Source: Desulfobacterales bacterium
Lineage (GTDB): Bacteria > Desulfobacterota > Desulfobacteria > Desulfobacterales > JAHEIW01
NCBI GenBank assembly: GCA_030066985.1
Contig: JASJAN010000031.1
Coordinates: forward strand, 1 to 64,000
Direction of reading: 5' to 3'
Length of the DNA: 64,000 nucleotides
Shown here: one piece after another, positions 1-64,000 of the stretch
Position numbering within the stretch: the stretch's first letter is position 1
Layout of the letters: each line of letters opens with the position of its first letter
Notes under the pieces: generated by a model
Database searches by the model: none
The model's input: the letters and a program-made list of their open reading frames with translations, nothing else
What the model was told of the DNA's origin: nothing
Translations under genes and position numbers: made by a program

Positions 1-302
1 AGCTGATTGCAGCGCGCGCAACCGGGCCCCAGTACCTTTACTTCCAAATAGTTATCTTCGGATTCTTCAATGGGTTGACCGACGCTTTTTTTAAACTCTC
101 TTAAAAATGCCTGTCCATATGCTGTACGGGCGTGATCGGGAATGTAATTCATTTTCGCAAGTCGATCAAGGAGCTCAGTTGTGATTTCATCATCCGGTCT
201 TCCGGCGCACACCTGGGCGACTTTCGATAGTGCCTGCTTTAGCCCGATAATTCCCATTCGGTTCTTGCCGACCTTAATCTGAGTAACCTCATCTGATGTC
301 AT
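1..302 (-). CDS. Thioredoxin-like redox protein with N-terminal extension, partial
   Basis: The start codon is at 302-300 and the gene runs off the left edge. About 100 residues are visible. An N-terminal helical region of about 85 residues leads into a beta strand and the motif GPGCARC (Cys95 and Cys98), typical of the small thioredoxin_3 (redox-active disulfide) family. It lies 48 bp downstream of the ArsP-type permease on the same strand and is probably the last gene of an arsR-permease-thioredoxin operon, an arrangement often seen for this permease family. The redox role is inferred from the CxxC motif. The end of the domain is not visible. Confidence 0.75.
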   Translation of the reverse strand, partial: MTSDEVTQIKVGKNRMGIIGLKQALSKVAQVCAGRPDDEITTELLDRLAKMNYIPDHARTAYGQAFLREFKKSVGQPIEESEDNYLEVKVLGPGCARCNQ

Positions 303-350
303 TTTGGGTCTGTTTCCAATTTTTGGTGAATTCGATGAAAGGATCACGCA

Positions 351-1736
351 TCAAGCGAAAAAATGCCCGAAGGTCATTCCGCTGATGGTGGCCATCACAA
401 CAACCAGACCAATAAATGCAACCGTTTTTTTGGTGCCCAATACACTTCTGATTACCAGCATGTTCGGCAGGCTGAGGGCGGGTCCGGCCAGCAACAATGC
501 CAGCGCCGGTCCCTTGCCCATGCCGGCACCCATGAGTCCCTGCAAAATCGGCACTTCGGTGAGCGTTGCAAAATACATAAAAGCCCCGACGACCGATGCA
601 AATAGGTTGGCCCATATGGAATTGCCGCCCACCAATCCGCTAACCCACTTTGACGAAATCAGCCCTTCGGATCCAGGCCGACCCAACAGCAAGCCGGCAA
701 CTAAAACACCTGCAAGTAAAAGCGGCATCATCTGTTTGGTGAAATCCCAGGTGGACAGAAACCAGTCTTCGGTTTCTCCCCGGGTCGTGGTCGTTAGGAC
801 AACCAGCGCCATGATGCCAATTGTAAAGGTGAGCAAAGGCAGATCCGGAACAATCATAGCAAAAGCCAATATGATGATGGCGGCCAGAATGACTTTATAC
901 AACTTTACCTTAAACCACAGCACTAGCAGCACACCCAGCAGTGCGGCAAAAAATCCGGTTAGTGGCCATTTCAAGCTATAAATCGCATTGTAAAATCCAC
1001 CAGATTCGCCAGTCTCTCCCCAGGTGGCAAAAACCAGAATCGCCACCATGACGGCAAAATAAATCACGGTTTGCCACAGAGGCCTTTCGCCTTCGTCGTC
1101 GGGCATATGCAAGGCGGCTTGCACCTTGGCCTCCTCTTCTTTCCTGAATAAAAAGTGCATGATCAAGCCAATAATAATGCTGAATACAACAGCGCCGATG
1201 GCCCGGGCAGCGCCAATTTCAACACCCAGTACCCGCGCGGTCAGCACAATCGCCAAAACATTGATGGCCGGGCCCGAATAAAGAAATGCAATCGCCGGGC
1301 CCAGGCCGGCCCCTCTTTTCCAGATGCTGGCAAAAAGTGGTAAGACGGTACATGAACAAACGGCCAGGATGGTGCCGGAAACTGAAGCTACACCGTAAGC
1401 CAACACCTTTTTGGCGCTACCCCCCAAATATTTCATAACCGCCGCCTGTGAAACGAAACAGGCAATGGCTCCGGCAATAAAAAAAGCCGGAATCAGGCAT
1501 AAAATCACATGCTCGCGAGCATACCATTTGGCCAGTGCCAGGGATTCGATGACAGCACTGGTAAATCGTTCGCTGTCAACTGGCAACCAAAAAATGACCA
1601 GAAAAGCACCGACAATCAGACTCAGCGGTTTCCAGATTCCTTTCCAGTCTACAAGACTTGGCTGTTTTTTGGTTTCGGTGTCTAATGATTTATCGGCAGC
1701 TGATTCGCTGCCGCTTATGACAATTGCTTCACTCAT
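351..1736 (-). CDS. ArsP/DUF318-family permease
   Basis: This 461-residue polytopic membrane protein belongs to the ArsP_1 (PF03773, formerly DUF318) permease family. The conserved CSCTVLPLFASI segment starts at about residue 127, and a second related half in the C-terminal third contains TEVPILQGL and GPALSLPN. A central hydrophilic stretch (about 200-220) carries charged residues after FRKEEEAK. Known members export trivalent organoarsenicals or are uncharacterised. The substrate here cannot be read from sequence. The gene lies between an ArsR-type repressor upstream and a thioredoxin-like protein downstream, so metal, metalloid or thiol-linked regulation is likely. Length matches the family. 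Confidence 0.85.
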   Translation of the reverse strand: MSEAIVISGSESAADKSLDTETKKQPSLVDWKGIWKPLSLIVGAFLVIFWLPVDSERFTSAVIESLALAKWYAREHVILCLIPAFFIAGAIACFVSQAAVMKYLGGSAKKVLAYGVASVSGTILAVCSCTVLPLFASIWKRGAGLGPAIAFLYSGPAINVLAIVLTARVLGVEIGAARAIGAVVFSIIIGLIMHFLFRKEEEAKVQAALHMPDDEGERPLWQTVIYFAVMVAILVFATWGETGESGGFYNAIYSLKWPLTGFFAALLGVLLVLWFKVKLYKVILAAIIILAFAMIVPDLPLLTFTIGIMALVVLTTTTRGETEDWFLSTWDFTKQMMPLLLAGVLVAGLLLGRPGSEGLISSKWVSGLVGGNSIWANLFASVVGAFMYFATLTEVPILQGLMGAGMGKGPALALLLAGPALSLPNMLVIRSVLGTKKTVAFIGLVVVMATISGMTFGHFFA

Positions 1737-1824
1737 ATGTTGCGCCTCCTAAACTGCAATTGATTTAGCTGAATGTCAGCCGGTAACAATCAATCTTTTT
1801 GAATTATGAAAGCCTCAAATTTAT

Positions 1825-1834
1825 ATATGCATAT
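1825..1834. promoter_or_regulatory. Palindrome in front of the permease gene
   Basis: A perfect 10-bp palindrome, ATATGCATAT, lies in the AT-rich spacer between arsR and the permease gene, about 90 bp before the permease start. It could be an ArsR-family operator or part of a promoter. AT-rich palindromes also arise by chance, so confidence is low. Confidence 0.2.
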
Positions 1835-1861
1835 TTGTCTATATATTTTTAAATAGTACAA

Positions 1862-2200
1862 CTAGCACAATTCGGATCGGTTGAGGAAAGGAGCCTTTTT
1901 ATTTAATTCGGCCACCTCAGGGTCATTGTCAAGCCAGTGCCGGATATTCCCGAGCAAACTGGCAGCATAGGGGCTGCGGGTGCCGTCCGCCAGAAAATAA
2001 TTTACCCACAGACCATCCTTCTGATAATCCACCAAACCAGCTTCCTCTAATATTTTCAAATGCTTGGAAACGGTCGGCTGGGCAACTTCCAGGGCAGCCT
2101 GCAGTTCGCAGACACACATCATTTTATGCTGCAGCATTTTTATGATTTTGATCCGATTGGGATCTGACAGTGCCTTCATGACTTTGATAAAATCTTTCAT
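1862..2200 (-). CDS. arsR: ArsR-family transcriptional repressor
   Basis: This 112-residue winged-helix protein has the ArsR layout: an N-terminal ALSDPNRIKII helix, a CVCEL motif at residues 29-33 (Cys29 and Cys31) and a recognition helix AQPTVSKHLKIL. The paired cysteines are in the place used by alpha3-type As(III)/Sb(III)-sensing ArsR proteins, and a further Cys is the last residue. It sits 125 bp upstream of the ArsP-type permease on the same strand and probably represses that operon and itself. The metalloid specificity is inferred from the Cys pair and the partner gene. Confidence 0.9.
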   Translation of the reverse strand: MKDFIKVMKALSDPNRIKIIKMLQHKMMCVCELQAALEVAQPTVSKHLKILEEAGLVDYQKDGLWVNYFLADGTRSPYAASLLGNIRHWLDNDPEVAELNKKAPFLNRSELC

Positions 2201-2212
2201 GGCAACTCCTTA

Positions 2213-2234
2213 TATATTCCGATTTAGCAATATA
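2213..2234. promoter_or_regulatory. Candidate ArsR operator upstream of arsR
   Basis: The inverted repeat TATATT, 10 nt, AATATA lies 12 bp upstream of the arsR start codon. Position, AT-rich arms and 22-bp span fit an ArsR-family operator for autoregulation. No operator consensus was computed. Confidence 0.35.
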
Positions 2235-2448
2235 CTAATTCCTTCTCTAATCGTCAAGTGCTTTTTCAAATTGTGTTAATGCCCGATGATAACCTCGCGC
2301 ATTGCCGCGCCTTTCAATTCATTTCCGTCACAAAGTTCGTAAATTGGCAATTAACAGTAATTCGTAACGTAATACTTTAATTTTATACAATTTTTAAAAT
2401 CACCTAAGTGACAAAAGATAAAAAAGCGAAATTATGCAATTCAAATTG

Positions 2449-2477
2449 TTGACATCAACCAGAGATTAGAGTAGATA
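2449..2477 (+). promoter_or_regulatory. Sigma-70-type promoter for tauE-like gene and possibly cassette A
   Basis: TTGACA (2449-2454) is followed after 17 bp by TAGATA (2472-2477). This is a near-consensus -35 box with ideal spacing and a good -10 box. It faces the TauE/SafE permease and the methyltransferase cassette beyond it. An inverted repeat directly downstream may be an operator. Confidence 0.6.
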
Positions 2478-2695
2478 TCTTTATATTGTATACATTATTT
2501 TTATATACAAATATTAGGCGCGCATGTTTTTGCCGTTATTAAGATTATCGGCATTGGGGCCCCAGATTGCATAGCACATTCAACAATTTATATCTTCAGG
2601 TAAGATAGCCCGTGAGCAGCAGATGTTGTTGATGCTCTGGGCAGGATTTTTCCAGAACTCTCTCTTCAGGCATAACAATAGACGGAGGCATGCAA

Positions 2696-3517
2696 ATGTT
2701 CGCTTTGGAAGGATTTACCGTTACAAAATTTATCATCACGATCATTGCCATGATTGGCATTTCGGCCTTGTTTTCCATTTTCGGCCGGGGCGGCGGTGAA
2801 TTCAAGCTCCCAGTATTAATAACGGTTTTAACGATGCTGCCCTACTTTGATATCGCCACCATCAGTTTATTTTGCATCTTTGTTCAAGGTATTACCATGC
2901 TGGCAGTGTATGGCTCCAAACACAAATTGGTGGACTGGCCCCTGGCGTTTGCCCTGGCTCTCATCGTTGGTTCATTTGCATTTATGGGCGGGTATTTCGC
3001 ATTTAAGGTCAAGGCCCTTTACCTCAAAGGCACCTTTGCGGTGTTATTGCTCATATCGGCATATTTTATGTGGAAAGGTAAAGGCGTTCCCGGCAAGCCG
3101 GGCAAATTTGGTGTCTGGCATCGCGTCATGGGAAACGGTGAAGAATATGACATGAACTTGTTATTAATTGCTCTGCCCGTAGGAATCATCGCATTTATCG
3201 CCGGAATGGTCGGCATATCCGGTTGCGGGTTAATCATTCCAGTTTGCATCATACTTGGAGCCGTTCCCATCAGAATTGCGATCGGCACCAATACGATGCT
3301 CGTTCTAACATCCTCGGGCACTTCGTTTTTAGGCCACGCCGTCAGAGGAACAACACCATGGACTTTAACAACCATTCTGGGAGTGGCTGCGATTTGCGGG
3401 GCTTTTATCGGTGCCAATTTGCATATCGATATACCGGAAAAGTACATCAAGGCTGGCTTTATCACCCTGCTGGTTGTGGCATCTATATGGATGGTAGCTA
3501 AAATTTACATACTGTAA
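2696..3517 (+). CDS. TauE/SafE-family sulfite/organosulfonate exporter-like permease
   Basis: A 273-residue protein of the TauE/SafE (PF01925) family, with about seven to eight hydrophobic segments arranged as two related halves. The second half contains the glycine-rich GMVGISGCGLIIP and AIGTNTMLVLTSSGTSFLGH motifs. The start is set by the ribosome binding site: GGAGG at 2684-2688 is 7 nt from the ATG at 2696 but only 1 nt from the ATG at 2690. Family members export sulfite, sulfoacetate or other small anions, or import sulfur compounds. It lies 37 bp upstream of the first methyltransferase and may move a substrate or product of that pathway. Confidence 0.85.
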   Translation: MFALEGFTVTKFIITIIAMIGISALFSIFGRGGGEFKLPVLITVLTMLPYFDIATISLFCIFVQGITMLAVYGSKHKLVDWPLAFALALIVGSFAFMGGYFAFKVKALYLKGTFAVLLLISAYFMWKGKGVPGKPGKFGVWHRVMGNGEEYDMNLLLIALPVGIIAFIAGMVGISGCGLIIPVCIILGAVPIRIAIGTNTMLVLTSSGTSFLGHAVRGTTPWTLTTILGVAAICGAFIGANLHIDIPEKYIKAGFITLLVVASIWMVAKIYIL

Positions 3518-3554
3518 TGTAAGACAAACGAATGATTATAGGGAGGAACGAAAC

Positions 3555-4652
3555 ATGAAAAAGTTAACCAAAAAGGAACGAATCGAATGTGTATTTAATA
3601 TGAAGGAACCCGATTGTGTCCCGGTTTTTCCACGCAATCAGGCCCAAATGATATATTCCATGGGCTGGAAATTGCCGGAAATGACGGGTCAGGACTGGTA
3701 TGATGCCGAAAAATCCGCCCTGGCGGCTTTATGGAACCTGGAATATATGGATTATGACGTTGCATTCGGCTGTTATTACGATATGGGATTCGGCGTTCCG
3801 GCCCTGGGCGGCATCCTGGACATACCCGAAAAATGGGGTATGAGTGTGCAGTGTTTGAAACATCCAGTGGAATCCAAAGCAGACTGGGATACCGTCAAAA
3901 AACAATTTCCACTGGACCCCCTCACGGATCCGCGGATGCGCGGTGCCCTGAAATCCATCAAATATGTTTCCACGGCAGTGGGTGATCATACGCCCGTCAC
4001 ACCGGCTTATTATACGGGCATTTGTGTGGTCAGTTTGATTTTAATGGAAGTCGGCGGCCTGATGGAGGCCTGCATGGAAGAGCCTGAATGGGTAGATGAT
4101 ATGTGCCGCCGAGCCTCTGATTTTGCAATGGACTGGATTCGCGCGCAGTACGAGGCCGGTGCCAATAGTTGGTTGTATCTGGCAGATTTTTGGGGCACCG
4201 AACTGATCTCACCGCAGATGGCCGATCGATTTATTACACCTTATGTCATCGAGATGAGCGAAATGGTTGAAAAAGAGTTTGGCCAGAAGACTTTTTATCA
4301 TGTCCACGGGAATATGACCCGACCCAAGTCACAAGAGTGGCTTGAGAAACTAACAAAAGACGCCAATATCGTTGGCTTGCATCTGGACAAGGCCCATGAC
4401 GCGAGCTGGATCAAAGAGGTCGTCAAGGGTAAAATGGGGGTGGCCGGCGGATTGCCGTTTAAGGGCGGTTTTCTGGATAAAGGACCGATTGAAAAAATTA
4501 CTGCGGAAGCCAAAAAATCTCTGGATATCGCTGCTCCGGGTGGCGGTGTCATATTTGTGCCCACAGGACAGGTCCTGCCTTCCACACCCAATGAGCACTT
4601 TAAGGCCTGGATCGATATTGCGCATGAATACGGCAGATATCCGCTTGCATAA
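3555..4652 (+). CDS. URO-D/MtaA-CmuA-type corrinoid methyltransferase, cassette A
   Basis: This 365-residue protein has the uroporphyrinogen-decarboxylase fold used by MtaA/CmuA-type and some O-demethylase methyltransferases. It probably exchanges a methyl group between a substrate and the corrinoid protein encoded 29 bp downstream. The metal-binding region reads HVHG (His249, His251), where MtaA-type enzymes have HxC. The third expected zinc ligand, near the C-terminus, is Gly338 (PTGQVLP), whereas the cassette B paralogue has Cys338. Activity or metal chemistry may therefore differ. A strong Shine-Dalgarno site (GGGAGG) precedes the ATG. The substrate is unknown. Confidence 0.85.
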   Translation: MKKLTKKERIECVFNMKEPDCVPVFPRNQAQMIYSMGWKLPEMTGQDWYDAEKSALAALWNLEYMDYDVAFGCYYDMGFGVPALGGILDIPEKWGMSVQCLKHPVESKADWDTVKKQFPLDPLTDPRMRGALKSIKYVSTAVGDHTPVTPAYYTGICVVSLILMEVGGLMEACMEEPEWVDDMCRRASDFAMDWIRAQYEAGANSWLYLADFWGTELISPQMADRFITPYVIEMSEMVEKEFGQKTFYHVHGNMTRPKSQEWLEKLTKDANIVGLHLDKAHDASWIKEVVKGKMGVAGGLPFKGGFLDKGPIEKITAEAKKSLDIAAPGGGVIFVPTGQVLPSTPNEHFKAWIDIAHEYGRYPLA

Positions 4653-4681
4653 AGTGTTCAACATCCAAGGAGGAACTGGTT

Positions 4682-5323
4682 ATGTCTGATTTTCCCGAAC
4701 TGACCCAGGCGGTCATCGACGGCAACCGCAACAAGGTCGTTGAGATTGTCAATGCAGAATTAGAAAAAGGCACCACTCCCCAGACGCTGCTGTCGGATTA
4801 CATGATCCCCGGCATGCTGCATGTGGGCGATCTGATGCAGGAGGGTGAATATTTTATTCCCGAGGTATTGCGTTCGGCCAAGGCGATGAAGGGGGCTTTG
4901 GAAATCTTGGAGCCGCTTTTGGCTGAAAGCGGCGGCGCGGAGTCAGCCGGCTATATTGTCATCGGCACTGTTGACGGCGACATTCACGATATCGGCAAAA
5001 ATCTGGTGGCCATGCTGCTCAAGGGCAGCGGCTTTGAGGTCAACGATGTGGGGGTATCGGTGAAAACCGAGACATTTATTGAAGCGTTACAGGCAAAAGA
5101 AGGGCCGGTTTTGCTGGGCATGTCAGCGCTGATCACCCCTACCCTGGATGAAATGCCGGTGGTGATCAAGGCTGTCAAAGAGGCCGGTCTGCGGGATCGG
5201 GTCAAGATCATGGTCGGTGGAGCACCGGTCACCCAGGAGTTTTGCGATGAAATCGGTGCTGACGGTATGGCCGAAGACGCCGCAGCCGCAGTCACTCTGG
5301 CAAAGCAACTGCTCGCCGCATAA
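4682..5323 (+). CDS. Corrinoid (B12-binding) methyl-carrier protein, cassette A
   Basis: A 213-residue protein with an N-terminal helical methionine-synthase cap domain (about 1-88) and a C-terminal Rossmann B12-binding domain. The DIHDIG motif starts at residue 100, and His102 is the expected lower axial cobalt ligand. Downstream GMSALIT and GGAPVT are typical of MtaC/MtbC-type corrinoid proteins. It carries the methyl group as methyl-Co(III) between methyltransferases. AAGGAGG lies 8 nt before the ATG. It differs from the cassette B copy (15020-15661) at only about nine residues by eye, although the partner methyltransferases have diverged far more. Confidence 0.95.
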   Translation: MSDFPELTQAVIDGNRNKVVEIVNAELEKGTTPQTLLSDYMIPGMLHVGDLMQEGEYFIPEVLRSAKAMKGALEILEPLLAESGGAESAGYIVIGTVDGDIHDIGKNLVAMLLKGSGFEVNDVGVSVKTETFIEALQAKEGPVLLGMSALITPTLDEMPVVIKAVKEAGLRDRVKIMVGGAPVTQEFCDEIGADGMAEDAAAAVTLAKQLLAA

Positions 5324-5369
5324 GATAAAAATTATCAATTGCCACTCAAGAGCAAAAGGAACCTAACAG

Positions 5370-5618
5370 ATGATAGAACAAATTCAAATTTATACCCGCG
5401 GTTGCGTTCGATCCATAGCAGTGGAAAAAAGTCTGAGAAAGGCGGTCAGCAAAATGGGATTGGACGTTGAGGTCAAGGCCTATGATGATCCTGTAGTCCA
5501 CAAAGCGGAAGGCCTCGATAGTTTCCCTTCCGTAAAAATAAATGGTGAACTCAGAGTTGAGGGCGACTTTACGTCTGTCGATGATTTTGAAGAAATGCTT
5601 TCAGAATATCAAAATTGA
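5370..5618 (+). CDS. Small thioredoxin-fold protein (CVRS), cassette A
   Basis: This 82-residue protein has a thioredoxin/glutaredoxin-like layout: strand IQIYTRG, a CVRS motif starting at Cys12, helix, strand, then FPSVKINGELRVEG with the cis-Pro-like position, and a C-terminal helix. The second cysteine of CxxC is Ser, so a monothiol or binding role is more likely than disulfide exchange. It follows the corrinoid protein by 47 bp. A paralogue with CPRS occupies the matching place in cassette B, which ties this protein to corrinoid methyl transfer. No specific function is known to me. Confidence 0.75.
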   Translation: MIEQIQIYTRGCVRSIAVEKSLRKAVSKMGLDVEVKAYDDPVVHKAEGLDSFPSVKINGELRVEGDFTSVDDFEEMLSEYQN

Positions 5619-5755
5619 CATGTGATCGCCCTAAATGATAAGACCCTACGAACACAGGCTGGAATGTCATAATAGAAGTCTCGGATCAGATCTCAACTGA
5701 ATCAACGGGAAACTGGAACTGAATGCCCCCAAACATGAACAAGGAAGGTGAACTC

Positions 5756-6400
5756 GTGGTGACAGCTGATAAGCAGAGGGAAAATAAAGCTTCTAGGCAC
5801 CTTGAAGAACAGAGCCAAAAGGTTGCCGAACTTTATAATTCGGGGACGAACTGCGACAAAGCGGTTTTATTAATCCTGCAGGAAATTTTAAAACTGCCGC
5901 CAGAAAAATGGGATTTTGCCGATTTTTATGCCGAAAACCCGGATGCCGATCGATTTTTATGCAAAGCGCTGGCCGCCGGTGCGATGGCTATTTATCTGGA
6001 TGTGATCGGCCAGATGGAAGCCGAGACATCGCAATCCTCCGATATTAAAGAATCCATCGAACGCGTAAATCACATCTTTAATCAGCACCTGGAAGAGACC
6101 AGTGAAGGGAAACCCATTCATCCGGTTGATTTCGATCCATTCGCATATGATGAGGCATTGAAGGGCATAGAAATCGATGAGCGTTATAAAAAATCCTATC
6201 AAAAAAAAGTAAAAACCTTATTTCAAAGTTTTGAAACCGAATTTAATGCCTGCAACTGCCAAGATGTACTGGGTTTCGATCCATTCAGTTATGTGGATTA
6301 CGATGAGGAGATGCAGGAATACATTGAAGAGGGCGAGTGGATGCAAAAATGCATCGATTGTATGCAGTTCCTGGTTAAAAAAATGGGAGATGCTGCCTAA
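5756..6400 (+). CDS. C_GCAxxG_C_C-type redox protein, Cys form, cassette A
   Basis: A 214-residue protein that follows the C_GCAxxG_C_C pattern: GTNCDKAV (Cys33), LCKALAAGAMA (matching GCAxxGA.MA), ACNCQDVLGFD, then KCIDCMQF near the C-terminus. Proteins of this pattern include split-Soret-type and other redox or Fe-S/heme-binding proteins, mostly uncharacterised. The start is taken at GTG 5756 because AAGGAAGG (5741-5748) lies 7 nt upstream. An ATG at 5723 in the same frame has only a weak site. It closes cassette A. The cassette B paralogue is the same length and has TGA in place of Cys33. Confidence 0.7.
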   Translation: MVTADKQRENKASRHLEEQSQKVAELYNSGTNCDKAVLLILQEILKLPPEKWDFADFYAENPDADRFLCKALAAGAMAIYLDVIGQMEAETSQSSDIKESIERVNHIFNQHLEETSEGKPIHPVDFDPFAYDEALKGIEIDERYKKSYQKKVKTLFQSFETEFNACNCQDVLGFDPFSYVDYDEEMQEYIEEGEWMQKCIDCMQFLVKKMGDAA

Positions 6401-6988
6401 TCCCCTGCTCTTCCGACTTTTTCGGGCGTAATCTCCAGACAGCCGGATTAAAACACGCGCAGTGGCCGACCGATCAGCGGTCACTGAATACGCCATGACC
6501 TTCACGGTAATATCATATCCTGTTTCAGATTTTACATATTGTTCCAAATAATTTTGATAATGAAACAATCTGTTAAAACCTCGTTTTTTGAAAACAGTTT
6601 CCAATGATCTATATCAGGTCAGAATTTAATATATAAAAAGCCTGACCCATCATTAACCACTTGAATTTAGTACTTAAAAGAATCCGGCATAACAAAGAGG
6701 CAAACTGCGGCCAGTGCCATTTTGAGTTTCCGACCATTCTGGTATGTGTTTTGCTCAGTGATGATCATAGAAAAAGTGCCATAACACAGACGCAAACCAG
6801 GCGAAGCGGGTTCGCCACCGTCCATCAAGTCTAATATCCATACCCATGAACAAGGAATTGTAAAGCCAATTCCTTTGTAAACGCTCAAACAGTGACTATC
6901 AGAACCGTTGGAGGGGTGCTGCAGCTATAAGAGTCACAGCCCTGCTGCAGCCGCTATTTTTATTAATCCGCATAATTAAGGAGGCTGG
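6401..6988 (+). other. Long leader between cassette A and TRAP operon
   Basis: No gene is convincing in these 588 bp. The stretch holds several hairpins: an imperfect repeat AGTGGCCG/CGGTCACT near 6459-6486, GGCGAA-GCGGG-TTCGCC at 6800-6816, an imperfect AAGGAATT/AATTCCTTT hairpin near 6852-6876, and a terminator-like stem at 6918-6951. It probably contains the end of cassette A and the promoter of the TRAP operon. I recognise no riboswitch class. Two minus-strand ORFs here lack homology and a ribosome binding site. Confidence 0.4.
6918..6961 (+). terminator. Terminator or attenuator upstream of TRAP operon
   Basis: GCTGCAGC (6918-6925) pairs with GCTGCAGC (6944-6951) and is followed by the T-rich TATTTTTATT. 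It lies 28 bp before the TRAP binding-protein start, so it could be an attenuator as well as a terminator. Confidence 0.4.
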
Positions 6989-8029
6989 ATGATGAAGAAA
7001 TTTAAACTTTTTTCATGTATAGCAATTATTGCGCTGCTGGCATTCGTGATCTGCGGCAACGCTGCTGCCAAGACTGTCCTGCGAATGAATCACCAATTTC
7101 CGGCAGCTGCGGCCGGATCCAAAATTGATCAATGGTTCGTAGACGAGGTTAAAAAAGCCACCGGTGGAGAAATTGAAATCCAGATCTTTTGGTCCAACGC
7201 GCTGGGTGCCGCCAAAGAAAACCTGACACTGCTCGGCACCGGAGCTATCGATGCCGCCGGCATGTCCGCAGGCTATTTTCCAGCCCAGTTGCCATTTTTC
7301 GCCGCACCGAACTCGCTGCCCATGGCAATGGATAATATTTGTCAGTCCAGTGCCTTGATGAAGGCCTTTATGGAAAAAATTCCGGCCTTCCAGGAAGAAG
7401 CCGAACGCAACAAAGTGGTTCCGATTTTCTTTCACCTGCTCAATCCCTACTTGCTGGTCACCCGCGAGCCGGTCAACACACTGGATGATCTCAAAGGCAA
7501 AAAAATCCGTACCTGGGGCGAGGACATGCCGCGCCTGGTAAAAGCCGCCGGCGGCACACCGGTAACCATTTTTCTGCCCGAGCTTTATGAAAACCTGCAA
7601 CGCGGCGTCATCGACGGCTGCCCCTTTTCAGTGGATTTCATCCAGACCTATAAAATCTATGAAGTTGCCAAATATGTGACTGAGGTTGTTATGTGGGAAG
7701 GCCCCGCCTGGGGGGTATTCTTCAGCCAGAAGTCCTGGAACAAGCTTTCCGACAAGCACCGGCAAATCATTCTGGATGTAGCGGAAAGAGCCCGTAAACG
7801 AGAATTGACCAAGACCGCGGAAGCCGAGATTGCTGCCAGGAAATTCCTCGAAGAAAAAGGAGTTAAGTTTTCTGCATTCCCGGCTGCCGAACTGGCCAAA
7901 TGGCAAAAAGCTAATCCGGATTTTTACGGAGACTGGATCAAAAAAATGGAGAAGCAGGGCAAGGGTGCCGAGGCCAAACAGACTGTGGAGCTCTGGAAAG
8001 ATCTGCGCAGCTGGATCAATTGTCCGTAA
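6989..8029 (+). CDS. TRAP transporter solute-binding protein (DctP family)
   Basis: A 346-residue periplasmic binding protein with a signal peptide (basic MMKKFK, hydrophobic core, AAAK cleavage region near residue 27). It then follows the DctP pattern: TVLRMNHQFP, ELYENLQRGVIDG and a long C-terminal helix region. It captures an organic anion for the DctQM permease encoded next. AAGGAGG at 6978-6984 is 7 nt from the second ATG (6992), so translation may begin there. The substrate is not readable. The neighbouring CoA ligase suggests an organic or aromatic carboxylate. Confidence 0.9.
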   Translation: MMKKFKLFSCIAIIALLAFVICGNAAAKTVLRMNHQFPAAAAGSKIDQWFVDEVKKATGGEIEIQIFWSNALGAAKENLTLLGTGAIDAAGMSAGYFPAQLPFFAAPNSLPMAMDNICQSSALMKAFMEKIPAFQEEAERNKVVPIFFHLLNPYLLVTREPVNTLDDLKGKKIRTWGEDMPRLVKAAGGTPVTIFLPELYENLQRGVIDGCPFSVDFIQTYKIYEVAKYVTEVVMWEGPAWGVFFSQKSWNKLSDKHRQIILDVAERARKRELTKTAEAEIAARKFLEEKGVKFSAFPAAELAKWQKANPDFYGDWIKKMEKQGKGAEAKQTVELWKDLRSWINCP

Positions 8030-8046
8030 ATGCTAACAAACTCGAT

Positions 8047-8082
8047 CAAACAGGGGAGAACTCATCGCTTCTCCCCTGTTTG
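8047..8082 (+). terminator. Intercistronic hairpin after TRAP binding-protein gene
   Basis: A perfect 14-bp inverted repeat, CAAACAGGGGAGAA and TTCTCCCCTGTTTG, has an 8-nt loop and a short T-run after it. Such hairpins after a binding-protein gene usually protect its mRNA or partly terminate, so that the binding protein is made in excess over the permease. Confidence 0.7.
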
Positions 8083-8096
8083 TTTCAGAGACCCGT

Positions 8097-8612
8097 ATGA
8101 CAGAGAAAAAGAAAAAAAGTCTGTTGGACCGGACAAATGAAATCGGCGCGGTGCTGTCGGGTGTTGCGCTGCTGCTCATGATGATCATGGGAGCCCTGGA
8201 TGTGTTTCTGGGCAAGGTGTTTAACACACCCGTACCCGGAACATTCGAAGCAACCGAGGCCCTAATGGTCGTGAGTGCTTTTCTGGCGATTGCATACAAT
8301 CAGCAGGTTCGCGGCCACATCCGGGTCGAATTATTTACATCCAGAATGCGCCCCAAGCTGCAGCTGAAATTTGAGGTCCTTAACTATTTTCTATCAGCCC
8401 TTTTTTTCTTTTTACTGACCTGGCAGGGCTGGCGATTTGGTATCGAAAGCCTTAGAGTCGGGGAATATGAATCGGGACTGATTGCCTTTCCGGTTTACCC
8501 CGCAAAGTTATTGCTCGCGCTGGGTTTGACCCTAATGACCCTACAGTGTTTGCGGGATCTGGTGACGGCATTCAAAAATATTTTCAATCCCGAGACCAAT
8601 CATACGACTTAG
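8097..8612 (+). CDS. TRAP transporter small permease (DctQ family)
   Basis: This 171-residue membrane protein has four hydrophobic segments and the DctQ-type layout, including GTFEATEALMV and the basic loop FTSRMRPKLQLK. It is the small membrane subunit that pairs with the DctM channel encoded 25 bp downstream. The ATG is preceded by a weak site (CAGAGA), which may reflect coupling after the intercistronic hairpin. Confidence 0.88.
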   Translation: MTEKKKKSLLDRTNEIGAVLSGVALLLMMIMGALDVFLGKVFNTPVPGTFEATEALMVVSAFLAIAYNQQVRGHIRVELFTSRMRPKLQLKFEVLNYFLSALFFFLLTWQGWRFGIESLRVGEYESGLIAFPVYPAKLLLALGLTLMTLQCLRDLVTAFKNIFNPETNHTT

Positions 8613-8637
8613 GTCTAACTCTATTGGGAATTAACCC

Positions 8638-9954
8638 ATGGATCCGTTTCACGTCGGTATCGCATCAGTTATCGGACTACTAATTTTATTGGGCTGTGGT
8701 GTACCGGTCGCAGTTTCCCTGGGTATTTCCGGTTTCTTTGGATTGATGTTTGCTTTGGGGCCCAATTTTGCACTTTCAATCGTGCAAACCCTTCCCTACA
8801 GTGTTGTTGCCAATTATTCCTGGGCGGTCCTGCCGCTTTTTGTTCTGATGGGCACTTTGGCGGCGTCGGCCGGTCTCACAATGGACCTGTTTCGAGCCGC
8901 CAACATGTGGCTCAGTCGGCTGCGGGGCGGCCTTTATCTGGCGGTGATCGCCGGCTCTGCAGGGTTTGCAGCTGCTTCCGGATCGACGGTGGTCAACTCG
9001 GTGGTTTTCACCCGGCTGGCTCTGCCGGAAATGCTGAAGTATAAATATTCAAGGTCGCTATCACTGGGATGTATCTGCGCGGCAGGGACGTTTGCCGCTA
9101 TGATTCCTCCAAGCCTGACAATGGTCATCTACGCCATCATCACCGAACAGTCTATCGGCAAACTTTTGCTCGCCGGAGTCATTCCCGGTATCATCTCCGC
9201 GATTCTTTATGCAATATTGATTTTTTCGCTGGTGCGATTTAAGCCTTCCCTGGCGCCAGCCATACCTGAGGTACGACACAGTTTAATGGAGAAAATGAAA
9301 TCCCTTAAAGGTGTCTGGGGAATCGTGCTTCTCATCCTGCTGGTGCTCGGCGGAATTTATTCCGGGCTGTTTCCGCCTTCCGGCGCCGGAGCAGTGGGCG
9401 CCTTCGGAACATTTATGATCGCCCTGTTCAAACTCGGGCCGAAAAAGGGCTGGCTGATGGAAGGTCTGCGGAATTCGGCTGCGGTGGCATGCACTATTTT
9501 CACCATATTGATCGGCGGATTAATTTTTTCCCGGCTGCTGGTCATCACCGGTGTCGTCACCGAGTTTACCCAGTTTGTTTCCAGTCACATCCACACGGCC
9601 GCCGGCATTATGGTGGCCTTCAGCCTGATGTATATCATTATGGGGTGTTATCTGGATACCGCTTCCATGATGATCATCACTCTGCCCTTTGTATTTCCGG
9701 TCATTATGCAGTACGGCATCAATCCGATCTGGTTCGGCATTATCTTTGTGAAGGTCATTGAAATCTCCGTTATCACACCACCGGTCGGCTTGAATCTTTA
9801 CGCCGTGATGAGCGGTGCCGGCAAGGATGCCAATTTCAGAGATCTCGTGTTCGGGGTTATCCCTTTTATAATAATGGATGTGATTACATTGACGATTTTA
9901 ATTGTTTTCCCGGGCCTGTCGACCTGGCTTCCGGAAACCATGATGGGTAGTTAA
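8638..9954 (+). CDS. TRAP transporter large permease (DctM family)
   Basis: This 438-residue protein has about twelve hydrophobic segments and the DctM signatures GCGVPVAVSLGISG near the N-terminus, AASGSTVVNSVVF at about 117 and PPSLTMVIYAI at about 157. It is the Na+- or H+-coupled channel subunit of the TRAP system formed with the two preceding genes. The length is typical of the family. The next gene, an acyl-CoA ligase, starts 22 bp later, so imported substrate is probably CoA-activated directly. Confidence 0.93.
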   Translation: MDPFHVGIASVIGLLILLGCGVPVAVSLGISGFFGLMFALGPNFALSIVQTLPYSVVANYSWAVLPLFVLMGTLAASAGLTMDLFRAANMWLSRLRGGLYLAVIAGSAGFAAASGSTVVNSVVFTRLALPEMLKYKYSRSLSLGCICAAGTFAAMIPPSLTMVIYAIITEQSIGKLLLAGVIPGIISAILYAILIFSLVRFKPSLAPAIPEVRHSLMEKMKSLKGVWGIVLLILLVLGGIYSGLFPPSGAGAVGAFGTFMIALFKLGPKKGWLMEGLRNSAAVACTIFTILIGGLIFSRLLVITGVVTEFTQFVSSHIHTAAGIMVAFSLMYIIMGCYLDTASMMIITLPFVFPVIMQYGINPIWFGIIFVKVIEISVITPPVGLNLYAVMSGAGKDANFRDLVFGVIPFIIMDVITLTILIVFPGLSTWLPETMMGS

Positions 9955-9976
9955 AAATCTCAGGAGGACACCTGTA

Positions 9977-11335
9977 ATGCGGTTTGCAACTAAAGAGTTA
10001 AACACATTTTCAGAAGAACAAATCAAAGAGTACCAGGAAAAGCGGCTGCGTCGACAGCTCACATACAGTTTTGAAAATTCAGAATTTTATCAAAAAAAAT
10101 TCCAGGATTGTGGCGCACATCCTGAAGACATAAAGACACTGGAAGATTTCCGTAAACTGCCCATCATGATGACCAAACAGGACGAGCGCGATAGTCAGCA
10201 TGAATCGCTGGAACGTTTCGGGCACCCCTTTGGAATGCATCTGTGTGCGCCCCTGGACTCACTGGAATTGACGTCGACCACCTCCGGGACCAGTGGCACA
10301 CCGACGTTTACCTATACTTTTTCCAGACGGGATATCAACGGTCCCGTGGCCGACCTGTGGGCCTTTATGTTCAAGGCCGCGAATATCAACCCGGGGGATC
10401 GCGTGCTGTTTGCCTATGCCCTTGGCGTTTATGCCACCAGCATGCTGCTGTGGGGGATCAGAAAAATGGGCGCTTTACCGATCGACGTGGACGTTCGCGG
10501 CGGAGCGGATGCCATTTTACAATTTGCACAGCTCACCAAACCCGTTTCTTTCGCCACCACACCTTCCCTGGCTGAATTTATGATTGGCAGAGCGCCGACC
10601 ACTATCGGCAAAGAAGTGGGTGAGCTCGGGTTTGATTCTCTGCTTCTGTGCGGCGAACCGGGGCCCGGTATTCCGGAAGTCAAGGAGCGCTTGGAATCGG
10701 CCTATGGCGCCCGGGTTTATGATTACTGGGCACCGGGGGGATTGGGGTTCGGTCTTTCCTGTGATTCGAACGAATATCATGGCCTGCATTGCTATGCGCC
10801 GGATTACAATTTATTTCAAGATGATTTAATCGACGTGTCGACGCGAGAGCCCATCGATAGTGTTGACGGCGCCATCGGTGAGGCTGTGCACACTTCTCTT
10901 GATCGAGACGCCTGTCCGATCATCAAGTATGCTTATGGAGACATTGTCCAGGTGATCACTGACACATGTCCTGAATGCGGTTTTCCGGGCAAACGCTTAA
11001 AATTTGTGGGGCGATCCGATGATATGCTGATCGTCAAAGGCGCTAACGTATATCCGGCCGCCATTCAGGAGATTGTCAACTCTTTTTTCCCGCGTGTCAC
11101 GGGTGCCATGAAAATCGTGCTTGATGAAAAGCCCCCGCGGGTCGTACCGCCGCTGAAAATCAAAGTGGAATATGCTGAGGGCATGCAGCAGAATCAATTG
11201 GATACACTGGCAAAAGAAATCAAGTCGGCCTGCAGTCACAGCATAAAAATCAACCCCCAAGTCATCTGGGTGCCGCCCAACACGTTTGAAAAATCGCTGC
11301 GCAAAACCTCTCCTTTTGAAAAAACCTTTGAATAA
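9977..11335 (+). CDS. Phenylacetate-CoA ligase-family acyl-CoA synthetase
   Basis: A 452-residue AMP-forming ligase of the PaaK branch (COG1541). The phosphate-binding motif TSTTSGTSGTPTF lies at about residues 97-109. CPECGFPGK begins at about 331, and GRSDDMLIVKGANVYP, the conserved hinge and lysine region, follows. It activates a carboxylic acid, often aromatic, to its CoA thioester. AGGAGG stands 11 nt before the ATG. Its place right after a TRAP importer and between methyltransferase cassettes suggests that it activates the imported acid or its demethylated product. A second PaaK-type enzyme is at 32957-34297. Confidence 0.88.
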   Translation: MRFATKELNTFSEEQIKEYQEKRLRRQLTYSFENSEFYQKKFQDCGAHPEDIKTLEDFRKLPIMMTKQDERDSQHESLERFGHPFGMHLCAPLDSLELTSTTSGTSGTPTFTYTFSRRDINGPVADLWAFMFKAANINPGDRVLFAYALGVYATSMLLWGIRKMGALPIDVDVRGGADAILQFAQLTKPVSFATTPSLAEFMIGRAPTTIGKEVGELGFDSLLLCGEPGPGIPEVKERLESAYGARVYDYWAPGGLGFGLSCDSNEYHGLHCYAPDYNLFQDDLIDVSTREPIDSVDGAIGEAVHTSLDRDACPIIKYAYGDIVQVITDTCPECGFPGKRLKFVGRSDDMLIVKGANVYPAAIQEIVNSFFPRVTGAMKIVLDEKPPRVVPPLKIKVEYAEGMQQNQLDTLAKEIKSACSHSIKINPQVIWVPPNTFEKSLRKTSPFEKTFE

Positions 11336-11370
11336 TTTGTTTTTTTCACAGGGAGTTTAATGATATTGGG

Positions 11371-11399
11371 TTGACCGTATTCCTACAGCGTGGTATAGA
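11371..11399 (+). promoter_or_regulatory. Sigma-70-type promoter upstream of DUF169 gene
   Basis: TTGACC (11371-11376), 17 bp, then TATAGA (11394-11399) makes a strong promoter. An inverted repeat ACACTT/AAGTGT (11409-11414 and 11422-11427) lies just over the expected start point and could be an operator. About 170 bp of leader follows before the DUF169 start. Confidence 0.55.
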
Positions 11400-11572
11400 T
11401 TTCAACGTACACTTAAAATACAAGTGTGATGGATACACCATAAATATGCAATGCTTACGACGAGGGGGTGATCTAATTGCGTTTCAAGCTATGACCGTCC
11501 GCGTTTCTTCTACCGACCCAGTCCACATCTCTTATCTAACCTAAATTGTCCAATCAAAAAGGAGTCTTAACG

Positions 11573-12445
11573 ATGTCACTAGAAAAATATCACAAAATGG
11601 GCGAAATTATGGATCGATTTTTAAGACCCAACACCTTTCCCGTCGCCTACAAATTAATCAAAGATGAAAGCGAAATCCCAGAGAAGGCGCTGCGTCCGTT
11701 GAAAAATTATAAAACCCGCCTGTTAATCTGTCAGTGCCTGCATCTGACCAAGACCACCGGTAGAACCCACGCCTTGCTGACTGAGGATAATTATTGCCTC
11801 GAAGGGTCCTGTGCCCACGGGTGGGCAAAAAAGCCTCCATACATGCTAGACGGCACGGCCATCTATCCCCGACTGGTGCCGGACCTTGAAGTCGCCAAAA
11901 AATTTGAAAACGACAAACCCTTAATCCCTCCGGACAAAGGCTATATCGGGGTTGTCATGTCACCCTTGGGCTGGACAAAAATAGAACCCGATCTGATTCT
12001 GTTGAGCTTAAATGCCGCCAGGATGAACCGCGTTATCGAGGGCATCTGTGATCAAACCGCAGAGAAAATCGTGGCCGAGAACAGTGGCCGCGGCGGGCTT
12101 TGCTGCTGGGGCATTGCACCGGCGATGAATACCGGTAAACCCACCTATGTTATCCCAACCTTTGGTGAATATCGCTTTACCGGCGACAGTGATGACGATA
12201 TGTGGTTTATCCTGCCGGTAGCCTATCTCGAACCGCTGGTCAAAGGCTTTGAACATATGCATAAAGCCGGCTGGCGTTATCCGATTCCGCGATTTGTCGA
12301 ACATGAGCCCCGCTGGCCGGACGGCATGTACGGCTGGGAAACCTACGAAGCCTTTCAAGAGAAAGAAGGAAAGGGCGAGAAGTACGAAGACTATAAGGAT
12401 GACTGGTTTGGAACCTATACGGATAAAGACTGGTTTGAAAAATAA
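11573..12445 (+). CDS. DUF169-family protein
   Basis: A 290-residue cytosolic protein of the DUF169 family (COG2043). This family has no settled function and is common near one-carbon and aromatic-degradation genes of anaerobes. Visible features are conserved cysteines (ICQCLHLT, CLEGSCAHGW, GLCCWG), which could bind metal or act in redox chemistry, and the family GEYRFTGDSDDDMWF block. AAGGAG 6 nt or more before ATG 11573 fixes the start. An upstream in-frame TTG at 11546 overlaps that site and is unlikely. The gene has its own promoter and terminator. Confidence 0.85.
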   Translation: MSLEKYHKMGEIMDRFLRPNTFPVAYKLIKDESEIPEKALRPLKNYKTRLLICQCLHLTKTTGRTHALLTEDNYCLEGSCAHGWAKKPPYMLDGTAIYPRLVPDLEVAKKFENDKPLIPPDKGYIGVVMSPLGWTKIEPDLILLSLNAARMNRVIEGICDQTAEKIVAENSGRGGLCCWGIAPAMNTGKPTYVIPTFGEYRFTGDSDDDMWFILPVAYLEPLVKGFEHMHKAGWRYPIPRFVEHEPRWPDGMYGWETYEAFQEKEGKGEKYEDYKDDWFGTYTDKDWFEK

Positions 12446-12472
12446 GCCTGCTGATGCGTCATCTGTAAAAAC

Positions 12473-12504
12473 AAATAAGGCGCCCCTGCGAGGGTGCCTT
12501 ATTT
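12473..12504 (+). terminator. Terminator of DUF169 gene
   Basis: AAATAAGGC and GCCTTATTT form a stem, extended inside by CCC/GGG around TGCGA, and are followed by GATTAT. It lies 28 bp after the DUF169 stop codon. The U-tract is inside the right arm, as in a bidirectional terminator. Confidence 0.75.
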
Positions 12505-13065
12505 GATTATACAGTCCGGTTGAAAGCATTTTCGGCCACGAGCCTGAAAATAAATCAACTACCCCATCATACCCGACCCGGTTCATGCGCCCGCCATTTT
12601 GAAATTTACCACTCGTAAACAATAGACCATTGTGGACACACATTGTTTCATATGAATCATTTTGTTTCATTCCGGCTCCCTCATGAAACGTTTCATTTAT
12701 CAAGGTCAAAACATATGGTTCAGATAGCAATCAGACGTGAAGGCACCAGAGGTGAAATACTTTCCAGTTTCCTTATATTATTAAATATTTTTCAATCCTG
12801 CAACACCAGGTATTTCGTTGCTCAAAAAACTCTGTATACACGGCTCTTGGTATGTGTATTGCAACAGCTAGAAATGAAATTCGATACCCAGGTTGCTTAA
12901 ACAAGCCAGATCAAGGTTTCAAATCACACCCCTGGGGGGGGGAACACCATATCTTTAATGATGAATCAGATTGAATTTGATATGGAAGCCCGTCATGACC
13001 CGATCAACTTCAATCTTTCTAATCAACTGACAATAAACCCAAATTTTAATAAGGACAAACCTCAG
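12505..13065. promoter_or_regulatory. Intergenic region with clustered GTTTCAT motifs
   Basis: No convincing gene is seen in this 561-bp stretch. It holds four copies of the heptamer GTTTCAT: direct copies at 12645-12651 and 12664-12670, and an inverted pair that makes the perfect 14-bp palindrome ATGAAACGTTTCAT at 12683-12696. This looks like a multi-site operator. A run of ten G lies near 12934-12943. An in-frame ATG at 12958 would add 36 non-conserved residues to the MBL-fold protein and has no near ribosome binding site. Confidence 0.45.
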
Positions 13066-13821
13066 ATGAAAATTACGTTTTTAGGCACCGCCGGCCTCGT
13101 GCCCGGTATGGGGCTCAAAGTTACTGGATCACGCGGTATGCTCTCGATGTTGATTGATAATGACACCCTTTTGGAAGTCGGTGACGGGGCTTTAAGAAAT
13201 ATCAATGCCTACGGTGTTGATCTAAATGCCATCCGGCGTATTATGATTTCCCACCTGCACTCCGACCATTTCATCGGTATCGTACACGTGCTTTTCGATA
13301 TGATGAATGTGTGCAACCGAACCGAACCACTTGAAATTATCGGACCGGCCGGCATTCAGGAAGCCACCCAGGGTTTGATGGATCTGTGTGAGCTTCCGGT
13401 GGCCGATAATGAAAAAAGGGGCTATGACCTCATATTCAAAGAGCTTGGCGAATCGGAACATTTTGAAGATGTCCGCACCGTGCGCGGGGAGCATCCTTCC
13501 GAGGCGCATGCTTATCGCATCGAACGCGATGGCCGCTCACTGTTTTACAACGGTGAGTCCAGTTTTACAGAACCGGTGATCGATCTTGCCCGGGGCGCGG
13601 ATCTTTTTATGAGCACGGTCGTCGTAGTGGAACCCCATTCCTTTCATATCGCACCGGAAGATCTGGGCAAAGCAGCCACTGAGGCCGGCGTGAAACGCAT
13701 CGCGGTGGTCCACTGGCCTACGGAATATGAAGAAAACAGAGATGCGTTCAAAACACTCATCCTGAAGCATTTTGAAGGCGAGGTGCATGTACCGGATGAT
13801 TTCACCACGATTGAAATTTAA
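13066..13821 (+). CDS. MBL-fold metallohydrolase, RNase Z/arylsulfatase-like branch
   Basis: A 251-residue metallo-beta-lactamase-fold protein. It begins with the usual MKITFLGTAG strand, has the metal motif SHLHSDHFIG and later blocks YNGESSFT and VVHWPTEYEE. The start is taken at ATG 13066, with AAGGA 10 nt upstream and a family-like N-terminus. The longer frame from 12958 looks like untranslated leader. The usual final His and Asp ligand positions are only partly clear, so zinc hydrolase activity is inferred from the HxHxDH motif. Substrate unknown. It lies 71 bp upstream of the second methyltransferase and may share its regulation. Confidence 0.8.
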   Translation: MKITFLGTAGLVPGMGLKVTGSRGMLSMLIDNDTLLEVGDGALRNINAYGVDLNAIRRIMISHLHSDHFIGIVHVLFDMMNVCNRTEPLEIIGPAGIQEATQGLMDLCELPVADNEKRGYDLIFKELGESEHFEDVRTVRGEHPSEAHAYRIERDGRSLFYNGESSFTEPVIDLARGADLFMSTVVVVEPHSFHIAPEDLGKAATEAGVKRIAVVHWPTEYEENRDAFKTLILKHFEGEVHVPDDFTTIEI

Positions 13822-13892
13822 TCAGTCCGTCATAAATCGGTTTAATTAACGATATACTTGCTCAGTATAATGATTACCGGAAGGAGGATTGA

Positions 13893-14990
13893 ATGAATAA
13901 AAAGGAGCGATTTGATGCGGTAAGGCAGCGCAAAGCGCCGGATTACATGCCGGTGTGGCCGCGGGTCATGTCTCAGATGCTATACAGTCACGGGTATTTA
14001 CTGCCCGAGGTCACCGGTCATGACTGGTATGACTCAGATAAGGTCACCGAGGCGGTATTGGCCAATATCAAAGAAGTCGACTACGACATCGCCATCCCCT
14101 CCTATGTGGACTACGGGTTCGGTGTTCCACCGCTGGGCGGCAACATTATGATTCCGGAAAAATTTGGTTTGGCCGCAGGCACCACCGAGGATCAACCGGT
14201 AAAGAGCAAAGACGACTGGCCGAGGGTGCAAAAGCTGATGGCCCAATACGATGTCACCAAGACCGACCCGCGCATGGCCGGCTGTCTTGAAGTAATGAAA
14301 AACGTATCGGCCGCCGTCGGCGATGAGATGCCACTGGTGCCGATGTATTATGTAGGCACCACCGCAGCCATGTTTTTGTTTCGGCCCAACGAGGCCTTTT
14401 TAGAGGACACCTATGATGATCCGGACTGGGTGGCGGAAATGTGTGATCTGGCCACAGAGTGGGCCATCGACTGGATCGGTGCTCAGTATGAAGCCGGTTG
14501 CAATTCGGTTTGTTTTACCGCCGAGACCATGGGCACCTTGATGCTCAGCCCCAAGATGTGCATCGAGTTCAACCTGCCGTGCGTTAAAAAGCTGGTTGAA
14601 GCGGTCAGAAAAAATCACAACCAGGCCACCTGGCTGCACATTCACGGGGATATGACCACCCCCAAGGCCTTTGAATATCTAGAGTTGCTGGTTAAAGAAG
14701 CCGGTGTGGAAGGTTTTCATTTTGACGAGTTCAACCCACCGGATTGGATCAAGACCGAAGTCATCGACAAGTTAGGGGTGCCAGCCTGCATCATTACCGA
14801 CGGAGCCGACATTGTTAAAGGGCCGCCGGAAACAATTGATGCGCAGGTTAAAGATCAGATCTCTAAAATCGGCGATGGGCTGGGAGTGATGATGGCGCCC
14901 AGCTGCCAGGTGCTGCCGGCCACCCCTCAGGAAAATTTTAAGACCTGGGTGGATGCCACCCATCAACACGGTAAATATCCGCTTGCATAA
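13893..14990 (+). CDS. URO-D/MtaA-CmuA-type corrinoid methyltransferase, cassette B
   Basis: A 365-residue paralogue of the cassette A methyltransferase, of equal length and alignable end to end. It shares the HIHG motif (His249, His251) but keeps the C-terminal cysteine, Cys338, in PSCQVLPATP, expected as a zinc ligand in MtaA-type enzymes. This copy thus has a fuller ligand set than copy A. It would transfer methyl groups between an unknown donor and the corrinoid protein encoded 29 bp downstream. GGAAGGAGG precedes the ATG. MtaA, CmuA and the URO-D-type O-demethylase subunits all fit equally well from sequence alone. Confidence 0.88.
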   Translation: MNKKERFDAVRQRKAPDYMPVWPRVMSQMLYSHGYLLPEVTGHDWYDSDKVTEAVLANIKEVDYDIAIPSYVDYGFGVPPLGGNIMIPEKFGLAAGTTEDQPVKSKDDWPRVQKLMAQYDVTKTDPRMAGCLEVMKNVSAAVGDEMPLVPMYYVGTTAAMFLFRPNEAFLEDTYDDPDWVAEMCDLATEWAIDWIGAQYEAGCNSVCFTAETMGTLMLSPKMCIEFNLPCVKKLVEAVRKNHNQATWLHIHGDMTTPKAFEYLELLVKEAGVEGFHFDEFNPPDWIKTEVIDKLGVPACIITDGADIVKGPPETIDAQVKDQISKIGDGLGVMMAPSCQVLPATPQENFKTWVDATHQHGKYPLA

Positions 14991-15019
14991 AGCACCAAAC
15001 CCTTAAGGAGGAATTGGTT

Positions 15020-15661
15020 ATGTCTGATTTTCCCGAACTAACCCAGGCGGTCATCGACGGCAATCGCAACAAGGTGGTTGAGATTGTCAATGCAGAAGTA
15101 GAAAAAGGCACCACCCCTCAGGCGCTGTTATCCGACTTTATGATTCCCGGCATGCTGCATGTGGGCGATCTGATGCAGGAGGGTGAATATTTTATTCCCG
15201 AGGTATTGCGTTCGGCCAAAGCCATGAAGGGCGCTTTGGAGATTTTGGAGCCGCTTTTGGCTGAAAGCGGCGGCGCGGAGTCAGCCGGCTATATTGTCAT
15301 CGGCTCTGTCGACGGCGACATTCACGATATCGGCAAAAATCTGGTGGCCATGTTGCTCAAGGGCAGTGGCTTTGAGGTCAACGATGTGGGTGTGTCGGTG
15401 AAAACCGAGACATTTATCGAAGCGCTCAATGAAAAAGAAGGGCCGGTTTTGCTGGGTATGTCAGCGCTGATCACCCCTACTCTGGATGAAATGCCGGTGG
15501 TGATCAAGGCTGTCGAGGAGGCCGGACTGCGGGATCGGGTCAAAATCATGGTGGGCGGAGCGCCGGTCACCCAGGAGTTTTGCGATGAGATCGGTGCCGA
15601 CGGCATGGCTGAAGACGCCGCGGCTGCAGTCACTCTGGCAAAGCAGCTGCTGACCGACTAG
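15020..15661 (+). CDS. Corrinoid (B12-binding) methyl-carrier protein, cassette B
   Basis: A 213-residue near-copy of the cassette A corrinoid protein, with the same cap domain and DIHDIG motif (His102 as cobalt ligand). AAGGAGG at 15005-15011 is 8 nt from ATG 15020. A TTG two codons earlier in the same frame is not needed. Only about nine residues differ from copy A, and the DNA is also very similar, including the region around the start. This suggests recent duplication or gene conversion while the partner enzymes diverged. It probably receives methyl groups from the preceding methyltransferase and gives them to the pterin methyltransferase that follows. Confidence 0.95.
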   Translation: MSDFPELTQAVIDGNRNKVVEIVNAEVEKGTTPQALLSDFMIPGMLHVGDLMQEGEYFIPEVLRSAKAMKGALEILEPLLAESGGAESAGYIVIGSVDGDIHDIGKNLVAMLLKGSGFEVNDVGVSVKTETFIEALNEKEGPVLLGMSALITPTLDEMPVVIKAVEEAGLRDRVKIMVGGAPVTQEFCDEIGADGMAEDAAAAVTLAKQLLTD

Positions 15662-15694
15662 TGCTCAATTTGTAAAAGGAAAGAGGTTTAAACA

Positions 15695-16567
15695 ATGGCA
15701 GACGTACTGACGACAACCGTAAGATCAGCATCAAAGGAAGTTTCCTTCAGCCGTGAGTTGCCGACGGCGATTATCGGTGAGCGCATCAACCCCACCGGCC
15801 GCAAAAAGTTGCAGGAGGAGCTCAAGGCCGGTAATTTTGACACGGTCAAAGCCGATGCGCTGGCGCAGATTGAAGCCGGTGCGGCCATCTTGGACGTCAA
15901 TGCCGGTGTGCCGGGCGCCGATGAGCCGGCGCTGCTGGTGCAGATGATCGAGGTGCTCAGCGAGTTGACCGATGTGCCGCTTTGCATTGACACGGCTAAT
16001 GTTAAAGCGCTGGAGGCCGCGCTGGCGGTTTATGCGGGCAAAGCGCTGGTCAACTCTGTCAACGGTGAAGAAGAAAAGCTGGAAAAGATTTTGCCGTTGA
16101 TCAAACAATACGATGCGGCGGTCATCGGTTTGACCATGGATGATGAGGGTATTCCCAAGACGCTGGAAAAACGCATCGAGATCGCCGGCAAAATCATGGA
16201 TCGCGCCGCCAAAGTCGGTATTGCTGCCCAGGACATTGTCATCGATCCTTTGGCGATGTCGATCGGCGCCGACGATCAGGCCGGCAAGATGGCGCTGGAT
16301 GCGGTCGAGGCGATTGTCAAAGACTATGGGGTCAACATCACCATGGGCTGCAGCAACATATCATTTGGCATCCCGGATCGCGAGTTGCTCAACGGAGCGT
16401 TTTTGGCCATGGCGATCCGCTGCGGGCTAACCTGCCCGATCACCAATCCGCTGTTTGATGAGGTAGTCATCTCGATTCTGGCCGCCGATCTGGCCATGGG
16501 TCGTGACGAATTTGCCACCAACTGGATCGGTGGTTACCGCAAACGCCAAAAAGCCGCTCAAAAATAG
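15695..16567 (+). CDS. Methyltetrahydrofolate:corrinoid methyltransferase (pterin-binding)
   Basis: This 290-residue protein has the dihydropteroate-synthase/pterin-binding TIM barrel of AcsE, MtgA and similar enzymes. Visible motifs are GERINPTGR (from Gly28), LDVNAG at about 66, the DPLAM segment and GCSNISFG at about 217. It most likely moves the methyl group from the corrinoid protein to tetrahydrofolate, linking methyl donors to the Wood-Ljungdahl pathway. It lies 33 bp after the corrinoid gene in cassette B. Cassette A lacks a partner of this type and may share this one. Direction in the cell is inferred. Confidence 0.92.
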   Translation: MADVLTTTVRSASKEVSFSRELPTAIIGERINPTGRKKLQEELKAGNFDTVKADALAQIEAGAAILDVNAGVPGADEPALLVQMIEVLSELTDVPLCIDTANVKALEAALAVYAGKALVNSVNGEEEKLEKILPLIKQYDAAVIGLTMDDEGIPKTLEKRIEIAGKIMDRAAKVGIAAQDIVIDPLAMSIGADDQAGKMALDAVEAIVKDYGVNITMGCSNISFGIPDRELLNGAFLAMAIRCGLTCPITNPLFDEVVISILAADLAMGRDEFATNWIGGYRKRQKAAQK

Positions 16568-16591
16568 GCGCGGCAAGGAGAGACACATACC

Positions 16592-16837
16592 ATGATTGAA
16601 AAAATTCAATTTTACACTGCCGGCTGTCCCCGGTCACAGATCTCGGAGAAAAATTTAAAAAAGGCCATGGGCAAGCTGGGCATTGAGTTTGAGGTCGAAA
16701 GCATTGATGATCCAAAAGTTCATGAAGCAGACGGGGTATCGGCCTTTCCGGCTATAAAGATCAACGGCGACATCAAGTCCGAAGGGAAATTCATCACAGT
16801 TGATCAGTGTGAAGAAATTTTGGACGAATACAAATAA
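16592..16837 (+). CDS. Small thioredoxin-fold protein (CPRS), cassette B
   Basis: An 81-residue thioredoxin-fold protein that begins IQFYTAGCPRS (Cys12), with the second cysteine replaced by Ser, then FPAIKINGDIKSEG and a C-terminal helix. It is clearly related to the CVRS protein of cassette A over its full length. AAGGAG stands 11-12 nt before the ATG and the gene starts 24 bp after the pterin methyltransferase. The fixed association with corrinoid genes suggests a role in keeping the corrinoid or a partner reduced, or in binding a thiol. That role is inference. Confidence 0.78.
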   Translation: MIEKIQFYTAGCPRSQISEKNLKKAMGKLGIEFEVESIDDPKVHEADGVSAFPAIKINGDIKSEGKFITVDQCEEILDEYK

Positions 16838-16930
16838 CGAGGCGATATTTTGATGAACAAATCGCATTCGGGCGTATGCCTGAACCGTTTTTCTTTTGTC
16901 TCAACATTTTAATTAACCTGAAAGGAGGCG

Positions 16931-17572
16931 GTCACTTTCCCCTACCCTAATGATAAAACAAAAAAACCATTAAGTTCTGAAGAGGCATGCAAACGGGTTG
17001 CTGAACTTTTTAACAAAGGAACCAACTGAGACAAAGCCGTTCTGCAAGGTTTGCAGGAAGCGTTGGGGTTATCCCGGGAAAAATGGGAACTGGGATCTTT
17101 TTACTCGGAGAATCCGGATACCGAAACCTTTCTGTGCAAAGTGCTGGTTGCCGGAGCTGTCACCATATATCTCGATATCATTTCAGGCATCAATATACAG
17201 CAGATGCCGCCTGAAGGACAGGATTCGGCTCAACGCGTAAATACAGTGTTTAATATTTTTCTCGAAAAATGCAGCGGTGACAGGTGTGTGGATCCGGCAG
17301 TCTTTGATCCGTTCAAACAGGATCCGGCTTTGGACGGCACTGCGGTCGATAGCAGCTTTAAACAGGAATACAAACGCCGGATTCAGAAGCTTACAACTGC
17401 CTTTAAAACACATTTTAAAGTTAACACTTGTCAAGAGATTTTAGGGTTCGATCCTTTTCGTTATGCCGAATACGATGAAGCCATGCAGGAATTTATCGAA
17501 GAAGGCGAGTGGCAGTCCAAATGCAACGAATGCATCGAATTTATCGTAAAAAAAATATGTGAGAACGACTAG
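16931..17572 (+). CDS. C_GCAxxG_C_C-type redox protein, probable selenoprotein, cassette B
   Basis: A 213-residue frame matches the cassette A protein almost end to end but has TGA at 17027-17029, codon 33, exactly where copy A has Cys33 (GTNCDKAV versus GTN-TGA-DKAV). Later motifs are kept: LCKVLVAGAV, NTCQEILGFD and KCNECIEF. A 6-bp hairpin with a GGT triloop begins after the TGA, with the loop 18 nt from it, which fits a bacterial SECIS. Copy A has no such hairpin. Oddity: no ATG, GTG or TTG occurs in frame between the stop at 16919 and the TGA. By alignment, copy A GTG-GTG corresponds to GCG-GTC here, so the given start is a placeholder. Alternatives are a decaying gene with lost start and nonsense codon, or translation from TTG 17051. 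Confidence 0.6.
17040..17058 (+). promoter_or_regulatory. Candidate bacterial SECIS hairpin (C_GCAxxG_C_C gene)
   Basis: CTGCAA (17042-17047) pairs perfectly with TTGCAG (17051-17056) around the triloop GGT (17048-17050). Two outer pairs (T41-G57 wobble, T40-A58) extend it. The loop begins 18 nt after the in-frame TGA, in the usual 16-37 nt range and, as I recall, the same distance as in E. coli fdhF, which also shows GGU. Confidence 0.6.
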
Positions 17573-17710
17573 GCACGTCGCTTGATAACCATTAAGGGTC
17601 TCAGCAACTGAAGCGTCTGGGGGCCAATGAAAGGAGGTGATTTAAGGATATCACTGCAATCAGGATACACCATATCCAATAAAAGCAAACCAATCAGAGG
17701 GGGACTACCT

Positions 17711-18703
17711 ATGAAATTAAAACACATCATTCTACTTTTACTTGTGGCTCTTTTTCTTATTCCTTCAGTTCCTGCCTTTGCTGCCGGTAAGCTAATAGAA
17801 ACAGACGTCATCACCACCGAAAAAATGAAAATCGTCTGGGGCTATTGTCCGTATGGCATGCTGGAAACATCAGTCATGAAGGAAAAACAGTTTTATAAAA
17901 AATACCTCCCTAATGTTGAAGTTGATTGGTTTTTCGGCCTTTGGAGTGTTCATCTGATTAACAATTGGATTGCCGGAAAACTTGAAATTGCCTACCTCGG
18001 GAACATGCCCGCTGTCATGCTCCAATCCAAAATAAAAAACACCAAATGGGTTGGGGTTGCGGTTTATCCGCACGGTGATGTTGGTGCTGTCTTCGTACCA
18101 AAAGACTCCAAAATTAAAAGTGTAAAAGAACTGGACGGTGCGACTATCGCCACCGGTGTGGGTTCTTCACATCACCGCATTCTGGAAGAAATTGCCAAAC
18201 AGGAAAATATTAAATTTAATATTGTCAGCCAGAACCCGGAAGTGGCTGTGGGCAATCTGGAAGCCGGCAAGCTGGACGCTTTCTGCTATTGGCCGCCCTA
18301 CATCGAGCTTGTCCGCGAGAAAGAGGTCGGCAAGTGCATAGAGCCTTGCAACGCGAATAAATATGAACCCTATGTCAACGCCATCTGGCCGCTGCTTGTC
18401 AGTGAAAGATTTGCCAAAGCCCATCCGGATATCGTCAGAGGGCTCGTTAGGGCCGACAATGACCTGCACGACTTCATGAAAAACCATCCGGATGAAGCTG
18501 CCGAAATTGTTTACAATGAGCTGGAAAGAAAGATTCCGCTCGAATCACTAAAACGTTCGCTGGCCCGGTATAAATACTCAAATGAGCTGACGGACGAGCA
18601 CATCGAAGTCATGCAGCGCGACATTGACTTTCTGTATGAAAAGAAGTTTCTCAAAAAACATTTCAAGGCAGCTGATTGGGCTGACAACAGTTTCTATAAA
18701 TAA
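17711..18703 (+). CDS. NitT/TauT-type ABC transporter substrate-binding protein
   Basis: A 330-residue periplasmic binding protein of the SsuA/TauA/NMT1 class. A signal peptide (MKLKHIIL, hydrophobic core, AFAA near residue 23) is followed by EVDWFFGLW, IAYLGNMPAVM and a conserved GVGSSHH segment that contacts ligand in relatives. ATG 17711 has a GAGGGGG site and a normal signal sequence. The longer frame from 17627 would bury the signal peptide. Ligands of the class include sulfonates, nitrate, taurine, thiamine precursors and small aromatics. It heads an operon with two permeases and two ATPases. Confidence 0.88.
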   Translation: MKLKHIILLLLVALFLIPSVPAFAAGKLIETDVITTEKMKIVWGYCPYGMLETSVMKEKQFYKKYLPNVEVDWFFGLWSVHLINNWIAGKLEIAYLGNMPAVMLQSKIKNTKWVGVAVYPHGDVGAVFVPKDSKIKSVKELDGATIATGVGSSHHRILEEIAKQENIKFNIVSQNPEVAVGNLEAGKLDAFCYWPPYIELVREKEVGKCIEPCNANKYEPYVNAIWPLLVSERFAKAHPDIVRGLVRADNDLHDFMKNHPDEAAEIVYNELERKIPLESLKRSLARYKYSNELTDEHIEVMQRDIDFLYEKKFLKKHFKAADWADNSFYK

Positions 18704-18744
18704 AGCGTTGCGTCATAAACATCATCCAGCCTGAATATGTCTGC

Positions 18745-18775
18745 AAAGGAAGGATGCGCATAGCATCCTTCCTTT
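18745..18775 (+). terminator. Intercistronic hairpin after ABC binding-protein gene
   Basis: A perfect 13-bp inverted repeat, AAAGGAAGGATGC and GCATCCTTCCTTT, has a 5-nt loop and no T-run after it. It more likely stabilises the upstream binding-protein mRNA than stops transcription fully. Confidence 0.65.
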
Positions 18776-18833
18776 CGGGCGATATCAGGGTATCTTTCAC
18801 GACCTTTTGCACCTGTTTTAAAAGGAAACTGTT

Positions 18834-19682
18834 ATGTCCAATGCAAATGAAGAAGCCCTGGATTTTGTCTGGCAGCCGCCGACGATAAAATCCAAGATTT
18901 TTAGCCAAACGACAATCCTGGGCACTATATCGGTACTGATGGTATTTGTTGCATGGGGTTTGCTGGTTCATTTTGAGGTCTACCGCTTTGTGCTCTTTCC
19001 CAGCCCAGCTGAAGTATTGGAAGAAGGTATCATCTGGGTCGGCAGCCATGTTTTCTGGATGGACGCAGCCGCAACCACCGCGCGAGTCCTTGGCGGGGTA
19101 TCGGTCGCATATATTGTTGCCATTCCGTTAGGATTGATGATCGGCTGGAGGAAAACATTTTCCGATCTGACCTTTCCAACACTCGAGCTTCTGCGCCCTA
19201 TTCCGGCGCCGGCTTACCTGCCCCTGGCCATATTGCTTTTGCCCTGGGAAGAGGCGAGTGTGGCTTTTATTCCTTTCATCAATGCTTTTTTTCCGGTTCT
19301 GCTCAATACGATCGTGGGCGTAAAAATGATCGACCGTGACTATTTCAGAGCGGCACGTTGTTTGGGCTCTTCCCCCAAACAGATATTCTGGCATGTCGTA
19401 TTACCCGGAGCCTTGCCTTCCATCTCTGCAGGATGTGCCATCGGCATGGGTATCGGTTGGATGGGGGCCGTCGTGGGAGAGATGATCACCGGAAAATGGG
19501 GTCTGGGCTACCGTATCTGGGAAGCCTATATCCTGATCCAATATCCGCTGATTGTAAACGGGATGATTGCCATCGGAATTCTCGGTTTTGGAACTTCTGT
19601 TTTGATTCGATATCTAACCGTGCGTCTGGTCCCATGGAGGCGCGCCATTACCGAATCTTTGGAAGAATCCATTACGACATAG
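18834..19682 (+). CDS. NitT/TauT-type ABC transporter permease 1
   Basis: A 282-residue inner-membrane permease of the SsuC/TauC class with about six membrane segments. The EAA-like loop region contains DYFRAARCLGSSPKQIFWHVVLPGALPSI, here noted as the ARCLG...LPGALP pattern that docks with the ATPase. AAAGGAAA precedes the ATG. The second permease begins 13 bp downstream, so the two probably form a heterodimeric channel for the substrate bound by the preceding periplasmic protein. Confidence 0.9.
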   Translation: MSNANEEALDFVWQPPTIKSKIFSQTTILGTISVLMVFVAWGLLVHFEVYRFVLFPSPAEVLEEGIIWVGSHVFWMDAAATTARVLGGVSVAYIVAIPLGLMIGWRKTFSDLTFPTLELLRPIPAPAYLPLAILLLPWEEASVAFIPFINAFFPVLLNTIVGVKMIDRDYFRAARCLGSSPKQIFWHVVLPGALPSISAGCAIGMGIGWMGAVVGEMITGKWGLGYRIWEAYILIQYPLIVNGMIAIGILGFGTSVLIRYLTVRLVPWRRAITESLEESITT

Positions 19683-19695
19683 AGAGGAGATCATC

Positions 19696-20502
19696 GTGTC
19701 CGATCACACCGTCACCAATGAATCACTATTTTGGCACCAAATCTACCGAAGATTCGTTAACTGGAGCCTTTTTAGACAAATCATGTCATTTGTCTTGTTT
19801 TTAGTACTCTGGAGTCTCATTGTCGTTGCCGTGGATTATTTTGCACAGATCCCGACGCCCAAGGCCGTTTTCCTGGCCTTGTTCGAGCTGCCTTTCAGTG
19901 TCGTATTCATTAATATGCTGAAAAGCTTTTTCAGAGTTTTAGCCGGATTTTTTCTGGGAATCATCATCGGATTTCCCATCGGTGTGGCCATTGGATATTC
20001 AAAGGTTGCAAAAGGTCTTATCTTTCCGGCCTTTGAAATGGTGCGCCCGATACCACCCATTGCCTGGATACCGGCAACCGTGTTGTTCTTTGTTCATATT
20101 GAGTCTCAGATTATCTTTTTGACTTTTTATGGGGCCTTTTTCCCCATTGTCTATAACACCATGGGGGGCATTTCCGAAGTTGATATTCGATTGCCCAGGG
20201 CGGCAATGTCATTCGGACTCAACAGGAGACAAATGCTGTGGAAAGTCATTTTACCGGCAGCCATGCCACAAATCTTCACCGGTATGAAACTGGCCATGGG
20301 AATTACCTGGATTCTGGTCGTCGCGGCGGAGATGATGGCCAATAAAGGGGGCATGGGCTATTACGTCTGGTATAATCATACTGTAATGGACTATCCGCAT
20401 GTTGTTTTGGGCATGGGGATCATCGGCCTGTGCGGGGCGATTTGCTCTATTGGCATCGCCTGGGTGGGTAATTACTTCACCAGATGGCAACGGATTTTTT
20501 AG
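19696..20502 (+). CDS. NitT/TauT-type ABC transporter permease 2
   Basis: A 268-residue permease of the same class, with about six hydrophobic segments and the cytoplasmic loop RAAMSFGLNRRQMLW...LPAAMPQIFTG pattern. It starts at GTG 19696 with AGAGGAG nearby. It ends 12 bp before the ATP-binding gene. Two different permeases and two different ATPases suggest a fully asymmetric ABC importer, less common than the usual homodimeric SsuC/TauC arrangement. Confidence 0.9.
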   Translation: MSDHTVTNESLFWHQIYRRFVNWSLFRQIMSFVLFLVLWSLIVVAVDYFAQIPTPKAVFLALFELPFSVVFINMLKSFFRVLAGFFLGIIIGFPIGVAIGYSKVAKGLIFPAFEMVRPIPPIAWIPATVLFFVHIESQIIFLTFYGAFFPIVYNTMGGISEVDIRLPRAAMSFGLNRRQMLWKVILPAAMPQIFTGMKLAMGITWILVVAAEMMANKGGMGYYVWYNHTVMDYPHVVLGMGIIGLCGAICSIGIAWVGNYFTRWQRIF

Positions 20503-20514
20503 GAGGCTATGCGC

Positions 20515-21366
20515 ATGTCAGCCAGCAATCAGGCAAGCGAGGTCATTTTTACAAATGTGGGCCGGATGGCCGTTTTCAAAAAAACACAGACGATCATCCT
20601 AAAGAACTGCTCATTTACGGTTGAGCCCGGAAAATTAACCGTCTTGATCGGCCCCTCCGGATGCGGAAAAACAACGATTATAAATTTGATCGCCGGTTAT
20701 GAACGGCCCGATCTTGGAAAAGTTGAGATGGATGGTCAACCGATTACTGGGCCCAATTGGGAACGCTTGGTTGTTTTTCAGGAAACTGCTCTTTATCCCT
20801 GGCTGACATGTTATGACAATGTGATGTTCGGACCACTTGCCCGCAAAGTCATGACCAGGGAACAGGCTCATAAAGAAACATTGAGACTTCTGGCAAAGGT
20901 GGGTCTGGAGGATTTCCGTGATAAATACCCCAGTCAGCTGAGCGGTGGCATGCAGCGGCGCGCCGAATTGGCCCGTGCTCTGATCAACCAACCCAAGGTC
21001 ATGCTGATGGATGAACCTTTCAGAGGGTTGGATGCCATGACACGACAGCTGATGCAGGAATATTATCTGAAGCTTTTTGAAGAAACTCATGCCAGCCACG
21101 TATTCGTTACTTCCGAACTGGATGAAGCCATCATCCTGGCAGATAATCTACTGGTTATGACAAATAAACCATCAAATATAAAAAAAGTCATCGAAGTCGA
21201 TTTGCCGCGTCCGCGCGATTGGAGCATGGTGACATCAAAAAGATATCTGGAAATCAAAGCTGAAGCTTTAGAGCTTCTGCATGAAGAGGCCGTCAAGGCT
21301 TCGACAGCCAGCGGCAAGGTGGATGTTGATCTTTCCGGATTATTAGAAACGTCTCATGCGGACTAA
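20515..21366 (+). CDS. NitT/TauT-type ABC transporter ATP-binding protein 1
   Basis: A 283-residue ATPase with Walker A GPSGCGKTT, Q-loop VVFQETALYPW, signature LSGGMQRR and Walker B VMLMDEPF. The C-terminal tail after LLVMTNKP resembles SsuB/TauB. AGGAGG at 20501-20506 is 8 nt from ATG 20515 and only 2 nt from ATG 20509, so the later start is chosen. The switch His is not present in the usual place: after VFVT comes SELDEA where most have HD. This may mark it as the less active partner of an asymmetric pair. Confidence 0.9.
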   Translation: MSASNQASEVIFTNVGRMAVFKKTQTIILKNCSFTVEPGKLTVLIGPSGCGKTTIINLIAGYERPDLGKVEMDGQPITGPNWERLVVFQETALYPWLTCYDNVMFGPLARKVMTREQAHKETLRLLAKVGLEDFRDKYPSQLSGGMQRRAELARALINQPKVMLMDEPFRGLDAMTRQLMQEYYLKLFEETHASHVFVTSELDEAIILADNLLVMTNKPSNIKKVIEVDLPRPRDWSMVTSKRYLEIKAEALELLHEEAVKASTASGKVDVDLSGLLETSHAD

Positions 21367-21389
21367 CCGCATGAAAAAGTGAGGGAACT

Positions 21390-22235
21390 GTGGAAAGTAA
21401 ACCCGATGGAAAAAGAGAAGGTAGAATTCTCATCGAACATGTCGAAAAAGTTTACGATCCAGAAGGTGTCAATGTCCATGCTTGCCGAGACTGTAATGCT
21501 GACATTCAGCCCGGCGAATTTGCCATGGTGGTGGGGCCGTCCGGATGCGGCAAGACGACTCTGTTAAATGCTATCGCCGGATTTGATAATGCCACCAGTG
21601 GTGCTATTTACCTGGATGATGAAAAAATCGCTGCCCCCGATATCATTCAAACACCCGGCGCGGATCGGATGGTGGTTTTTCAGGGTGGGGCCCTGTTCCC
21701 CTGGAAAACGGTCATGGGTAATATCACCTACGGGCCGGTCATGCAGGGTAAAATGCAGCTTAAAGAAGCCGTGAGCATGGCCCGGGAATTAATGGATCGC
21801 CTTGGGCTCAGTCGGGATATAGAAGCGCTGTATCCGGACAATTTGTCCTCCGGCATGAAGCGGCAGGTGGAAATCATTCGGGCACTCATAAATGACCCTA
21901 AAGTATTATTGCTAGATGAGCCGTTCCGCGCCCTGGACAACATGTCTAAAGGACTGATGCATGAATATCTGCTTTCGGTATTCGAGCTGACACACAAAAC
22001 CATTTTTTTCATCACTCACGATCTTGATGAAGCCGTTTTTTTAGCGGATAGAATTTTTGTCATGACTACCCGCCCGGGAACCTTCAAAGCCGTCATTGAC
22101 GTCGACATCCCCAGACCAAGAAATTTCCGGGTTTTGGCGACCGAGCGGTTTGTAGAAATAAGAGAGCACGTCAGAGCTGAAGTAGAAGAAGAATCCATGA
22201 AGGCTTTTGAAGCCGGTGAGCGCGAGCTGGCTTAA
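21390..22235 (+). CDS. NitT/TauT-type ABC transporter ATP-binding protein 2
   Basis: A 281-residue ATPase starting at GTG 21390. It has Walker A GPSGCGKTT, Q-loop VVFQGGALFPW, Walker B VLLLDEPF and a proper switch region ITHDLDEA. Its signature is LSSGMKRQ instead of LSGGQ-type. Together with the preceding ATPase, which has a good signature but lacks the switch His, it seems to form one complete and one degenerate ATP site. Sequence outside the core resembles SsuB/TauB. Confidence 0.9.
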   Translation: MESKPDGKREGRILIEHVEKVYDPEGVNVHACRDCNADIQPGEFAMVVGPSGCGKTTLLNAIAGFDNATSGAIYLDDEKIAAPDIIQTPGADRMVVFQGGALFPWKTVMGNITYGPVMQGKMQLKEAVSMARELMDRLGLSRDIEALYPDNLSSGMKRQVEIIRALINDPKVLLLDEPFRALDNMSKGLMHEYLLSVFELTHKTIFFITHDLDEAVFLADRIFVMTTRPGTFKAVIDVDIPRPRNFRVLATERFVEIREHVRAEVEEESMKAFEAGERELA

Positions 22236-22264
22236 CCAGGTAAAGATTGAAAGATAATAGCGCT

Positions 22265-22710
22265 ATGGTAAAAAAATATTAATTCCCTTTGATGGCTCTG
22301 AGCATTCCAAAAAGGCCATCCTGTTTGCGTCTGATGTTGCCCAGAAGCACCATTCAGAAATTTTTCTGGTGCATGTTGTTAAAGACAGGGATATTCCGCC
22401 TGAAATCCTGGAGTACATCGAGAGTGAAAAAATCGACGGCGGTATCGGCAAGGTATCGGCCAAGCTGATCAGTGAAGGTATCATGAAGGCTGCTCAAAAG
22501 CAGCTGCAGGCGATGGGATTAAAAATTACCAAATCAATGGTCTTCCGTGGTGATCCTGCTGAAGAAATTTTACAGTTTGCCAAAAACAATGATATCGATA
22601 TGATTGTGATTGGCAGTCGCGGCCTTGGGAAAATCAAAGGTCTTCTAATGGGTAGCGTATCCAGTAAAGTCTGCCATCTGGCGGAATGCACCTGCGTAAC
22701 GGTAAAATAA
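22265..22710 (+). pseudogene. Universal stress protein (UspA) family, apparent frameshift at start
   Basis: Reading from ATG 22265 gives MVKKY and then a stop. Adding one A to the run of seven A at 22270-22276 gives MVKKILIPFDGSEHSKKA and restores a full family-length UspA-domain protein. The body includes the ATP-binding motif GSRGLGKIKGLLMGSVS and a C-terminal CTCVTVK. The coding frame is intact from there to 22710. The break may be a base-calling error, a real frameshift or slippage at the A-run. It follows the ABC operon by 29 bp. Confidence 0.75.
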
Positions 22711-22830
22711 TATTGGCTGGTATTCGTTTAGCTACTTTTTATAATTTAATAAATTCCTACTGACACTTCTCAAGTGGACGTTATTAAAAATGGGTCTGCT
22801 TAGACAATTGCATGCTTCGGGTCTTATTTT

Positions 22831-23523
22831 GTGAATCCAAAAACGCGAGTTTTAGTTGCCTGCCGGATTTTTGAACCTGAGCTTGAAATGCTCCTCACTC
22901 CTGAATCGAATATTGAAATTCGATATCTGGACCAAGGCCTGCATCGTTACCCGCATAAAATGCCTTCCCTCGTTCAGGATCAAATCGATCAGGTGGCCAC
23001 CTGGGCCGGTGAAGTTGTTCTCGGGTATGGATTATGCTCGAACGGCATCGCCGGTGTGACTGCTGGCAAAAGTGGCCTTATCGTACCTCGCAGCCATGAT
23101 TGTATCGCATTTTTTTTGGGTTCCTGCACAAAATATCGCGTGGCATTAAAAAAGCGTCCGGGCACCTATTATTTAACGGCCGGCTGGATTAAGGAAGGTC
23201 AGGACCCATTAGGTATTGTTGACAATGACTACACGCCACGACTGGGTCGTAAAACCGCCATATGGGGAATGACCGAAGAATTGAAAAATTACAGCCATGT
23301 GGCTTTTATCAATACCGGCGCCGGTAATACGGCTCATCTCCGTCAGAGGGCTGCAGAAAACGCCGATTTTTTTAATAAGAAATTTATAGAGGTCAAGGCA
23401 GATTTAGGATTTTTAAAAAAGCTGCTTTACGGTCCCTATTCCAATGAAGAATTTATCTTTATGAAACCGGGGGATTGCATTGAACAAAAGATGTTTTTAA
23501 ACTACCCTTCCCAATCCTGCTAA
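22831..23523 (+). CDS. DUF1638-family protein
   Basis: A 230-residue protein of the DUF1638 family, often seen near corrinoid methyltransferase genes in methanogens and anaerobic bacteria. Conserved blocks seen are VLVACRIFEPE, GYGLCSNG, VPRSHDCIAFFLGS and the GNTAHLRQRA segment. The cysteines in CRIFE, GLCSNG and HDC suggest a metal or thiol site. It starts at GTG 22831 without a strong ribosome binding site. No function is established. Its presence supports a methyl-transfer role for this region. Confidence 0.82.
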   Translation: MNPKTRVLVACRIFEPELEMLLTPESNIEIRYLDQGLHRYPHKMPSLVQDQIDQVATWAGEVVLGYGLCSNGIAGVTAGKSGLIVPRSHDCIAFFLGSCTKYRVALKKRPGTYYLTAGWIKEGQDPLGIVDNDYTPRLGRKTAIWGMTEELKNYSHVAFINTGAGNTAHLRQRAAENADFFNKKFIEVKADLGFLKKLLYGPYSNEEFIFMKPGDCIEQKMFLNYPSQSC

Positions 23524-23640
23524 AATTGGATTGGACAACAGCTAAACGTATTGTTGCGAATCCGGCACCAGGAATTATGTTTTGGATTTAAGGCGCTGAA
23601 GTGCATTTTTTTGCGAGTATTTTGAAAGGAGAATTGATTG

Positions 23641-23895
23641 ATGGACCTTACAAAAATAAAGCCTGATGAAACATTAGATGTCAGGGGTATCAGCTGCCCC
23701 ATGCCAACTTTAAAGACAGCCAAAGCCATGAAAAGTCTGGAGATCGGTCAAATTTTAGAAGTGCTGGGTACCGATCCGGGAACCAAAAAAGATATGCCCA
23801 AGTTGGCCAGAAAATCCGGACATGAGTGGCTGGGTTTTATAGATGATGAAGAAGGCTTTTTTCGTTTTTATCTGAAAAAAGGCGAAAAAAAATAA
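23641..23895 (+). CDS. TusA-family sulfur carrier protein
   Basis: An 84-residue TusA/SirA-like protein with the conserved LDVRGISCPMP motif. Cys19 is the expected persulfide-bearing residue, followed by the GTDPGTKKDMP segment and a C-terminal strand. AAAGGAG lies 9 nt before ATG 23641. A TTG one codon earlier is too close. It heads a four-gene cluster with DsrE-type proteins and most likely passes sulfane sulfur to or from them. Confidence 0.92.
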   Translation: MDLTKIKPDETLDVRGISCPMPTLKTAKAMKSLEIGQILEVLGTDPGTKKDMPKLARKSGHEWLGFIDDEEGFFRFYLKKGEKK

Positions 23896-23907
23896 AGGAG
23901 CACGGAA

Positions 23908-24216
23908 ATGGCCCAAACGATCGGTATCTGCGTCTCAACCGGAAACAATCTACACCATGTGATCGGGTTGGCAAGGGCGGCCAAGAGTGCCGGCAAGCAG
24001 GTCGAAATCTTTTTTACCGGAGATGGTGTCCTGTTGACCCAGAATTCCCGCTTCTCAGAACTTATAGATATTGCCCAGGTGGCTGTATGCGAAGTCAGCT
24101 ATATTGACCGCGGATACCAGGGTAAAGAACTTGCCGGCCTGGTTGATAAGGATTTTGTGACCCAGGCACGCAATGCGGAAATGGTCGAGGAATGCGATCG
24201 TTACGTGATGCTTTAG
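23908..24216 (+). CDS. DsrE-family sulfur-transfer protein
   Basis: A 102-residue DsrE/TusD-like protein with the fold pattern IGICVSTGNN, a helix, VEIFFTGDGVLL, then a single cysteine in AVCEVSYIDRGY. This cysteine is the likely sulfur acceptor. It starts 12 bp after tusA with AAAGGAG ahead and is followed 9 bp later by another DsrE-like gene. The order matches a TusA-DsrE-type relay rather than the DsrEFH set of sulfur oxidisers. Confidence 0.85.
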   Translation: MAQTIGICVSTGNNLHHVIGLARAAKSAGKQVEIFFTGDGVLLTQNSRFSELIDIAQVAVCEVSYIDRGYQGKELAGLVDKDFVTQARNAEMVEECDRYVML

Positions 24217-24225
24217 GAGGACGGT

Positions 24226-24513
24226 ATGGCCAAAAAAGTTGCTGTGCTGATAAAGGACAAACAAAGACAGTATGAGGGATTACGCTCAAGTTTGGGACTT
24301 TTGATGGAATTTCATATCGTCAGTATGATCGTTTTAAATCATGAGATCGAATTGACCGAAGAATATAAAGACAACATGGAATTCATCGATGAGATGGAAG
24401 GAACCCGTTACAGCAATGTGCCAGCCAATGTTGAAAAATACGGCTTTGAACCTCTCGACCTAGCAGCGATCCCCAAAAAGCTTAAAGAAAACGACATTAT
24501 TATCGCTTTTTAA
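24226..24513 (+). CDS. DsrE/DsrF-like protein without cysteine
   Basis: A 95-residue protein that begins KKVAVLIKDKQRQYEG, a DsrE/F-like first strand and helix, and continues with VSMIVLNHEIEL. No cysteine is present, so it cannot carry a persulfide and probably serves as a structural partner in a hetero-oligomer. AGGAGG is 8 nt upstream. It lies between dsrE-like and dsrH-like genes. Confidence 0.7.
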   Translation: MAKKVAVLIKDKQRQYEGLRSSLGLLMEFHIVSMIVLNHEIELTEEYKDNMEFIDEMEGTRYSNVPANVEKYGFEPLDLAAIPKKLKENDIIIAF

Positions 24514-24524
24514 GAGGTACGATA

Positions 24525-24698
24525 ATGAAAATTTTGCATATCTTGCGTTCCGAACCCGATGAAAATACGCGCGCTTTTATTGAGCAGACATTTGAAGACG
24601 CCCAAAATGTTGAGGTGCCCCTATATGAGGACCATATTAACTATGACGCGTTGGTCACAGAGATTTTTTCAAGTGATAAGGTCATCTCCTGGTGGTAA
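24525..24698 (+). CDS. Short DsrH/TusB-like protein
   Basis: A 57-residue ORF beginning MKILHILRSEPDENTRAF and ending VISWW. The start resembles TusB/DsrH (strand plus helix), but the protein is shorter than the roughly 95 residues usual for that family and has no cysteine. TAAGAGGTA gives a GAGG site 7 nt before the ATG. Its position as fourth gene of the TusA-DsrE cluster, 11 bp after the previous gene, is the main support. Confidence 0.6.
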   Translation: MKILHILRSEPDENTRAFIEQTFEDAQNVEVPLYEDHINYDALVTEIFSSDKVISWW

Positions 24699-24867
24699 CC
24701 GAGCGATGTTTAATGGGCAATAGATTGAAGCCGTACTTTCGTAAAATATGCCACCATTTTATTTAGATGGAAACCTTGCCCCGGTCATCTAATCCGGATT
24801 GAGCAATAACCATATCTATCCAATCCCGCTCAAGCGCTAAGCCCACAAGAAGCAAAAAGGTCTAACT

Positions 24868-25617
24868 ATGTCGACCTTACTGATTGCGGCTCTAATTGTT
24901 TTTGTTTTTACAGCAGTGTTGACCATCGCCGGTGTCGGAGCGGCATTCAGCATTATTCCATTCTTTTTTTGGATGGGATTGCCTCTGAAAGAAGCCATGG
25001 CGACTGCCTTGCTATTAAACAGTCTCAGTATGGGTTTTGCCTCGGTCACCTATATACGCAATAAATTGGTTGTTTTCCAAGTTGCACTTCCTGTATTGAT
25101 CGTGGCTTCGATTTTTTCTCCGCTGGGGGCCTTTTGCACACAATTTATCTCGCGCGAAATTTTGTTGTGGCTGTTTGCAGGGTTCTTAATCTTTGCCGGT
25201 TCTATGATGCTCCTTTTCAGACCTCAAGCGAAGGAATCCTTTTACACCTGGAAACAGCAACTGCTTATAGGTGGGCTCATTGGCGCAGTTGCCGGTTATA
25301 TCGGTGGCCTGCTGGGAGTTGGCGGCGGAAACCTGATCGTTCCGGCTTTAATCTGGATAGGTTTTGAAGCCCGCAAGGCAGCAGCCACATCGGGGTTTAT
25401 CGTCATTTTCTCGTCTTTAGCAGCCTTCCTCGGCCATGTCCTGCTGGGCAATGTGAACCTGCCGCTTCTGGGAATATCGGCTTTTGCTTCAATCGGCGGT
25501 GGGCTGCTGGGCGCATGGCTATTATCAATTAAACTAAAAGGGTCACATGTAAAGACTGTCATCGGTCTGGTGCTTTACATAATTGCCATAAAAATGATAT
25601 GGGGACTGTTGTCATAA
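24868..25617 (+). CDS. TauE/SafE-family permease
   Basis: A 249-residue TauE/SafE (PF01925) permease with about seven to eight membrane segments in two repeats. It includes GVGAAFSIIPFFFW in the first half and GGLLGVGGGNLIVPALIW with AAATSGFIVIFSS in the second. It is likely to export sulfite or a related anion. It follows the TusA/DsrE cluster by 170 bp and mirrors the other TauE-type permease at 2696-3517, so the one-carbon region is flanked by two such transporters. Confidence 0.88.
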   Translation: MSTLLIAALIVFVFTAVLTIAGVGAAFSIIPFFFWMGLPLKEAMATALLLNSLSMGFASVTYIRNKLVVFQVALPVLIVASIFSPLGAFCTQFISREILLWLFAGFLIFAGSMMLLFRPQAKESFYTWKQQLLIGGLIGAVAGYIGGLLGVGGGNLIVPALIWIGFEARKAAATSGFIVIFSSLAAFLGHVLLGNVNLPLLGISAFASIGGGLLGAWLLSIKLKGSHVKTVIGLVLYIIAIKMIWGLLS

Positions 25618-25668
25618 GTCCTGTATCGATCCATTATCGCATCAAGAATCGTTAAGGCCTAAAACCAT

Positions 25669-26322
25669 ATGAAAATTGTAACCACCATAGACCAAATTGT
25701 TGATCATATTCGCAACGCCATTTTTAGCGGCAAATTTATTCCCGGGTCGAAGCTAAAGGAAAAGGAAGTTTCCGATTGGCTTGGCGTCAGTCGTATGCCG
25801 GTTCGAGAGGCTTTTAGAATATTGGAGGCGCAAGGCTTGATTGAAATCGAACCGAACAAGGGTGCTAAAGTTACCCGCATTTCGCTTGAGGATTTGGAAG
25901 AAATATATGAAGCCAGGGTTTTACTGGAAGTGTATTGCCTGCGTAAATTCGTTGGCTTGATAAGCGACCAGAATATAGCGATTATGGAAGGTATTTGTGA
26001 TAAAATGGAAACCTCCATAGAACAAAAAGATCCGCTGGCTTATTTTGACCATTCTTTTAATTTTCATAAATATTACATTTCACATTGTCAAAATAAGGTA
26101 CTAGAGTCTGTCTTTATGCGAATGGAAAACTCAATTAGATGTCTGCAATTTAATTTGGAGAAAAAACCAGAATTCTATCGCAAGTCCCTCAAAGAGCATC
26201 GTCAGATTCTGAAGGCACTACGAGCAAAAGAAGCTGATGACTGCGAAAAATTAATCCGCCGTCACTTGGAATCGGGTTATAAATCCAACAAAAAAATCGT
26301 GACGCAGCTGCAGAAGACATAA
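25669..26322 (+). CDS. GntR-family regulator, FadR subfamily (FCD domain)
   Basis: A 217-residue regulator. An N-terminal winged helix (about 1-72) carries the GntR pattern IFSGKFIPGSKLKEKEVSDWL with SRMPVREAFRILEAQG. A C-terminal FCD helical domain follows, in which FDHSFNFHK, LKEHRQIL and IRRHLES place the Asp/His residues that usually hold a metal near the ligand. It probably senses an organic acid and controls nearby genes. Targets are not shown by sequence. Confidence 0.9.
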   Translation: MKIVTTIDQIVDHIRNAIFSGKFIPGSKLKEKEVSDWLGVSRMPVREAFRILEAQGLIEIEPNKGAKVTRISLEDLEEIYEARVLLEVYCLRKFVGLISDQNIAIMEGICDKMETSIEQKDPLAYFDHSFNFHKYYISHCQNKVLESVFMRMENSIRCLQFNLEKKPEFYRKSLKEHRQILKALRAKEADDCEKLIRRHLESGYKSNKKIVTQLQKT

Positions 26323-26419
26323 TGCCAAAAATCTAAACGCCTTAGGTTTTGTTTGGCAGTGAAGCTGTCTGTTATCCTTTTGGGCCGCCGTAAAATCAAA
26401 TCTAAAATCCTTTATACAA

Positions 26420-26887
26420 ATGATTGACAAAAAAAACTCGAAACGGAAAAAGACAATGGTAAAGCAAGCGATCGAGGATTTATATATCTGTGGACTGCCT
26501 TACTTGCAGGATTTGCATCTTAGGGCCGAATGGGACGGTAAGGCCGGCAAGGGATATTTCACGACCCAATCCCATCATTCTGGAGGCGCAAAAGGTTGGG
26601 TGTATGGGGGCCTAATAGCAAGTATGATTGATTGTCACAGTATTGCAACAGCAATTGCCTCTACTTGCCAGGCTGAAGGACGCGAGCCTTCGGCACAACC
26701 GAAAATTCAATACGTAACGCGCCGCCTGGATGTCAATTTTAGATTCCCCACACCCGTAGAAACAGAACTTTCTTTGCTGGCAGAGGTAAAAGAGATAAAA
26801 GGCACGGACGTTGTGATTAGTTGTTCGCTTTTTGCTGATGATAAGGTATGCGCGCAGGCTGAAGTAATTGCGGGGCGTATCTGGTGA
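26420..26887 (+). CDS. PaaI/hotdog-fold thioesterase-like protein
   Basis: A 155-residue hotdog-fold protein with the PaaI-like GAKGWVYGGLIASMID helix region and a following strand set (YVTRRLDVNFRFPTP). The usual catalytic acid in the HGG..D helix is seen as Asp in SMIDCH. It probably hydrolyses an acyl-CoA ester. The start is uncertain: ATG 26456 (MVKQAIEDL) would also fit, and neither has a strong ribosome binding site. Confidence 0.75.
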   Translation: MIDKKNSKRKKTMVKQAIEDLYICGLPYLQDLHLRAEWDGKAGKGYFTTQSHHSGGAKGWVYGGLIASMIDCHSIATAIASTCQAEGREPSAQPKIQYVTRRLDVNFRFPTPVETELSLLAEVKEIKGTDVVISCSLFADDKVCAQAEVIAGRIW

Positions 26888-27030
26888 ACACAAAAATTGT
26901 TCGCCTTTCTTTGGTATCCGCTTGAAAAACTTACCGACTGGGTTCATGCTATTTAAATATACGGCTTCCTATATCAAAACATAAATTGGGTTAGCCGAAA
27001 CGCCTTAAAATAACAAGAAATGAAATTACT

Positions 27031-28809
27031 ATGAAAAATACGGATTCGATGTTGCATAGGCGAAGCGACGAAGCTAAGGCTTTGATGCAGGTGGCATTGG
27101 GACAGGAAAAAGCGGATTTGGCGGTGATCAATGCCCGGTTGTTAAATGTCTATACCGGGGAAATATTGGATGATTATGCCATCAGCACCAAGGGGCGCTG
27201 GATTGCCTATGTCGGCCAAAACCCAGACGATACCATCGGGCCCCACACCGAAGTCATCGATGCTGATGGTCAAACCGTTATTCCCGGTCTGATCGACGGC
27301 CACACCCATCTGTCGTGGCTGTGCAAGATCGATGAATTTTTAAAATATGCGGCCAGGGGCGGTACCACCACCATTGTCAGTGAAACCCTGGAAGTTTTTC
27401 CAGCCGGTGGATTTGCGGGTCTGATCGATTACCTGGCATCGTTTAAGGACCAGCCCATCAAAATATGGGCCACTGCGCCGGTGATGATTTCGATCAGCAA
27501 AACAGCTCAAGGCATCTCAGAAGCAGAGCTTCAAAAGCTGCTCGAGCGTGACGACATCATCGGGTTGGGTGAATCTTATTGGCAGGCGGTAATACAGGAT
27601 CCCGACTGGCTTCTGGCGTTATTTAAACAAGCTCAAAAGGCCGGCAAAACCCTCGAGGGGCATACCGCCGGTGCCAGTGAAAAAAAACTCGCTGCCTACA
27701 TTGCCAATGGTATTACCTCCTGCCACGAGCCCATCAATGCCGAACAGGTCCATAAGGGGTTGCAGCAAGGACTGCACATCATGATTCGTGAAGGGGCGGT
27801 GCGCAAAGATCTTGCGGAAATCGCTAAAATCAAGAACAAGGGTATCGATTTGCGACGCCTGATTCTGGTCAGCGACAGCATATCACCCGCCGACTTGATG
27901 GCCAACGGCTATATGGAAGCCATCGTTCAAAAGGCCATCGATTGCGGTTTTGAGCCCATCAATGCCATTCAGATGGCAACGTTGAATGCTGCCGAGCATT
28001 TTTCGCTGGACCACCTGATCGGAGGGATTGCGCCAGGCAGATATGCGGATTTTGCGATCATCCCGGATATCGCCACCATCGCTGCTCAGATCGTCGTCAG
28101 CAATGGACAGGTGATCGCCCGCAACGGAAAATTACTGGAGGCCCCGCGGTCACATGCTTATGCGTCCGAAAGCCTGAACACCATCAATCTGCCACGTGAC
28201 CTGAAACCTTCCGATTTTATCATCCGTGCACCTGACAGCGTTGAGCATATAAAGGTTCGCGTTATGAACATGGTCACGGATCTGGTTACCGCTGAAATCA
28301 AGGATTGTATTGCAGTTCGTGATGGCCAGGTTTCCGCTGATCCGGATACAGATCTAGCAAAAATAGCTGCTATTGATCGCATCCACAACCCCGGTCGCCT
28401 GTTCGTGGGATTGATCAAAGGATTCGGTGTCCAGTCCGGTGCCATCGCCTGCAGCGCTGCCTGGGATACCACCGATATTGTCGTGGTCGGCAGCAATGAC
28501 AAAGACATGGCCGCAGCAGTTAACCGCATTCGCAGCTTACAGGGCGGCGCTGTTGTCTGCCGGGACGAAAACATCGTCGCGGAACTTCCGATGCCCATCT
28601 TTGGTATCATCTCGAATTTAAAAATTGAAGACGTTGTTAAGGCATTTAAAAATGTTACCCGGGCAGCTCAAAATCAGGGCGTCCCCTTCCCCGATCCGGT
28701 ACTTTCCTTGATAACCTTAACTGGCGCAGCGATCCCCTATCTGCGCATCTGCGAGGAAGGTTTAGTGAACTTAAAAGACGGCCAACCCGTTTCGCTTTTT
28801 ATTGAATAA
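27031..28809 (+). CDS. Adenine deaminase-like amidohydrolase
   Basis: A 592-residue amidohydrolase of the adenine deaminase (AdeC) branch. The metal motif DGHTHLSW is at about residue 88, GGTTTIVSETLEV follows, EGHTAGASEKKLAAY is central and LVSDSISP carries the catalytic Asp. The C-terminal part has the AdeC-specific GGAVVC region. It likely deaminates adenine to hypoxanthine with metal ions. The usual HxHIESS motif is HTHLSWLC here, so the substrate may differ from adenine. Confidence 0.85.
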   Translation: MKNTDSMLHRRSDEAKALMQVALGQEKADLAVINARLLNVYTGEILDDYAISTKGRWIAYVGQNPDDTIGPHTEVIDADGQTVIPGLIDGHTHLSWLCKIDEFLKYAARGGTTTIVSETLEVFPAGGFAGLIDYLASFKDQPIKIWATAPVMISISKTAQGISEAELQKLLERDDIIGLGESYWQAVIQDPDWLLALFKQAQKAGKTLEGHTAGASEKKLAAYIANGITSCHEPINAEQVHKGLQQGLHIMIREGAVRKDLAEIAKIKNKGIDLRRLILVSDSISPADLMANGYMEAIVQKAIDCGFEPINAIQMATLNAAEHFSLDHLIGGIAPGRYADFAIIPDIATIAAQIVVSNGQVIARNGKLLEAPRSHAYASESLNTINLPRDLKPSDFIIRAPDSVEHIKVRVMNMVTDLVTAEIKDCIAVRDGQVSADPDTDLAKIAAIDRIHNPGRLFVGLIKGFGVQSGAIACSAAWDTTDIVVVGSNDKDMAAAVNRIRSLQGGAVVCRDENIVAELPMPIFGIISNLKIEDVVKAFKNVTRAAQNQGVPFPDPVLSLITLTGAAIPYLRICEEGLVNLKDGQPVSLFIE

Positions 28810-28907
28810 AGTCCAAAATATGGTATGTTTTCTTGATCTCAGAGGATCTGGACTTAAGTTTATATTCAGGCTTAATAAGTACCATCTAATTTTGGAGATT
28901 TCCTGTT

Positions 28908-29396
28908 ATGGCTGAAAAAGACCTATTGGAAGGCAAACGAATTCTTTTGGTGGATGATGAACCGGATGTACTGGATACCCTCGTGGACTTGCTGCCGATG
29001 TGTGAAACGGTTAAAGCATCCAATTTTAAAGCGGCCAAAGATTATCTGGAGTCCGAGTACTTCGATTTGACGATTCTGGATATTATGGGGGTTGAAGGCT
29101 ATCAACTGCTGGAGATCGCCAAACAAAAAGAGGTTACGGCTGTGATGCTGACCGCCCATGCCCTCAGCCCGGAAAATGTGGTCAAATCTTACAAGGAAGG
29201 CGCCGCCTCATACTTACCCAAAGAAGAAATGGTGAACATCGCCTCTTTTTTAAATGACGTTCTTGAGGCCAAAGAACTGGGCAAGAGTCCCTGGGGCCGC
29301 TGGTATGATCGCATGGGATCATTTTTCGAAAAAAAGTTTGGCCCCAAATGGCAGAACAGCGAAAAAGATTTTTGGGAAAAATTTCCGTTTTATTAA
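28908..29396 (+). CDS. Response-regulator receiver-domain protein
   Basis: A 162-residue protein with a receiver domain (about 10-125): VDDEPDVLD acid pocket, Asp58 in LTILDIMG as phosphoacceptor, Thr in AVMLTAHA and Lys in YLPKEE. A short C-terminal tail rich in Trp, Phe and Lys (FFEKKFGPKW...FWEKFPFY) replaces an output domain. No histidine kinase is adjacent. The next gene starts 6 bp later, so the two are co-transcribed. Confidence 0.88.
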   Translation: MAEKDLLEGKRILLVDDEPDVLDTLVDLLPMCETVKASNFKAAKDYLESEYFDLTILDIMGVEGYQLLEIAKQKEVTAVMLTAHALSPENVVKSYKEGAASYLPKEEMVNIASFLNDVLEAKELGKSPWGRWYDRMGSFFEKKFGPKWQNSEKDFWEKFPFY

Positions 29397-29402
29397 AAAC
29401 CG

Positions 29403-30116
29403 ATGTCTGTCACCCTCAAATGGTTTCCGCCCTCCTGGTTTCAAATCCAAACCGAAAATGCGGTCATCTATATTGATCCCTCATATTTGCGCTCTTATTA
29501 CACCCATTATCCCCACAAAATTGAATTCAGCCGTTGGCCCGATCCCATTGATGGCTTGCCCGAAAAGCTGCCAAAAGCAGACCTCATCCTGGTAACCCAT
29601 CATCATAAAGACCATGCCAAAGATGTTACGATCAAGAGGCTCAAGAGAAAGAATACGCTGGTGGTTGGCCCAAAACGTTGTATTAATAATCTGGGGAAAA
29701 ATATTCGGGTTGTTAAACCCGGTGTTGATTTCACTTTCCGGGACATAGCGATCAAAGCAGTTGAGGCCTACAATACGCCGGAAGGAAGTTCGACGCGTAA
29801 GGTTCATCATCAGGGCGACGGTGTTGGCTATGTCTTAACTGTAGAGGACAAAACCATTTACCATGCCGGTGACACAGATTTTATTCCCGAGATGAAACAA
29901 TTGGGATGGGTCGATGTGGCCTTGTTGCCCATCGGGGGCACATTTACCATGGATCTGACCGAAGCGGTGCGGGCCGCCATTGCCATAAACCCCAAAGCCG
30001 TCATCCCCATGCACCTCAGCAAAGCCAATCCTCAGGACTTTAAAACCAAAATAGAAAAAAAATCAAAAATCAGCGTCGTGCCGTTGCAAATTGGTGAAAC
30101 TTACAAGCCGACGTGA
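29403..30116 (+). CDS. MBL-fold metal-dependent hydrolase (UlaG-like)
   Basis: A 237-residue metallo-beta-lactamase-fold protein with the metal motif THHHKDHAKD, a conserved YHAGDTDF and PMHLSKANP. The order and spacing fit the UlaG/UPF0173-type hydrolases, which act on lactone- or phosphodiester-type bonds or have no known substrate. It starts 6 bp after the receiver-domain gene and is probably in the same operon. Confidence 0.85.
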   Translation: MSVTLKWFPPSWFQIQTENAVIYIDPSYLRSYYTHYPHKIEFSRWPDPIDGLPEKLPKADLILVTHHHKDHAKDVTIKRLKRKNTLVVGPKRCINNLGKNIRVVKPGVDFTFRDIAIKAVEAYNTPEGSSTRKVHHQGDGVGYVLTVEDKTIYHAGDTDFIPEMKQLGWVDVALLPIGGTFTMDLTEAVRAAIAINPKAVIPMHLSKANPQDFKTKIEKKSKISVVPLQIGETYKPT

Positions 30117-30362
30117 CCAATGCCGGCAAGACCGACCGGAGCAATAACTCGATGAATATAAGACAAACACTGTTATCTATCGGCATCGAGGTTTGTTAAT
30201 TTCGTAACTACATCTGAAAATTTTGCTGAATCGTAATTTATCATATCTCGCCAAAGAACCAAATATACCCAAGGGCTGATACAGTGAGAATATTACAGAT
30301 TCAGCGATATTGCAGATATCATCAAATGGTATTGAAAAACCCCTGCGCAATGCCGGAGCCAT

Positions 30363-31622
30363 TTACGCTTTTTGCAAAATATCCGTTAATGCGGTCACAA
30401 GCCTCTCGGTTTCCTTCATGGTATTATAATGAGCAAAACTCAACCTAAGAACACCATCATCTGGGTCAAGACCCATTTTTTTTAAGATTCGGTAGGCGTA
30501 GAAATGACCATGCTTGGTTGCAATCCCCCTTTTTCCCAACAAGGTACTCAACTGGGCCGATGTGGCATTTTGCGAAATAAGGGCTATATTCGCCTCCCGG
30601 CCTTGCATGGTGTTTTTCCCGAATATTCGCGTTGGCAAATCTGTAAGTCTTTCTAACAACACCTTACACAATGATGCTTCATGACTATTCATCAGATCGG
30701 AAATCATTGATACTTTGACATTCAGGGGCAATTCAGATTTTTCAAAATGATGATCATAAAGTATTTCAAAATAGTCGCCTAGCCCGGCAAGGGCCGCAAT
30801 TCCAGCATGGTCTGGTCCTGCCGCATCCAGCTGAGACCAGGGCCGGTGGGCATTAAAAAAATGGCACTGGGGCTGCAACATTTCTAAAAAATCTGGTGAT
30901 ACGTACATGATCCCTTGGTGGGTTGCATAGGTCTTATAGGTAGAAAAACAATATGCATCAGCCTTGGTGTTCGCTAGATCAGGCCAGCGGTGCGGTGCGT
31001 ATGAAACGCCGTCGATAATAACTTTTGCTCCAACACTGTGTCCCATATCGATTATCTGACCGATGGGATTCACTGTTCCGATAATATTGGAGCTGTGAGT
31101 AACACAAATAATTTTGGTATTACTGTTAAGTAATTTTTCCAAGGATGCCAAATCAAGTTCGCCGGTACTTTCATTTACCTCCCACAAATTCAAGTTTGCT
31201 CCGGTGTGCTTGGCAACCCTTTCCCATCCGCCGATGTTTGCCTCATGGTCTTGCTCTGAAATAATGATCTCATCATTTTTTGAGAGAAATTTAGCGCAAG
31301 CACTGCTCAATGTATTCAAATTCTGGGTCGTCGATGGTCCTATGGTGATCGTATCCATGGTGACACCCAATAGATCTGAAATCATTTTTCTGCCTTTGTC
31401 CATCTGCTCTCCTGCAGCATGGGCAAGTGCATTATCGCCGTAAGGTTGAACCTTATTATTTTTGTAAAAATGCTCAAGTTTATCAATCACAGGTCTGCAA
31501 GGAAATGTACCACCCGCATTATCAAAAAAAGCCCATTCATTGGATTGGTCTAAATCAAAGAAAGGAAACTGTTTGCGTGCAAAATCAACATCAAAAATCA
31601 ACTGATCTGTGGAATTAGCCAT
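30363..31622 (-). CDS. Class V aminotransferase / cysteine-desulfurase-like protein
   Basis: A 419-residue PLP enzyme of the class V aminotransferase fold. DNAGGTFPC is near the N-terminus, TIGPSTTQN binds phosphate, HSSNIIGTVNPI follows, VIIDGVSYAPHRWPD carries the PLP-binding Asp, and Lys in CFSTYKTYATHQG is the Schiff-base lysine. It matches the cysteine-desulfurase-like group (TIGR01976-like), which lacks a confirmed active-site Cys loop. True desulfurase activity is uncertain. It stands alone. Confidence 0.82.
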   Translation of the reverse strand: MANSTDQLIFDVDFARKQFPFFDLDQSNEWAFFDNAGGTFPCRPVIDKLEHFYKNNKVQPYGDNALAHAAGEQMDKGRKMISDLLGVTMDTITIGPSTTQNLNTLSSACAKFLSKNDEIIISEQDHEANIGGWERVAKHTGANLNLWEVNESTGELDLASLEKLLNSNTKIICVTHSSNIIGTVNPIGQIIDMGHSVGAKVIIDGVSYAPHRWPDLANTKADAYCFSTYKTYATHQGIMYVSPDFLEMLQPQCHFFNAHRPWSQLDAAGPDHAGIAALAGLGDYFEILYDHHFEKSELPLNVKVSMISDLMNSHEASLCKVLLERLTDLPTRIFGKNTMQGREANIALISQNATSAQLSTLLGKRGIATKHGHFYAYRILKKMGLDPDDGVLRLSFAHYNTMKETERLVTALTDILQKA

Positions 31623-32010
31623 AATTTTTAAGCACCTTTTTATACACTAATATTTTTCCCGATTTCATATCATAAGCTCTTACATATCAACAGGCCAAAG
31701 CAAGCCTTCAATATGTTGCATGTGCCAAATCGCAGATACCGTGCCTGAATATGGAATGTGGAGAAACTACAAATTTACTGGATGGGCGTAGGCAATACAT
31801 ATGAACCAACATAGCTGGTTCGAGAACATACTAAAAAAATGAGTGGCCAAGCACCGGCTGGTTTATAGATAATTCTAAACCAGCAAAAATGGTAGTCATG
31901 ACCACTCATCTTTGGACGGAATTTTATCATGGATCAAGCGCGCCCCTTTCCAGCCAGGAAGCGCAGTTGACAGAGAATTGCATCCGTTTAGCTAAATTTT
32001 ATGGGCTCAG
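31623..32010. other. Intergenic region between YegP-like and aminotransferase genes
   Basis: Within this 388-bp stretch no gene is convincing. It holds a small hairpin, GAACCA/TGGTTC, near 31803-31821 and the nested terminator-like structure at 31832-31909. The rest should include the aminotransferase promoter. Confidence 0.4.
31832..31909 (-). terminator. Nested hairpin terminator of YegP-like gene
   Basis: An outer stem ATGAGTGG (31839-31846) with CCACTCAT (31902-31909) encloses a perfect 9-bp hairpin GCTGGTTTA/TAAACCAGC (31857-31865, 31876-31884). On the minus strand the outer stem is followed by a run of seven T, so it reads as an intrinsic terminator for the gene ending at 32011. Confidence 0.6.
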
Positions 32011-32352
32011 TTATTTTTTGAGTGACAAATCCCGAATAGCGGCTTTGGGCGCATTTTTCTTAACCGAAGCAATGCCTTTTAGCATCGATGCTCTGCTCGC
32101 ATATGATTGGCTTTTGCCGACGACTTGTTTGTTGGCTGCCACCAGAACAAAATAAGGCTTACCGACTTTGGTTTTCTTTTCTTCAAAGTTCGCCTTCTTG
32201 CGACAGCTGGCGCATACAGCCTTGATTCCGTTTTTTGCTGCTGCTTTACTCTTGTAAGTCTGACTTGTCAGCACTACTTTTCCGTTGGCTGATTTGAGGT
32301 TGAACGAGAACTTGCCGCTTCTGCCTTTTTTTAACTCAAATTTACCGATCAT
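32011..32352 (-). CDS. YegP-like protein (two DUF1508 repeats)
   Basis: A 113-residue basic protein with two DUF1508 units of about 50 residues. The first starts GKFELKKGRSGKFSFNLK and the second KPYFVLVAANKQVVGKSQ; each is followed by a Y-S-A helix region. YegP-like proteins have no established function. A CASCRKKANF spacer carries two cysteines. TCCCCC upstream of the ATG on this strand reads as a GGGGG site. The C-terminal SLKK tail is basic. Confidence 0.85.
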   Translation of the reverse strand: MIGKFELKKGRSGKFSFNLKSANGKVVLTSQTYKSKAAAKNGIKAVCASCRKKANFEEKKTKVGKPYFVLVAANKQVVGKSQSYASRASMLKGIASVKKNAPKAAIRDLSLKK

Positions 32353-32543
32353 AAGACCCCCTTTTTGTTTACAGTGGAATAAGGTTTACTGCACGCATCC
32401 GTTTTTTATGCCCATTGAATTCCCGGGCGAATCCAATTAAACTTCCCAAACATAATACATTTCTTGCGTATCACAACTTTTTCTGAGTCTCAACACTTAT
32501 CATTCACGGCTGTAGAAAAATCTTGTTTACCGGAATAATGTGG

Positions 32544-32726
32544 TCAATTCATTTCAATGAGGTCTGACACATTGATTTCAAGCATTTTAACACTGGCTAA
32601 AATACGCACCGTGTTGCGGGCAATGGCCGGAAACTCTTCTCCGATGCAGTTAAGCTCTTGGGCCGTTTTCTTCAGCAGTTGAATTTTGGCATTGATTTCA
32701 TTCAGATCAATTTGCTGTGTCATCAT
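32544..32726 (-). CDS. Small hypothetical protein
   Basis: A 60-residue ORF starting MMTQQIDLNEINAKIQ, mainly helical with a heptad-like spacing of Leu and Ile. AAGGAAAAATG gives a good ribosome binding site, which is why it is listed. I do not recognise a family. It stands alone, transcribed away from the CoA ligase cluster. Confidence 0.5.
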   Translation of the reverse strand: MMTQQIDLNEINAKIQLLKKTAQELNCIGEEFPAIARNTVRILASVKMLEINVSDLIEMN

Positions 32727-32878
32727 TTTTCCTTGTTTTAATTTACGCTGTCTGGATTAACTTGCCTCTAATGGCCATACCCGCCAGAATTAGCAGGCGC
32801 AATATGCTCCGGCGTGGCAGGCAGGATTAAAAAGATGTGGAATCATTGGTTAAGAAAAACCAATCACAAGATGGAAAA

Positions 32879-32913
32879 TTTTTTGTTTTCGGCCTCTCAC
32901 CGAAAACAAAAAA
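32879..32913. terminator. Bidirectional terminator after CoA ligase gene
   Basis: A perfect 14-bp inverted repeat, TTTTTTGTTTTCGG and CCGAAAACAAAAAA, with a 7-nt loop. It has T-runs on both strands. It lies 44 bp beyond the stop of the minus-strand CoA ligase. Confidence 0.8.
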
Positions 32914-32945
32914 CCCTTTGCGCCCTCTGCGTCTCTGCGGTGAAA
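32914..32945. repeat. Low-complexity GCGTCTCTGCGG-type element
   Basis: The stretch CCCTTTGCGCCCTCTGCG plus TCTCTGCGGTG is of a type I recall as dispersed in many proteobacterial genomes. It sits between the terminator and the end of the CoA ligase gene. It is the only copy in this window. Confidence 0.35.
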
Positions 32946-32956
32946 AAATATCATCT

Positions 32957-34297
32957 TTATTTCTTTGGCCTTAAATCCTTGAAGCGCTTAGCCTTAACCT
33001 CATACCGGGGCAATGTTTCACAGCCGCAGATTTCAATATCATAGCGCAGATTGGTCTTCAATCTGAGCTGATCCACCAGCTCGTTTTCAATCAGCGAGCA
33101 TTGGTCCTCTGCATCCGGCAACACCTCAACCCTTAGTTTAATTTTATCGGCATCCCCTAATTTTTCCACTATGACTTCATACTCGTCGCCCAAACCTTCA
33201 ATACTGCGCACGACCTCTTCGATAGCCGAAGGTGCAAGCAGGACGCCTTTGACCTTGGTGATATCATCTGCCCGGCCAACCACACCGCCTTTGATTAAAC
33301 GTGAGGTCCGCCCGCATGAACAGGAATCGGCAGCCCATTCAATCACGTCTTTGGAATCAAAACGCACACAAGGCTGGGCCATGCGGTCCAGGGCGGTGAT
33401 CACCATCTTGCCCCGCTGCCCGGGTTCTTCGATGATCTCTCCGGTCTCGACATCTTCGATTTCCACCAGAAACAATGCTTCGTTGACATGCATACCGCCG
33501 GGTTGATCCGCACATTCAAATGACCAGGCGCCGATTTCAGTCGCACCTGCGTGATCGTAGACTTTCGCCCCCCAGGCTTCTTCCAGGCGTCTTTTGGTGC
33601 TCGGTATGCTGGCACCGCATTCACCGGCACATGTAATTTTACTGATCGGCAATGCAGCAGGATCGATATCCATTTTTAGACGAGCAATTTCGGCCATCCC
33701 CAGAATATAGGTAGGGGTACCCATCAGGGCAGTTGCCTGCAGCTCTTGAATCTTTAAAAGACGCGCCTTGGTATCCAGCACACCACCCGGAATCACTTCA
33801 CAGCCGATTTTTTCAGCCGCATAATGCCCAGCCCAAAAAGCCACAAATATATTGTAGCCGAAAGGAATAAAGACCCGATCCTGCGGCCGGTAGCCCTGAG
33901 CCCAGAGGATATAGGACCAGCACTCCATCCACCACTCCCAATCCTGCCAGGTGTCAGGTTGATACACCGGTTGGCCGGTCGTGCCGCTGGTCTGACGAAA
34001 GATGGTCACTTCATCTAAGGGCACGCAGAGGGCTTCGCCATAGGGAAAGGGTTCTTTGCGCTGAATGTCCCGCATCATGGATTTCTCCACTTTGGGAACC
34101 CGCTCAATATCATTGAATGACCGGATGTCTTCCGGTTTTACGCCGGCATTGTCATAAAGACGCCGGTGGAAGGTGGAGTGTTCGTAGGTCCACTTAAAAA
34201 TTTTTTGAAATTTTTTCAGTTGTAGTTTTTTGATTTTATCGGGCGGCAGGGCTTCCAGCACTGGATTCCAATAAATTTGATTAGAATTCATTTTCAT
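32957..34297 (-). CDS. paaK: Phenylacetate-CoA ligase-family protein
   Basis: A 446-residue AMP-forming ligase of the PaaK branch. FRQTSGTTGQPVY is the phosphate-binding loop at about residues 95-107, CAGECGASIPS follows, a CSCGRT motif lies at about 325 and GRADDITKVKGVLL is the hinge. It activates phenylacetate or a related aromatic acid with CoA. It precedes the reductive-dehalogenase-like gene by 30 bp or less on the same strand order (that gene is upstream), so they may be co-transcribed. It is distinct from the ligase at 9977-11335. Confidence 0.88.
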   Translation of the reverse strand: MKMNSNQIYWNPVLEALPPDKIKKLQLKKFQKIFKWTYEHSTFHRRLYDNAGVKPEDIRSFNDIERVPKVEKSMMRDIQRKEPFPYGEALCVPLDEVTIFRQTSGTTGQPVYQPDTWQDWEWWMECWSYILWAQGYRPQDRVFIPFGYNIFVAFWAGHYAAEKIGCEVIPGGVLDTKARLLKIQELQATALMGTPTYILGMAEIARLKMDIDPAALPISKITCAGECGASIPSTKRRLEEAWGAKVYDHAGATEIGAWSFECADQPGGMHVNEALFLVEIEDVETGEIIEEPGQRGKMVITALDRMAQPCVRFDSKDVIEWAADSCSCGRTSRLIKGGVVGRADDITKVKGVLLAPSAIEEVVRSIEGLGDEYEVIVEKLGDADKIKLRVEVLPDAEDQCSLIENELVDQLRLKTNLRYDIEICGCETLPRYEVKAKRFKDLRPKK

Positions 34298-34326
34298 TCC
34301 TCAATTCTGTATAGCCTGTGATAAAT

Positions 34327-35763
34327 TTAGCTAAACCTAGCCCATGTTGGTGCCTGTTTGGGTTTGGGTTTACGCCCGTAAAAAACATCATCCATAGTGT
34401 TAAAAAGCCTGCGCGACAAACGATTGCGACTGATCAGAGATCGGATGATCCTGTGGGGAAAAGTGCTGGCATGGCTCCAGGGGCACACCCGCATGCACAC
34501 ATTGCAGTCGGTGCCCACCTTTCCCCAATAGTCAAAGCAGGTTTCGGCATTCAGCTTCCAGCGCAAGGTTCCGTTGACTTCGGTTGGATCGTCCAGCGAA
34601 ATAGATTTGGAAGGGCAGCAATTGGCGCACTTTTTACAAATCCTACAAAAGTCTTCGACACCAATATCCACCGGGCTGTCGGCGACCATTTCAAGATCGG
34701 TGGTCACCGCAGCCAACCGAACTCGCGGCCCGAGATCCTTGGTCATCAGATAGCCCAGCCGGCCGGTCTCTCCCAAACCGGCATCAACAGCCAACGGAAC
34801 AAGCAAAGTGTCATAATGCCGCACGTGATTGGCGGTGGCCGAATAACCCATATTGGCAATATAGGCTGCCAGTTGAGTGGCAATAACAGCGCCTTGAGCA
34901 TAATTGCTCATACTGGAGATGACAGTGGGTGTATGGGGCGCAGTTCCCACCAGTTCGAAAGCCATCTCAGTGGTAAAAACAATCGCATATGGGTGGGTGA
35001 TGTCGATGTCTTTGCCCCAGTCTTCCCAGTTTTCACGAAAAATCTCTCCCCGTTTGGAATACAACCACAACGGGTTGATCCTGGTAATTCCCACATGTTT
35101 GGCGCCTAGATTGAGGGTATAGCCTTTAATGCGGTCACTGGCCTCCTGCGGGCTCAACTTAACCTTCTGCGCATTGAATTCAGGATGGGGCACCGGTTGA
35201 TATGTTTCCGGTGCCGAGAGGCTGAGGGCGATGCCCTGGGAAGATAGGGTTGCCGCAATGTTGGGTCTGTCTTTGGGTTTGTCGATGACTCCGGGTTTTC
35301 CTAAGGGCCCACCCATTTCTCTGCGGCCGGCATCCATCTTTTCATATTCAGGCCGCATTTCATAATAGATCCGGTATGGTTCCGTACCCGGTTGAATAGT
35401 ACGATTGCGGGCAAAAACAATATCCCTTTCATCAATCTTTTTAACCTCACCGACAATTGCGCCGCGCGTTCCCATTAGCGCCTTTGGGTTGGTCGGTGTC
35501 TTTTTTACAAAAAAAATAGCAGCCAGAGCTCCGCCGGAAATTAGACAAATCAAAATGCCAACGCCACTGCCCGAGTAAAGGAATCCAGTTCGCCACCAAT
35601 TAATAAACAGGAGCACTAGTCCGGCCATTGCCATAAATTGTATCCCGGCGAAAATGGATGCGCGTTTTTCCAATTCCCTTATGGATGAAATCAAATAGCT
35701 CAAACCTACAGCAGCCTGGCCGATGAGCCCCACCAGTACAAGTAGAAAAATGATTTCCATCAT
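34327..35763 (-). CDS. Membrane-anchored reductive-dehalogenase-like Fe-S protein
   Basis: A 478-residue protein with three N-terminal membrane helices (about 1-25, 37-57, 68-87) and no Tat signal. A soluble domain of the reductive dehalogenase/QueG type follows. Typical motifs are VPLAVDAGLGETGRLG, the FRICKKC...CP cluster at about 371 (CRICKKCANCC) and a second cluster at about 414 (CNVCMRVCPW). It should bind a corrinoid and two [4Fe-4S] clusters. The membrane part fused in one chain replaces a separate RdhB anchor. Transmembrane-type reductive dehalogenases with such anchors are known. Whether it removes halogen is unproven. Confidence 0.8.
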   Translation of the reverse strand: MMEIIFLLVLVGLIGQAAVGLSYLISSIRELEKRASIFAGIQFMAMAGLVLLFINWWRTGFLYSGSGVGILICLISGGALAAIFFVKKTPTNPKALMGTRGAIVGEVKKIDERDIVFARNRTIQPGTEPYRIYYEMRPEYEKMDAGRREMGGPLGKPGVIDKPKDRPNIAATLSSQGIALSLSAPETYQPVPHPEFNAQKVKLSPQEASDRIKGYTLNLGAKHVGITRINPLWLYSKRGEIFRENWEDWGKDIDITHPYAIVFTTEMAFELVGTAPHTPTVISSMSNYAQGAVIATQLAAYIANMGYSATANHVRHYDTLLVPLAVDAGLGETGRLGYLMTKDLGPRVRLAAVTTDLEMVADSPVDIGVEDFCRICKKCANCCPSKSISLDDPTEVNGTLRWKLNAETCFDYWGKVGTDCNVCMRVCPWSHASTFPHRIIRSLISRNRLSRRLFNTMDDVFYGRKPKPKQAPTWARFS

Positions 35764-36006
35764 GCTACCACCACTCCAATTTAAGTTAAAACTTTTTAGA
35801 CAATTATGCGGCCTGAAAGACGATTAATACCCTGATTAAATTTCCTTGGAAATTCAATTGAAGGGCCAGGCAAGCTGCGCGGTCGGGTCGTGTAAATAAA
35901 CCCGGTTCCTCGTTAAACAAGTTTCCCGGAGATTCGGTCAGCGAAAAGGGATGGGAAGATATTAATCTGCAAATAATGATCAATGCGCGGTTTGGGTTAT
36001 GTCCCG

Positions 36007-36408
36007 CTAAAAGGCCGGCAAATCGCTCTGCAGAAACCACTTTTCCTGTTCAGTGTCATATTCCCATTTTTGGCGGTCAATCAGTGTTTTTACGGTCACA
36101 TCCTTCATACGGTAGTACTGAAAGTCAACCAATTGGATGATTTTGGTTTTGTCCTCTGAAATAATTGTTTGTTTGACTTTGTAATTGGTAACTTTGACGT
36201 TGCGGTAATTTTCAAAATCCGGCAGCACTTCTTCCCTATCCGTAAGCTTTTTAAAAGCAAACGCGGCTTCGAATTCACCCCAGCGAATCGCCCGCAGGTA
36301 TGCTCTGGAGGTTTCGTCAAATTGACTCAGTTTTTCGCCGGTTTCCATTGATGCGCATCCCAGCATCAGCAGGATAATGACAATCGCTTTGACCGCATAT
36401 TTGAACAT
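36007..36408 (-). CDS. Small lipoprotein of unknown function
   Basis: A 133-residue protein. ATG 36408 has GGGAGC 4-5 nt upstream and opens a lipoprotein signal peptide with lipobox LMLGCAS. The mature part is hydrophilic, with FDETSRAYLRAIRWGEFEAA and paired charged strands. It was probably made from the same mRNA as the ATC-hydrolase-like gene, whose stop lies next to this start. An earlier in-frame ATG would spoil the signal peptide. Family unknown to me. Confidence 0.7.
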   Translation of the reverse strand: MFKYAVKAIVIILLMLGCASMETGEKLSQFDETSRAYLRAIRWGEFEAAFAFKKLTDREEVLPDFENYRNVKVTNYKVKQTIISEDKTKIIQLVDFQYYRMKDVTVKTLIDRQKWEYDTEQEKWFLQSDLPAF

Positions 36409-36409
36409 A

Positions 36410-36898
36410 TCAGCTCCCTTTTTTAATGGTGTAACAAAAATCACAGTAGGCCGCTCCTTCCATTATGGTCCGGGTTCGTTTTAGATTGATATGATGATTA
36501 AATCCTTTAATCAAGGCAAAGTCACGCGTACATGAAAAAAGGCTGCCCCATGTGGCGAAACCCAATTTTTCGTACAGCTCGGCATAACGGCAACGCGTCA
36601 CATTAAAATAAAATTTCTGCTTGCTTTGCTCAATAATATCGATCTCCAAAGCGTTATCCTGGGTCCAAAATCGGAGCAATTCAGCAAAATGTGCCAAAGA
36701 ATTGCCGCCGACCTGTTGGGCTAATTCAGCACCCTGGTCGGTGGCAATTTGAACAATGCCGCTGCGGACCAATTCCAGCCCTTTCTTATTCCCAAATTCG
36801 TGACTGAAGGCCTCAATAAGCGGCACCAGAATACGGGCTTCTACCTCCCTGCGGGTCAACACGCCAATTTTTGCATTTAGATCGTCCACGCTAACCAC
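36410..36898 (-). CDS. L-2-amino-thiazoline-4-carboxylate hydrolase-like protein
   Basis: A 162-residue protein of the ATC_hydrolase (PF14196) family. Its helical N-terminal half (GNKKGLELV) leads to [16 protein letters not shown] and the typical C-terminal [12 protein letters not shown] with two cysteines. Characterised relatives open the thiazoline ring in cysteine synthesis, but most family members are uncharacterised. The lipoprotein gene follows directly. Assignment is by family only. Confidence 0.75.
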
Positions 36899-37117
36899 CC
36901 TATCTCATCATGTTGCCTAAGGCTTTTTTTAGGTATTCAAAACAGACGGCGTATGTCAAGGTGTTTGTGTGATTTGGAAGTTAAATTGCTCAAATTATTT
37001 CATTTTTAAACTTCATCAGCGTAAAGTTTCCATCCGAAAGCTATAAAAAGCTTGCCAAATAGAAGCGGGTTGTTCTAAAAACCTTCTATTTCAAACAGAT
37101 AAAACAATTTTCTGGAT

Positions 37118-37528
37118 ATGCCATTTACAGAGCGCCATAACATGTCACGCCAGGAAGTCATCAGCGCCTATTTAGATGCATTGGCCAAAGGTGATGATAT
37201 TGGGATCTTAAAATTGTTTGCCGATGATGCAAGGATCACTTCGCCTCTCTACGGTGAATTGGCAGCTGCTGATTTTTATCGACAGCTGTTCCAGGATACG
37301 GCAAGTTCACAGATCCGTTTAAAGGATATCTTTGCAAATGTGACAGACCCTGATCAATATGCGGCCCATTTCGTTTATGATTGGACACTCAAAAATGGCG
37401 AACTGGTATCCTTCAGATGCATGGATATTTTTAGATTTAAAAAGGATTCAAATAAAATTCATCACCTGGTAATTATTTATGACTCGAGTCGCACCAGAGA
37501 TGCATTTACCAGACAATCCAGCGCTTAA
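37118..37528 (+). CDS. SnoaL/NTF2-like protein
   Basis: A 136-residue protein with the NTF2-like cone fold: an N-terminal helix EVISAYLDALAKGD, the ILKLFADDARI strand region, later FVYDWTLKNGE and the MDIFRFK strand. Members are enzymes such as ketosteroid-isomerase types or ligand-binding proteins. The true start may be ATG 37142 (MSRQEV), which fits the family better. Stand-alone gene, function unknown. Confidence 0.72.
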   Translation: MPFTERHNMSRQEVISAYLDALAKGDDIGILKLFADDARITSPLYGELAAADFYRQLFQDTASSQIRLKDIFANVTDPDQYAAHFVYDWTLKNGELVSFRCMDIFRFKKDSNKIHHLVIIYDSSRTRDAFTRQSSA

Positions 37529-37605
37529 ATAATCTTGTATGTCAGCAGGCAAATGCACAAAATTCGATGGGTGATCACATTAAAAAGTAAACAGGATATG
37601 GTAAA

Positions 37606-38016
37606 ATGAAAGAGTGGCTTCTCCCGGCAAGTATGACGATGATCTGTTGGGGCATTTGGGGTTTTATACCAAAAATAACCACCCGATACATCAACCCGCT
37701 GAGCGCTTCGGTCTACGAGGGCATCGGCAGTGCTGTTTTTGCTTTAATCGTTTTTTTCTTCATCGGTTTTAAACCCGAGGTACACCCCAAAGGCATTTCC
37801 TTGGCTTTTGCCACCGGTTTATTGGGTATGCTGGGAGCGCTGTTTTATCTTTTTGCGATGCCAAAAGGCAAGGTTTCGGTGATCGCCACCATTTCCGCCT
37901 TAAATCCGGTGATTACGATTGCGTTGGCCTATTTCATTTTAAACGAACCCATCACTTTGAAAGAAAGTCTTGGGATGGTATTTGCTTTTATCGCCATCGT
38001 TTTGTTCACTGTCTAG
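37606..38016 (+). CDS. EamA-domain (DMT superfamily) small transporter
   Basis: A 136-residue protein with four to five membrane segments and one EamA domain: WGIWGFIPK near the start and ISALNPVITIALAYFILNEPIT in the second half, ending LGMVFAFIAIVLF. Full-size DMT exporters have two such domains, so this would work as a dimer. It is a known short form. Substrate unknown. Confidence 0.8.
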   Translation: MKEWLLPASMTMICWGIWGFIPKITTRYINPLSASVYEGIGSAVFALIVFFFIGFKPEVHPKGISLAFATGLLGMLGALFYLFAMPKGKVSVIATISALNPVITIALAYFILNEPITLKESLGMVFAFIAIVLFTV

Positions 38017-38050
38017 GTCGTGTCGCGATAAAAACGAAAGGAAATAAAGT

Positions 38051-38740
38051 ATGCCCAAACATATTGGAATTGTCGGCTGCAGTGCTGAAGGCGCAGCCCT
38101 GTGTTATCGCACGATATGTGGCGAAGCACCGCCCGTAATGGGTGAGCATATGCATCCTGAGGTCAGCATGCATACACATCCGTTGGCAGAATACATGATT
38201 CACATTCGCACGGGCGACTGGAAAAACGTTGCCGCCCTGATGCTTTCTTCAACTCAAAAGCTCTCTGAAATCGGGGCCCAGTTCGCCATTTGTCCGGACA
38301 ACACCATTCACGAAGCATTTGATTATGTAAAAGAGAAGTCACCGATCCCCTGGCTCCATATTGCCGAAGCCGTTGCTACAGAGGCGCGCGCACAAGGCTA
38401 TCAGCAGCTGGCCATCTTGGGAACCAAATATCTCATGACGGGTCCTGTTTATCCCGGCATGCTAAGCAAATTTGACATCAAAAGTCAGATACCCACAGAT
38501 AAAGATCGTGAGCGCATCGATGACATTATCTTCAAAGAGTTGGTAAACGGGGTTTTCACCGAGGCATCACGTCTTTATTTCAATACCGTTATCGAAAAGT
38601 TAAAGGACAGCGGGTGTGATGCAGCCGTGTTGGGATGCACCGAAATCCCATTGCTGGTTGATCCGGAAGACTGTCCCCTGCCGGTCCTGGACTCCACCCG
38701 TTTGTTGGCCCGTACTGCCATAAAAGAGGCTTTAGCATAA
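38051..38740 (+). CDS. Aspartate/glutamate racemase-family protein
   Basis: A 229-residue protein of the Asp/Glu racemase (PF01177) fold. IGIVGCSAEGAAL opens the protein. The first catalytic-cysteine position lies in CPDNTIHE, where Asp precedes Asn-Thr instead of Cys. The second is Cys196 in LGCTEIPLL. This Cys pattern resembles broad-specificity amino acid racemases with one catalytic Cys. AAAGGAAA precedes the ATG. Confidence 0.85.
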   Translation: MPKHIGIVGCSAEGAALCYRTICGEAPPVMGEHMHPEVSMHTHPLAEYMIHIRTGDWKNVAALMLSSTQKLSEIGAQFAICPDNTIHEAFDYVKEKSPIPWLHIAEAVATEARAQGYQQLAILGTKYLMTGPVYPGMLSKFDIKSQIPTDKDRERIDDIIFKELVNGVFTEASRLYFNTVIEKLKDSGCDAAVLGCTEIPLLVDPEDCPLPVLDSTRLLARTAIKEALA

Positions 38741-38799
38741 AGATTCGCTGTTTGCGGATAAACAGTGAGAAATGATTTGAACTGAACAGGGAAACGCTT

Positions 38800-39465
38800 A
38801 TGAAGACATCGATTTTAAACAACAGACTCAATCGGGTTATGATGACAGGCATTTTTTTGGTTTTGATCGGCTGCGAATCCGCTTACTATAAAACCATGGA
38901 GACCATGGGTTACCATAAGCGGGATATCATGGTCGACCGCGTGCAGGATGCCCGTGATGCCCAGGAGGACGCCAAGGAGCAGTTTGAATCCGCTTTGGAG
39001 CAATTCAGCACGGTTCTTAATTTTCAGGGCGGGGAACTTGAGGAAAAATATAATCAGCTCAAAACCGAATATGACGCCAGTGAAAAACAAGCGCAAAACG
39101 TGCGCCTTCGAATTGAAGAGGTCGAGGATGTGGCCGCAGATCTGTTTGCTGAATGGCAGGAGGAATTAGATCAGTACACCAGCAGCAGTCTCAGAAAATC
39201 CAGCGCACGCAAACTCGCTGAAACCAAGCGCCAATACGCGAAATTAATCGGTGCGATGAAACGTGCCGAGCGTAAAATTGATCCGGTCTTGAACGCATTT
39301 CGTGATCAGGTTCTGTATCTGAAGCATAATCTCAACGCCCAGGCCATTGCCTCACTGCAAAGTGAGCTCGTCTCAATTGAATCCGATGTTGCCAGGTTGA
39401 TTAGGGAAATGGAAGCGTCTATCAAAGAAGCCAATGCATTCATTACCTCAATGCAACAATCCTAA
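38800..39465 (+). CDS. DUF2959-family lipoprotein
   Basis: A 221-residue protein with a lipoprotein signal (lipobox LIGCES, Cys about 26) and a long helical, coiled-coil-rich body (VQDARDAQEDAKEQFESA). It belongs to the DUF2959 family of predicted periplasmic coiled-coil proteins. Function is unknown. Its stop codon is the first codon of the palindromic element that follows. Confidence 0.8.
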   Translation: MKTSILNNRLNRVMMTGIFLVLIGCESAYYKTMETMGYHKRDIMVDRVQDARDAQEDAKEQFESALEQFSTVLNFQGGELEEKYNQLKTEYDASEKQAQNVRLRIEEVEDVAADLFAEWQEELDQYTSSSLRKSSARKLAETKRQYAKLIGAMKRAERKIDPVLNAFRDQVLYLKHNLNAQAIASLQSELVSIESDVARLIREMEASIKEANAFITSMQQS

Positions 39466-39609
39466 AACGTGTTTCAGGCTGCCTATCTTTTGTCCGAGGG
39501 CTGCGTTATAATCCGTTTCAAAATGCTCGCGTACTATCGTGTAAGCTCCACTTTCGAACGTTATTGCGCCTAACCCTCAGACAAAATCTAATATTTCTAA
39601 GCCAGTTTA
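39463..39609. repeat. Palindromic MITE-like element, copy 1
   Basis: A 147-bp element that starts at the stop codon of the preceding gene (CTAAAACGTGTTTCA) and ends TCTAAGCCAGTTTA. The core TCAAAATGCTCGCG with TACTATCGTGTA is shared with the copy at 42374-42528. Inside, TTTGTCCGAGGG and CCCTCAGACAAA form arms. No ORF. The remaining gap up to 39804 holds no clear gene. Confidence 0.65.
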
Positions 39610-39804
39610 TAAATGCGTAAAGTCCTGAAAAACGTTTAGCTTTATTTATTTCCTGATTTTTTTTGTTCATATTTGCCAATTTGTGCTTATCATTTCGATT
39701 TAAGCCTGTTTTCAGCTTTCCGTAAACCGGATAATAGGCAAATCGAATGATAATTCTATATTAGTTTTAAAACCTTTTTTTGCAGCTGCTTCGAGGAAAC
39801 AAAG

Positions 39805-40347
39805 ATGAATATTGGATTGATACTGGTTGATATTCAGAATGATTATTTTGCCGGGGGCCGTATGGAGCTGGTAGGGATGGATGCGGCCGCTGTAAATGCA
39901 AGCCGATTGCTGGCATATTTTCGTGATAAACAACTACCCACCTTTCACATCCAGCATATTTCAACCCGGGAAGGCGCCACCTTTTTTCTGCCAAATACCC
40001 GGGGTGCCGAAATTCATGACAGTGTCAAACCTCAGCCTGAAGACCGGGTAATTCAGAAACATTATCCGAACAGCTTCCGCGAGACCGCTCTTTTGGACGA
40101 GCTTAAGAATGCCACGGTTGACAGTGTTGTCATTTGCGGTGCGATGAGCCATATGTGCATTGATGCAACAACACGGGCCGCCGCTGATCTGGGATATCAA
40201 TGCACACTTGTTCACGACAGCTGCGCAACCCGCAACCTTGATTTTGGAACCCGGAAAGTACTGGCTGAGGATGTGCATGCATCATTCATGGCAGCCTTGG
40301 GCGCTGCTTATGCTCGGGTAATCAGTTGCAAGGACTTTTTTACGTGA
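39805..40347 (+). CDS. Isochorismatase-family cysteine hydrolase
   Basis: A 180-residue protein with the cysteine-hydrolase fold. The triad is Asp9 in LVDIQNDYF, a Lys in VIQKHYPNSF near residue 84 and Cys118 in GAMSHMCIDATTRAA. Relatives hydrolyse nicotinamide, isochorismate or related amides. Substrate is not readable. It stands between palindromic elements and has its own gap upstream. Confidence 0.85.
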   Translation: MNIGLILVDIQNDYFAGGRMELVGMDAAAVNASRLLAYFRDKQLPTFHIQHISTREGATFFLPNTRGAEIHDSVKPQPEDRVIQKHYPNSFRETALLDELKNATVDSVVICGAMSHMCIDATTRAAADLGYQCTLVHDSCATRNLDFGTRKVLAEDVHASFMAALGAAYARVISCKDFFT

Positions 40348-40487
40348 AAATTAATAAGAGATCTAAAATCATCTTACTGAAAGCGGTCAAACTAATTGAC
40401 CTCCTTAACCAAATGGGCTGTTCATCAAATATGTATAAATGTCTTTTTATCTTATTAATTTTCACCCTTGGATCAACGCGGCGAGCC

Positions 40488-40572
40488 GGAGGCTTCCATC
40501 TGCTGCGTTATTAATGACGAGGCATAGTACACTATAGCCTCGCCCTTAAATGCCTTGCATATGAAAGCCTCC
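40488..40572. repeat. Palindromic element, related family
   Basis: An 85-bp element bounded by GGAGGCTTCCAT (40488-40499) and ATGAAAGCCTCC (40561-40572), with an inner imperfect palindrome GAGGCATAGTAC/ACTATAGCCTC (40519-40541) and GCTGCGTTATTAAT. It shares GCTGCGTTAT and ATAGTAC-type cores with copy 1. It reaches close to the start of the next gene. Confidence 0.55.
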
Positions 40573-40599
40573 AACTCGTGCAAAATTCGGGTAAACATA

Positions 40600-40950
40600 G
40601 TGAGTGAATTTAAAAAATGCACCTTCTGCGGTCATCGATGGCAAACACGTGAAGATTTTTTGCAAGATGCTGCAACAGATATGATCGGATATCAGGTTAA
40701 TTTTGGTAATTTGCAACTGGGCTTTTTTTTATTCAATCATTTAACATGCGGCACGACCTTGGGCATTGCTGCCGCCCTTTTCAGTGATCTGTATGACGGA
40801 CCTGTCTATAAACAAAGACAGACCAGGACGGAAAAATGCCCCGAATATTGCCTGCATGAAGAACAACTTGAACGCTGCCCGGAAGAATGCGAGTGTGCCT
40901 ATGTTAGAGACATCATTCAAACGGTCCGGCAGTGGCCCAAAATTGGATAA
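40600..40950 (+). CDS. Cysteine-rich hypothetical protein
   Basis: A 116-residue protein starting GTG 40600 (SEFKKCTFCGHRW). An earlier in-frame ATG at 40555 or 40561 lies in the palindromic element and is less likely. It has CTFCG, LTCGTTLGIAAALF, then CPEYC, CPEECEC. The arrangement suggests a zinc or Fe-S site. I recall similar proteins from Desulfobacterales but no function. The next gene starts 6 bp later. Confidence 0.65.
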   Translation: MSEFKKCTFCGHRWQTREDFLQDAATDMIGYQVNFGNLQLGFFLFNHLTCGTTLGIAAALFSDLYDGPVYKQRQTRTEKCPEYCLHEEQLERCPEECECAYVRDIIQTVRQWPKIG

Positions 40951-40956
40951 GCTTAA

Positions 40957-41574
40957 ATGCTTGAATATTTGAGTGCCGGTCTTTTACTGGGATTGGCAGC
41001 GGGTTTTGCACCCGGTCCGCTACTGGTTCTGGTCATATCCGAAACGCTGCGACACGGCATTGCCGCCGGGCTGAAAGTATCCATCGCTCCCTTAATCACG
41101 GATGTGCCCATTATTCTCATTTCTTTAATCGTATTGAACCGCCTGGCTGAGTTTAAAAGCATACTGGGCTGTATTTCGATATTTGGCGGTTTGTTTATAT
41201 TGTATCTGGGATACGAAAGTCTCAAAACCAAGGGGGTTGAATTAAATTTATCCACTGTCAAATCCAACTCCTTTAAAAAAGGTGTCATTACCAATGCCTT
41301 AAATCCACACCCATACATTTTCTACATGACAGTGGGCACCCCGATCATTTATAGAAGTATTCAACATAACCTCCTGGCAACGGTATCATTTGTTGGCAGC
41401 TTTTTATTGCTGTTGGTGGGTTCCAAAGTTATCCTGGCAATGGTGGTCGAACGCTCGCGCACCTTTTTAAAAGGTCGCGTTTATATCTGGGTCATGCGAA
41501 TCTTGGGTGCGCTTTTGATTATTTTTTCAATGGTCCTATTCAGGGATGGGTTTGAATTATTGGGCTGGCTGTAG
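40957..41574 (+). CDS. LysE/RhtB-family exporter
   Basis: A 205-residue membrane protein of the LysE/RhtB family with about six hydrophobic segments. GLAAGFAPGPLLVLVISETLRHG is the conserved start, GLFILYLGYES lies in the middle and KKGVITNALNPHPYIFY is the typical loop with AlNPh. It probably exports an amino acid or similar solute. It sits 6 bp after the Cys-rich protein. Confidence 0.88.
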   Translation: MLEYLSAGLLLGLAAGFAPGPLLVLVISETLRHGIAAGLKVSIAPLITDVPIILISLIVLNRLAEFKSILGCISIFGGLFILYLGYESLKTKGVELNLSTVKSNSFKKGVITNALNPHPYIFYMTVGTPIIYRSIQHNLLATVSFVGSFLLLLVGSKVILAMVVERSRTFLKGRVYIWVMRILGALLIIFSMVLFRDGFELLGWL

Positions 41575-41606
41575 AGGCAAGCCTGTAAGAAAAAGGATGT
41601 TATTAG

Positions 41607-42374
41607 ATGCCAAGATCGTTTGAAAATGCCATTACCCGCGTACCAGCCCAAACCTTTGACCGCGGTCTAACAACGTCAAAACTGGGCCCGCCCGATTATG
41701 CTTCGGTTTTAAAACAACATCACGCCTATACAGATGCCTTGGCATCCATTGGGCTCAACGTTATCGAGCTGGAGCCACTACCCCACTACCCGGATGCCCA
41801 TTTTGTCGAGGATACTGCTGTGGTGACGCCGGAAATGGCCATAATCACCAACCCCGGTGCCGCATCCCGTCAGGGTGAAGAAAAGACGATCGCCGCTGAG
41901 TTAGAAGCGTATCGCCAAATCGAAAGCATACAGGCACCCGGCACGCTGGATGGCGGCGATGTCTTGATGATCGACAACCATTTTTTGATTGGGTTATCAG
42001 AACGCACCAACCAACAGGGAGCGGACCAGTTCGGTCGCATTCTTGATAAACACAACAAGACCCATACCACCGTTGCGGTGGGCGCAGGCTTGCATTTTAA
42101 ATCCAGTGTGAACTTTGTCGGCAAGAACACGCTCATTGTGACACCGGATTTTGCTGAACACCAGGCCCTGAAGGCCTACGATAAAATCGTGGCCAACCCA
42201 GATGAGTGTTATGCCGCCAATACGCTCTGGGTTAACGATCACCTGCTGGTACCCAAAGGATTCCCGAATACAAAGGCTAAGCTTGAAGCGCTGGGGCTGC
42301 CGATTATCGAGCTGGATGTCAGCGAGATACAAAAGATGGATGGGGGGCTCACCTGTCTTTCTATCAGATTCTAA
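41607..42374 (+). CDS. Dimethylarginine dimethylaminohydrolase (DDAH)-family protein
   Basis: A 255-residue amidinotransferase-fold protein of the DDAH type. HFVEDTAVV (substrate region), DGGDVLM, the catalytic His about 163 in GLHFKSSVNF and the nucleophile Cys249 in GGLTCLS are all visible. It would hydrolyse methylated arginine to citrulline and a methylamine, or act on arginine-like substrates. Methylamine release would connect to one-carbon use, but this is inference. Confidence 0.9.
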   Translation: MPRSFENAITRVPAQTFDRGLTTSKLGPPDYASVLKQHHAYTDALASIGLNVIELEPLPHYPDAHFVEDTAVVTPEMAIITNPGAASRQGEEKTIAAELEAYRQIESIQAPGTLDGGDVLMIDNHFLIGLSERTNQQGADQFGRILDKHNKTHTTVAVGAGLHFKSSVNFVGKNTLIVTPDFAEHQALKAYDKIVANPDECYAANTLWVNDHLLVPKGFPNTKAKLEALGLPIIELDVSEIQKMDGGLTCLSIRF

Positions 42375-42528
42375 AACTGGTTCCAATACCGCTACCTCTT
42401 GCCCGATGGTCCGCCTAAGGCGGATTCCAATCCGCTTCAAAATACTCGCGTACTATCGTGTACGCTCCGTTTTTGAAGCGAATTGCGCCTTGCCCTCGAA
42501 CAAAATGTAACGCTCTTGAAACCAGTTT
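42374..42528. repeat. Palindromic MITE-like element, copy 2
   Basis: A 155-bp element with terminal inverted repeats AAACTGGTTCCAA (42374-42386) and TTGAAACCAGTTT (42516-42528), 12 of 13 matching. An inner hairpin CGCTTCAAAAT... to TTTTTGAAGCG surrounds CTCGCGTACTATCGTGTACG. It begins at the last base of the DDAH stop codon. No coding capacity, so probably a non-autonomous element. Confidence 0.7.
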
Positions 42529-42634
42529 AGGTTAAAATAAAAACTCAAACAATTACTTCTTCAGGATATTATAGATTGATACTGAACAAATATATATTCT
42601 GTAATAATTAAATATGAGAAAGGGGGAGATGGAT

Positions 42635-42904
42635 TTGCTGCCTGAAAAACAAAAAACAACCTACAGAGCATTTTATGATTCAGCGCGACACAACGATATC
42701 CTGGACCCCAAGACAACCCTGATGCTACATCTGGCATCGGCAATGGCCATTGGGTGCTATCCGTGAATGCAGGAATACCTTGGCGTTGCCAGGGAAGAAG
42801 GCCTCAGCGATACCGAAATTGGAGCGGTACTGTCAATTGTCATGGCGGTATCCGGCGGAAGGGTTCAGGCCCAATTGAAAGATGCGGGTAAAATATATGA
42901 ATGA
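42635..42904 (+). CDS. AhpD-like (carboxymuconolactone decarboxylase family) selenoprotein, CxxU
   Basis: An 89-residue frame with an in-frame TGA at 42764-42766. Read as Sec, it gives GCYPUMQEYLGVAREEG, the AhpD-like CxxC motif with the second Cys replaced by Sec (Cys41, Sec44). SDTEIGAVLSIVMAVSGG is the typical following helix. The start is TTG 42635, 6 nt after GGGGGAG; ATG 42614 or 42629 in the same frame are alternatives. The hairpin right after the TGA fits a SECIS. AhpD-like selenoproteins are known. It probably reduces peroxides or disulfides. The stop overlaps the next start, so the two genes are coupled. Confidence 0.8.
42778..42794 (+). promoter_or_regulatory. Candidate bacterial SECIS hairpin (AhpD-like gene)
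   Basis: CCTTGGC (42778-42784) pairs over 7 bp with GCCAGGG (42788-42794), one U-G wobble, around the triloop GTT. The loop starts 18 nt after the TGA, the same distance as in the other candidate at 17040-17058. Confidence 0.75.
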
Positions 42905-43688
42905 TGTTCAAATAGAAGAATTGCGACAATTTGCAGTTGAATTTGTAGCAGCTGAACCGGATCGTCTGGGGGGCAATAATTTCTGGCAGGAACCGCTTTT
43001 GGTCAGCGCACCGATAGATGAGCGATTTGATATCCTGCCGCAGATTGCCTTTAATGAGCATTTGCACCCCCATGATTTGCTGCCAACTGCCAAATCATTG
43101 ATCGTTTTCTTTATTCCCTTTAAACGCGATCTGATCAAAGAAAACAAAAAGGGCGAACGCCCCTGCCGCAACTGGGGTTTAGCCTATGTTCAAACCAATA
43201 AGTTGATTGAGCGCTTGAGCCAGGCGCTATCGCAATTGCTGGTTGCCAGAGGGTTTCAATCAGGCCTGACGCCAGCCACCCACAACTTCGATGAAGATGT
43301 TTTAATGGCCCGCTGGTCGCACAAACACCTGGCCCATCTGGCAAACCTGGGCCGTTTTGGAACCCACTGCATGCTAATTACGCCGGTGGGCTGTACCGGG
43401 CGTTTGGGAAGCCTGGTGACCGAGGCTGAATTGGGAGATCATCCACTTATCAACACCCGGGAAGCCTGTCTTTTGAAAGCCGGTAAACGCTGCGGCAAAT
43501 GCATCGAGGCCTGTCCGGTCTCCGCAATAGAGGCGAATCATTTTGACCGGCACGCCTGTTGGAAGCGACTTAATGAGAATCGTGAGACTCTGGCCTATTT
43601 TTCGGATTTGCCGAAATCAACGCATGTGTGCGGCAAATGCGCTGCATTAATGCCGTGCAGCTTTTTAAATCCGGCTGCCAAGCTTTAA
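42897..43688 (+). CDS. Epoxyqueuosine-reductase-like Fe-S protein
   Basis: A 263-residue protein of the QueG-related group. ATG 42897 overlaps the stop of the selenoprotein gene (ATGAATGA), so it is translationally coupled. Motifs include GRFGTHCMLITPVGCTGRLGSLVT and the ferredoxin-like CGKCIEACPVSAIEA, with a second HVCGKCAALMPC. It lacks parts of the cobalamin site of full QueG and is shorter, so tRNA modification is unlikely. A redox partner role for the AhpD-like selenoprotein is inferred. Confidence 0.78.
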   Translation: MNDVQIEELRQFAVEFVAAEPDRLGGNNFWQEPLLVSAPIDERFDILPQIAFNEHLHPHDLLPTAKSLIVFFIPFKRDLIKENKKGERPCRNWGLAYVQTNKLIERLSQALSQLLVARGFQSGLTPATHNFDEDVLMARWSHKHLAHLANLGRFGTHCMLITPVGCTGRLGSLVTEAELGDHPLINTREACLLKAGKRCGKCIEACPVSAIEANHFDRHACWKRLNENRETLAYFSDLPKSTHVCGKCAALMPCSFLNPAAKL

Positions 43689-43835
43689 ATGAAAGCGCAT
43701 GCCCGCAGGGGGGACAGCACAGGAGAAAATCTCTCTCAGGTTGAAAAACAAGCGATAATACGCTATGAAAGGTCCAGCCAACAAACCCATTTTGGCTTAT
43801 TTGTAAACTCAAAACTCCAGGAGGAAAAGGGCTTC

Positions 43836-43943
43836 ATGGGCAAAGGAGATAAAAGAACGAAAAAGGGGAAAATTTTCAGTAAATCCTATGGCGTCAAAAG
43901 ACCGCGCAAAAAAAAGAAAAAATCTGAACAGAAAGAAAAATAA
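43836..43943 (+). CDS. 30S ribosomal protein Thx-like small basic protein
   Basis: A 35-residue very basic protein, MGKGDKRTKKGKIFSKSYG and a Lys/Arg tail. It matches the Thx/bTHX pattern (GKGDKxTKxGKIxxxSYG) of small ribosomal-subunit proteins. AGGAGG at 43819-43824 lies 11 nt before ATG 43836. The longer frame beginning at 43689 is not conserved-looking upstream and is probably not translated. Confidence 0.8.
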   Translation: MGKGDKRTKKGKIFSKSYGVKRPRKKKKKSEQKEK

Positions 43944-43957
43944 ATTCTAATCCAGTT

Positions 43958-44794
43958 TTAACCTTTCAAACAATAAGCCCAGGGGATGGCAGGGTGCCGC
44001 TTGAAGTTTAATTCTGTAGCAGGCAATTTCTCATGGGAGCCGACAATCAGCCAGCCTTTGGACGCAAGTGCTTGGACAACTCTGCCCAGCCCTTCTTCCT
44101 TAAGGGGCGCTTTATGGTAAGTTAGCAGATTGTTCCTTAAGAAAATGATATCAAAGCCTGACCCCGGTGGTGTTGCGAAAATATCCTGAATCCCCCAATC
44201 AATGTCCTCTCTGAGAAATGGCTTAACATCAAATCGATGACCGCTTTTGCGAATATCAAAATAGTGCTCGAGCAGTTCCGGTGGGATTTCTTTTAAGCTG
44301 CCTTTGGTGTACTCCCCTGCCCTGGCTTTGTGGATATAGGCGGGATGTTTGTCGGTCCCGGTGATGTTAAGAACAGGCAAATGCGTATGTGTCTGACTCA
44401 GGCGATGCCAGACAATTTTTAAACTGTAGACCTCTTCACCACGCGCACAACCTGCTGACCATACGTGCAATCTCTTAGACTGCCTTTTTAGAATTGCGGG
44501 TATAATATCTTCTTCCAGACCGATCCACAGTTGCTTATCCCGGAAAAAACGGCTGATGGATACCGTCATTCTTAGCTCGCAGTCCTGCCGGACCGTTTCG
44601 TCTTGGTTGATCAAATCAAGATAGGCCTTCATGCTGGAACAATTTAAATCCTGCATATGGCGTGAAACGCGCTTTTTAACACCTTTTCTGACCTTGCGGT
44701 ACCCAGACCATGAAAAGTCAAATCTATCAAGCAATTGTCTAAATTGATCATCGTGCATGGCGTTCAGTTTAAGATGGCTCTGGCGGTTATTCAA
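43958..44794 (-). CDS. cheR: CheR-type protein methyltransferase
   Basis: A 278-residue protein with the CheR layout: a helical N-domain (FRQLLDRFDFSWSGYRK), then the SAM-binding VWSAGCARGEEVYSL, ITGTDKHPAYIHKARAGEY and FLRNNLLTYHKAPL. It would methylate glutamates of chemoreceptors using SAM. No other chemotaxis gene is near. The start may be M13 (44758). The usual TxFFR motif appears as SRFFRDK. Confidence 0.88.
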   Translation of the reverse strand: MNNRQSHLKLNAMHDDQFRQLLDRFDFSWSGYRKVRKGVKKRVSRHMQDLNCSSMKAYLDLINQDETVRQDCELRMTVSISRFFRDKQLWIGLEEDIIPAILKRQSKRLHVWSAGCARGEEVYSLKIVWHRLSQTHTHLPVLNITGTDKHPAYIHKARAGEYTKGSLKEIPPELLEHYFDIRKSGHRFDVKPFLREDIDWGIQDIFATPPGSGFDIIFLRNNLLTYHKAPLKEEGLGRVVQALASKGWLIVGSHEKLPATELNFKRHPAIPWAYCLKG

Positions 44795-44988
44795 GAAAAA
44801 AGGAAATCGGTACTGGCGTGTTGGCGTAGCCTACTTCGCCGAATTAGATTCGACTACGAAGGCCAAGTTGGAGCGTTGGAGTGCTAGCAAAAATATGACC
44901 TTGCGGCGACATGCGAATAAAGATAATAGATTGGTCAATTCAATATCGATTCAATATTTGAGAAATGTTAGATGATGGTGGTGAAAAT

Positions 44989-45708
44989 ATGCAATTCGTT
45001 GGTGTGGATGGTTGCAAAAAAGGCTGGTTTGCGGTAGCACTCGGTTCGGACCGGGAATGGGCCATAGGGGTTTTTAAAACCATCGACGACCTTTGGAATA
45101 CGGTGAATTCAGCGTTGATGATGTTTATTGACATACCGATTGGCCTGCCGGATTCCAGCCGGCGTGTCTGTGACCAGGAAACAAGAAAGTTACTGGGGGA
45201 AAGAGGCGCAAGTGTTTTCCCGGTACCCTGCCGCAAAGCATTGCGGGCTAAGAACTATCGCCAGGCGTGTCGCTTAAACCAGGAGGTCTTGGGGGTGAAG
45301 CTTTCCATTCAGACTTGGAATATAACCGCCAAAATAAAAGAAATCGATAACTGGTTACAATGTCACCGGAAAGCACAACCACATGTACGCGAATCGCATC
45401 CTGAGCTGTGTTTCTGGGCGTTGGCGGGCAAGCGCATTATGGCCCACTCCAAAAAAACCGCGCAAGGTTTTGCAGAACGTTGCGCCATACTGCAAAAAAA
45501 CTACTCACAGGCCGGGGTAATTGTTGAGCAGGCCATGACTCAGTTTCGACGCCGAGACCTGGCCCGTGATGATATTTTGGATGCGCTTGTTCTGGCTGTT
45601 TCCGGGCGTATTTCAGCAGGCAAACCCAAAACCATACCGCTGAGCCCCTCGCTGGATAAAATGGGTCGTCCCATGGAAATTGTGTATCCACCGGCTCAGT
45701 TTATTTGA
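44989..45708 (+). CDS. DUF429-family predicted nuclease
   Basis: A 239-residue DUF429 protein. ATG 44989 gives the family start MQFVGVDGCKKGWFAV, followed by FIDIPIGLPD, RASVFPVP-type GASVFPVPCRKA, RESHPELCFWALAG and a C-terminal RDDILDALVLAVSG. Acidic residues Asp in VDGC, DIPIG and DDILDA fit an RNase H-like nuclease fold. No activity is known. The upstream ATG 44965 adds eight non-family residues. Confidence 0.8.
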   Translation: MQFVGVDGCKKGWFAVALGSDREWAIGVFKTIDDLWNTVNSALMMFIDIPIGLPDSSRRVCDQETRKLLGERGASVFPVPCRKALRAKNYRQACRLNQEVLGVKLSIQTWNITAKIKEIDNWLQCHRKAQPHVRESHPELCFWALAGKRIMAHSKKTAQGFAERCAILQKNYSQAGVIVEQAMTQFRRRDLARDDILDALVLAVSGRISAGKPKTIPLSPSLDKMGRPMEIVYPPAQFI

Positions 45709-45759
45709 ATGCCGCAAATAAAATTTATCATCAGTCCCAATCGAATTTGGAGGCCATCG

Positions 45760-46182
45760 ATGGATCAAAAGGTAAAAGATGCGATTTACAATGCAGTGCA
45801 ACATGAACCCTTTGCAAAAGCAATGAAGATTCGTCTGGTGGATTTGGAGTTGGGGTTTTCAGTCGTAGAGATGATTTATGACCCAGAGCATATGAATAAC
45901 ATTTATGAGCGCGCCCATGGTGGTGCTGTTTTTGCGCTAATCGACGAGGCCTTTGAAACTGCAGGCCAAACCGACGGCACCATTGCAGTGGCCTTAAATG
46001 TGAATGTCACCTACGTTTCCAGCCCGGAACCGGGCACAAAACTGCGTGCAGAAGCCAAAAAGGTCAGTCAGACCAAGAAAACCGCCGGTTACGACATTCG
46101 CGTCAGCGACGCAAAAGGCAATCTGGTTGCCACTTGTTCCGCCCTCGCCTACCGCACCGGCAAACCCATTCCTTTTTTGTAA
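45760..46182 (+). CDS. PaaI-family hotdog thioesterase
   Basis: A 140-residue hotdog protein. GGAGG (45749-45753) 6 nt before ATG 45760 fixes the start. The frame extends back to 45709 without a site. It has NIYERAHGGAVFALIDEAFETA, the PaaI catalytic helix with HGG and Asp, then NVNVTYVSSP. It should hydrolyse aryl- or acyl-CoA esters. It is different from the other thioesterase at 26420. Confidence 0.88.
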   Translation: MDQKVKDAIYNAVQHEPFAKAMKIRLVDLELGFSVVEMIYDPEHMNNIYERAHGGAVFALIDEAFETAGQTDGTIAVALNVNVTYVSSPEPGTKLRAEAKKVSQTKKTAGYDIRVSDAKGNLVATCSALAYRTGKPIPFL

Positions 46183-46213
46183 CAAAAATAGTCCATTCAC
46201 AAACTATAACCAT

Positions 46214-47584
46214 TTAGGTATTCACAAATTTTTGCATGTGATTTAGCAATCGATCCACAAATTGCTTTTGGGTCCGATTAAAGTCGGGTGCTTGGCTTTC
46301 ATTGGCAGTTTTAAACCAATGAATGAAATGTTTGATATTGTCTTGGGTGTGTTTTGATTCCATATGAAAATGGGTTCGAATTTCATAAAACAGGCAGCTC
46401 AACTCTTTTTGAAAAGACAGGCAAGTGAAGCGCTTGCCGGTTCGTCTGCTCTTTAAAAATTGATCGATCCCAAAATGTCTCAAGGTAGCGGCGATACCTG
46501 TATGACCATGCCGCAGAGTGACTAAAAACCTTGAGCTATCTGGCTGTTGGCGATTTCTGTAAGATTGGGTATTAAGGGATGGAAAAATCCATGTTCTCAT
46601 CTTCAGCATCTGTTCGATCAACGATTTTTCCCGTTTCCCCAACAAATCGTTATTGCGTGCAAACCTTTTAATCCAGATAAGAAAATGATCAAATGCCAAA
46701 CTGTTTTCCATATTGACAGGCGGGCATCTGAGTGTTTTCCAAAAAAGAGCTGCGTATCCATAAAACAGCAGCTTTGATATTTGATTCGCCGGGTAACATT
46801 TTTCAGCGAATTTAAAAGAAAAATTTGCCATAAATTCAACGGTAATACGACTAAACAGTTTCGAACAACATTCACACTTTTCGCTGTTAAGTATTTTCAG
46901 ATACACCGGCAAGTATCGGCAATGCTCTTCTTCCAAAAAACGATATGCGCGCGGCAAAATAATCCATGGCGTCGCGATGTCATCCAACATTTCAAAAAGT
47001 TGTTGCGGGAAAATGCCTTCTTTTAAGCTGCCGAAAATGCTTCCTGGCGACGCTGCCGAGGATAGTGAAAAGCCGTCACTGATTTGATCGGCTTTTAATT
47101 TGATCCCTTCACGGACTACCTCAACTTCGCGGTCGATCAGCGGTTGAAAATGTATAATGGATTCATCAGCAGGACCCATTAAATTCCAGGCTGACGGTGC
47201 TATCTGAAAAAGGACCTTTGAAATCGTCCGATCAAATCCGATACGATCGAGACCTGGCAGAATGCGTTGTGCCAGCAATTTAGCCAACCCCGTAGGAAAC
47301 TTTTTTAACGAGAGGTGTTTGTATACCTTCAGGCATCTGCGCCGAGCGCTATTTTCAAAGGCGCGTAGATGACTCTCTAAATCTATACCCTCATCAGCAT
47401 GAGGAAGATGATGGTGTTGATTTAATTTTCGCTTTTTTTCAGAGAGTTGGTGAACGCTGGACAGGGCAATGTGAGAAGATCTTAACCGATGATGTTGTCG
47501 GAGGGCAATGTGAGAAGATCTTAACCGATGATGTTGTCGGTAGGAGTTAAAATCGATCAGTTTGCAGGTACTTGAGGGGATCAT
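46214..47584 (-). CDS. Hypothetical protein with internal 13-residue repeat
   Basis: A 456-residue ORF starting MIPSSTCKLIDF at 47584. A 39-bp perfect tandem repeat encodes RQHHRLRSSHIAL twice near the N-terminus. The rest is helical with a CECCSKL cluster and basic C-terminal half. I recognise no family. The upstream in-frame codons to 47614 lack a ribosome binding site. The length and intact frame support a real gene; base use is somewhat AT-rich. Confidence 0.55.
   Translation of the reverse strand: MIPSSTCKLIDFNSYRQHHRLRSSHIALRQHHRLRSSHIALSSVHQLSEKKRKLNQHHHLPHADEGIDLESHLRAFENSARRRCLKVYKHLSLKKFPTGLAKLLAQRILPGLDRIGFDRTISKVLFQIAPSAWNLMGPADESIIHFQPLIDREVEVVREGIKLKADQISDGFSLSSAASPGSIFGSLKEGIFPQQLFEMLDDIATPWIILPRAYRFLEEEHCRYLPVYLKILNSEKCECCSKLFSRITVEFMANFSFKFAEKCYPANQISKLLFYGYAALFWKTLRCPPVNMENSLAFDHFLIWIKRFARNNDLLGKREKSLIEQMLKMRTWIFPSLNTQSYRNRQQPDSSRFLVTLRHGHTGIAATLRHFGIDQFLKSRRTGKRFTCLSFQKELSCLFYEIRTHFHMESKHTQDNIKHFIHWFKTANESQAPDFNRTQKQFVDRLLNHMQKFVNT
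47463..47540. repeat. Perfect tandem repeat, 2 x 39 bp
   Basis: Two identical 39-bp units (47463-47501 and 47502-47540), starting AGGGCAATGTGAGAAG. They lie in the coding region of the minus-strand hypothetical gene and keep its frame (13 codons each). The perfect identity points to a recent duplication. Confidence 0.9.
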
Positions 47585-47765
47585 TGCGTAAACCATAATC
47601 TGAATTAAAAGCAATGCTAAGAAATGTCATCAATGAGCCTGCATCGGATTGTCCATCCTTTGATGTGTCATTTTCACTAAGGTTTACTTGAGCGATCCTT
47701 ATGAAGATCAGACAGATAACGATCACAAATCCGATTCGTGCAACTGTTGTCATGATATACCACAT
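47547..47765 (-). CDS. Possible small membrane protein
   Basis: A 72-residue ORF with an N-terminal hydrophobic segment (VARIGFVIVICLIFI) and a polar tail. It overlaps the start of the hypothetical gene in another frame by about 40 bp. No ribosome binding site is seen. It could be a leader of that gene or a chance frame. Low confidence. Confidence 0.3.
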   Translation of the reverse strand: MWYIMTTVARIGFVIVICLIFIRIAQVNLSENDTSKDGQSDAGSLMTFLSIAFNSDYGLRNDPLKYLQTDRF

Positions 47766-47782
47766 TGTGACAGATTAAAAAA

Positions 47783-47796
47783 TTGATTTAAGTCAA
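47783..47796. promoter_or_regulatory. CRP/FNR-type palindrome upstream of hcp
   Basis: TTGATTTAAGTCAA is a near-palindrome (12 of 14) of the type TTGAnnnnnnTCAA bound by CRP/FNR-family regulators. It lies 189 bp upstream of hcp, which in many anaerobes is controlled by the FNR-family nitrosative-stress regulator HcpR. Confidence 0.4.
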
Positions 47797-47984
47797 ATAC
47801 GACCGTTGTGATTTTGGCTATTTAATCGGATCCGAATTTATGTGAGTGCATTTAATTCGGTTCAAGCAGATAACATTTGGATTGATTTTGACCAGATTAT
47901 GCTTAAAATGAATGTCTTGTAGCCAACCACTCAAAAAATAGTTCCATAAATTATTATTCATCAAATTTAATACGGAGGATTCCT

Positions 47985-49613
47985 ATGTTTTGTTATCAAT
48001 GTGAGCAAACTGCGAAAGGTGAAGGATGTACCAAAATCGGTGTGTGTGGCAAGCAGCCCGATGTTGCCGCCCTGCAGGATCTGTTAAACTATGTTGTCAA
48101 AGGGTTGTCTCAGGTGGCGGTCGAAGGACGCAAAGTCGGTGTTAACGATCAGGCGACCAATCGATTTACCAGCAAGGCCATTTTCTCGACTTTAACCAAC
48201 GTCGATTTTGATCCCGAACGTTTTGTTAGCCTGATCAATGAAGCGGTGGCAAAGCGTGATGCCTTGAAAGAAAAGGTTCAGGCCGCGGGCGGACATACTG
48301 ATTTTGGCGAAGGCCCCACGACCTTTGAGCTCGGTTCCGTTACTGAAGCGTTGGTGGCTCAGGGAGAAAAAGTGGGCATTCACTCGGATCCGGATGCCAA
48401 CACTGATATTATCTCCTTGCGTGAATTGTTGATCTACGGCATCCGCGGAATGGCTGCCTATGCTGACCATGCCGCCATCTTGGGTCAGGAAGACGACTGT
48501 GTGTATGCCTTTATGCAGGAAGGAATGGCGGCGACCCTTAATAAGGATCTGAGCGTCGATGATTACATCGCACTGGTATTAAAATGTGGCGAAGTCAATT
48601 TGAGAACCATGGAGCTGCTGGATGCCGCCAACACAGGCACATACGGCCATCCGGTGCCCACGGCGGTGCCCCTGGGCGCCAAAGCCGGTAAAGCGATTCT
48701 GGTGTCTGGCCATGACCTTAAGGACCTGGAGGAGATTTTAAAACAAACCGAGGGCAAAGGCATTAATATTTACACCCACGGAGAGATGCTGCCCTGTCAC
48801 GGATATCCAGAGCTTAAGAAACATGCTCATTTTTACGGCCATTACGGTAGCGCCTGGCAAAACCAGGCCAAAGAATTCGATGCCTTTCCCGGTGCGATCT
48901 TAATGACAACCAATTGCATCCAGAAACCCAGGGATTCATACAAGGACCACATTTTCACCACTGGGCTGGTGGGCTGGCCGGGCGTGCAGCACATTGCCGG
49001 CCCGGACTTCACCCCGGTTATCGAAAAGGCCCTTGAAATGCCCGGGTTCAGCGAGGATCAAAACGGCAAACAGGTTATGGTCGGGTTTGCCCGCAATGCG
49101 GTCATGGGTGTGGCCGACAAGGTCATCGAAGCAGTTAAAAGCAAGGCCATCCGTCATTTTTTCCTGGTGGGGGGCTGCGATGGCGCCAAACCCGGTCGGG
49201 ATTATTACACCCAATTTGTCGAGCAAATTCCAGATGACTGCGTGGTCCTGACCCTGGCCTGCGGCAAGTTTCGGTTCTTTGACAAAGATTTGGGGGATAT
49301 TGGCGGTATTCCGCGACTGCTTGATGTCGGGCAGTGCAACGATGCCTATTCGGCCATCAAGATCGCCACAGCGCTGGCCGATGCCTTCGAATGTGAAGTC
49401 AATGACCTGCCCCTGTCGATGGTTCTTTCCTGGTATGAGCAGAAAGCCTGCGTTATTTTGCTGACCCTGCTCTATCTAGGGATCAAAGATATCCGTCTGG
49501 GGCCCAGCCTGCCTGCGTTTATTTCGCCCAATGTCTTAAATGTGTTGGTGGACAAGTTCAACATCATGCCCGTTAAAACAGCGCAGGAAGACCTGCAGGC
49601 CATCCTGGGATAA
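47985..49613 (+). CDS. hcp: Hydroxylamine reductase / hybrid-cluster protein, class I
   Basis: A 542-residue hybrid-cluster protein. The N-terminal CX2CX8CX5C motif (Cys3, Cys6, Cys15, Cys21) is the class I pattern typical of sulfate reducers. Conserved blocks GHDLKDLEEIL, YTHGEMLPCHGYP, TTNCIQKP, VGGCDGAKPGRDYYT and LACGKFRFF supply the hybrid-cluster ligands. It reduces hydroxylamine or nitric oxide and takes part in nitrosative stress defence in the cytoplasm. GGAGG before the ATG. No hcr partner is adjacent. Confidence 0.97.
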   Translation: MFCYQCEQTAKGEGCTKIGVCGKQPDVAALQDLLNYVVKGLSQVAVEGRKVGVNDQATNRFTSKAIFSTLTNVDFDPERFVSLINEAVAKRDALKEKVQAAGGHTDFGEGPTTFELGSVTEALVAQGEKVGIHSDPDANTDIISLRELLIYGIRGMAAYADHAAILGQEDDCVYAFMQEGMAATLNKDLSVDDYIALVLKCGEVNLRTMELLDAANTGTYGHPVPTAVPLGAKAGKAILVSGHDLKDLEEILKQTEGKGINIYTHGEMLPCHGYPELKKHAHFYGHYGSAWQNQAKEFDAFPGAILMTTNCIQKPRDSYKDHIFTTGLVGWPGVQHIAGPDFTPVIEKALEMPGFSEDQNGKQVMVGFARNAVMGVADKVIEAVKSKAIRHFFLVGGCDGAKPGRDYYTQFVEQIPDDCVVLTLACGKFRFFDKDLGDIGGIPRLLDVGQCNDAYSAIKIATALADAFECEVNDLPLSMVLSWYEQKACVILLTLLYLGIKDIRLGPSLPAFISPNVLNVLVDKFNIMPVKTAQEDLQAILG

Positions 49614-49626
49614 TCTGAAATTTTAA

Positions 49627-49660
49627 AGTGATCAGCCATCCTCATTGATGGCTGATCACT
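49627..49660. terminator. Terminator-like hairpin after hcp
   Basis: A perfect 14-bp inverted repeat, AGTGATCAGCCATC (49627-49640) and GATGGCTGATCACT (49647-49660), with a 6-nt loop, 13 bp after the hcp stop. No T-run follows on the plus strand, though TTTAAAA follows on the minus strand. Confidence 0.65.
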
Positions 49661-49718
49661 TAGCCTCTCCGCTTACTGCGCATCAACGGATAGACTGTTT
49701 GGGCGCAGCCCCTGTCTT

Positions 49719-49753
49719 GCCCCTAAGCGTCTATTGTTTATCCTAAATTTAGT
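49719..49753. repeat. 35-bp repeat, copy 1
   Basis: This 35-bp stretch, ending TGTTTATCCTAAATTTAGT, matches 61677-61711 at about 29 of 35 positions by eye. It includes the 10-bp palindrome CTAAATTTAG. Both copies are intergenic. It may be a regulatory site or the end of a mobile element. Confidence 0.5.
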
Positions 49754-49860
49754 ATACAATCCTTAATTTCTGTAGTATTCAGTTCGAACCACAATTCATA
49801 TTGAGCTAAATTTTAAATTGCGCATCATTTGCCACGTCAATTCACAGAAAGGGTTTAGAC

Positions 49861-50190
49861 ATGAAAAAGTTTACAATTCTGGTCATTTTTGCCATTTTTC
49901 TCATGTTTTCATATCTGAGCATAGCGACTTCGACTGCCATTGCCGGCGATAATACCTGTGTTCTCAAAGCAGCAGTGGATGTGATCGTTGAGGTATGGGA
50001 TGTAGATGATCAGGGCAATAAAGGACCTCGCAAATGGAAAGGATCCATTAAGCAAGGTGAGAAAAAACGCATCGAAAGTCATTATGGCCAAATTCGCTAT
50101 GCTTACACCACAAATATGACTGAGAACGAGCCGCTTTCAGGCGATGTTGGGCGCCCGTGTTTCAACGGAAAAATCATTGGTGTGCCTTAA
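49861..50190 (+). CDS. Small secreted protein, paralogue 1
   Basis: A 109-residue protein with a signal peptide (MKKFTILVIFAIFLMF, cleavage near STAIAG). The mature part has two cysteines (DNTCVLKA and RPCFNGKII) that could form a disulfide and a GQIRYAY strand. The next gene encodes a related protein with Cys in matching places. AAAGGG upstream. No family recognised. Confidence 0.68.
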   Translation: MKKFTILVIFAIFLMFSYLSIATSTAIAGDNTCVLKAAVDVIVEVWDVDDQGNKGPRKWKGSIKQGEKKRIESHYGQIRYAYTTNMTENEPLSGDVGRPCFNGKIIGVP

Positions 50191-50220
50191 AAATTGGTTT
50201 AAGGATAGGGAGATCAGAAA

Positions 50221-50553
50221 ATGAAGGCTAAGAAGTCGTATATCCTATTCATATCCACGGTTTTTGTAATTGGTTTTATGGTAGCGATTGAAACATCTGC
50301 AGGTAATTTTACCTGCAAGATCAGGGCTGGCAGGCAGGATACCTATGTGGTTGTCACCGATTATGATCGGGATGGAAATCCGATGCGCCAGCGCGGAGAA
50401 AGGTTTAAGGGCGTTGTTAAAAAGCATCAGACACAGACGATTAACAGCCTGTATGGCAAAATTCGCTATAGTTACAGACTTTATAATCAATCACGATCCA
50501 GCGGTCGCAATTATGATAATTGCGAAGGCGGTAAAATTATTCAATTGCCATAA
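50221..50553 (+). CDS. Small secreted protein, paralogue 2
   Basis: A 110-residue protein that follows the previous one by 30 bp and aligns with it: signal peptide to SAG, FTCKIRAG, GKIRYSY and NCEGGKII. Two conserved cysteines in the same places suggest the same disulfide. The mature part is basic. GGGAG lies 9-10 nt before the ATG. Tandem duplication of a periplasmic or secreted protein of unknown role. Confidence 0.68.
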   Translation: MKAKKSYILFISTVFVIGFMVAIETSAGNFTCKIRAGRQDTYVVVTDYDRDGNPMRQRGERFKGVVKKHQTQTINSLYGKIRYSYRLYNQSRSSGRNYDNCEGGKIIQLP

Positions 50554-50585
50554 TATTTTATCACCAGTGATTCCACCGCAATATG

Positions 50586-50646
50586 AATAGAGGGGTCAGA
50601 GCTTGAAATGATCTTTATTAACAATTCAAGCTCTGACCCCTCTATT
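50586..50646. terminator. 22-bp perfect palindrome after secreted-protein genes
   Basis: AATAGAGGGGTCAGAGCTTG plus AA (50586-50607) is matched perfectly by its reverse complement at 50625-50646, with a 17-nt loop and T-rich sequence after it. It would make a very strong terminator. The GGGGTCAGAGC core is also of a type I recall as a dispersed repeat in related bacteria. Confidence 0.75.
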
Positions 50647-50831
50647 TATTTTGAGACTTTACAAACAAATCCGTATCATTATAATCTAGCAACAAAAAAT
50701 GAGGGTTACCATCAAAAAAATAGCAGTGAAACTGCCGCTAGCAATAGGAATTGACCACTGCCAATTCAGATTCTGCAGCGGGATCTTTATACAAACCGCT
50801 TTTTACTTGATTGATATCACCTGAGGGTTAC

Positions 50832-51929
50832 GTGGATAACAGATTCGCTGTTGAAATACGCTGTGTTTCAAAAATTTTGAATCCCAATTCGGTCGCTGCC
50901 GTAACCGCCCTGGATGATGTTTCGCTTTCCATCCAAAACAATGAGTTTTTTACGCTCCTCGGACCGTCCGGCTGCGGCAAGACAACATTGCTGCGCGTGA
51001 TCAGTGGCCTCGAGCACCCCTCCGATGGCCGGATTCTGCTGGACAACGAAGACATCACTCAGCTGCCACCCCACAGGCGGCCGGTCAATATGGTGTTTCA
51101 AAACTACGCTTTGTTTCCTCACCTTTCCGTGGCCCAAAATATATCTTTTGGGTTGGAAATGCTCAACAGAAAAAAACATGACATAGCAACAATCGTCGAA
51201 AAAATGTTACATCTGGTCCACATGGCAGATCTTGCTCCCCGTTCCGTATCGCAACTATCGGGTGGCCAAGCCCAAAGAGTGGCGCTTGCGCGTGCGCTAG
51301 CACCCGGGCCCAGGGTCCTGTTGCTGGATGAACCCTTGTCGGCGTTGGATCGCAAGCTGCGCAAGAATATGCAGGTCGAACTCAAACGCCTACAGCATGA
51401 AACAGGTGTCACCTTTATCTTCGTCACGCACGACCAGCAAGAAGCCCTGACGATGTCGGATCGGATTGCCGTCATGAACCAGGGCCGTATCCTGCAAGTC
51501 GGAGAACCGCAGGAAATCTACGATCACCCTATAGATCGATTTGTAGCCGGTTTTGTCGGTGAATCAAATTTTATTGAAGCCGAATACACCGGACAGACTG
51601 GCGATCATGAAGCCCTTGTCAAGCTGGCATCAGGAACGGTTGTGACGGTTTCACTGCCCGAGCATGCGCCTTCTCCAGGACCGGTGACGCTTTGTTTGCG
51701 GCCGGAACATGCGCATGTGGTCGGGAGCGGGAAAGCATCAGCGTTGCAAGGTCGACTGGAAAATATTGTCTATGTTGGGACAGACACCTATTATCATCTG
51801 CGCTTGAATGATTCAGAAAAATTCACAACCCGCCAACAGAACCGCTCCGGCCGTCGGGCCGAATTCAAGGTCGGCGATCACCTGGGGGTCGTCATCCAGG
51901 AGAATGCCGTCCAAATACTGCAAGGATGA
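50832..51929 (+). CDS. potA: Spermidine/putrescine-type ABC transporter ATP-binding protein
   Basis: A 365-residue ATPase: Walker A GPSGCGKTT at about 44, Q-loop FQNYALFPH, signature LSGGQAQR, Walker B LLLDEPLSALD and switch THDQQEA, then a TOBE domain (GESNFIEAEY onward). It is the PotA type of polyamine importers. GTG 50832 has GAGGG 4 nt upstream and gives a family-like N-terminus. The TTG at 50811 in the same frame is less likely. Its stop overlaps the potB start. Confidence 0.9.
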   Translation: MDNRFAVEIRCVSKILNPNSVAAVTALDDVSLSIQNNEFFTLLGPSGCGKTTLLRVISGLEHPSDGRILLDNEDITQLPPHRRPVNMVFQNYALFPHLSVAQNISFGLEMLNRKKHDIATIVEKMLHLVHMADLAPRSVSQLSGGQAQRVALARALAPGPRVLLLDEPLSALDRKLRKNMQVELKRLQHETGVTFIFVTHDQQEALTMSDRIAVMNQGRILQVGEPQEIYDHPIDRFVAGFVGESNFIEAEYTGQTGDHEALVKLASGTVVTVSLPEHAPSPGPVTLCLRPEHAHVVGSGKASALQGRLENIVYVGTDTYYHLRLNDSEKFTTRQQNRSGRRAEFKVGDHLGVVIQENAVQILQG

Positions 51930-52900
51930 TAAAGGTCCGTATGGCAAATCCGAAAACAAGCAGACATGAGAGCGACAAAGGCCGCCGCAGCGTGTTGGCA
52001 GCGCCGGTGTTGCCGAATCGTCATAGCCCCAGAAAGCGATGGTTGCTGCTAAGCCCGGCACTGGTGATCATTGGAGGCCTCGGAATTCTGCCGCTGTCAG
52101 TCATCGTGGTCTATTCATTTATGTCACCCGGTGCTGTTGGCGGTATCGAGTGGAAACCGACCCTGGAAGCATGGTTAAACCTGGTTCTGGATCGTGACAT
52201 CTTTGACCAGACCCTGGGCTTCAATTTTGCACATCTGACCATATTCGCACGCTCCGTCGGTCTGGCCCTATCAGCCACCCTGTTGACGCTGTTATTCGGG
52301 TTTCCAACCGCTTATTTCATTGCCACACGGCCTCAAAGACACAAAAATTTCTGGTTGTTTCTGGTGATTCTGCCATTTTGGTGCAATATTCTGGTCAGAA
52401 TCTTTGCGATGATGTTGTTCATACGCGAACAGGGATTTATCAATCATCTTCTGATAAACCTCAACTTAATCGACAGTCCGCTTCAGATCCTTTACACCAA
52501 TGCAGCCGTGGGGATCGGCCTGGTCTACACCTATCTGCCGTTAATGGTGATGCCGTTGTATGCCAGCATGGAAAAATTGGATTTTGGCCTGATAGAGGCC
52601 GGCTACGATCTTTACGGCAACCGCTGGTCGATTCTGACCCGAATCATTATTCCAATGGTGAAACCGGGAATTGTTGCCGGCAGCATCCTGGTATTCATAC
52701 CTGTTCTGGGTGCTTACGTGGTACCCCGAATACTCGGTGGCGGCAAACATTTGATGTTGGGCAACCTGATTACCAACCAGTTCAGCACCTCGCGGGACTG
52801 GCCTATGGGGTCGGCCCTGGCGCTATTCCTGACCGCTCTGGTCATGATCGCTTTGATGTGGTATGTCCGTCATACCGCAAGGAGCCGAAACCATGGATGA
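51926..52900 (+). CDS. potB: Spermidine/putrescine-type ABC transporter permease
   Basis: A 324-residue permease with a basic N-terminus, six membrane segments and the PotB pattern LPLMVMPLYASMEKLDFGLIEA in its cytoplasmic loop region. The ATG overlaps the potA stop (ATGA). ATG 51941 is a possible later start. It pairs with the potC product. Confidence 0.88.
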   Translation: MIKVRMANPKTSRHESDKGRRSVLAAPVLPNRHSPRKRWLLLSPALVIIGGLGILPLSVIVVYSFMSPGAVGGIEWKPTLEAWLNLVLDRDIFDQTLGFNFAHLTIFARSVGLALSATLLTLLFGFPTAYFIATRPQRHKNFWLFLVILPFWCNILVRIFAMMLFIREQGFINHLLINLNLIDSPLQILYTNAAVGIGLVYTYLPLMVMPLYASMEKLDFGLIEAGYDLYGNRWSILTRIIIPMVKPGIVAGSILVFIPVLGAYVVPRILGGGKHLMLGNLITNQFSTSRDWPMGSALALFLTALVMIALMWYVRHTARSRNHG

Positions 52901-53723
52901 TCACCGTACCGCCAATGCTGTAAAACGCTATTTCGATGCGGCCCGTATGCCCGGCTTTGCACCAATGGCGTTTTTCTGTTTGCTTTGCCTGTATGGCCCC
53001 TTGATCATGATGGCCTTATTTTCATTTAATGAAAGTCGCTCGGTGACACAGTTCCAAGGGTTTAGCCTGGGCTGGTACCAGCAAGCGGCAAACAATCCCT
53101 TTGTTCAGGATGCCGCCCTGCTGTCGATTAAATTGGCGCTAAGCGCAACCTTTCTGGCCACCATCGCAGCCACCATGGCCGCCCTGGCGACCACACGCTG
53201 CAAACCTTTCAAGGGCTATACGCTGGTTTACGCCATCATTAATCAGCCGTTAATGGTCCCTGAAATCGTCACGGCGGTGGGAATCCTGGCTTTGTTCAGT
53301 TTAATCAAGCAGCTTACCGGTGTTCAGGGTTTCGGGTATCTATTGATGGCCCACACCGTGTTCTGCATCCCTTTTGCCTATATGCCCATTCGGGCCCGGC
53401 TGGAAAACATGGATCTCCTGTATGAGCAGGCAGCGGCCGATTTGTATGCAACACCCTGGCAGGTTTTCCGCAGGGTAACCTTACCACTGCTGATGCCCGG
53501 GATCCTTGCCGGCGCCATGCTGTCTTTTGTGGTTTCGCTGGATGATGTCATCATCAGCCTGCTGGTGGCCGGCCCCGGGGAAACCACCCTGCCGGTGTTT
53601 ATGCTGGGACAGCTGCGCAGGGGGTTTACCCCGGAGATCAACGCCATTTCGACCGTGCTCATCGGTGTTTCCTTTGTGATCATTGCAGTGGTCTTATGGC
53701 TATCTGTGAAAAAGCGCTATTAG
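52893..53723 (+). CDS. potC: Spermidine/putrescine-type ABC transporter permease
   Basis: A 276-residue permease of the PotC type with six membrane segments and the loop YEQAAADLYATPWQVFRRV, followed by LPLLMPGILAGAML. AAGGAG 8 nt before ATG 52893 fixes the start, which overlaps the potB end by 8 bp. SFVVSLDDVIIS is typical for PotC/PotI. The substrate-binding gene is on the opposite strand just beyond. Confidence 0.9.
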   Translation: MDDHRTANAVKRYFDAARMPGFAPMAFFCLLCLYGPLIMMALFSFNESRSVTQFQGFSLGWYQQAANNPFVQDAALLSIKLALSATFLATIAATMAALATTRCKPFKGYTLVYAIINQPLMVPEIVTAVGILALFSLIKQLTGVQGFGYLLMAHTVFCIPFAYMPIRARLENMDLLYEQAAADLYATPWQVFRRVTLPLLMPGILAGAMLSFVVSLDDVIISLLVAGPGETTLPVFMLGQLRRGFTPEINAISTVLIGVSFVIIAVVLWLSVKKRY

Positions 53724-53748
53724 AATTGAGTCATCAGAGAGCATCGAC

Positions 53749-53808
53749 AGCCATCTATTAATTAGCGGAAATCTGAATTCGAAATCTTAATGTTTAGATG
53801 GCTTTTAT
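53749..53808. terminator. Terminator between potC and potD
   Basis: AGCCATCTA (53749-53757) and TAGATGGCT (53795-53803) form a stem with a long loop and are followed by TTTTAT. It separates the convergent potABC and potD genes. Confidence 0.55.
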
Positions 53809-53817
53809 GAAGGGGGT

Positions 53818-54864
53818 TTACTTCAGAAAGTTGTTCCAAATTTTGGTGTACATTTGATTGACGTCCTGGCTGCATTCAGGGATGAATACCATTTTGCTGA
53901 CATCATTGGGTCCGGTGATTTCAGGGGCTTTTGCCATTTCCGCATCCATGTACTTTTCACTGCCGGCGAGGGCGTTGCCAAAACGCACATAATTCGAATT
54001 TAAGGCGGCGTTCTCAGGCGCCATGATGAAGTTCATAAACAGATAGGCTTCTTTGACGTTTTTGGCGTCGGCCAGGAGAACCACATTGTCCGACCAGGTG
54101 GGAAACCCTTCTTTGGGATAGATATATTTGACGGAAGGCAACTGAGCCCGGATACGCATGGATGCACCATTCCAATTTTGGGAGGCATAAACATCCTCGG
54201 AGGTCATTTTTTCGATGACGCCATAGTCGATGGTCTTCCAGTGAGGCTTGCTGTTGAGCAGCAGGTCGTTAATTTTCTTCAAATCTGTAGGATTTGAATT
54301 GCACATTGGCAATCCCAGATAAAACGAGGCGGCATTGATCACTGCCTTCATTTCGGGCAGCATGTTGATTTTGCCTTTGAGCTGCTTGGGCGGATCGAAT
54401 AAAAGGGCCCAGGAATCCGCCTTGGGACCATCGTAGTATTTTGTGTTGAGGCTGACGCCGGTGGTCCCCCAGTGCCAGGGAATGGAATACTGCCGGCCGG
54501 GATCGAAACTGACTTTAACATGCTCCGTCCTGACATATTTGAAATTGGCCATCTTGCTAACATCGATCCGTTGCAATAGGCCTTGTCTAACCAGGACCGG
54601 GATAATGAAGTGAGACGGTACCGCTAGATCGTAACCATGCCCGCCGGCTTTGATTTTAGCCAGCATCATATCGTTTGAGTCATAGGTATCGAGCTTGACC
54701 TCGATGCCGGTTTCCTGGGTAAACTTTTTTAATAGGTCGGGATTGGTATAATCACCCCAATTGTAAAAATGAAGGGTGCCGGCTGCACCAGTCGGGGCGG
54801 CGACGGTAAGAGCAGACAGCGCCAACATCAACCATGCGTAACATCTCATTTTCGAGCTATCCAT
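53818..54864 (-). CDS. potD: Spermidine/putrescine-type periplasmic binding protein
   Basis: A 348-residue binding protein of the PotD/PotF class. Signal peptide (MRCYAWLMLALSALTVAAP) is followed by LHFYNWGDYTNPDLLKKF, VPSHFIIPVL, YSIPWHWGTTGVSLN and WNGASMRI, which match the polyamine pocket. It lies convergent with potABC, an arrangement less common than one operon. Polyamine specificity is by family only. Confidence 0.88.
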   Translation of the reverse strand: MDSSKMRCYAWLMLALSALTVAAPTGAAGTLHFYNWGDYTNPDLLKKFTQETGIEVKLDTYDSNDMMLAKIKAGGHGYDLAVPSHFIIPVLVRQGLLQRIDVSKMANFKYVRTEHVKVSFDPGRQYSIPWHWGTTGVSLNTKYYDGPKADSWALLFDPPKQLKGKINMLPEMKAVINAASFYLGLPMCNSNPTDLKKINDLLLNSKPHWKTIDYGVIEKMTSEDVYASQNWNGASMRIRAQLPSVKYIYPKEGFPTWSDNVVLLADAKNVKEAYLFMNFIMAPENAALNSNYVRFGNALAGSEKYMDAEMAKAPEITGPNDVSKMVFIPECSQDVNQMYTKIWNNFLK

Positions 54865-54926
54865 TAAAATGATATTGAAGATCTGGTATACTAGATCAGG
54901 TCGTGACTTTTTTTGTTATCGCCTTA

Positions 54927-56513
54927 TTACGATTCGATGTTCAGGCCGAGTGTGCCAAGACCTTCGATGATTCGATCGGCAATGTCTTCAAATTTAATAT
55001 AGCGGCCGATCAGGACACGGCCGCGCTTTTCAAAGTCGGGTTTAAGCTCAAGCAGCGTGCGAACACAGGCTTGTCCCTCCTCAAGTTTTTCCAGATGGCC
55101 GCAAACTGAAGCTATTAATAACTGTGTCCAGAAAAATTCCGGCATCATAAGATTGGAGGATTTCTGGTATGCATCTTCGTATTTCCCATCTCGAATCAAG
55201 TTTATAATCACTATGTGCTGAATCCAGGGACGATAATAAGGATTTAGTCTAATTGCCTTTTCGATCCAGTTTACACCCTTTTCCCAATCTCCTGCCGACG
55301 CCATCACCCAGCCGATGGTATCTAAAACCATCAATGAATCCGGACACAGGTCGTAGGCGATTTGAGCTTCGTGTCGCGCCTCTGAAAGCCTGTTTTCCAT
55401 GAGGCGTATATAGGCCAGAATCATTCGGGAACGTCGGTTGACCGGATCGAGGCTGACTGCTTTTTGGGCGAACTCCACGGCTTTTTCCAGAGGTGTTGGC
55501 AGATCGACGATTTCCAGCCCGTAGTTGTCGGCATATTGGGCGGCCAGCATCGACCAGATTTGCCCAAAATCCGGTTGCCGGGCTACCGCCTGCTCCAATG
55601 CTCGAATGGCTTTCACCATGCTTTGTGGGGTGAGCAGGGTGTCGGACTCCCAGTAACGCAGCATGGCTTCATAGGTCGTTATGTTCGGTGTTGACTTGTC
55701 TCTAAATACATCTACAAGGTGTCTGGTGATGACGGCATTATCACCGGCGATACGGACGGCGGCTTCTGAAGCCACATCTTCTTGAAACGAGATCATTTTG
55801 GAGACTTCAAGTTCCCCCTGATACTTACCCGACCAGATTTGAAGCCCCTTCTTAGCATCTTCCAACCTGATCCTCACCTTTATGCCCTGCGGATCGCGAC
55901 GAACACTTCCGGCCATGATAAAATCGATACTGGGGTCCAAGAGGGCTGGTGCTTCATCCTGATGGAACGCTTCAAATACCCGGATTTCCCGAAAATGGCC
56001 CAGGGCATGGGCCAGCTCCGCTGTCAATCCGATCGATAGATAATCGTCATCCGCATGTTTGGTTAGGTTTTCCAGCTTTCGAACCAGTACGGTCGGCCAG
56101 GTGGCCATGACATCGACCGGCTCGGCCTCTTCAACGGCAATGGGATGGTCGTCAGGTGATTGTTCATTAAACGTCGGCACATAACCGCCTTTGGGGATAT
56201 CGATGCGTATGGGGTCATTTTTACCGACAGTCTCGTAGTACCGCGCCAGCGCCCGCCGCAAACGGCTGGCCTGAATGCTCACAATGGGATCGATACTCTG
56301 GTCAAAGTCCGACCGGCGACCGAAGACCTCGGTGGCCACCGTGTAGCCTTTAATTCGGTCTGTCTTACCTGTCAGTGTCTGCGCCACAACAAATTTTAAA
56401 AGGGCACTCTGCTGCGGCGTGGCCTTAAAATCCGAGCTATTCAGCAGGCGCTCGACCTGTGAGGTAATTTTGTCCTTGGGGGGAGTAGGCGGGTTCCGAT
56501 CCTTCTTTATCAT
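54927..56513 (-). CDS. Winged-helix-like/TolB-like/TPR protein, copy 1
   Basis: A 528-residue protein. The N-terminal domain (about 15-115) with FVVAQTLTGKTDRIKGYTVA, VFGRRSDFDQSIDPIVSIQ and a basic RLRRALARYYE is like the winged-helix/OmpR-type domain seen ahead of TolB-N/TPR regulators. A FlgO/TolB_N-like middle part (ELAHALGHFREI) and a C-terminal TPR helical array (about 300-500) follow. It may be a one-component regulator or scaffolding protein. It is the third of a tandem family. Confidence 0.75.
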   Translation of the reverse strand: MIKKDRNPPTPPKDKITSQVERLLNSSDFKATPQQSALLKFVVAQTLTGKTDRIKGYTVATEVFGRRSDFDQSIDPIVSIQASRLRRALARYYETVGKNDPIRIDIPKGGYVPTFNEQSPDDHPIAVEEAEPVDVMATWPTVLVRKLENLTKHADDDYLSIGLTAELAHALGHFREIRVFEAFHQDEAPALLDPSIDFIMAGSVRRDPQGIKVRIRLEDAKKGLQIWSGKYQGELEVSKMISFQEDVASEAAVRIAGDNAVITRHLVDVFRDKSTPNITTYEAMLRYWESDTLLTPQSMVKAIRALEQAVARQPDFGQIWSMLAAQYADNYGLEIVDLPTPLEKAVEFAQKAVSLDPVNRRSRMILAYIRLMENRLSEARHEAQIAYDLCPDSLMVLDTIGWVMASAGDWEKGVNWIEKAIRLNPYYRPWIQHIVIINLIRDGKYEDAYQKSSNLMMPEFFWTQLLIASVCGHLEKLEEGQACVRTLLELKPDFEKRGRVLIGRYIKFEDIADRIIEGLGTLGLNIES

Positions 56514-56873
56514 CGCTTCTCCTGGATACGGATGTAGTTCTGTTTACCATATTTAGGTCGACAGGGGTATCGTATCTCTGCAGATTTTACTGATGTATAG
56601 ATTAGTTGCTTGTTATAGTCAACCATCACAGGTACTCATTCGGTTAAATTTTAATTGTATATATTTAAATCAGTTAATGTATTAAACTGAAGATAAATGG
56701 TCTTACATCCGTGAATGAAAGCGCAGCGAGAAGTGCAGCCTTTTGGGATTATCCAACCGCCATGCCGACCACAGCAAACCCTTTGATGTCCCGCAAAATG
56801 ATATCTTCAAACGTGATGGCATAGGATATTTGAGTTCGTTCGCATGCGTGCAAGTCGGTCTTAGGGCACGGAT
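56514..56873 (-). other. Gap with possible C-terminal remnant of the tandem family
   Basis: No full gene is seen in this 360-bp gap. On the minus strand a frame ends at TAA 56751-56749 and reads ITFEDIILRDIKGF then AVVGMAVG. This aligns loosely with the C-terminal end of the full-length tandem family (IKFEDIADRIIEGLGTLG). It may be the end of a third copy that lost its middle. AT-rich sequence at 56620-56700 should hold the promoter of the 54927-56513 gene. Confidence 0.35.
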
Positions 56874-57245
56874 TCAGCTCCGGTTCAGTTTTTGCCTGCG
56901 GAACATAGGCACATAGGTGCCATCGGGAATATTGATTCGAATCGGATCGTTTTTGCCGGAGGTCCTGTAATACCGCTCAAAAGCCCGCCGCAGCATATCG
57001 GCCCGAATGCCAACAATGGGATCGGTGCGCAGATCGAATTCCGGTCCGCGGCCGAAAACTTTTACGGCAATTGTGAAATCCACTATTTCGTGGGCTTTAC
57101 CAGACAGAGTTCGGTTCACAACAAAATTCAACAGGGCAACCTGCTGGGGTGAGGCCGTAAAATCCGTGCTGGCCAGCATATGCCGGAGTTGACGGGAAAT
57201 TTGATCATTAAGCGTTGGTGGTTTTGGCTTTTGATTTTTTGGCAT
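56874..57245 (-). CDS. Winged-helix-like domain alone, truncated copy 2
   Basis: A 123-residue protein from ATG 57245. It corresponds to the N-terminal domain of the two full-length neighbours (FVVNRTLSGKAHEIV, IVGIRADMLRRAFERYYR, IPDGTYVPMF) and stops right after it. No TolB-like or TPR part is left in frame. It may be a deletion product or a stand-alone DNA-binding domain that competes with the full proteins. A TTG at 57266 overlaps the upstream gene. Confidence 0.6.
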   Translation of the reverse strand: MPKNQKPKPPTLNDQISRQLRHMLASTDFTASPQQVALLNFVVNRTLSGKAHEIVDFTIAVKVFGRGPEFDLRTDPIVGIRADMLRRAFERYYRTSGKNDPIRINIPDGTYVPMFRRQKLNRS

Positions 57246-57252
57246 ATTTACA

Positions 57253-58848
57253 TTATCGCGAATCAATGTTCATGCCCAGTTTGCCAAGACCTTCTATAGT
57301 ACGATTGGCAATGTCTTCATATTTAATGTACCGACCGATCAGGATCCGACCGCGCCGTGCAAAGTCGGGTTTGAGCGCCAGCAGGCTCTGAATAGCTGTC
57401 TGCCCCTCTTCAATTCTTTCAAGATGACCACAAGCCGCAGCTTTTAATAACGGATCCCAAAACAGATCCGGCATCATAAAATGAAGGCTTTCCTGGTATG
57501 CTTTTTGGTAATCCCCTAATCGAAACCAATTTATGCACACCGCATGCCGCACCCAGGAGCGATGGTAAGGATTTAATTTTATCGCCTTTTTGATCCAGTT
57601 GATTCCGCGCTCCCAGCCGCCCGCCAGGGCCATCTCCCAGCCGATAGTATCTAAAACCATCAAAGAATTCGGACATAGGTGATAGGCGGTTTCAGCTTCG
57701 TAGCGTGCCTCCTCGAGCTTGTTCTCCATGAACCGGACATAAGCCAGTATCATTCTGGCGCGTCGGTTGGTCGGATCAAGGCTGACCCCTTTTTGGGCAT
57801 ATTGCGCCGCCTTTTCCAGAGGCGTTGGATGATTAATCAATTCCAAACCGTAGTTGTTGGCATATTGAGCGGCCAGCATTGACCAGGTTTGCCCATAATC
57901 AGGATCACGGACGACTGCATGTTCCAATGCTTGAATAGCGCGCACCATGCTTTGCGGGGTTAGCTGGGAGGCGCTTTCCCAGAATCGCAGCATGGCGTCA
58001 TAGGTTGCCAGGGCAGGCGGTACATTGTCTCTAAATAGATCAGCAAAATGCCGGGTGATGACGGCATCATCACCAGCCACCCGGACGGCGACTTCAGCGG
58101 CCACATTCTCTTGAAACGAGACCATTTTAGCGGCCTCGAAGTCCCCCTGGTATTTACCCGACCAGATTTGAATGCACTTCTTAGCGTCACACAAACGGAC
58201 CGCCACCTTGACACCCTCTGGATCGCGGCGAACATGCCCGTCTATAATAAAATCGCAATCCATTGCCGGGGCGGTGGCCGATCGCTGGTCTCGATGGAGG
58301 GCCTCCAAAACCCGGATTTCCCGGTAATGGCTCAGTGCATGGGCCAGCTCCGTTGTCAGACCAATCGATAAATAATTGTCCTCCGGATCATCTGTCAGGT
58401 TTGTCAGCGGTTGAACCACTATGGTCGGCCAGGTTGCGATGACATCGACCGGCTTAGCCTGTGCAATGGTAATGTGTTGATCAGCCGGCGGGAGAAGTTC
58501 TGTAAAGGTTGGCACATAGGTGCCCTTGGGAATGTCGATACGAACAGGGTCGTTTTTACCGGCGGTCTCGTAATAGCGCTTCAGCGCCCGTCGCAGTCTG
58601 GCTGCCTGGATACTTACGATGGGGTCGATACTCTGATCGAAATCCGATCTGCGGCCGAAGACCTCGGTGGCCACTGTGTAGCCCTTGATACTGCCGGCAT
58701 TACCGGCCAAGGTTTGTTTCACGACGTATTCTAGAAGGGCGATCTGCTGCGGCGTGGCAGAAAAGTCCGGGCTGTCCAGCATCCGTTCAAGCTGGCGGAA
58801 AATGTGCTCGTCTGGGGAAGATGACGGCATTGGTTTGTTAATCATCAA
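57253..58848 (-). CDS. Winged-helix-like/TolB-like/TPR protein, copy 3
   Basis: A 531-residue paralogue of the 54927-56513 protein with the same order: N-terminal winged-helix-like domain (FGRRSDFDQSIDPIVSIQAARL), TolB_N-like part and TPR helices (AQKGVSLDPTNRRARM). It ends overlapping the start region of the truncated copy. The three genes probably arose by tandem duplication. They lack any signal peptide, so they are cytosolic. Confidence 0.75.
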   Translation of the reverse strand: MMINKPMPSSSPDEHIFRQLERMLDSPDFSATPQQIALLEYVVKQTLAGNAGSIKGYTVATEVFGRRSDFDQSIDPIVSIQAARLRRALKRYYETAGKNDPVRIDIPKGTYVPTFTELLPPADQHITIAQAKPVDVIATWPTIVVQPLTNLTDDPEDNYLSIGLTTELAHALSHYREIRVLEALHRDQRSATAPAMDCDFIIDGHVRRDPEGVKVAVRLCDAKKCIQIWSGKYQGDFEAAKMVSFQENVAAEVAVRVAGDDAVITRHFADLFRDNVPPALATYDAMLRFWESASQLTPQSMVRAIQALEHAVVRDPDYGQTWSMLAAQYANNYGLELINHPTPLEKAAQYAQKGVSLDPTNRRARMILAYVRFMENKLEEARYEAETAYHLCPNSLMVLDTIGWEMALAGGWERGINWIKKAIKLNPYHRSWVRHAVCINWFRLGDYQKAYQESLHFMMPDLFWDPLLKAAACGHLERIEEGQTAIQSLLALKPDFARRGRILIGRYIKYEDIANRTIEGLGKLGMNIDSR

Positions 58849-59259
58849 CCTATCTCCAGTAAGCGGCCGTGGCGCTGTCTCATGTTAAGCAACTGCAAAT
58901 CCCTTAAAAGATATCTTTAGCTATCTGCAAAATGTTAGCTTAATATTAGGCAGACGTTAATCAACATTCAGGGGGGCGGCTCATATACAGGTTTATCGCT
59001 TTAGGCTTTGTACTATAGTCTGATTGGCTGCTTTGGTTGACAAGACAATCCAAAAACCATTTATGCCAGTTATGTAACAGTGGATAAGTAAAGATTTTCC
59101 ACGGCTGATAAAGTCCATTACAGTATATTCAGGCATGCAAACTTGAACTAAAACCATACCTTAAGAATAGGTCCCGGATCTTATAAGTCAAATTAGTGAG
59201 AATTCGGTCGAGAATCAATATTGGAATATTAAGGATAAAATATGGATAAAATATCCATA
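58849..59259. other. Intergenic region between tandem family and PAS regulator
   Basis: I see no gene in these 411 bp. A short palindrome ATATGGATAAAATATCCATAT with a repeated GGATAAAATAT unit lies at 59232-59262 by the end of the PAS regulator gene and may be its terminator. The rest is AT-rich and should hold the promoter for the minus-strand tandem family. Confidence 0.4.
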
Positions 59260-61473
59260 TTATGTGAGGGAATTCAGGTAGGTTGTCAGATTTATATTTT
59301 TGTTGGTGATGCCCAACTTTTTCCTGATATGATTGCGGTGCGTATCAACCGTACTGGTGGCTACATTCATGGTTTTGGCAATTTCTTTTGTCGTTTTACC
59401 CTGTTTGATCATATCCACTACCTGGATTTCAGTCGGCGAGAGTTTAATGAATTTATTGGATAAATCGTGAATAAAAGGTGATATAATGTCATTTAAATTC
59501 GATTCGATGATATCGATATAGGCCTTTTTGCTATCCTTAGCGTTTTTCGATTTTAATTTTTCCAGATACGGTATAATCCGTTTAGAAACATTTAACAGCA
59601 CTTTTTCTTCGAGTTCGGTCTTATCCAACTCTCTTTGTTCCAACAGAACTTTTAATGCCGTAACAACTTCCTCAAGGTTCTGGGTTTTGATTTTTAGCTC
59701 TTCTTCCGATTGTTTACCCTCGGTGACGTCAGATATCATTACCAAAATTTGAATGATTTCCCCGTTTTCATCCTTAATCGGATTGGCCACTATCCTGCCA
59801 ACCCTTTTCTTGCCATTCTTGCGATAAAATCCAAGCTCGTAAGGGGCAACTTTCTTGCCGGTCATCCTTTGTGTAAATTTTGCCTCGGCCTTAACTTTGC
59901 CTTCTTCGGACAAAAAGGGAACATCCAAAAAATGTTTTCCAATAAATTTCTCCAGACTGTACCCGAGCCAGTCATGTATCTTTGCATTCATATCCAGGAC
60001 AATGCCCTTGCTATCAAGAAGTACGATCGCTTCCGGTGAAAGTTCAAATATATCTCGATACTTCTTCTCGCTTTGCCTAAGTCTGTTCTCCATTTGCTTG
60101 CTTTGGTCTATGTCATGAACGACGGTTACTCTGACATTTCGGCCTTTATATTGGGTCATCTTGCCGTGAATTTTAACTTGAAAAGTGGTTCCATCTTTCT
60201 TCTGGGCAACTGCTTCATAGGGTTCTTCATATCCGGACAAGATATGCTGCTTTACCAATTCTTTGGATTCCGGAGCAATGACGTCGGTACCAAATATGCC
60301 CATCAACTCATCATGCGCATACCCAAACATTTCGGCAGCGGTATGATTGGTGTCGATACAAATGCCTTTATCGGAAATAAATACGGCTTCAAATGATGCA
60401 TCCGCTAAGGCACGATAACGTTCCTCATTATCCCGCAAATCCTTCTCTGTTCGTTGGCGCTCGATGATTTCTTTCTTTAATTGCTCATTTATGCGGCCCA
60501 GCTCGGCTGTGCGGTCTGCTACACGCTGTTCCAGTTTTTCACGGGCTTTGCGAAGTGCTTCTTCTGCCTGTTTGCGCTGGGTGATATCGGTATCTGTGCC
60601 GATGACGCGGATCGGATTGCCCTTTGTATCTCGAATCGCTGTTCCACGCACCAGAATCCAGCGGTTGGAACCATCTTTGTGCCGCATGCGATGTTCAAAA
60701 ATGTACTCAGGCGTTTTGCCTTCAATATGGGCCTGAAAAGCATCCATCACCGGCTGTTTGTCATCCGGATGAACGAATCCCGCCCAAATATCCAAATCGT
60801 TTGGAATTTCATCGTCACGGTAGCCTAAAATGGCTTTAACGTTCGGGTCGAGATAAAATTCGTTGGTCTGTAGATTGACATCCCATACGCCAACACTAGC
60901 GGCACGTGTTGCCAGTTCGTAGCGCTCCTGTCCTATGCGCAGATTCTTCTCTGCCTGCTTGCGCTCAATTGTTTCCTGCTTCAAATCTTCGTTTGCATTT
61001 GCCAGATCGGCGGTGCGTGCTTTTATTCGCTGTTCCATTTCATCATAAACTTTTTGCAGAGCTTCGTCCGCCCTTTTGCGCTCAGTAATGTCACGGCCAA
61101 GACCGCTGATATAGGGTTCATGCCCATCCTTTTTAACCAAAACATTGCGGTACTCGACATAGTATGCGTTTCCATCTTTCGCCTGGAATATAACCACACC
61201 CTCGGAGCAGCCCTGCTCGATGATCTCCTTCAAATAAGTTTCTCGGAATACGTGTCGAAATTTGGGAATGATGAAATCATCAATGGGTCGACCGATTAAT
61301 TCTTCAACCGCATATCCTGAAAGTTGGCACACGGCGGGATTGACATTCAGCAGGCAGCCGTCCAGATCGTGGATCATAACGAGGTCACTGATCCGGCTAA
61401 AAAGATCCCGATAGCTTTCTTCCAGCTCCTTTAGACTGAGCTTCGGTGCTTCACAGGTTGCATCTTTGGCCAT
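59260..61473 (-). CDS. Multi-PAS LuxR-type transcriptional regulator
   Basis: A 737-residue cytosolic protein with four PAS/PAC units: about 20-135 ([17 protein letters not shown]), 190-310, 350-465 and 470-590, joined by coiled-coil linkers ([16 protein letters not shown]). It ends in a GerE/LuxR helix-turn-helix (about 670-730: [22 protein letters not shown]). No histidine kinase or receiver domain is present, so it is a one-component sensor-regulator. The ligands of the PAS domains are not readable. Confidence 0.88.
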
Positions 61474-61847
61474 AGGTATACCCTCCAGTTTGATCTAATA
61501 TATCGACTTGGTTGGCCCTGACAAGACAATTCGATACGCAGTGAGGGGCGTTTTGTGGTCATAACGATAAATGAGCTCATACACAAATGAAAAATCGAGT
61601 GATAAGGCAAATTCGCGTTGTATCTTATTGTTTTAGCATAAAACCAATCTTTTTTGGTTAAATCGCGAAAATTATCGCCCCTAAACACCATTTGTTTATC
61701 CTAAATTTAGTGCAAATTGACAAACCAACCCATTATAGGCCAATATGACAGATTTAAAAGCAAAAATTAACGGGCTATTGCCCAGTATGTCGCAGTTCAC
61801 GGTCAAAATGGGCGGCCCATAATATAGATGCACTGAGGAACGAGGAC
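61474..61847. other. Divergent intergenic region with 35-bp repeat copy 2
   Basis: No gene is seen in these 374 bp. The 35-bp repeat 61677-61711 (match to 49719-49753) lies about 140 bp before the porin gene. The region should hold promoters for both divergent genes. AT-rich runs are seen near 61620-61670. Confidence 0.45.
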
Positions 61848-63266
61848 ATGAATACGACTGCATTTTTGCAAAAGCTTTTGTTGAGTCTGGCCGTCCTGGC
61901 GGTAATTGCGGCCGGGCCTGCGGGGCCTGCCACAGCCGAAACGGCCAGAAAGGGCAAATTCTCCCTCACAGAGGCGTCACCTGAACTCTTTTACTCGGCC
62001 ATGCGCTATGATAAGTTTTTCGGGGATGCCAACACAGTTCACGGCGGTATCCTTGAGCGCTCCAACCTGCTAGGCAATCCCGGCAATGTTCGCCAAACGC
62101 TGGTCGATCACGGCCTTTATATGAACGTCGGTGTCACGCAGTTCCTGCAGCGCAATTTTTCCGGTGGCGATGACAAAAACACGCGCTACAACGGTTCGAC
62201 CGACCTGTGGATGTGGTATGACACCGGCAAAGCCGACCTCTGGCCCGGCGGCGCGCTCTTTGTGCACGGTGAAGGCCGGTGGCGATCCGGTATCAACAAT
62301 GATGTCGGATCTTTTCAGTCGGCCAACCATGACCAGCAATTTCCCGATACGGATTCAAGCAACAACAATTGGGCACTGTCTGAATGGTACTACATCCAGT
62401 CCCTGCCCTGGAACCTAATGGCGGCCGGCGGCAAGATGAATTTTGCTTCATATGGCGACACCAACATACTGGCCAACCGGGAACGCAGCCAATTTTTATA
62501 TTCGGGGCTGGTTGTCAACCCGATTCCCGGAGAGTATTTTCCATATACCACCCTGATCGGATGGCTCAACTGGTCGCCCAACAAAATGCATTCGCTTACG
62601 GCTGTCACCGGCATAAACAGTGATGATGCAAAGGCCACAGCCGAAGTCGGTACTTTCGATACCCTTACCACCAGGGACCTCTCCTTCGTCTTTGATTATG
62701 TTTTCTCCTATGAAATCGCCTCAAAACCCGGCCGCTTCCTGGTGGATCTCGCCTATTCGACCAAGGAGAGAGCCAGCTTCGATATTTCCAGACAAAGGCT
62801 GTTCGCGCAGCTCATTGGTGAAGTGCCCATCGACGAAAAGTCCAGCAACTATACGGTGATCGGCAATTTTTCCCAGTACCTGTGGGTGAAGGAGGGAAGT
62901 CAAGGGCTAATGCGCAACAATCTGGCGCCGCGCGGTATTGGCATCTTTTGCCGCTTTGGGTGGCATCCCGAGGATCGCAACGTCATTGATGAATTTTACA
63001 GCTTCGGCTTACGAGGAATCGGCGTGTCCCTTCCAGGCCGCGACGATGACGAGTGGGGCCTTGGCTGGGCCGGATCCCACATTTCTGGCGACCTGCGCGA
63101 TCTTGTCGATGATCTGCGGACCTGGGAGCATGCGTTCGAAGCTTATTACAACTATATGGTAACCCCTGCAGCGCACTTGTCTGTCAATGCTCAGGCCATC
63201 CGCCCGGTGGACGAACAATTCGATACGGCCTATACCCTGGGCTTGCGGCTGCAGGTCGACTTTTAG
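61848..63266 (+). CDS. OprB-like carbohydrate porin
   Basis: A 472-residue outer-membrane protein. Signal peptide to TAETARKG, then a porin beta-barrel with alternating strands and a C-terminal aromatic residue (LGLRLQVDF), the outer-membrane signature. DKFFGDANTVHGG and repeated aromatic strands resemble OprB/carbohydrate-selective porins. It would allow solutes across the outer membrane. Substrate is not readable. Confidence 0.82.
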   Translation: MNTTAFLQKLLLSLAVLAVIAAGPAGPATAETARKGKFSLTEASPELFYSAMRYDKFFGDANTVHGGILERSNLLGNPGNVRQTLVDHGLYMNVGVTQFLQRNFSGGDDKNTRYNGSTDLWMWYDTGKADLWPGGALFVHGEGRWRSGINNDVGSFQSANHDQQFPDTDSSNNNWALSEWYYIQSLPWNLMAAGGKMNFASYGDTNILANRERSQFLYSGLVVNPIPGEYFPYTTLIGWLNWSPNKMHSLTAVTGINSDDAKATAEVGTFDTLTTRDLSFVFDYVFSYEIASKPGRFLVDLAYSTKERASFDISRQRLFAQLIGEVPIDEKSSNYTVIGNFSQYLWVKEGSQGLMRNNLAPRGIGIFCRFGWHPEDRNVIDEFYSFGLRGIGVSLPGRDDDEWGLGWAGSHISGDLRDLVDDLRTWEHAFEAYYNYMVTPAAHLSVNAQAIRPVDEQFDTAYTLGLRLQVDF

Positions 63267-63368
63267 GGCATATTGAAAATCAGGACCGAAAACTTTTCCA
63301 TTGACGCAAGATTCGTCACCCATCAAAAAAGAGCGCCTTTAAAACCTCCGATAGAGAAGGAAGTGCCA

Positions 63369-64000
63369 ATGAAGCTGAACAGGAAAACAAAGATCGTGCT
63401 TTTACTGTGCTGTATGGCCCTGGCTATTGTATGCACGGGGGTTGCGGTTGCCAGCGAGCCCCACGATGGCGAGACTATTGCCTTTCCCCCCAGCTTGGAC
63501 AGTTACGGTGATGCGGATATCAAAAGTATCGGAGCCATCTTAAAAAACCGCATTCAGCAGGAACCTTTCAATCTGGTCGCCACCCTGATTTTCATCCTGG
63601 CCATTTTGCATACATTCTCGGCCAGCAAGTTTCTGGCCATCGCCCATAAATGGGAACACGAACACGCGGAAAAAATCAAAGCCGGCCAAATCAAACCCTA
63701 TGAGGTCCACCTGGGGGCCCGATTGTTTCATTTTTTTGGCGAAGTGGAAGTCATCTTTGGTCTCTGGGCCGTTGCGCTGGCGGTGGCGATCATTGGATTT
63801 TACGATTGGCACACCCTGGTATATTACGTCAGCCACAAAGTCAATTTCAACGAAGCCATGTTTATCGTGGTCATCATGACCCTGGCTTCCACCCGCCCGA
63901 TTCTGCGGTTTGCCGAGGCAGCCATTGGCAAGATCGCCGGCCTGCTCGGCGGCACGCTAAGCGCTCAGTGGCTGACCACCATGACCATCGGCCCGCTGTT
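63369..64000 (+). CDS. Putative Na+/H+ antiporter (PF07399-like), partial
   Basis: The 3' end lies beyond the window. About 210 residues are visible from ATG 63369 (GAAGGAAG upstream). A signal-like N-terminus (MKLNRKTKIVLLLCC) is followed by a periplasmic stretch and hydrophobic segments: FNLVATLIFILAILHTF, ALAVAIIGFYDW and FIVVIMTLAST. HLGARLFHFFGEVEVIFGLW is the conserved block of this putative antiporter family. It would exchange Na+ for H+ in the inner membrane. Family assignment is from memory. Confidence 0.75.
   Translation, partial: MKLNRKTKIVLLLCCMALAIVCTGVAVASEPHDGETIAFPPSLDSYGDADIKSIGAILKNRIQQEPFNLVATLIFILAILHTFSASKFLAIAHKWEHEHAEKIKAGQIKPYEVHLGARLFHFFGEVEVIFGLWAVALAVAIIGFYDWHTLVYYVSHKVNFNEAMFIVVIMTLASTRPILRFAEAAIGKIAGLLGGTLSAQWLTTMTIGPL

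Follow-up and report, generated by a model that had tools for sequence, protein, structure and literature searches.

A long C-GCAxxG-C-C-like protein with a predicted selenocysteine codon in a corrinoid methyltransferase operon of a Desulfobacterales bacterium

The apparent stop codon TGA at positions 17027–17029 (forward strand) of the window, as the whole 64,000-nucleotide stretch analysed is called here, very probably encodes selenocysteine (Sec), as judged from the sequence of the gene and of its homologues. The explanation that accounts best for the observations overall, and which is put forward with considerable confidence, is that the gene represents a selenoprotein subfamily in which the UGA at 17027 is decoded as Sec and the product would act as a redox partner of a methyltransferase system. 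The evidence carrying this reading is the exchange of TGA and Cys codons among homologues, the constraint on the reading frame before and after the TGA, the Sec machinery of the genome and the synteny of the locus. The protein would be a long (approximately 200 amino acids), predicted mostly helical relative of the C-GCAxxG-C-C family, with either Cys or Sec in the place of the first Cys (GTN-C-DKAV).

The conserved part of the TGA-containing gene, copy B, is located at 16979–17572 (+), and the frame containing the TGA is open to 17572. Read through, its product is 49% identical to that of a second gene of the window, copy A, across residues 14–209 of 213, with the TGA aligning exactly with the first conserved Cys of copy A (codon TGC 5852–5854). 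Copy A, the Cys form, is located at 5756–6400 (+), its candidate starts being GTG 5756 or 5759 (also ATG 5735 and 5723). The initial annotation had proposed that the TGA of copy B replaces a conserved Cys while the later Cys residues are kept, and had pointed to homologues with Cys or Sec at this position, to homologues with TAA or TAG and to the Sec genes of the genome as the evidence on which this proposal depends. The replacement is real, as it recurs in three relatives. Four of the eight long-form homologues carry TGA at the first-Cys codon, namely window copy B, a homologue in G088, a genome of the same genus, and the two paralogues G066a and G066b of genome G066; four carry Cys (window copy A, G231, G113 and G210), and TAA or TAG is found in none of the eight. 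Copy B is 77% identical to the G088 homologue and 49% and 35% identical to the two G066 paralogues. Three later cysteines (C53, C151 and C182 in the aligned protein numbering), all located after the first Cys, do not vary among the eight homologues and are thus kept in copy B. The TGA had been placed at codon 33; it is in frame as described, but the count runs from GTC 16931, which is not a canonical start. When the TGAs of the window that have open frame around them were ranked by a crude codon score, TGA 17027 came no higher than 14th of 206 and would not have stood out by that score alone.

The long-form subfamily is rare and was found only in this order among the genomes searched. A search of the order matched 10 of 389 genomes, six of which, the genome of the window included, hold the eight full-length homologues; the other four (G051, G181, G183 and G283) gave short C-terminal matches only (E 2e-6 to 8e-6) and were left out of the alignment. 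At class level, 5 of 389 genomes matched, all of them previously found and with no further full-length homologues, and at phylum level 1 of 395 matched, the genome of the window itself. The family search matched 2 of 6 genomes, both previously found, and the search of the family of G066 matched one of one, G066 itself. The alignment search of viral contigs yielded no full-length homologues. Of two pattern-based scans of genome contigs, which may miss relatives, the first confirmed none and the second recovered six loci, all already found. In a tree of the eight homologues, Sec and Cys forms are intermixed, with a support of 64–66 on the deciding branches that is too weak to count the switches.

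Copy B has evolved under constraint. In comparison with the G088 homologue, pN is 0.139, pS 0.58 and dN/dS 0.14 (TGA codon excluded), and copy B retains each of the 33 columns that do not vary among the other seven homologues. With G066a used to polarise the changes, seven amino-acid replacements are assigned to the lineage of copy B and 12 to that of G088, 26 being ambiguous. Over the 16 codons 5′ of the TGA, copy B and G088 differ in two codons synonymously and in one nonsynonymously. Taken together, the dN/dS value, the kept columns and the upstream codons indicate that the frame was under constraint both before and after the TGA, at least up to the recent past; had copy B lost its start codon only very recently, numbers of this type would not reveal it. 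Since synonymous sites are saturated between copy B and both G066 copies, the TGA has persisted for a long time.

The machinery for Sec incorporation, on which the initial annotation had made its proposal depend, is encoded in the genome of the window (5.07 Mb, 97.8% complete, a draft of 81 contigs), with selA (614 bits, cut-off 268), selB (376 bits, cut-off 242) and a tRNA-Sec with anticodon TCA (75 bits, cut-off 47) each scoring over the cut-off. A second, shorter selB-like match (L002, G000:C39:255-1160; 187 bits, under the cut-off of 242) is located near a contig end. The UGA at 17027 would be read as Sec by SelB and tRNA-Sec, presumably aided by a hairpin that starts 10 nt downstream.

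This SECIS-like hairpin (17040–17058, +) has a stem of 8 bp with arms at 17040–17047 and 17051–17058 and a GGT loop at 17048–17050 that starts 18 nt after the TGA. In bacterial SECIS elements, the loop lies 16–37 nt from the UGA and has a G among its first bases. All four TGA copies conform to this rule of distance and loop; in the window copy, the hairpin is statistically not strong. Counted from the T of the TGA, the stem pairs columns 14–21 with 25–32 in all four TGA copies, around three-base loops of GGT, GGT, GTC and GTA; all 32 stem cells are paired, one pair being altered on both sides. Under the criteria applied (6–9 perfect pairs; a loop of 3–8 bases starting 16–29 nt after the codon with G in its first two bases), none of the four Cys copies, copy A included, shows such a hairpin. 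A GGU-loop hairpin at SECIS distance that is absent from copy A, as described in the initial annotation, is thus borne out on both counts. As evidence for Sec the hairpin holds insofar as it is present in 4/4 TGA and 0/4 Cys copies, but it weighs less than had been claimed and is not strong by itself, because the protein sequence partly forces the pairing. In the window copy, this is due to an LQ-x-LQ peptide that spells two CTGCAG-like words. Column shuffles equalled the hairpin score in 231 of 500 cases, with minimal covariation, and of 2000 synonymous versions of the peptide the observed stability was reached by 559 for the window copy, 570 for G088, 64 for G066a and 19 for G066b. The Cys copies read LL or FL where the first LQ stands, a difference consistent with adaptation of the peptide to a SECIS element but no proof of it. 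A scan of the window with Rfam at gathering scores gave no match, which counts neither for nor against the hairpin.

The start of copy B is less readily placed than that of its relatives. Between the in-frame stop TGA 16919 and TGA 17027, its frame contains no ATG, GTG or TTG and also no CTG, ATT, ATC or ATA. A Shine-Dalgarno-like AAAGGAGG at 16921–16928 (+) suggests, by its sequence, a ribosome site; no canonical start codon follows it in the frame of copy B, the expected start positions being occupied by GTC 16931 and TTC 16937. The stretch that separates the thioredoxin-like (Trx) gene from the conserved part of copy B, 141 bases at 16838–16978 (+) with no identifiable start codon, is equivalent to 19 bases in G088, where the nearest start, an ATG overlapping the Trx gene at which the window has ACG, makes the TGA codon 29. 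In G066a, the candidate starts TTG or GTG place the TGA at codon 30 or 33, and in G066b three candidate ATGs place it at codon 33, 34 or 36. For copy B, either unusual initiation, an error in the 5′ sequence or a recent start loss applies, and its expression is uncertain, while the relatives have candidate starts. As a source of the extra 5′ sequence within the same genome, a match of 27 query bases (E 0.004) was considered, which upon realignment comprised 17 exact bases and was taken as chance.

It is because of the missing start that a real, if clearly minor, probability is accorded to the window copy being an incipient pseudogene of a true selenoprotein gene, with its 5′ end rearranged and its start lost. 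The lack of an in-frame ATG, GTG or TTG 5′ of the TGA, the 141 bases after the Trx gene compared with 19 in G088, the ACG in the place of the G088 ATG and the presence of an intact Cys copy A in the window all speak for a recent pseudogene; on the other hand, the conserved part is free of any other stop or frameshift, dN/dS is low, the 33 conserved columns are completely retained, and the strong AAAGGAGG is positioned directly upstream. Such a fate of the window copy is compatible with the family-level claim, which is independent of it, and its odds overlap with those of the main explanation.

Termination at the TGA combined with a shorter protein that starts downstream, for example at TTG 17051, from which an ORF of 173 amino acids is available, is improbable, as the 16 codons 5′ of the TGA are conserved in both copy B and G088 and line up in frame with those of the Cys copies, and as a start at 17051 would lose the conserved UDKAV segment. 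Still less credit is given to a −1 frameshift at A_AAA_AAC by which ATG 16950 would supply the start for the frame of copy B. This ATG reads ATG ATA AAA CAA AAA AAC CAT TAA (16950–16973), a −1 shift does enter the frame, and A_AAA_AAC is a classical −1 slippery heptamer; its occurrence in the right phase is probably a coincidence. The Shine-Dalgarno-like site, however, is 21 nt from ATG 16950, the N-K-T before the slippery site matches G088 in the frame of the gene, which weakly suggests a continuous ancestral frame, and the equivalent part of G088 showed no such heptamer. That the TGA arose from a Cys codon by simple nonsense mutation or by a sequencing error, conceivable for a codon one base away from TGC or TGT in a draft assembly of 81 contigs, is largely refuted and hardly credible, because independent copies, those of G088 and the two G066 paralogues in two other assemblies, repeat the TGA at the identical codon.

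Decoding of the UGA as Sec remains the preferred reading, and the question of how novel such a protein is leads to the C-GCAxxG-C-C family (TIGR01909/PF09719). In relation to the PF09719 (C_GCAxxG_C_C) gathering cut-off of 27 bits, copy A scores above (28.6) and copy B below (23.5), and TIGR01909 gave no match at E ≤ 0.01 for copies A, B, G066a and G066b. An hhalign comparison with seven ordinary members (probability 58, E 9.8e-5) paired the first and the two last Cys, the first Cys being in an FxxGxNCxxxV-like context and C151 and C182 being paired with Cys residues of the C-GCAxxG-C-C family. The central GCAxxG motif is not kept in the long form, which has FLCKVLxAGA or similar there. Ordinary members thus share with the long form the Sec/Cys exchange, the same first Cys and the two C-terminal Cys, but they are about 146 amino acids long compared with about 200, and the long form is located in a methyltransferase operon.

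The initial annotation had stated that no selenoprotein had been described in this redox family, which is contradicted by the NCBIfam name of TIGR01909 ("C-GCAxxG-C-C family (seleno)protein"), by reviews in which C-GCAxxG-C-C selenoproteins are listed among predicted families (PMC9312934, PMC13188914) and by three ordinary members with TGA. In a PF09719 scan of 194 genomes of the order, 109 matched, and at least nine among the matches listed carry at least one TGA; of the nine TGA-carrying matches listed, three were read (L051, L055 and L058, at about 1501–1890, from other genomes of the order), and in all three the TGA lies at the first Cys, in the context GYN-U-AQS. The genome of the window has a single PF09719 match among the matches listed (E 6.8e-4), with no ordinary member seen. 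Sec at the first Cys being of a known kind, the new part is the long divergent subfamily and its corrinoid methyltransferase operon, and the claim of a new selenoprotein stands with respect to the Sec reading, which is supported by homologues, machinery and hairpin, but not with respect to the wider family, already known with selenium. Since the curated TIGR01909 misses this selenoprotein branch, such genes are likely annotated as truncated or omitted. Among the matches listed, the PF09719 match of G066 at C1:5384651 carries two TGA, and three matches contain an internal TAG (G013:C2:1811, G153:C44:2655 and G179:C84:4784), two of them TAG alone and one TGA plus TAG, as candidates for pseudogenes or for the use of pyrrolysine.

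A literature search, yielding mostly listings, returned no description of a long Sec subfamily next to corrinoid methyltransferases, and a prior description is possible. The family name C-GCAxxG-C-C is absent from the main texts of PMC2398784 and PMC12013277 as far as these were covered, and the part of PMC10418091 covered makes no mention of a C_GCAxxG-like selenoprotein. With the HUGP/GUXX-star fusion selenoprotein (NF045501) the long form shares weak C-terminal similarity (24 to 51 bits), but it is far under the cut-off of 325 bits, and the three ordinary members score slightly higher (52 to 59 bits). The combination of an MtaA-like methyltransferase and a corrinoid protein in the window operon is also found in type I mlp clusters, which, like the SAO families, belong to corrinoid or organometallic gene clusters with a link to selenium, and the ABC binding protein of the window is weakly like SaoX (46.6 bits, cut-off 300), but none of the window proteins scanned with NCBIfam exceeded the cut-off of a Sao family, and the MtrH-like methyl-THF enzyme sets the window operon apart from SAO and mlp clusters. 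Modelling with AlphaFold2 produced a mostly helical structure, with a pLDDT of 86 for the best model and of 64–70 for the other four. No convincing structural relative emerged, as no Foldseek match had E ≤ 0.001 and no VIA-align match exceeded Z 4.6, and no structural conclusion is drawn; the best match of a PDB sequence search, D_3_633_8x (E 0.013), covers a short stretch and was rejected.

With respect to the operon, copy B is preceded on the same strand by a cassette (cassette B) consisting of genes for an MtaA/CmuA/URO-D-like methyltransferase (13893–14990, +; PF01208 over the cut-off), a corrinoid protein (15020–15661, +; named from sequence and place), an MtrH-like protein resembling methyl-THF:corrinoid methyltransferases (15695–16567, +; Pterin_bind and NF005719 over the cut-off) and a thioredoxin-like small protein with a CPRS motif (16592–16837, +; PF13192 over the cut-off). 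It is followed by an SsuA/NMT1-type ABC substrate-binding protein (17711–18703, +) and then by permease-like and ATPase-like genes up to 22235. Cassette A (3555–5618, +) encodes an MtaA-like methyltransferase, a corrinoid protein and a Trx-like protein, the latter recognized by family scan.

A tblastn comparison of 27 window proteins with six fetched loci (L029–L034) shows that this setting is conserved. In the fetched loci, the MtaA-like and corrinoid proteins of cassette A hit the very genes that were hit by the corresponding proteins of cassette B. The Trx-like gene is immediately 5′ of the C_GCAxxG-like gene in seven of eight loci (window A and B, L029–L033); in L034, it is in the cluster, with a TRAP system between the two. 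MtaA-like and corrinoid genes are present in all five loci reaching that far (window A and B, L030, L033, L034), the sequences of L029, L031 and L032 beginning inside the MtrH-like gene. The MtrH-like gene itself is found in six of eight loci and is absent from window A and L034. An SsuA-type ABC system is located downstream in window B, L029, L030, L031 and L033, and a TRAP system downstream in window A and L032 and upstream in L034. The form encoded within the corresponding operon is Sec in two loci, L029 (G088) and L030 (G066), and Cys in two others, L031 and L033. A Pfam scan of 20 window proteins revealed no RACE-type corrinoid activator, which leaves room for a redox or reactivation role, though that role is not thereby demonstrated. 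Two TauE/SafE exporters, a DUF169 and a DUF1638 protein flank the cassettes (2690–3517, 24868–25617, 11567–12445 and 22831–23523) and perhaps hint at organosulfur or methylated substrates.

Synteny and the Cys pattern suggest a redox role in partnership with the methyltransferases. The selenol would form, together with the other conserved Cys, a redox or metal site, and the selenol or thiol protein would, together with the adjacent Trx-like protein, probably serve as redox partner of the MtaA-like/corrinoid/MtrH-like system, either by maintaining the reduced state of the corrinoid or of a thiol acceptor, or by reducing an imported substrate. More tentatively, and rather doubtfully at present, the Sec/Cys subfamily may be distinct and undescribed and may, with its Trx-like neighbour, constitute the redox/reactivation arm of a corrinoid system without RACE in its neighbourhood; if so, selenolate chemistry would serve anaerobic demethylation. 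The findings would link anaerobic corrinoid methyl transfer with the use of selenium in deltaproteobacterial metagenome-assembled genomes and make the long-form protein a testable candidate redox partner of such systems, with the natural alternation of Cys and Sec in one corresponding operon providing a clean comparison of the contribution of Sec.

A second probable Sec codon is found elsewhere in the window, where the frame 42608–42904 (+), encoding a small CMD/AhpD-like protein, contains TGA 42764–42766 in the context CYP-U (CxxU). This TGA is the top of the 206 in the crude codon-score scan and has a hairpin with a three-base loop downstream. The similarity of the protein to NF041537, NF045649 and the GSU3128 (seleno)protein family is weak and in each case under the cut-off, and the protein is a probable representative of a known kind of selenoprotein.
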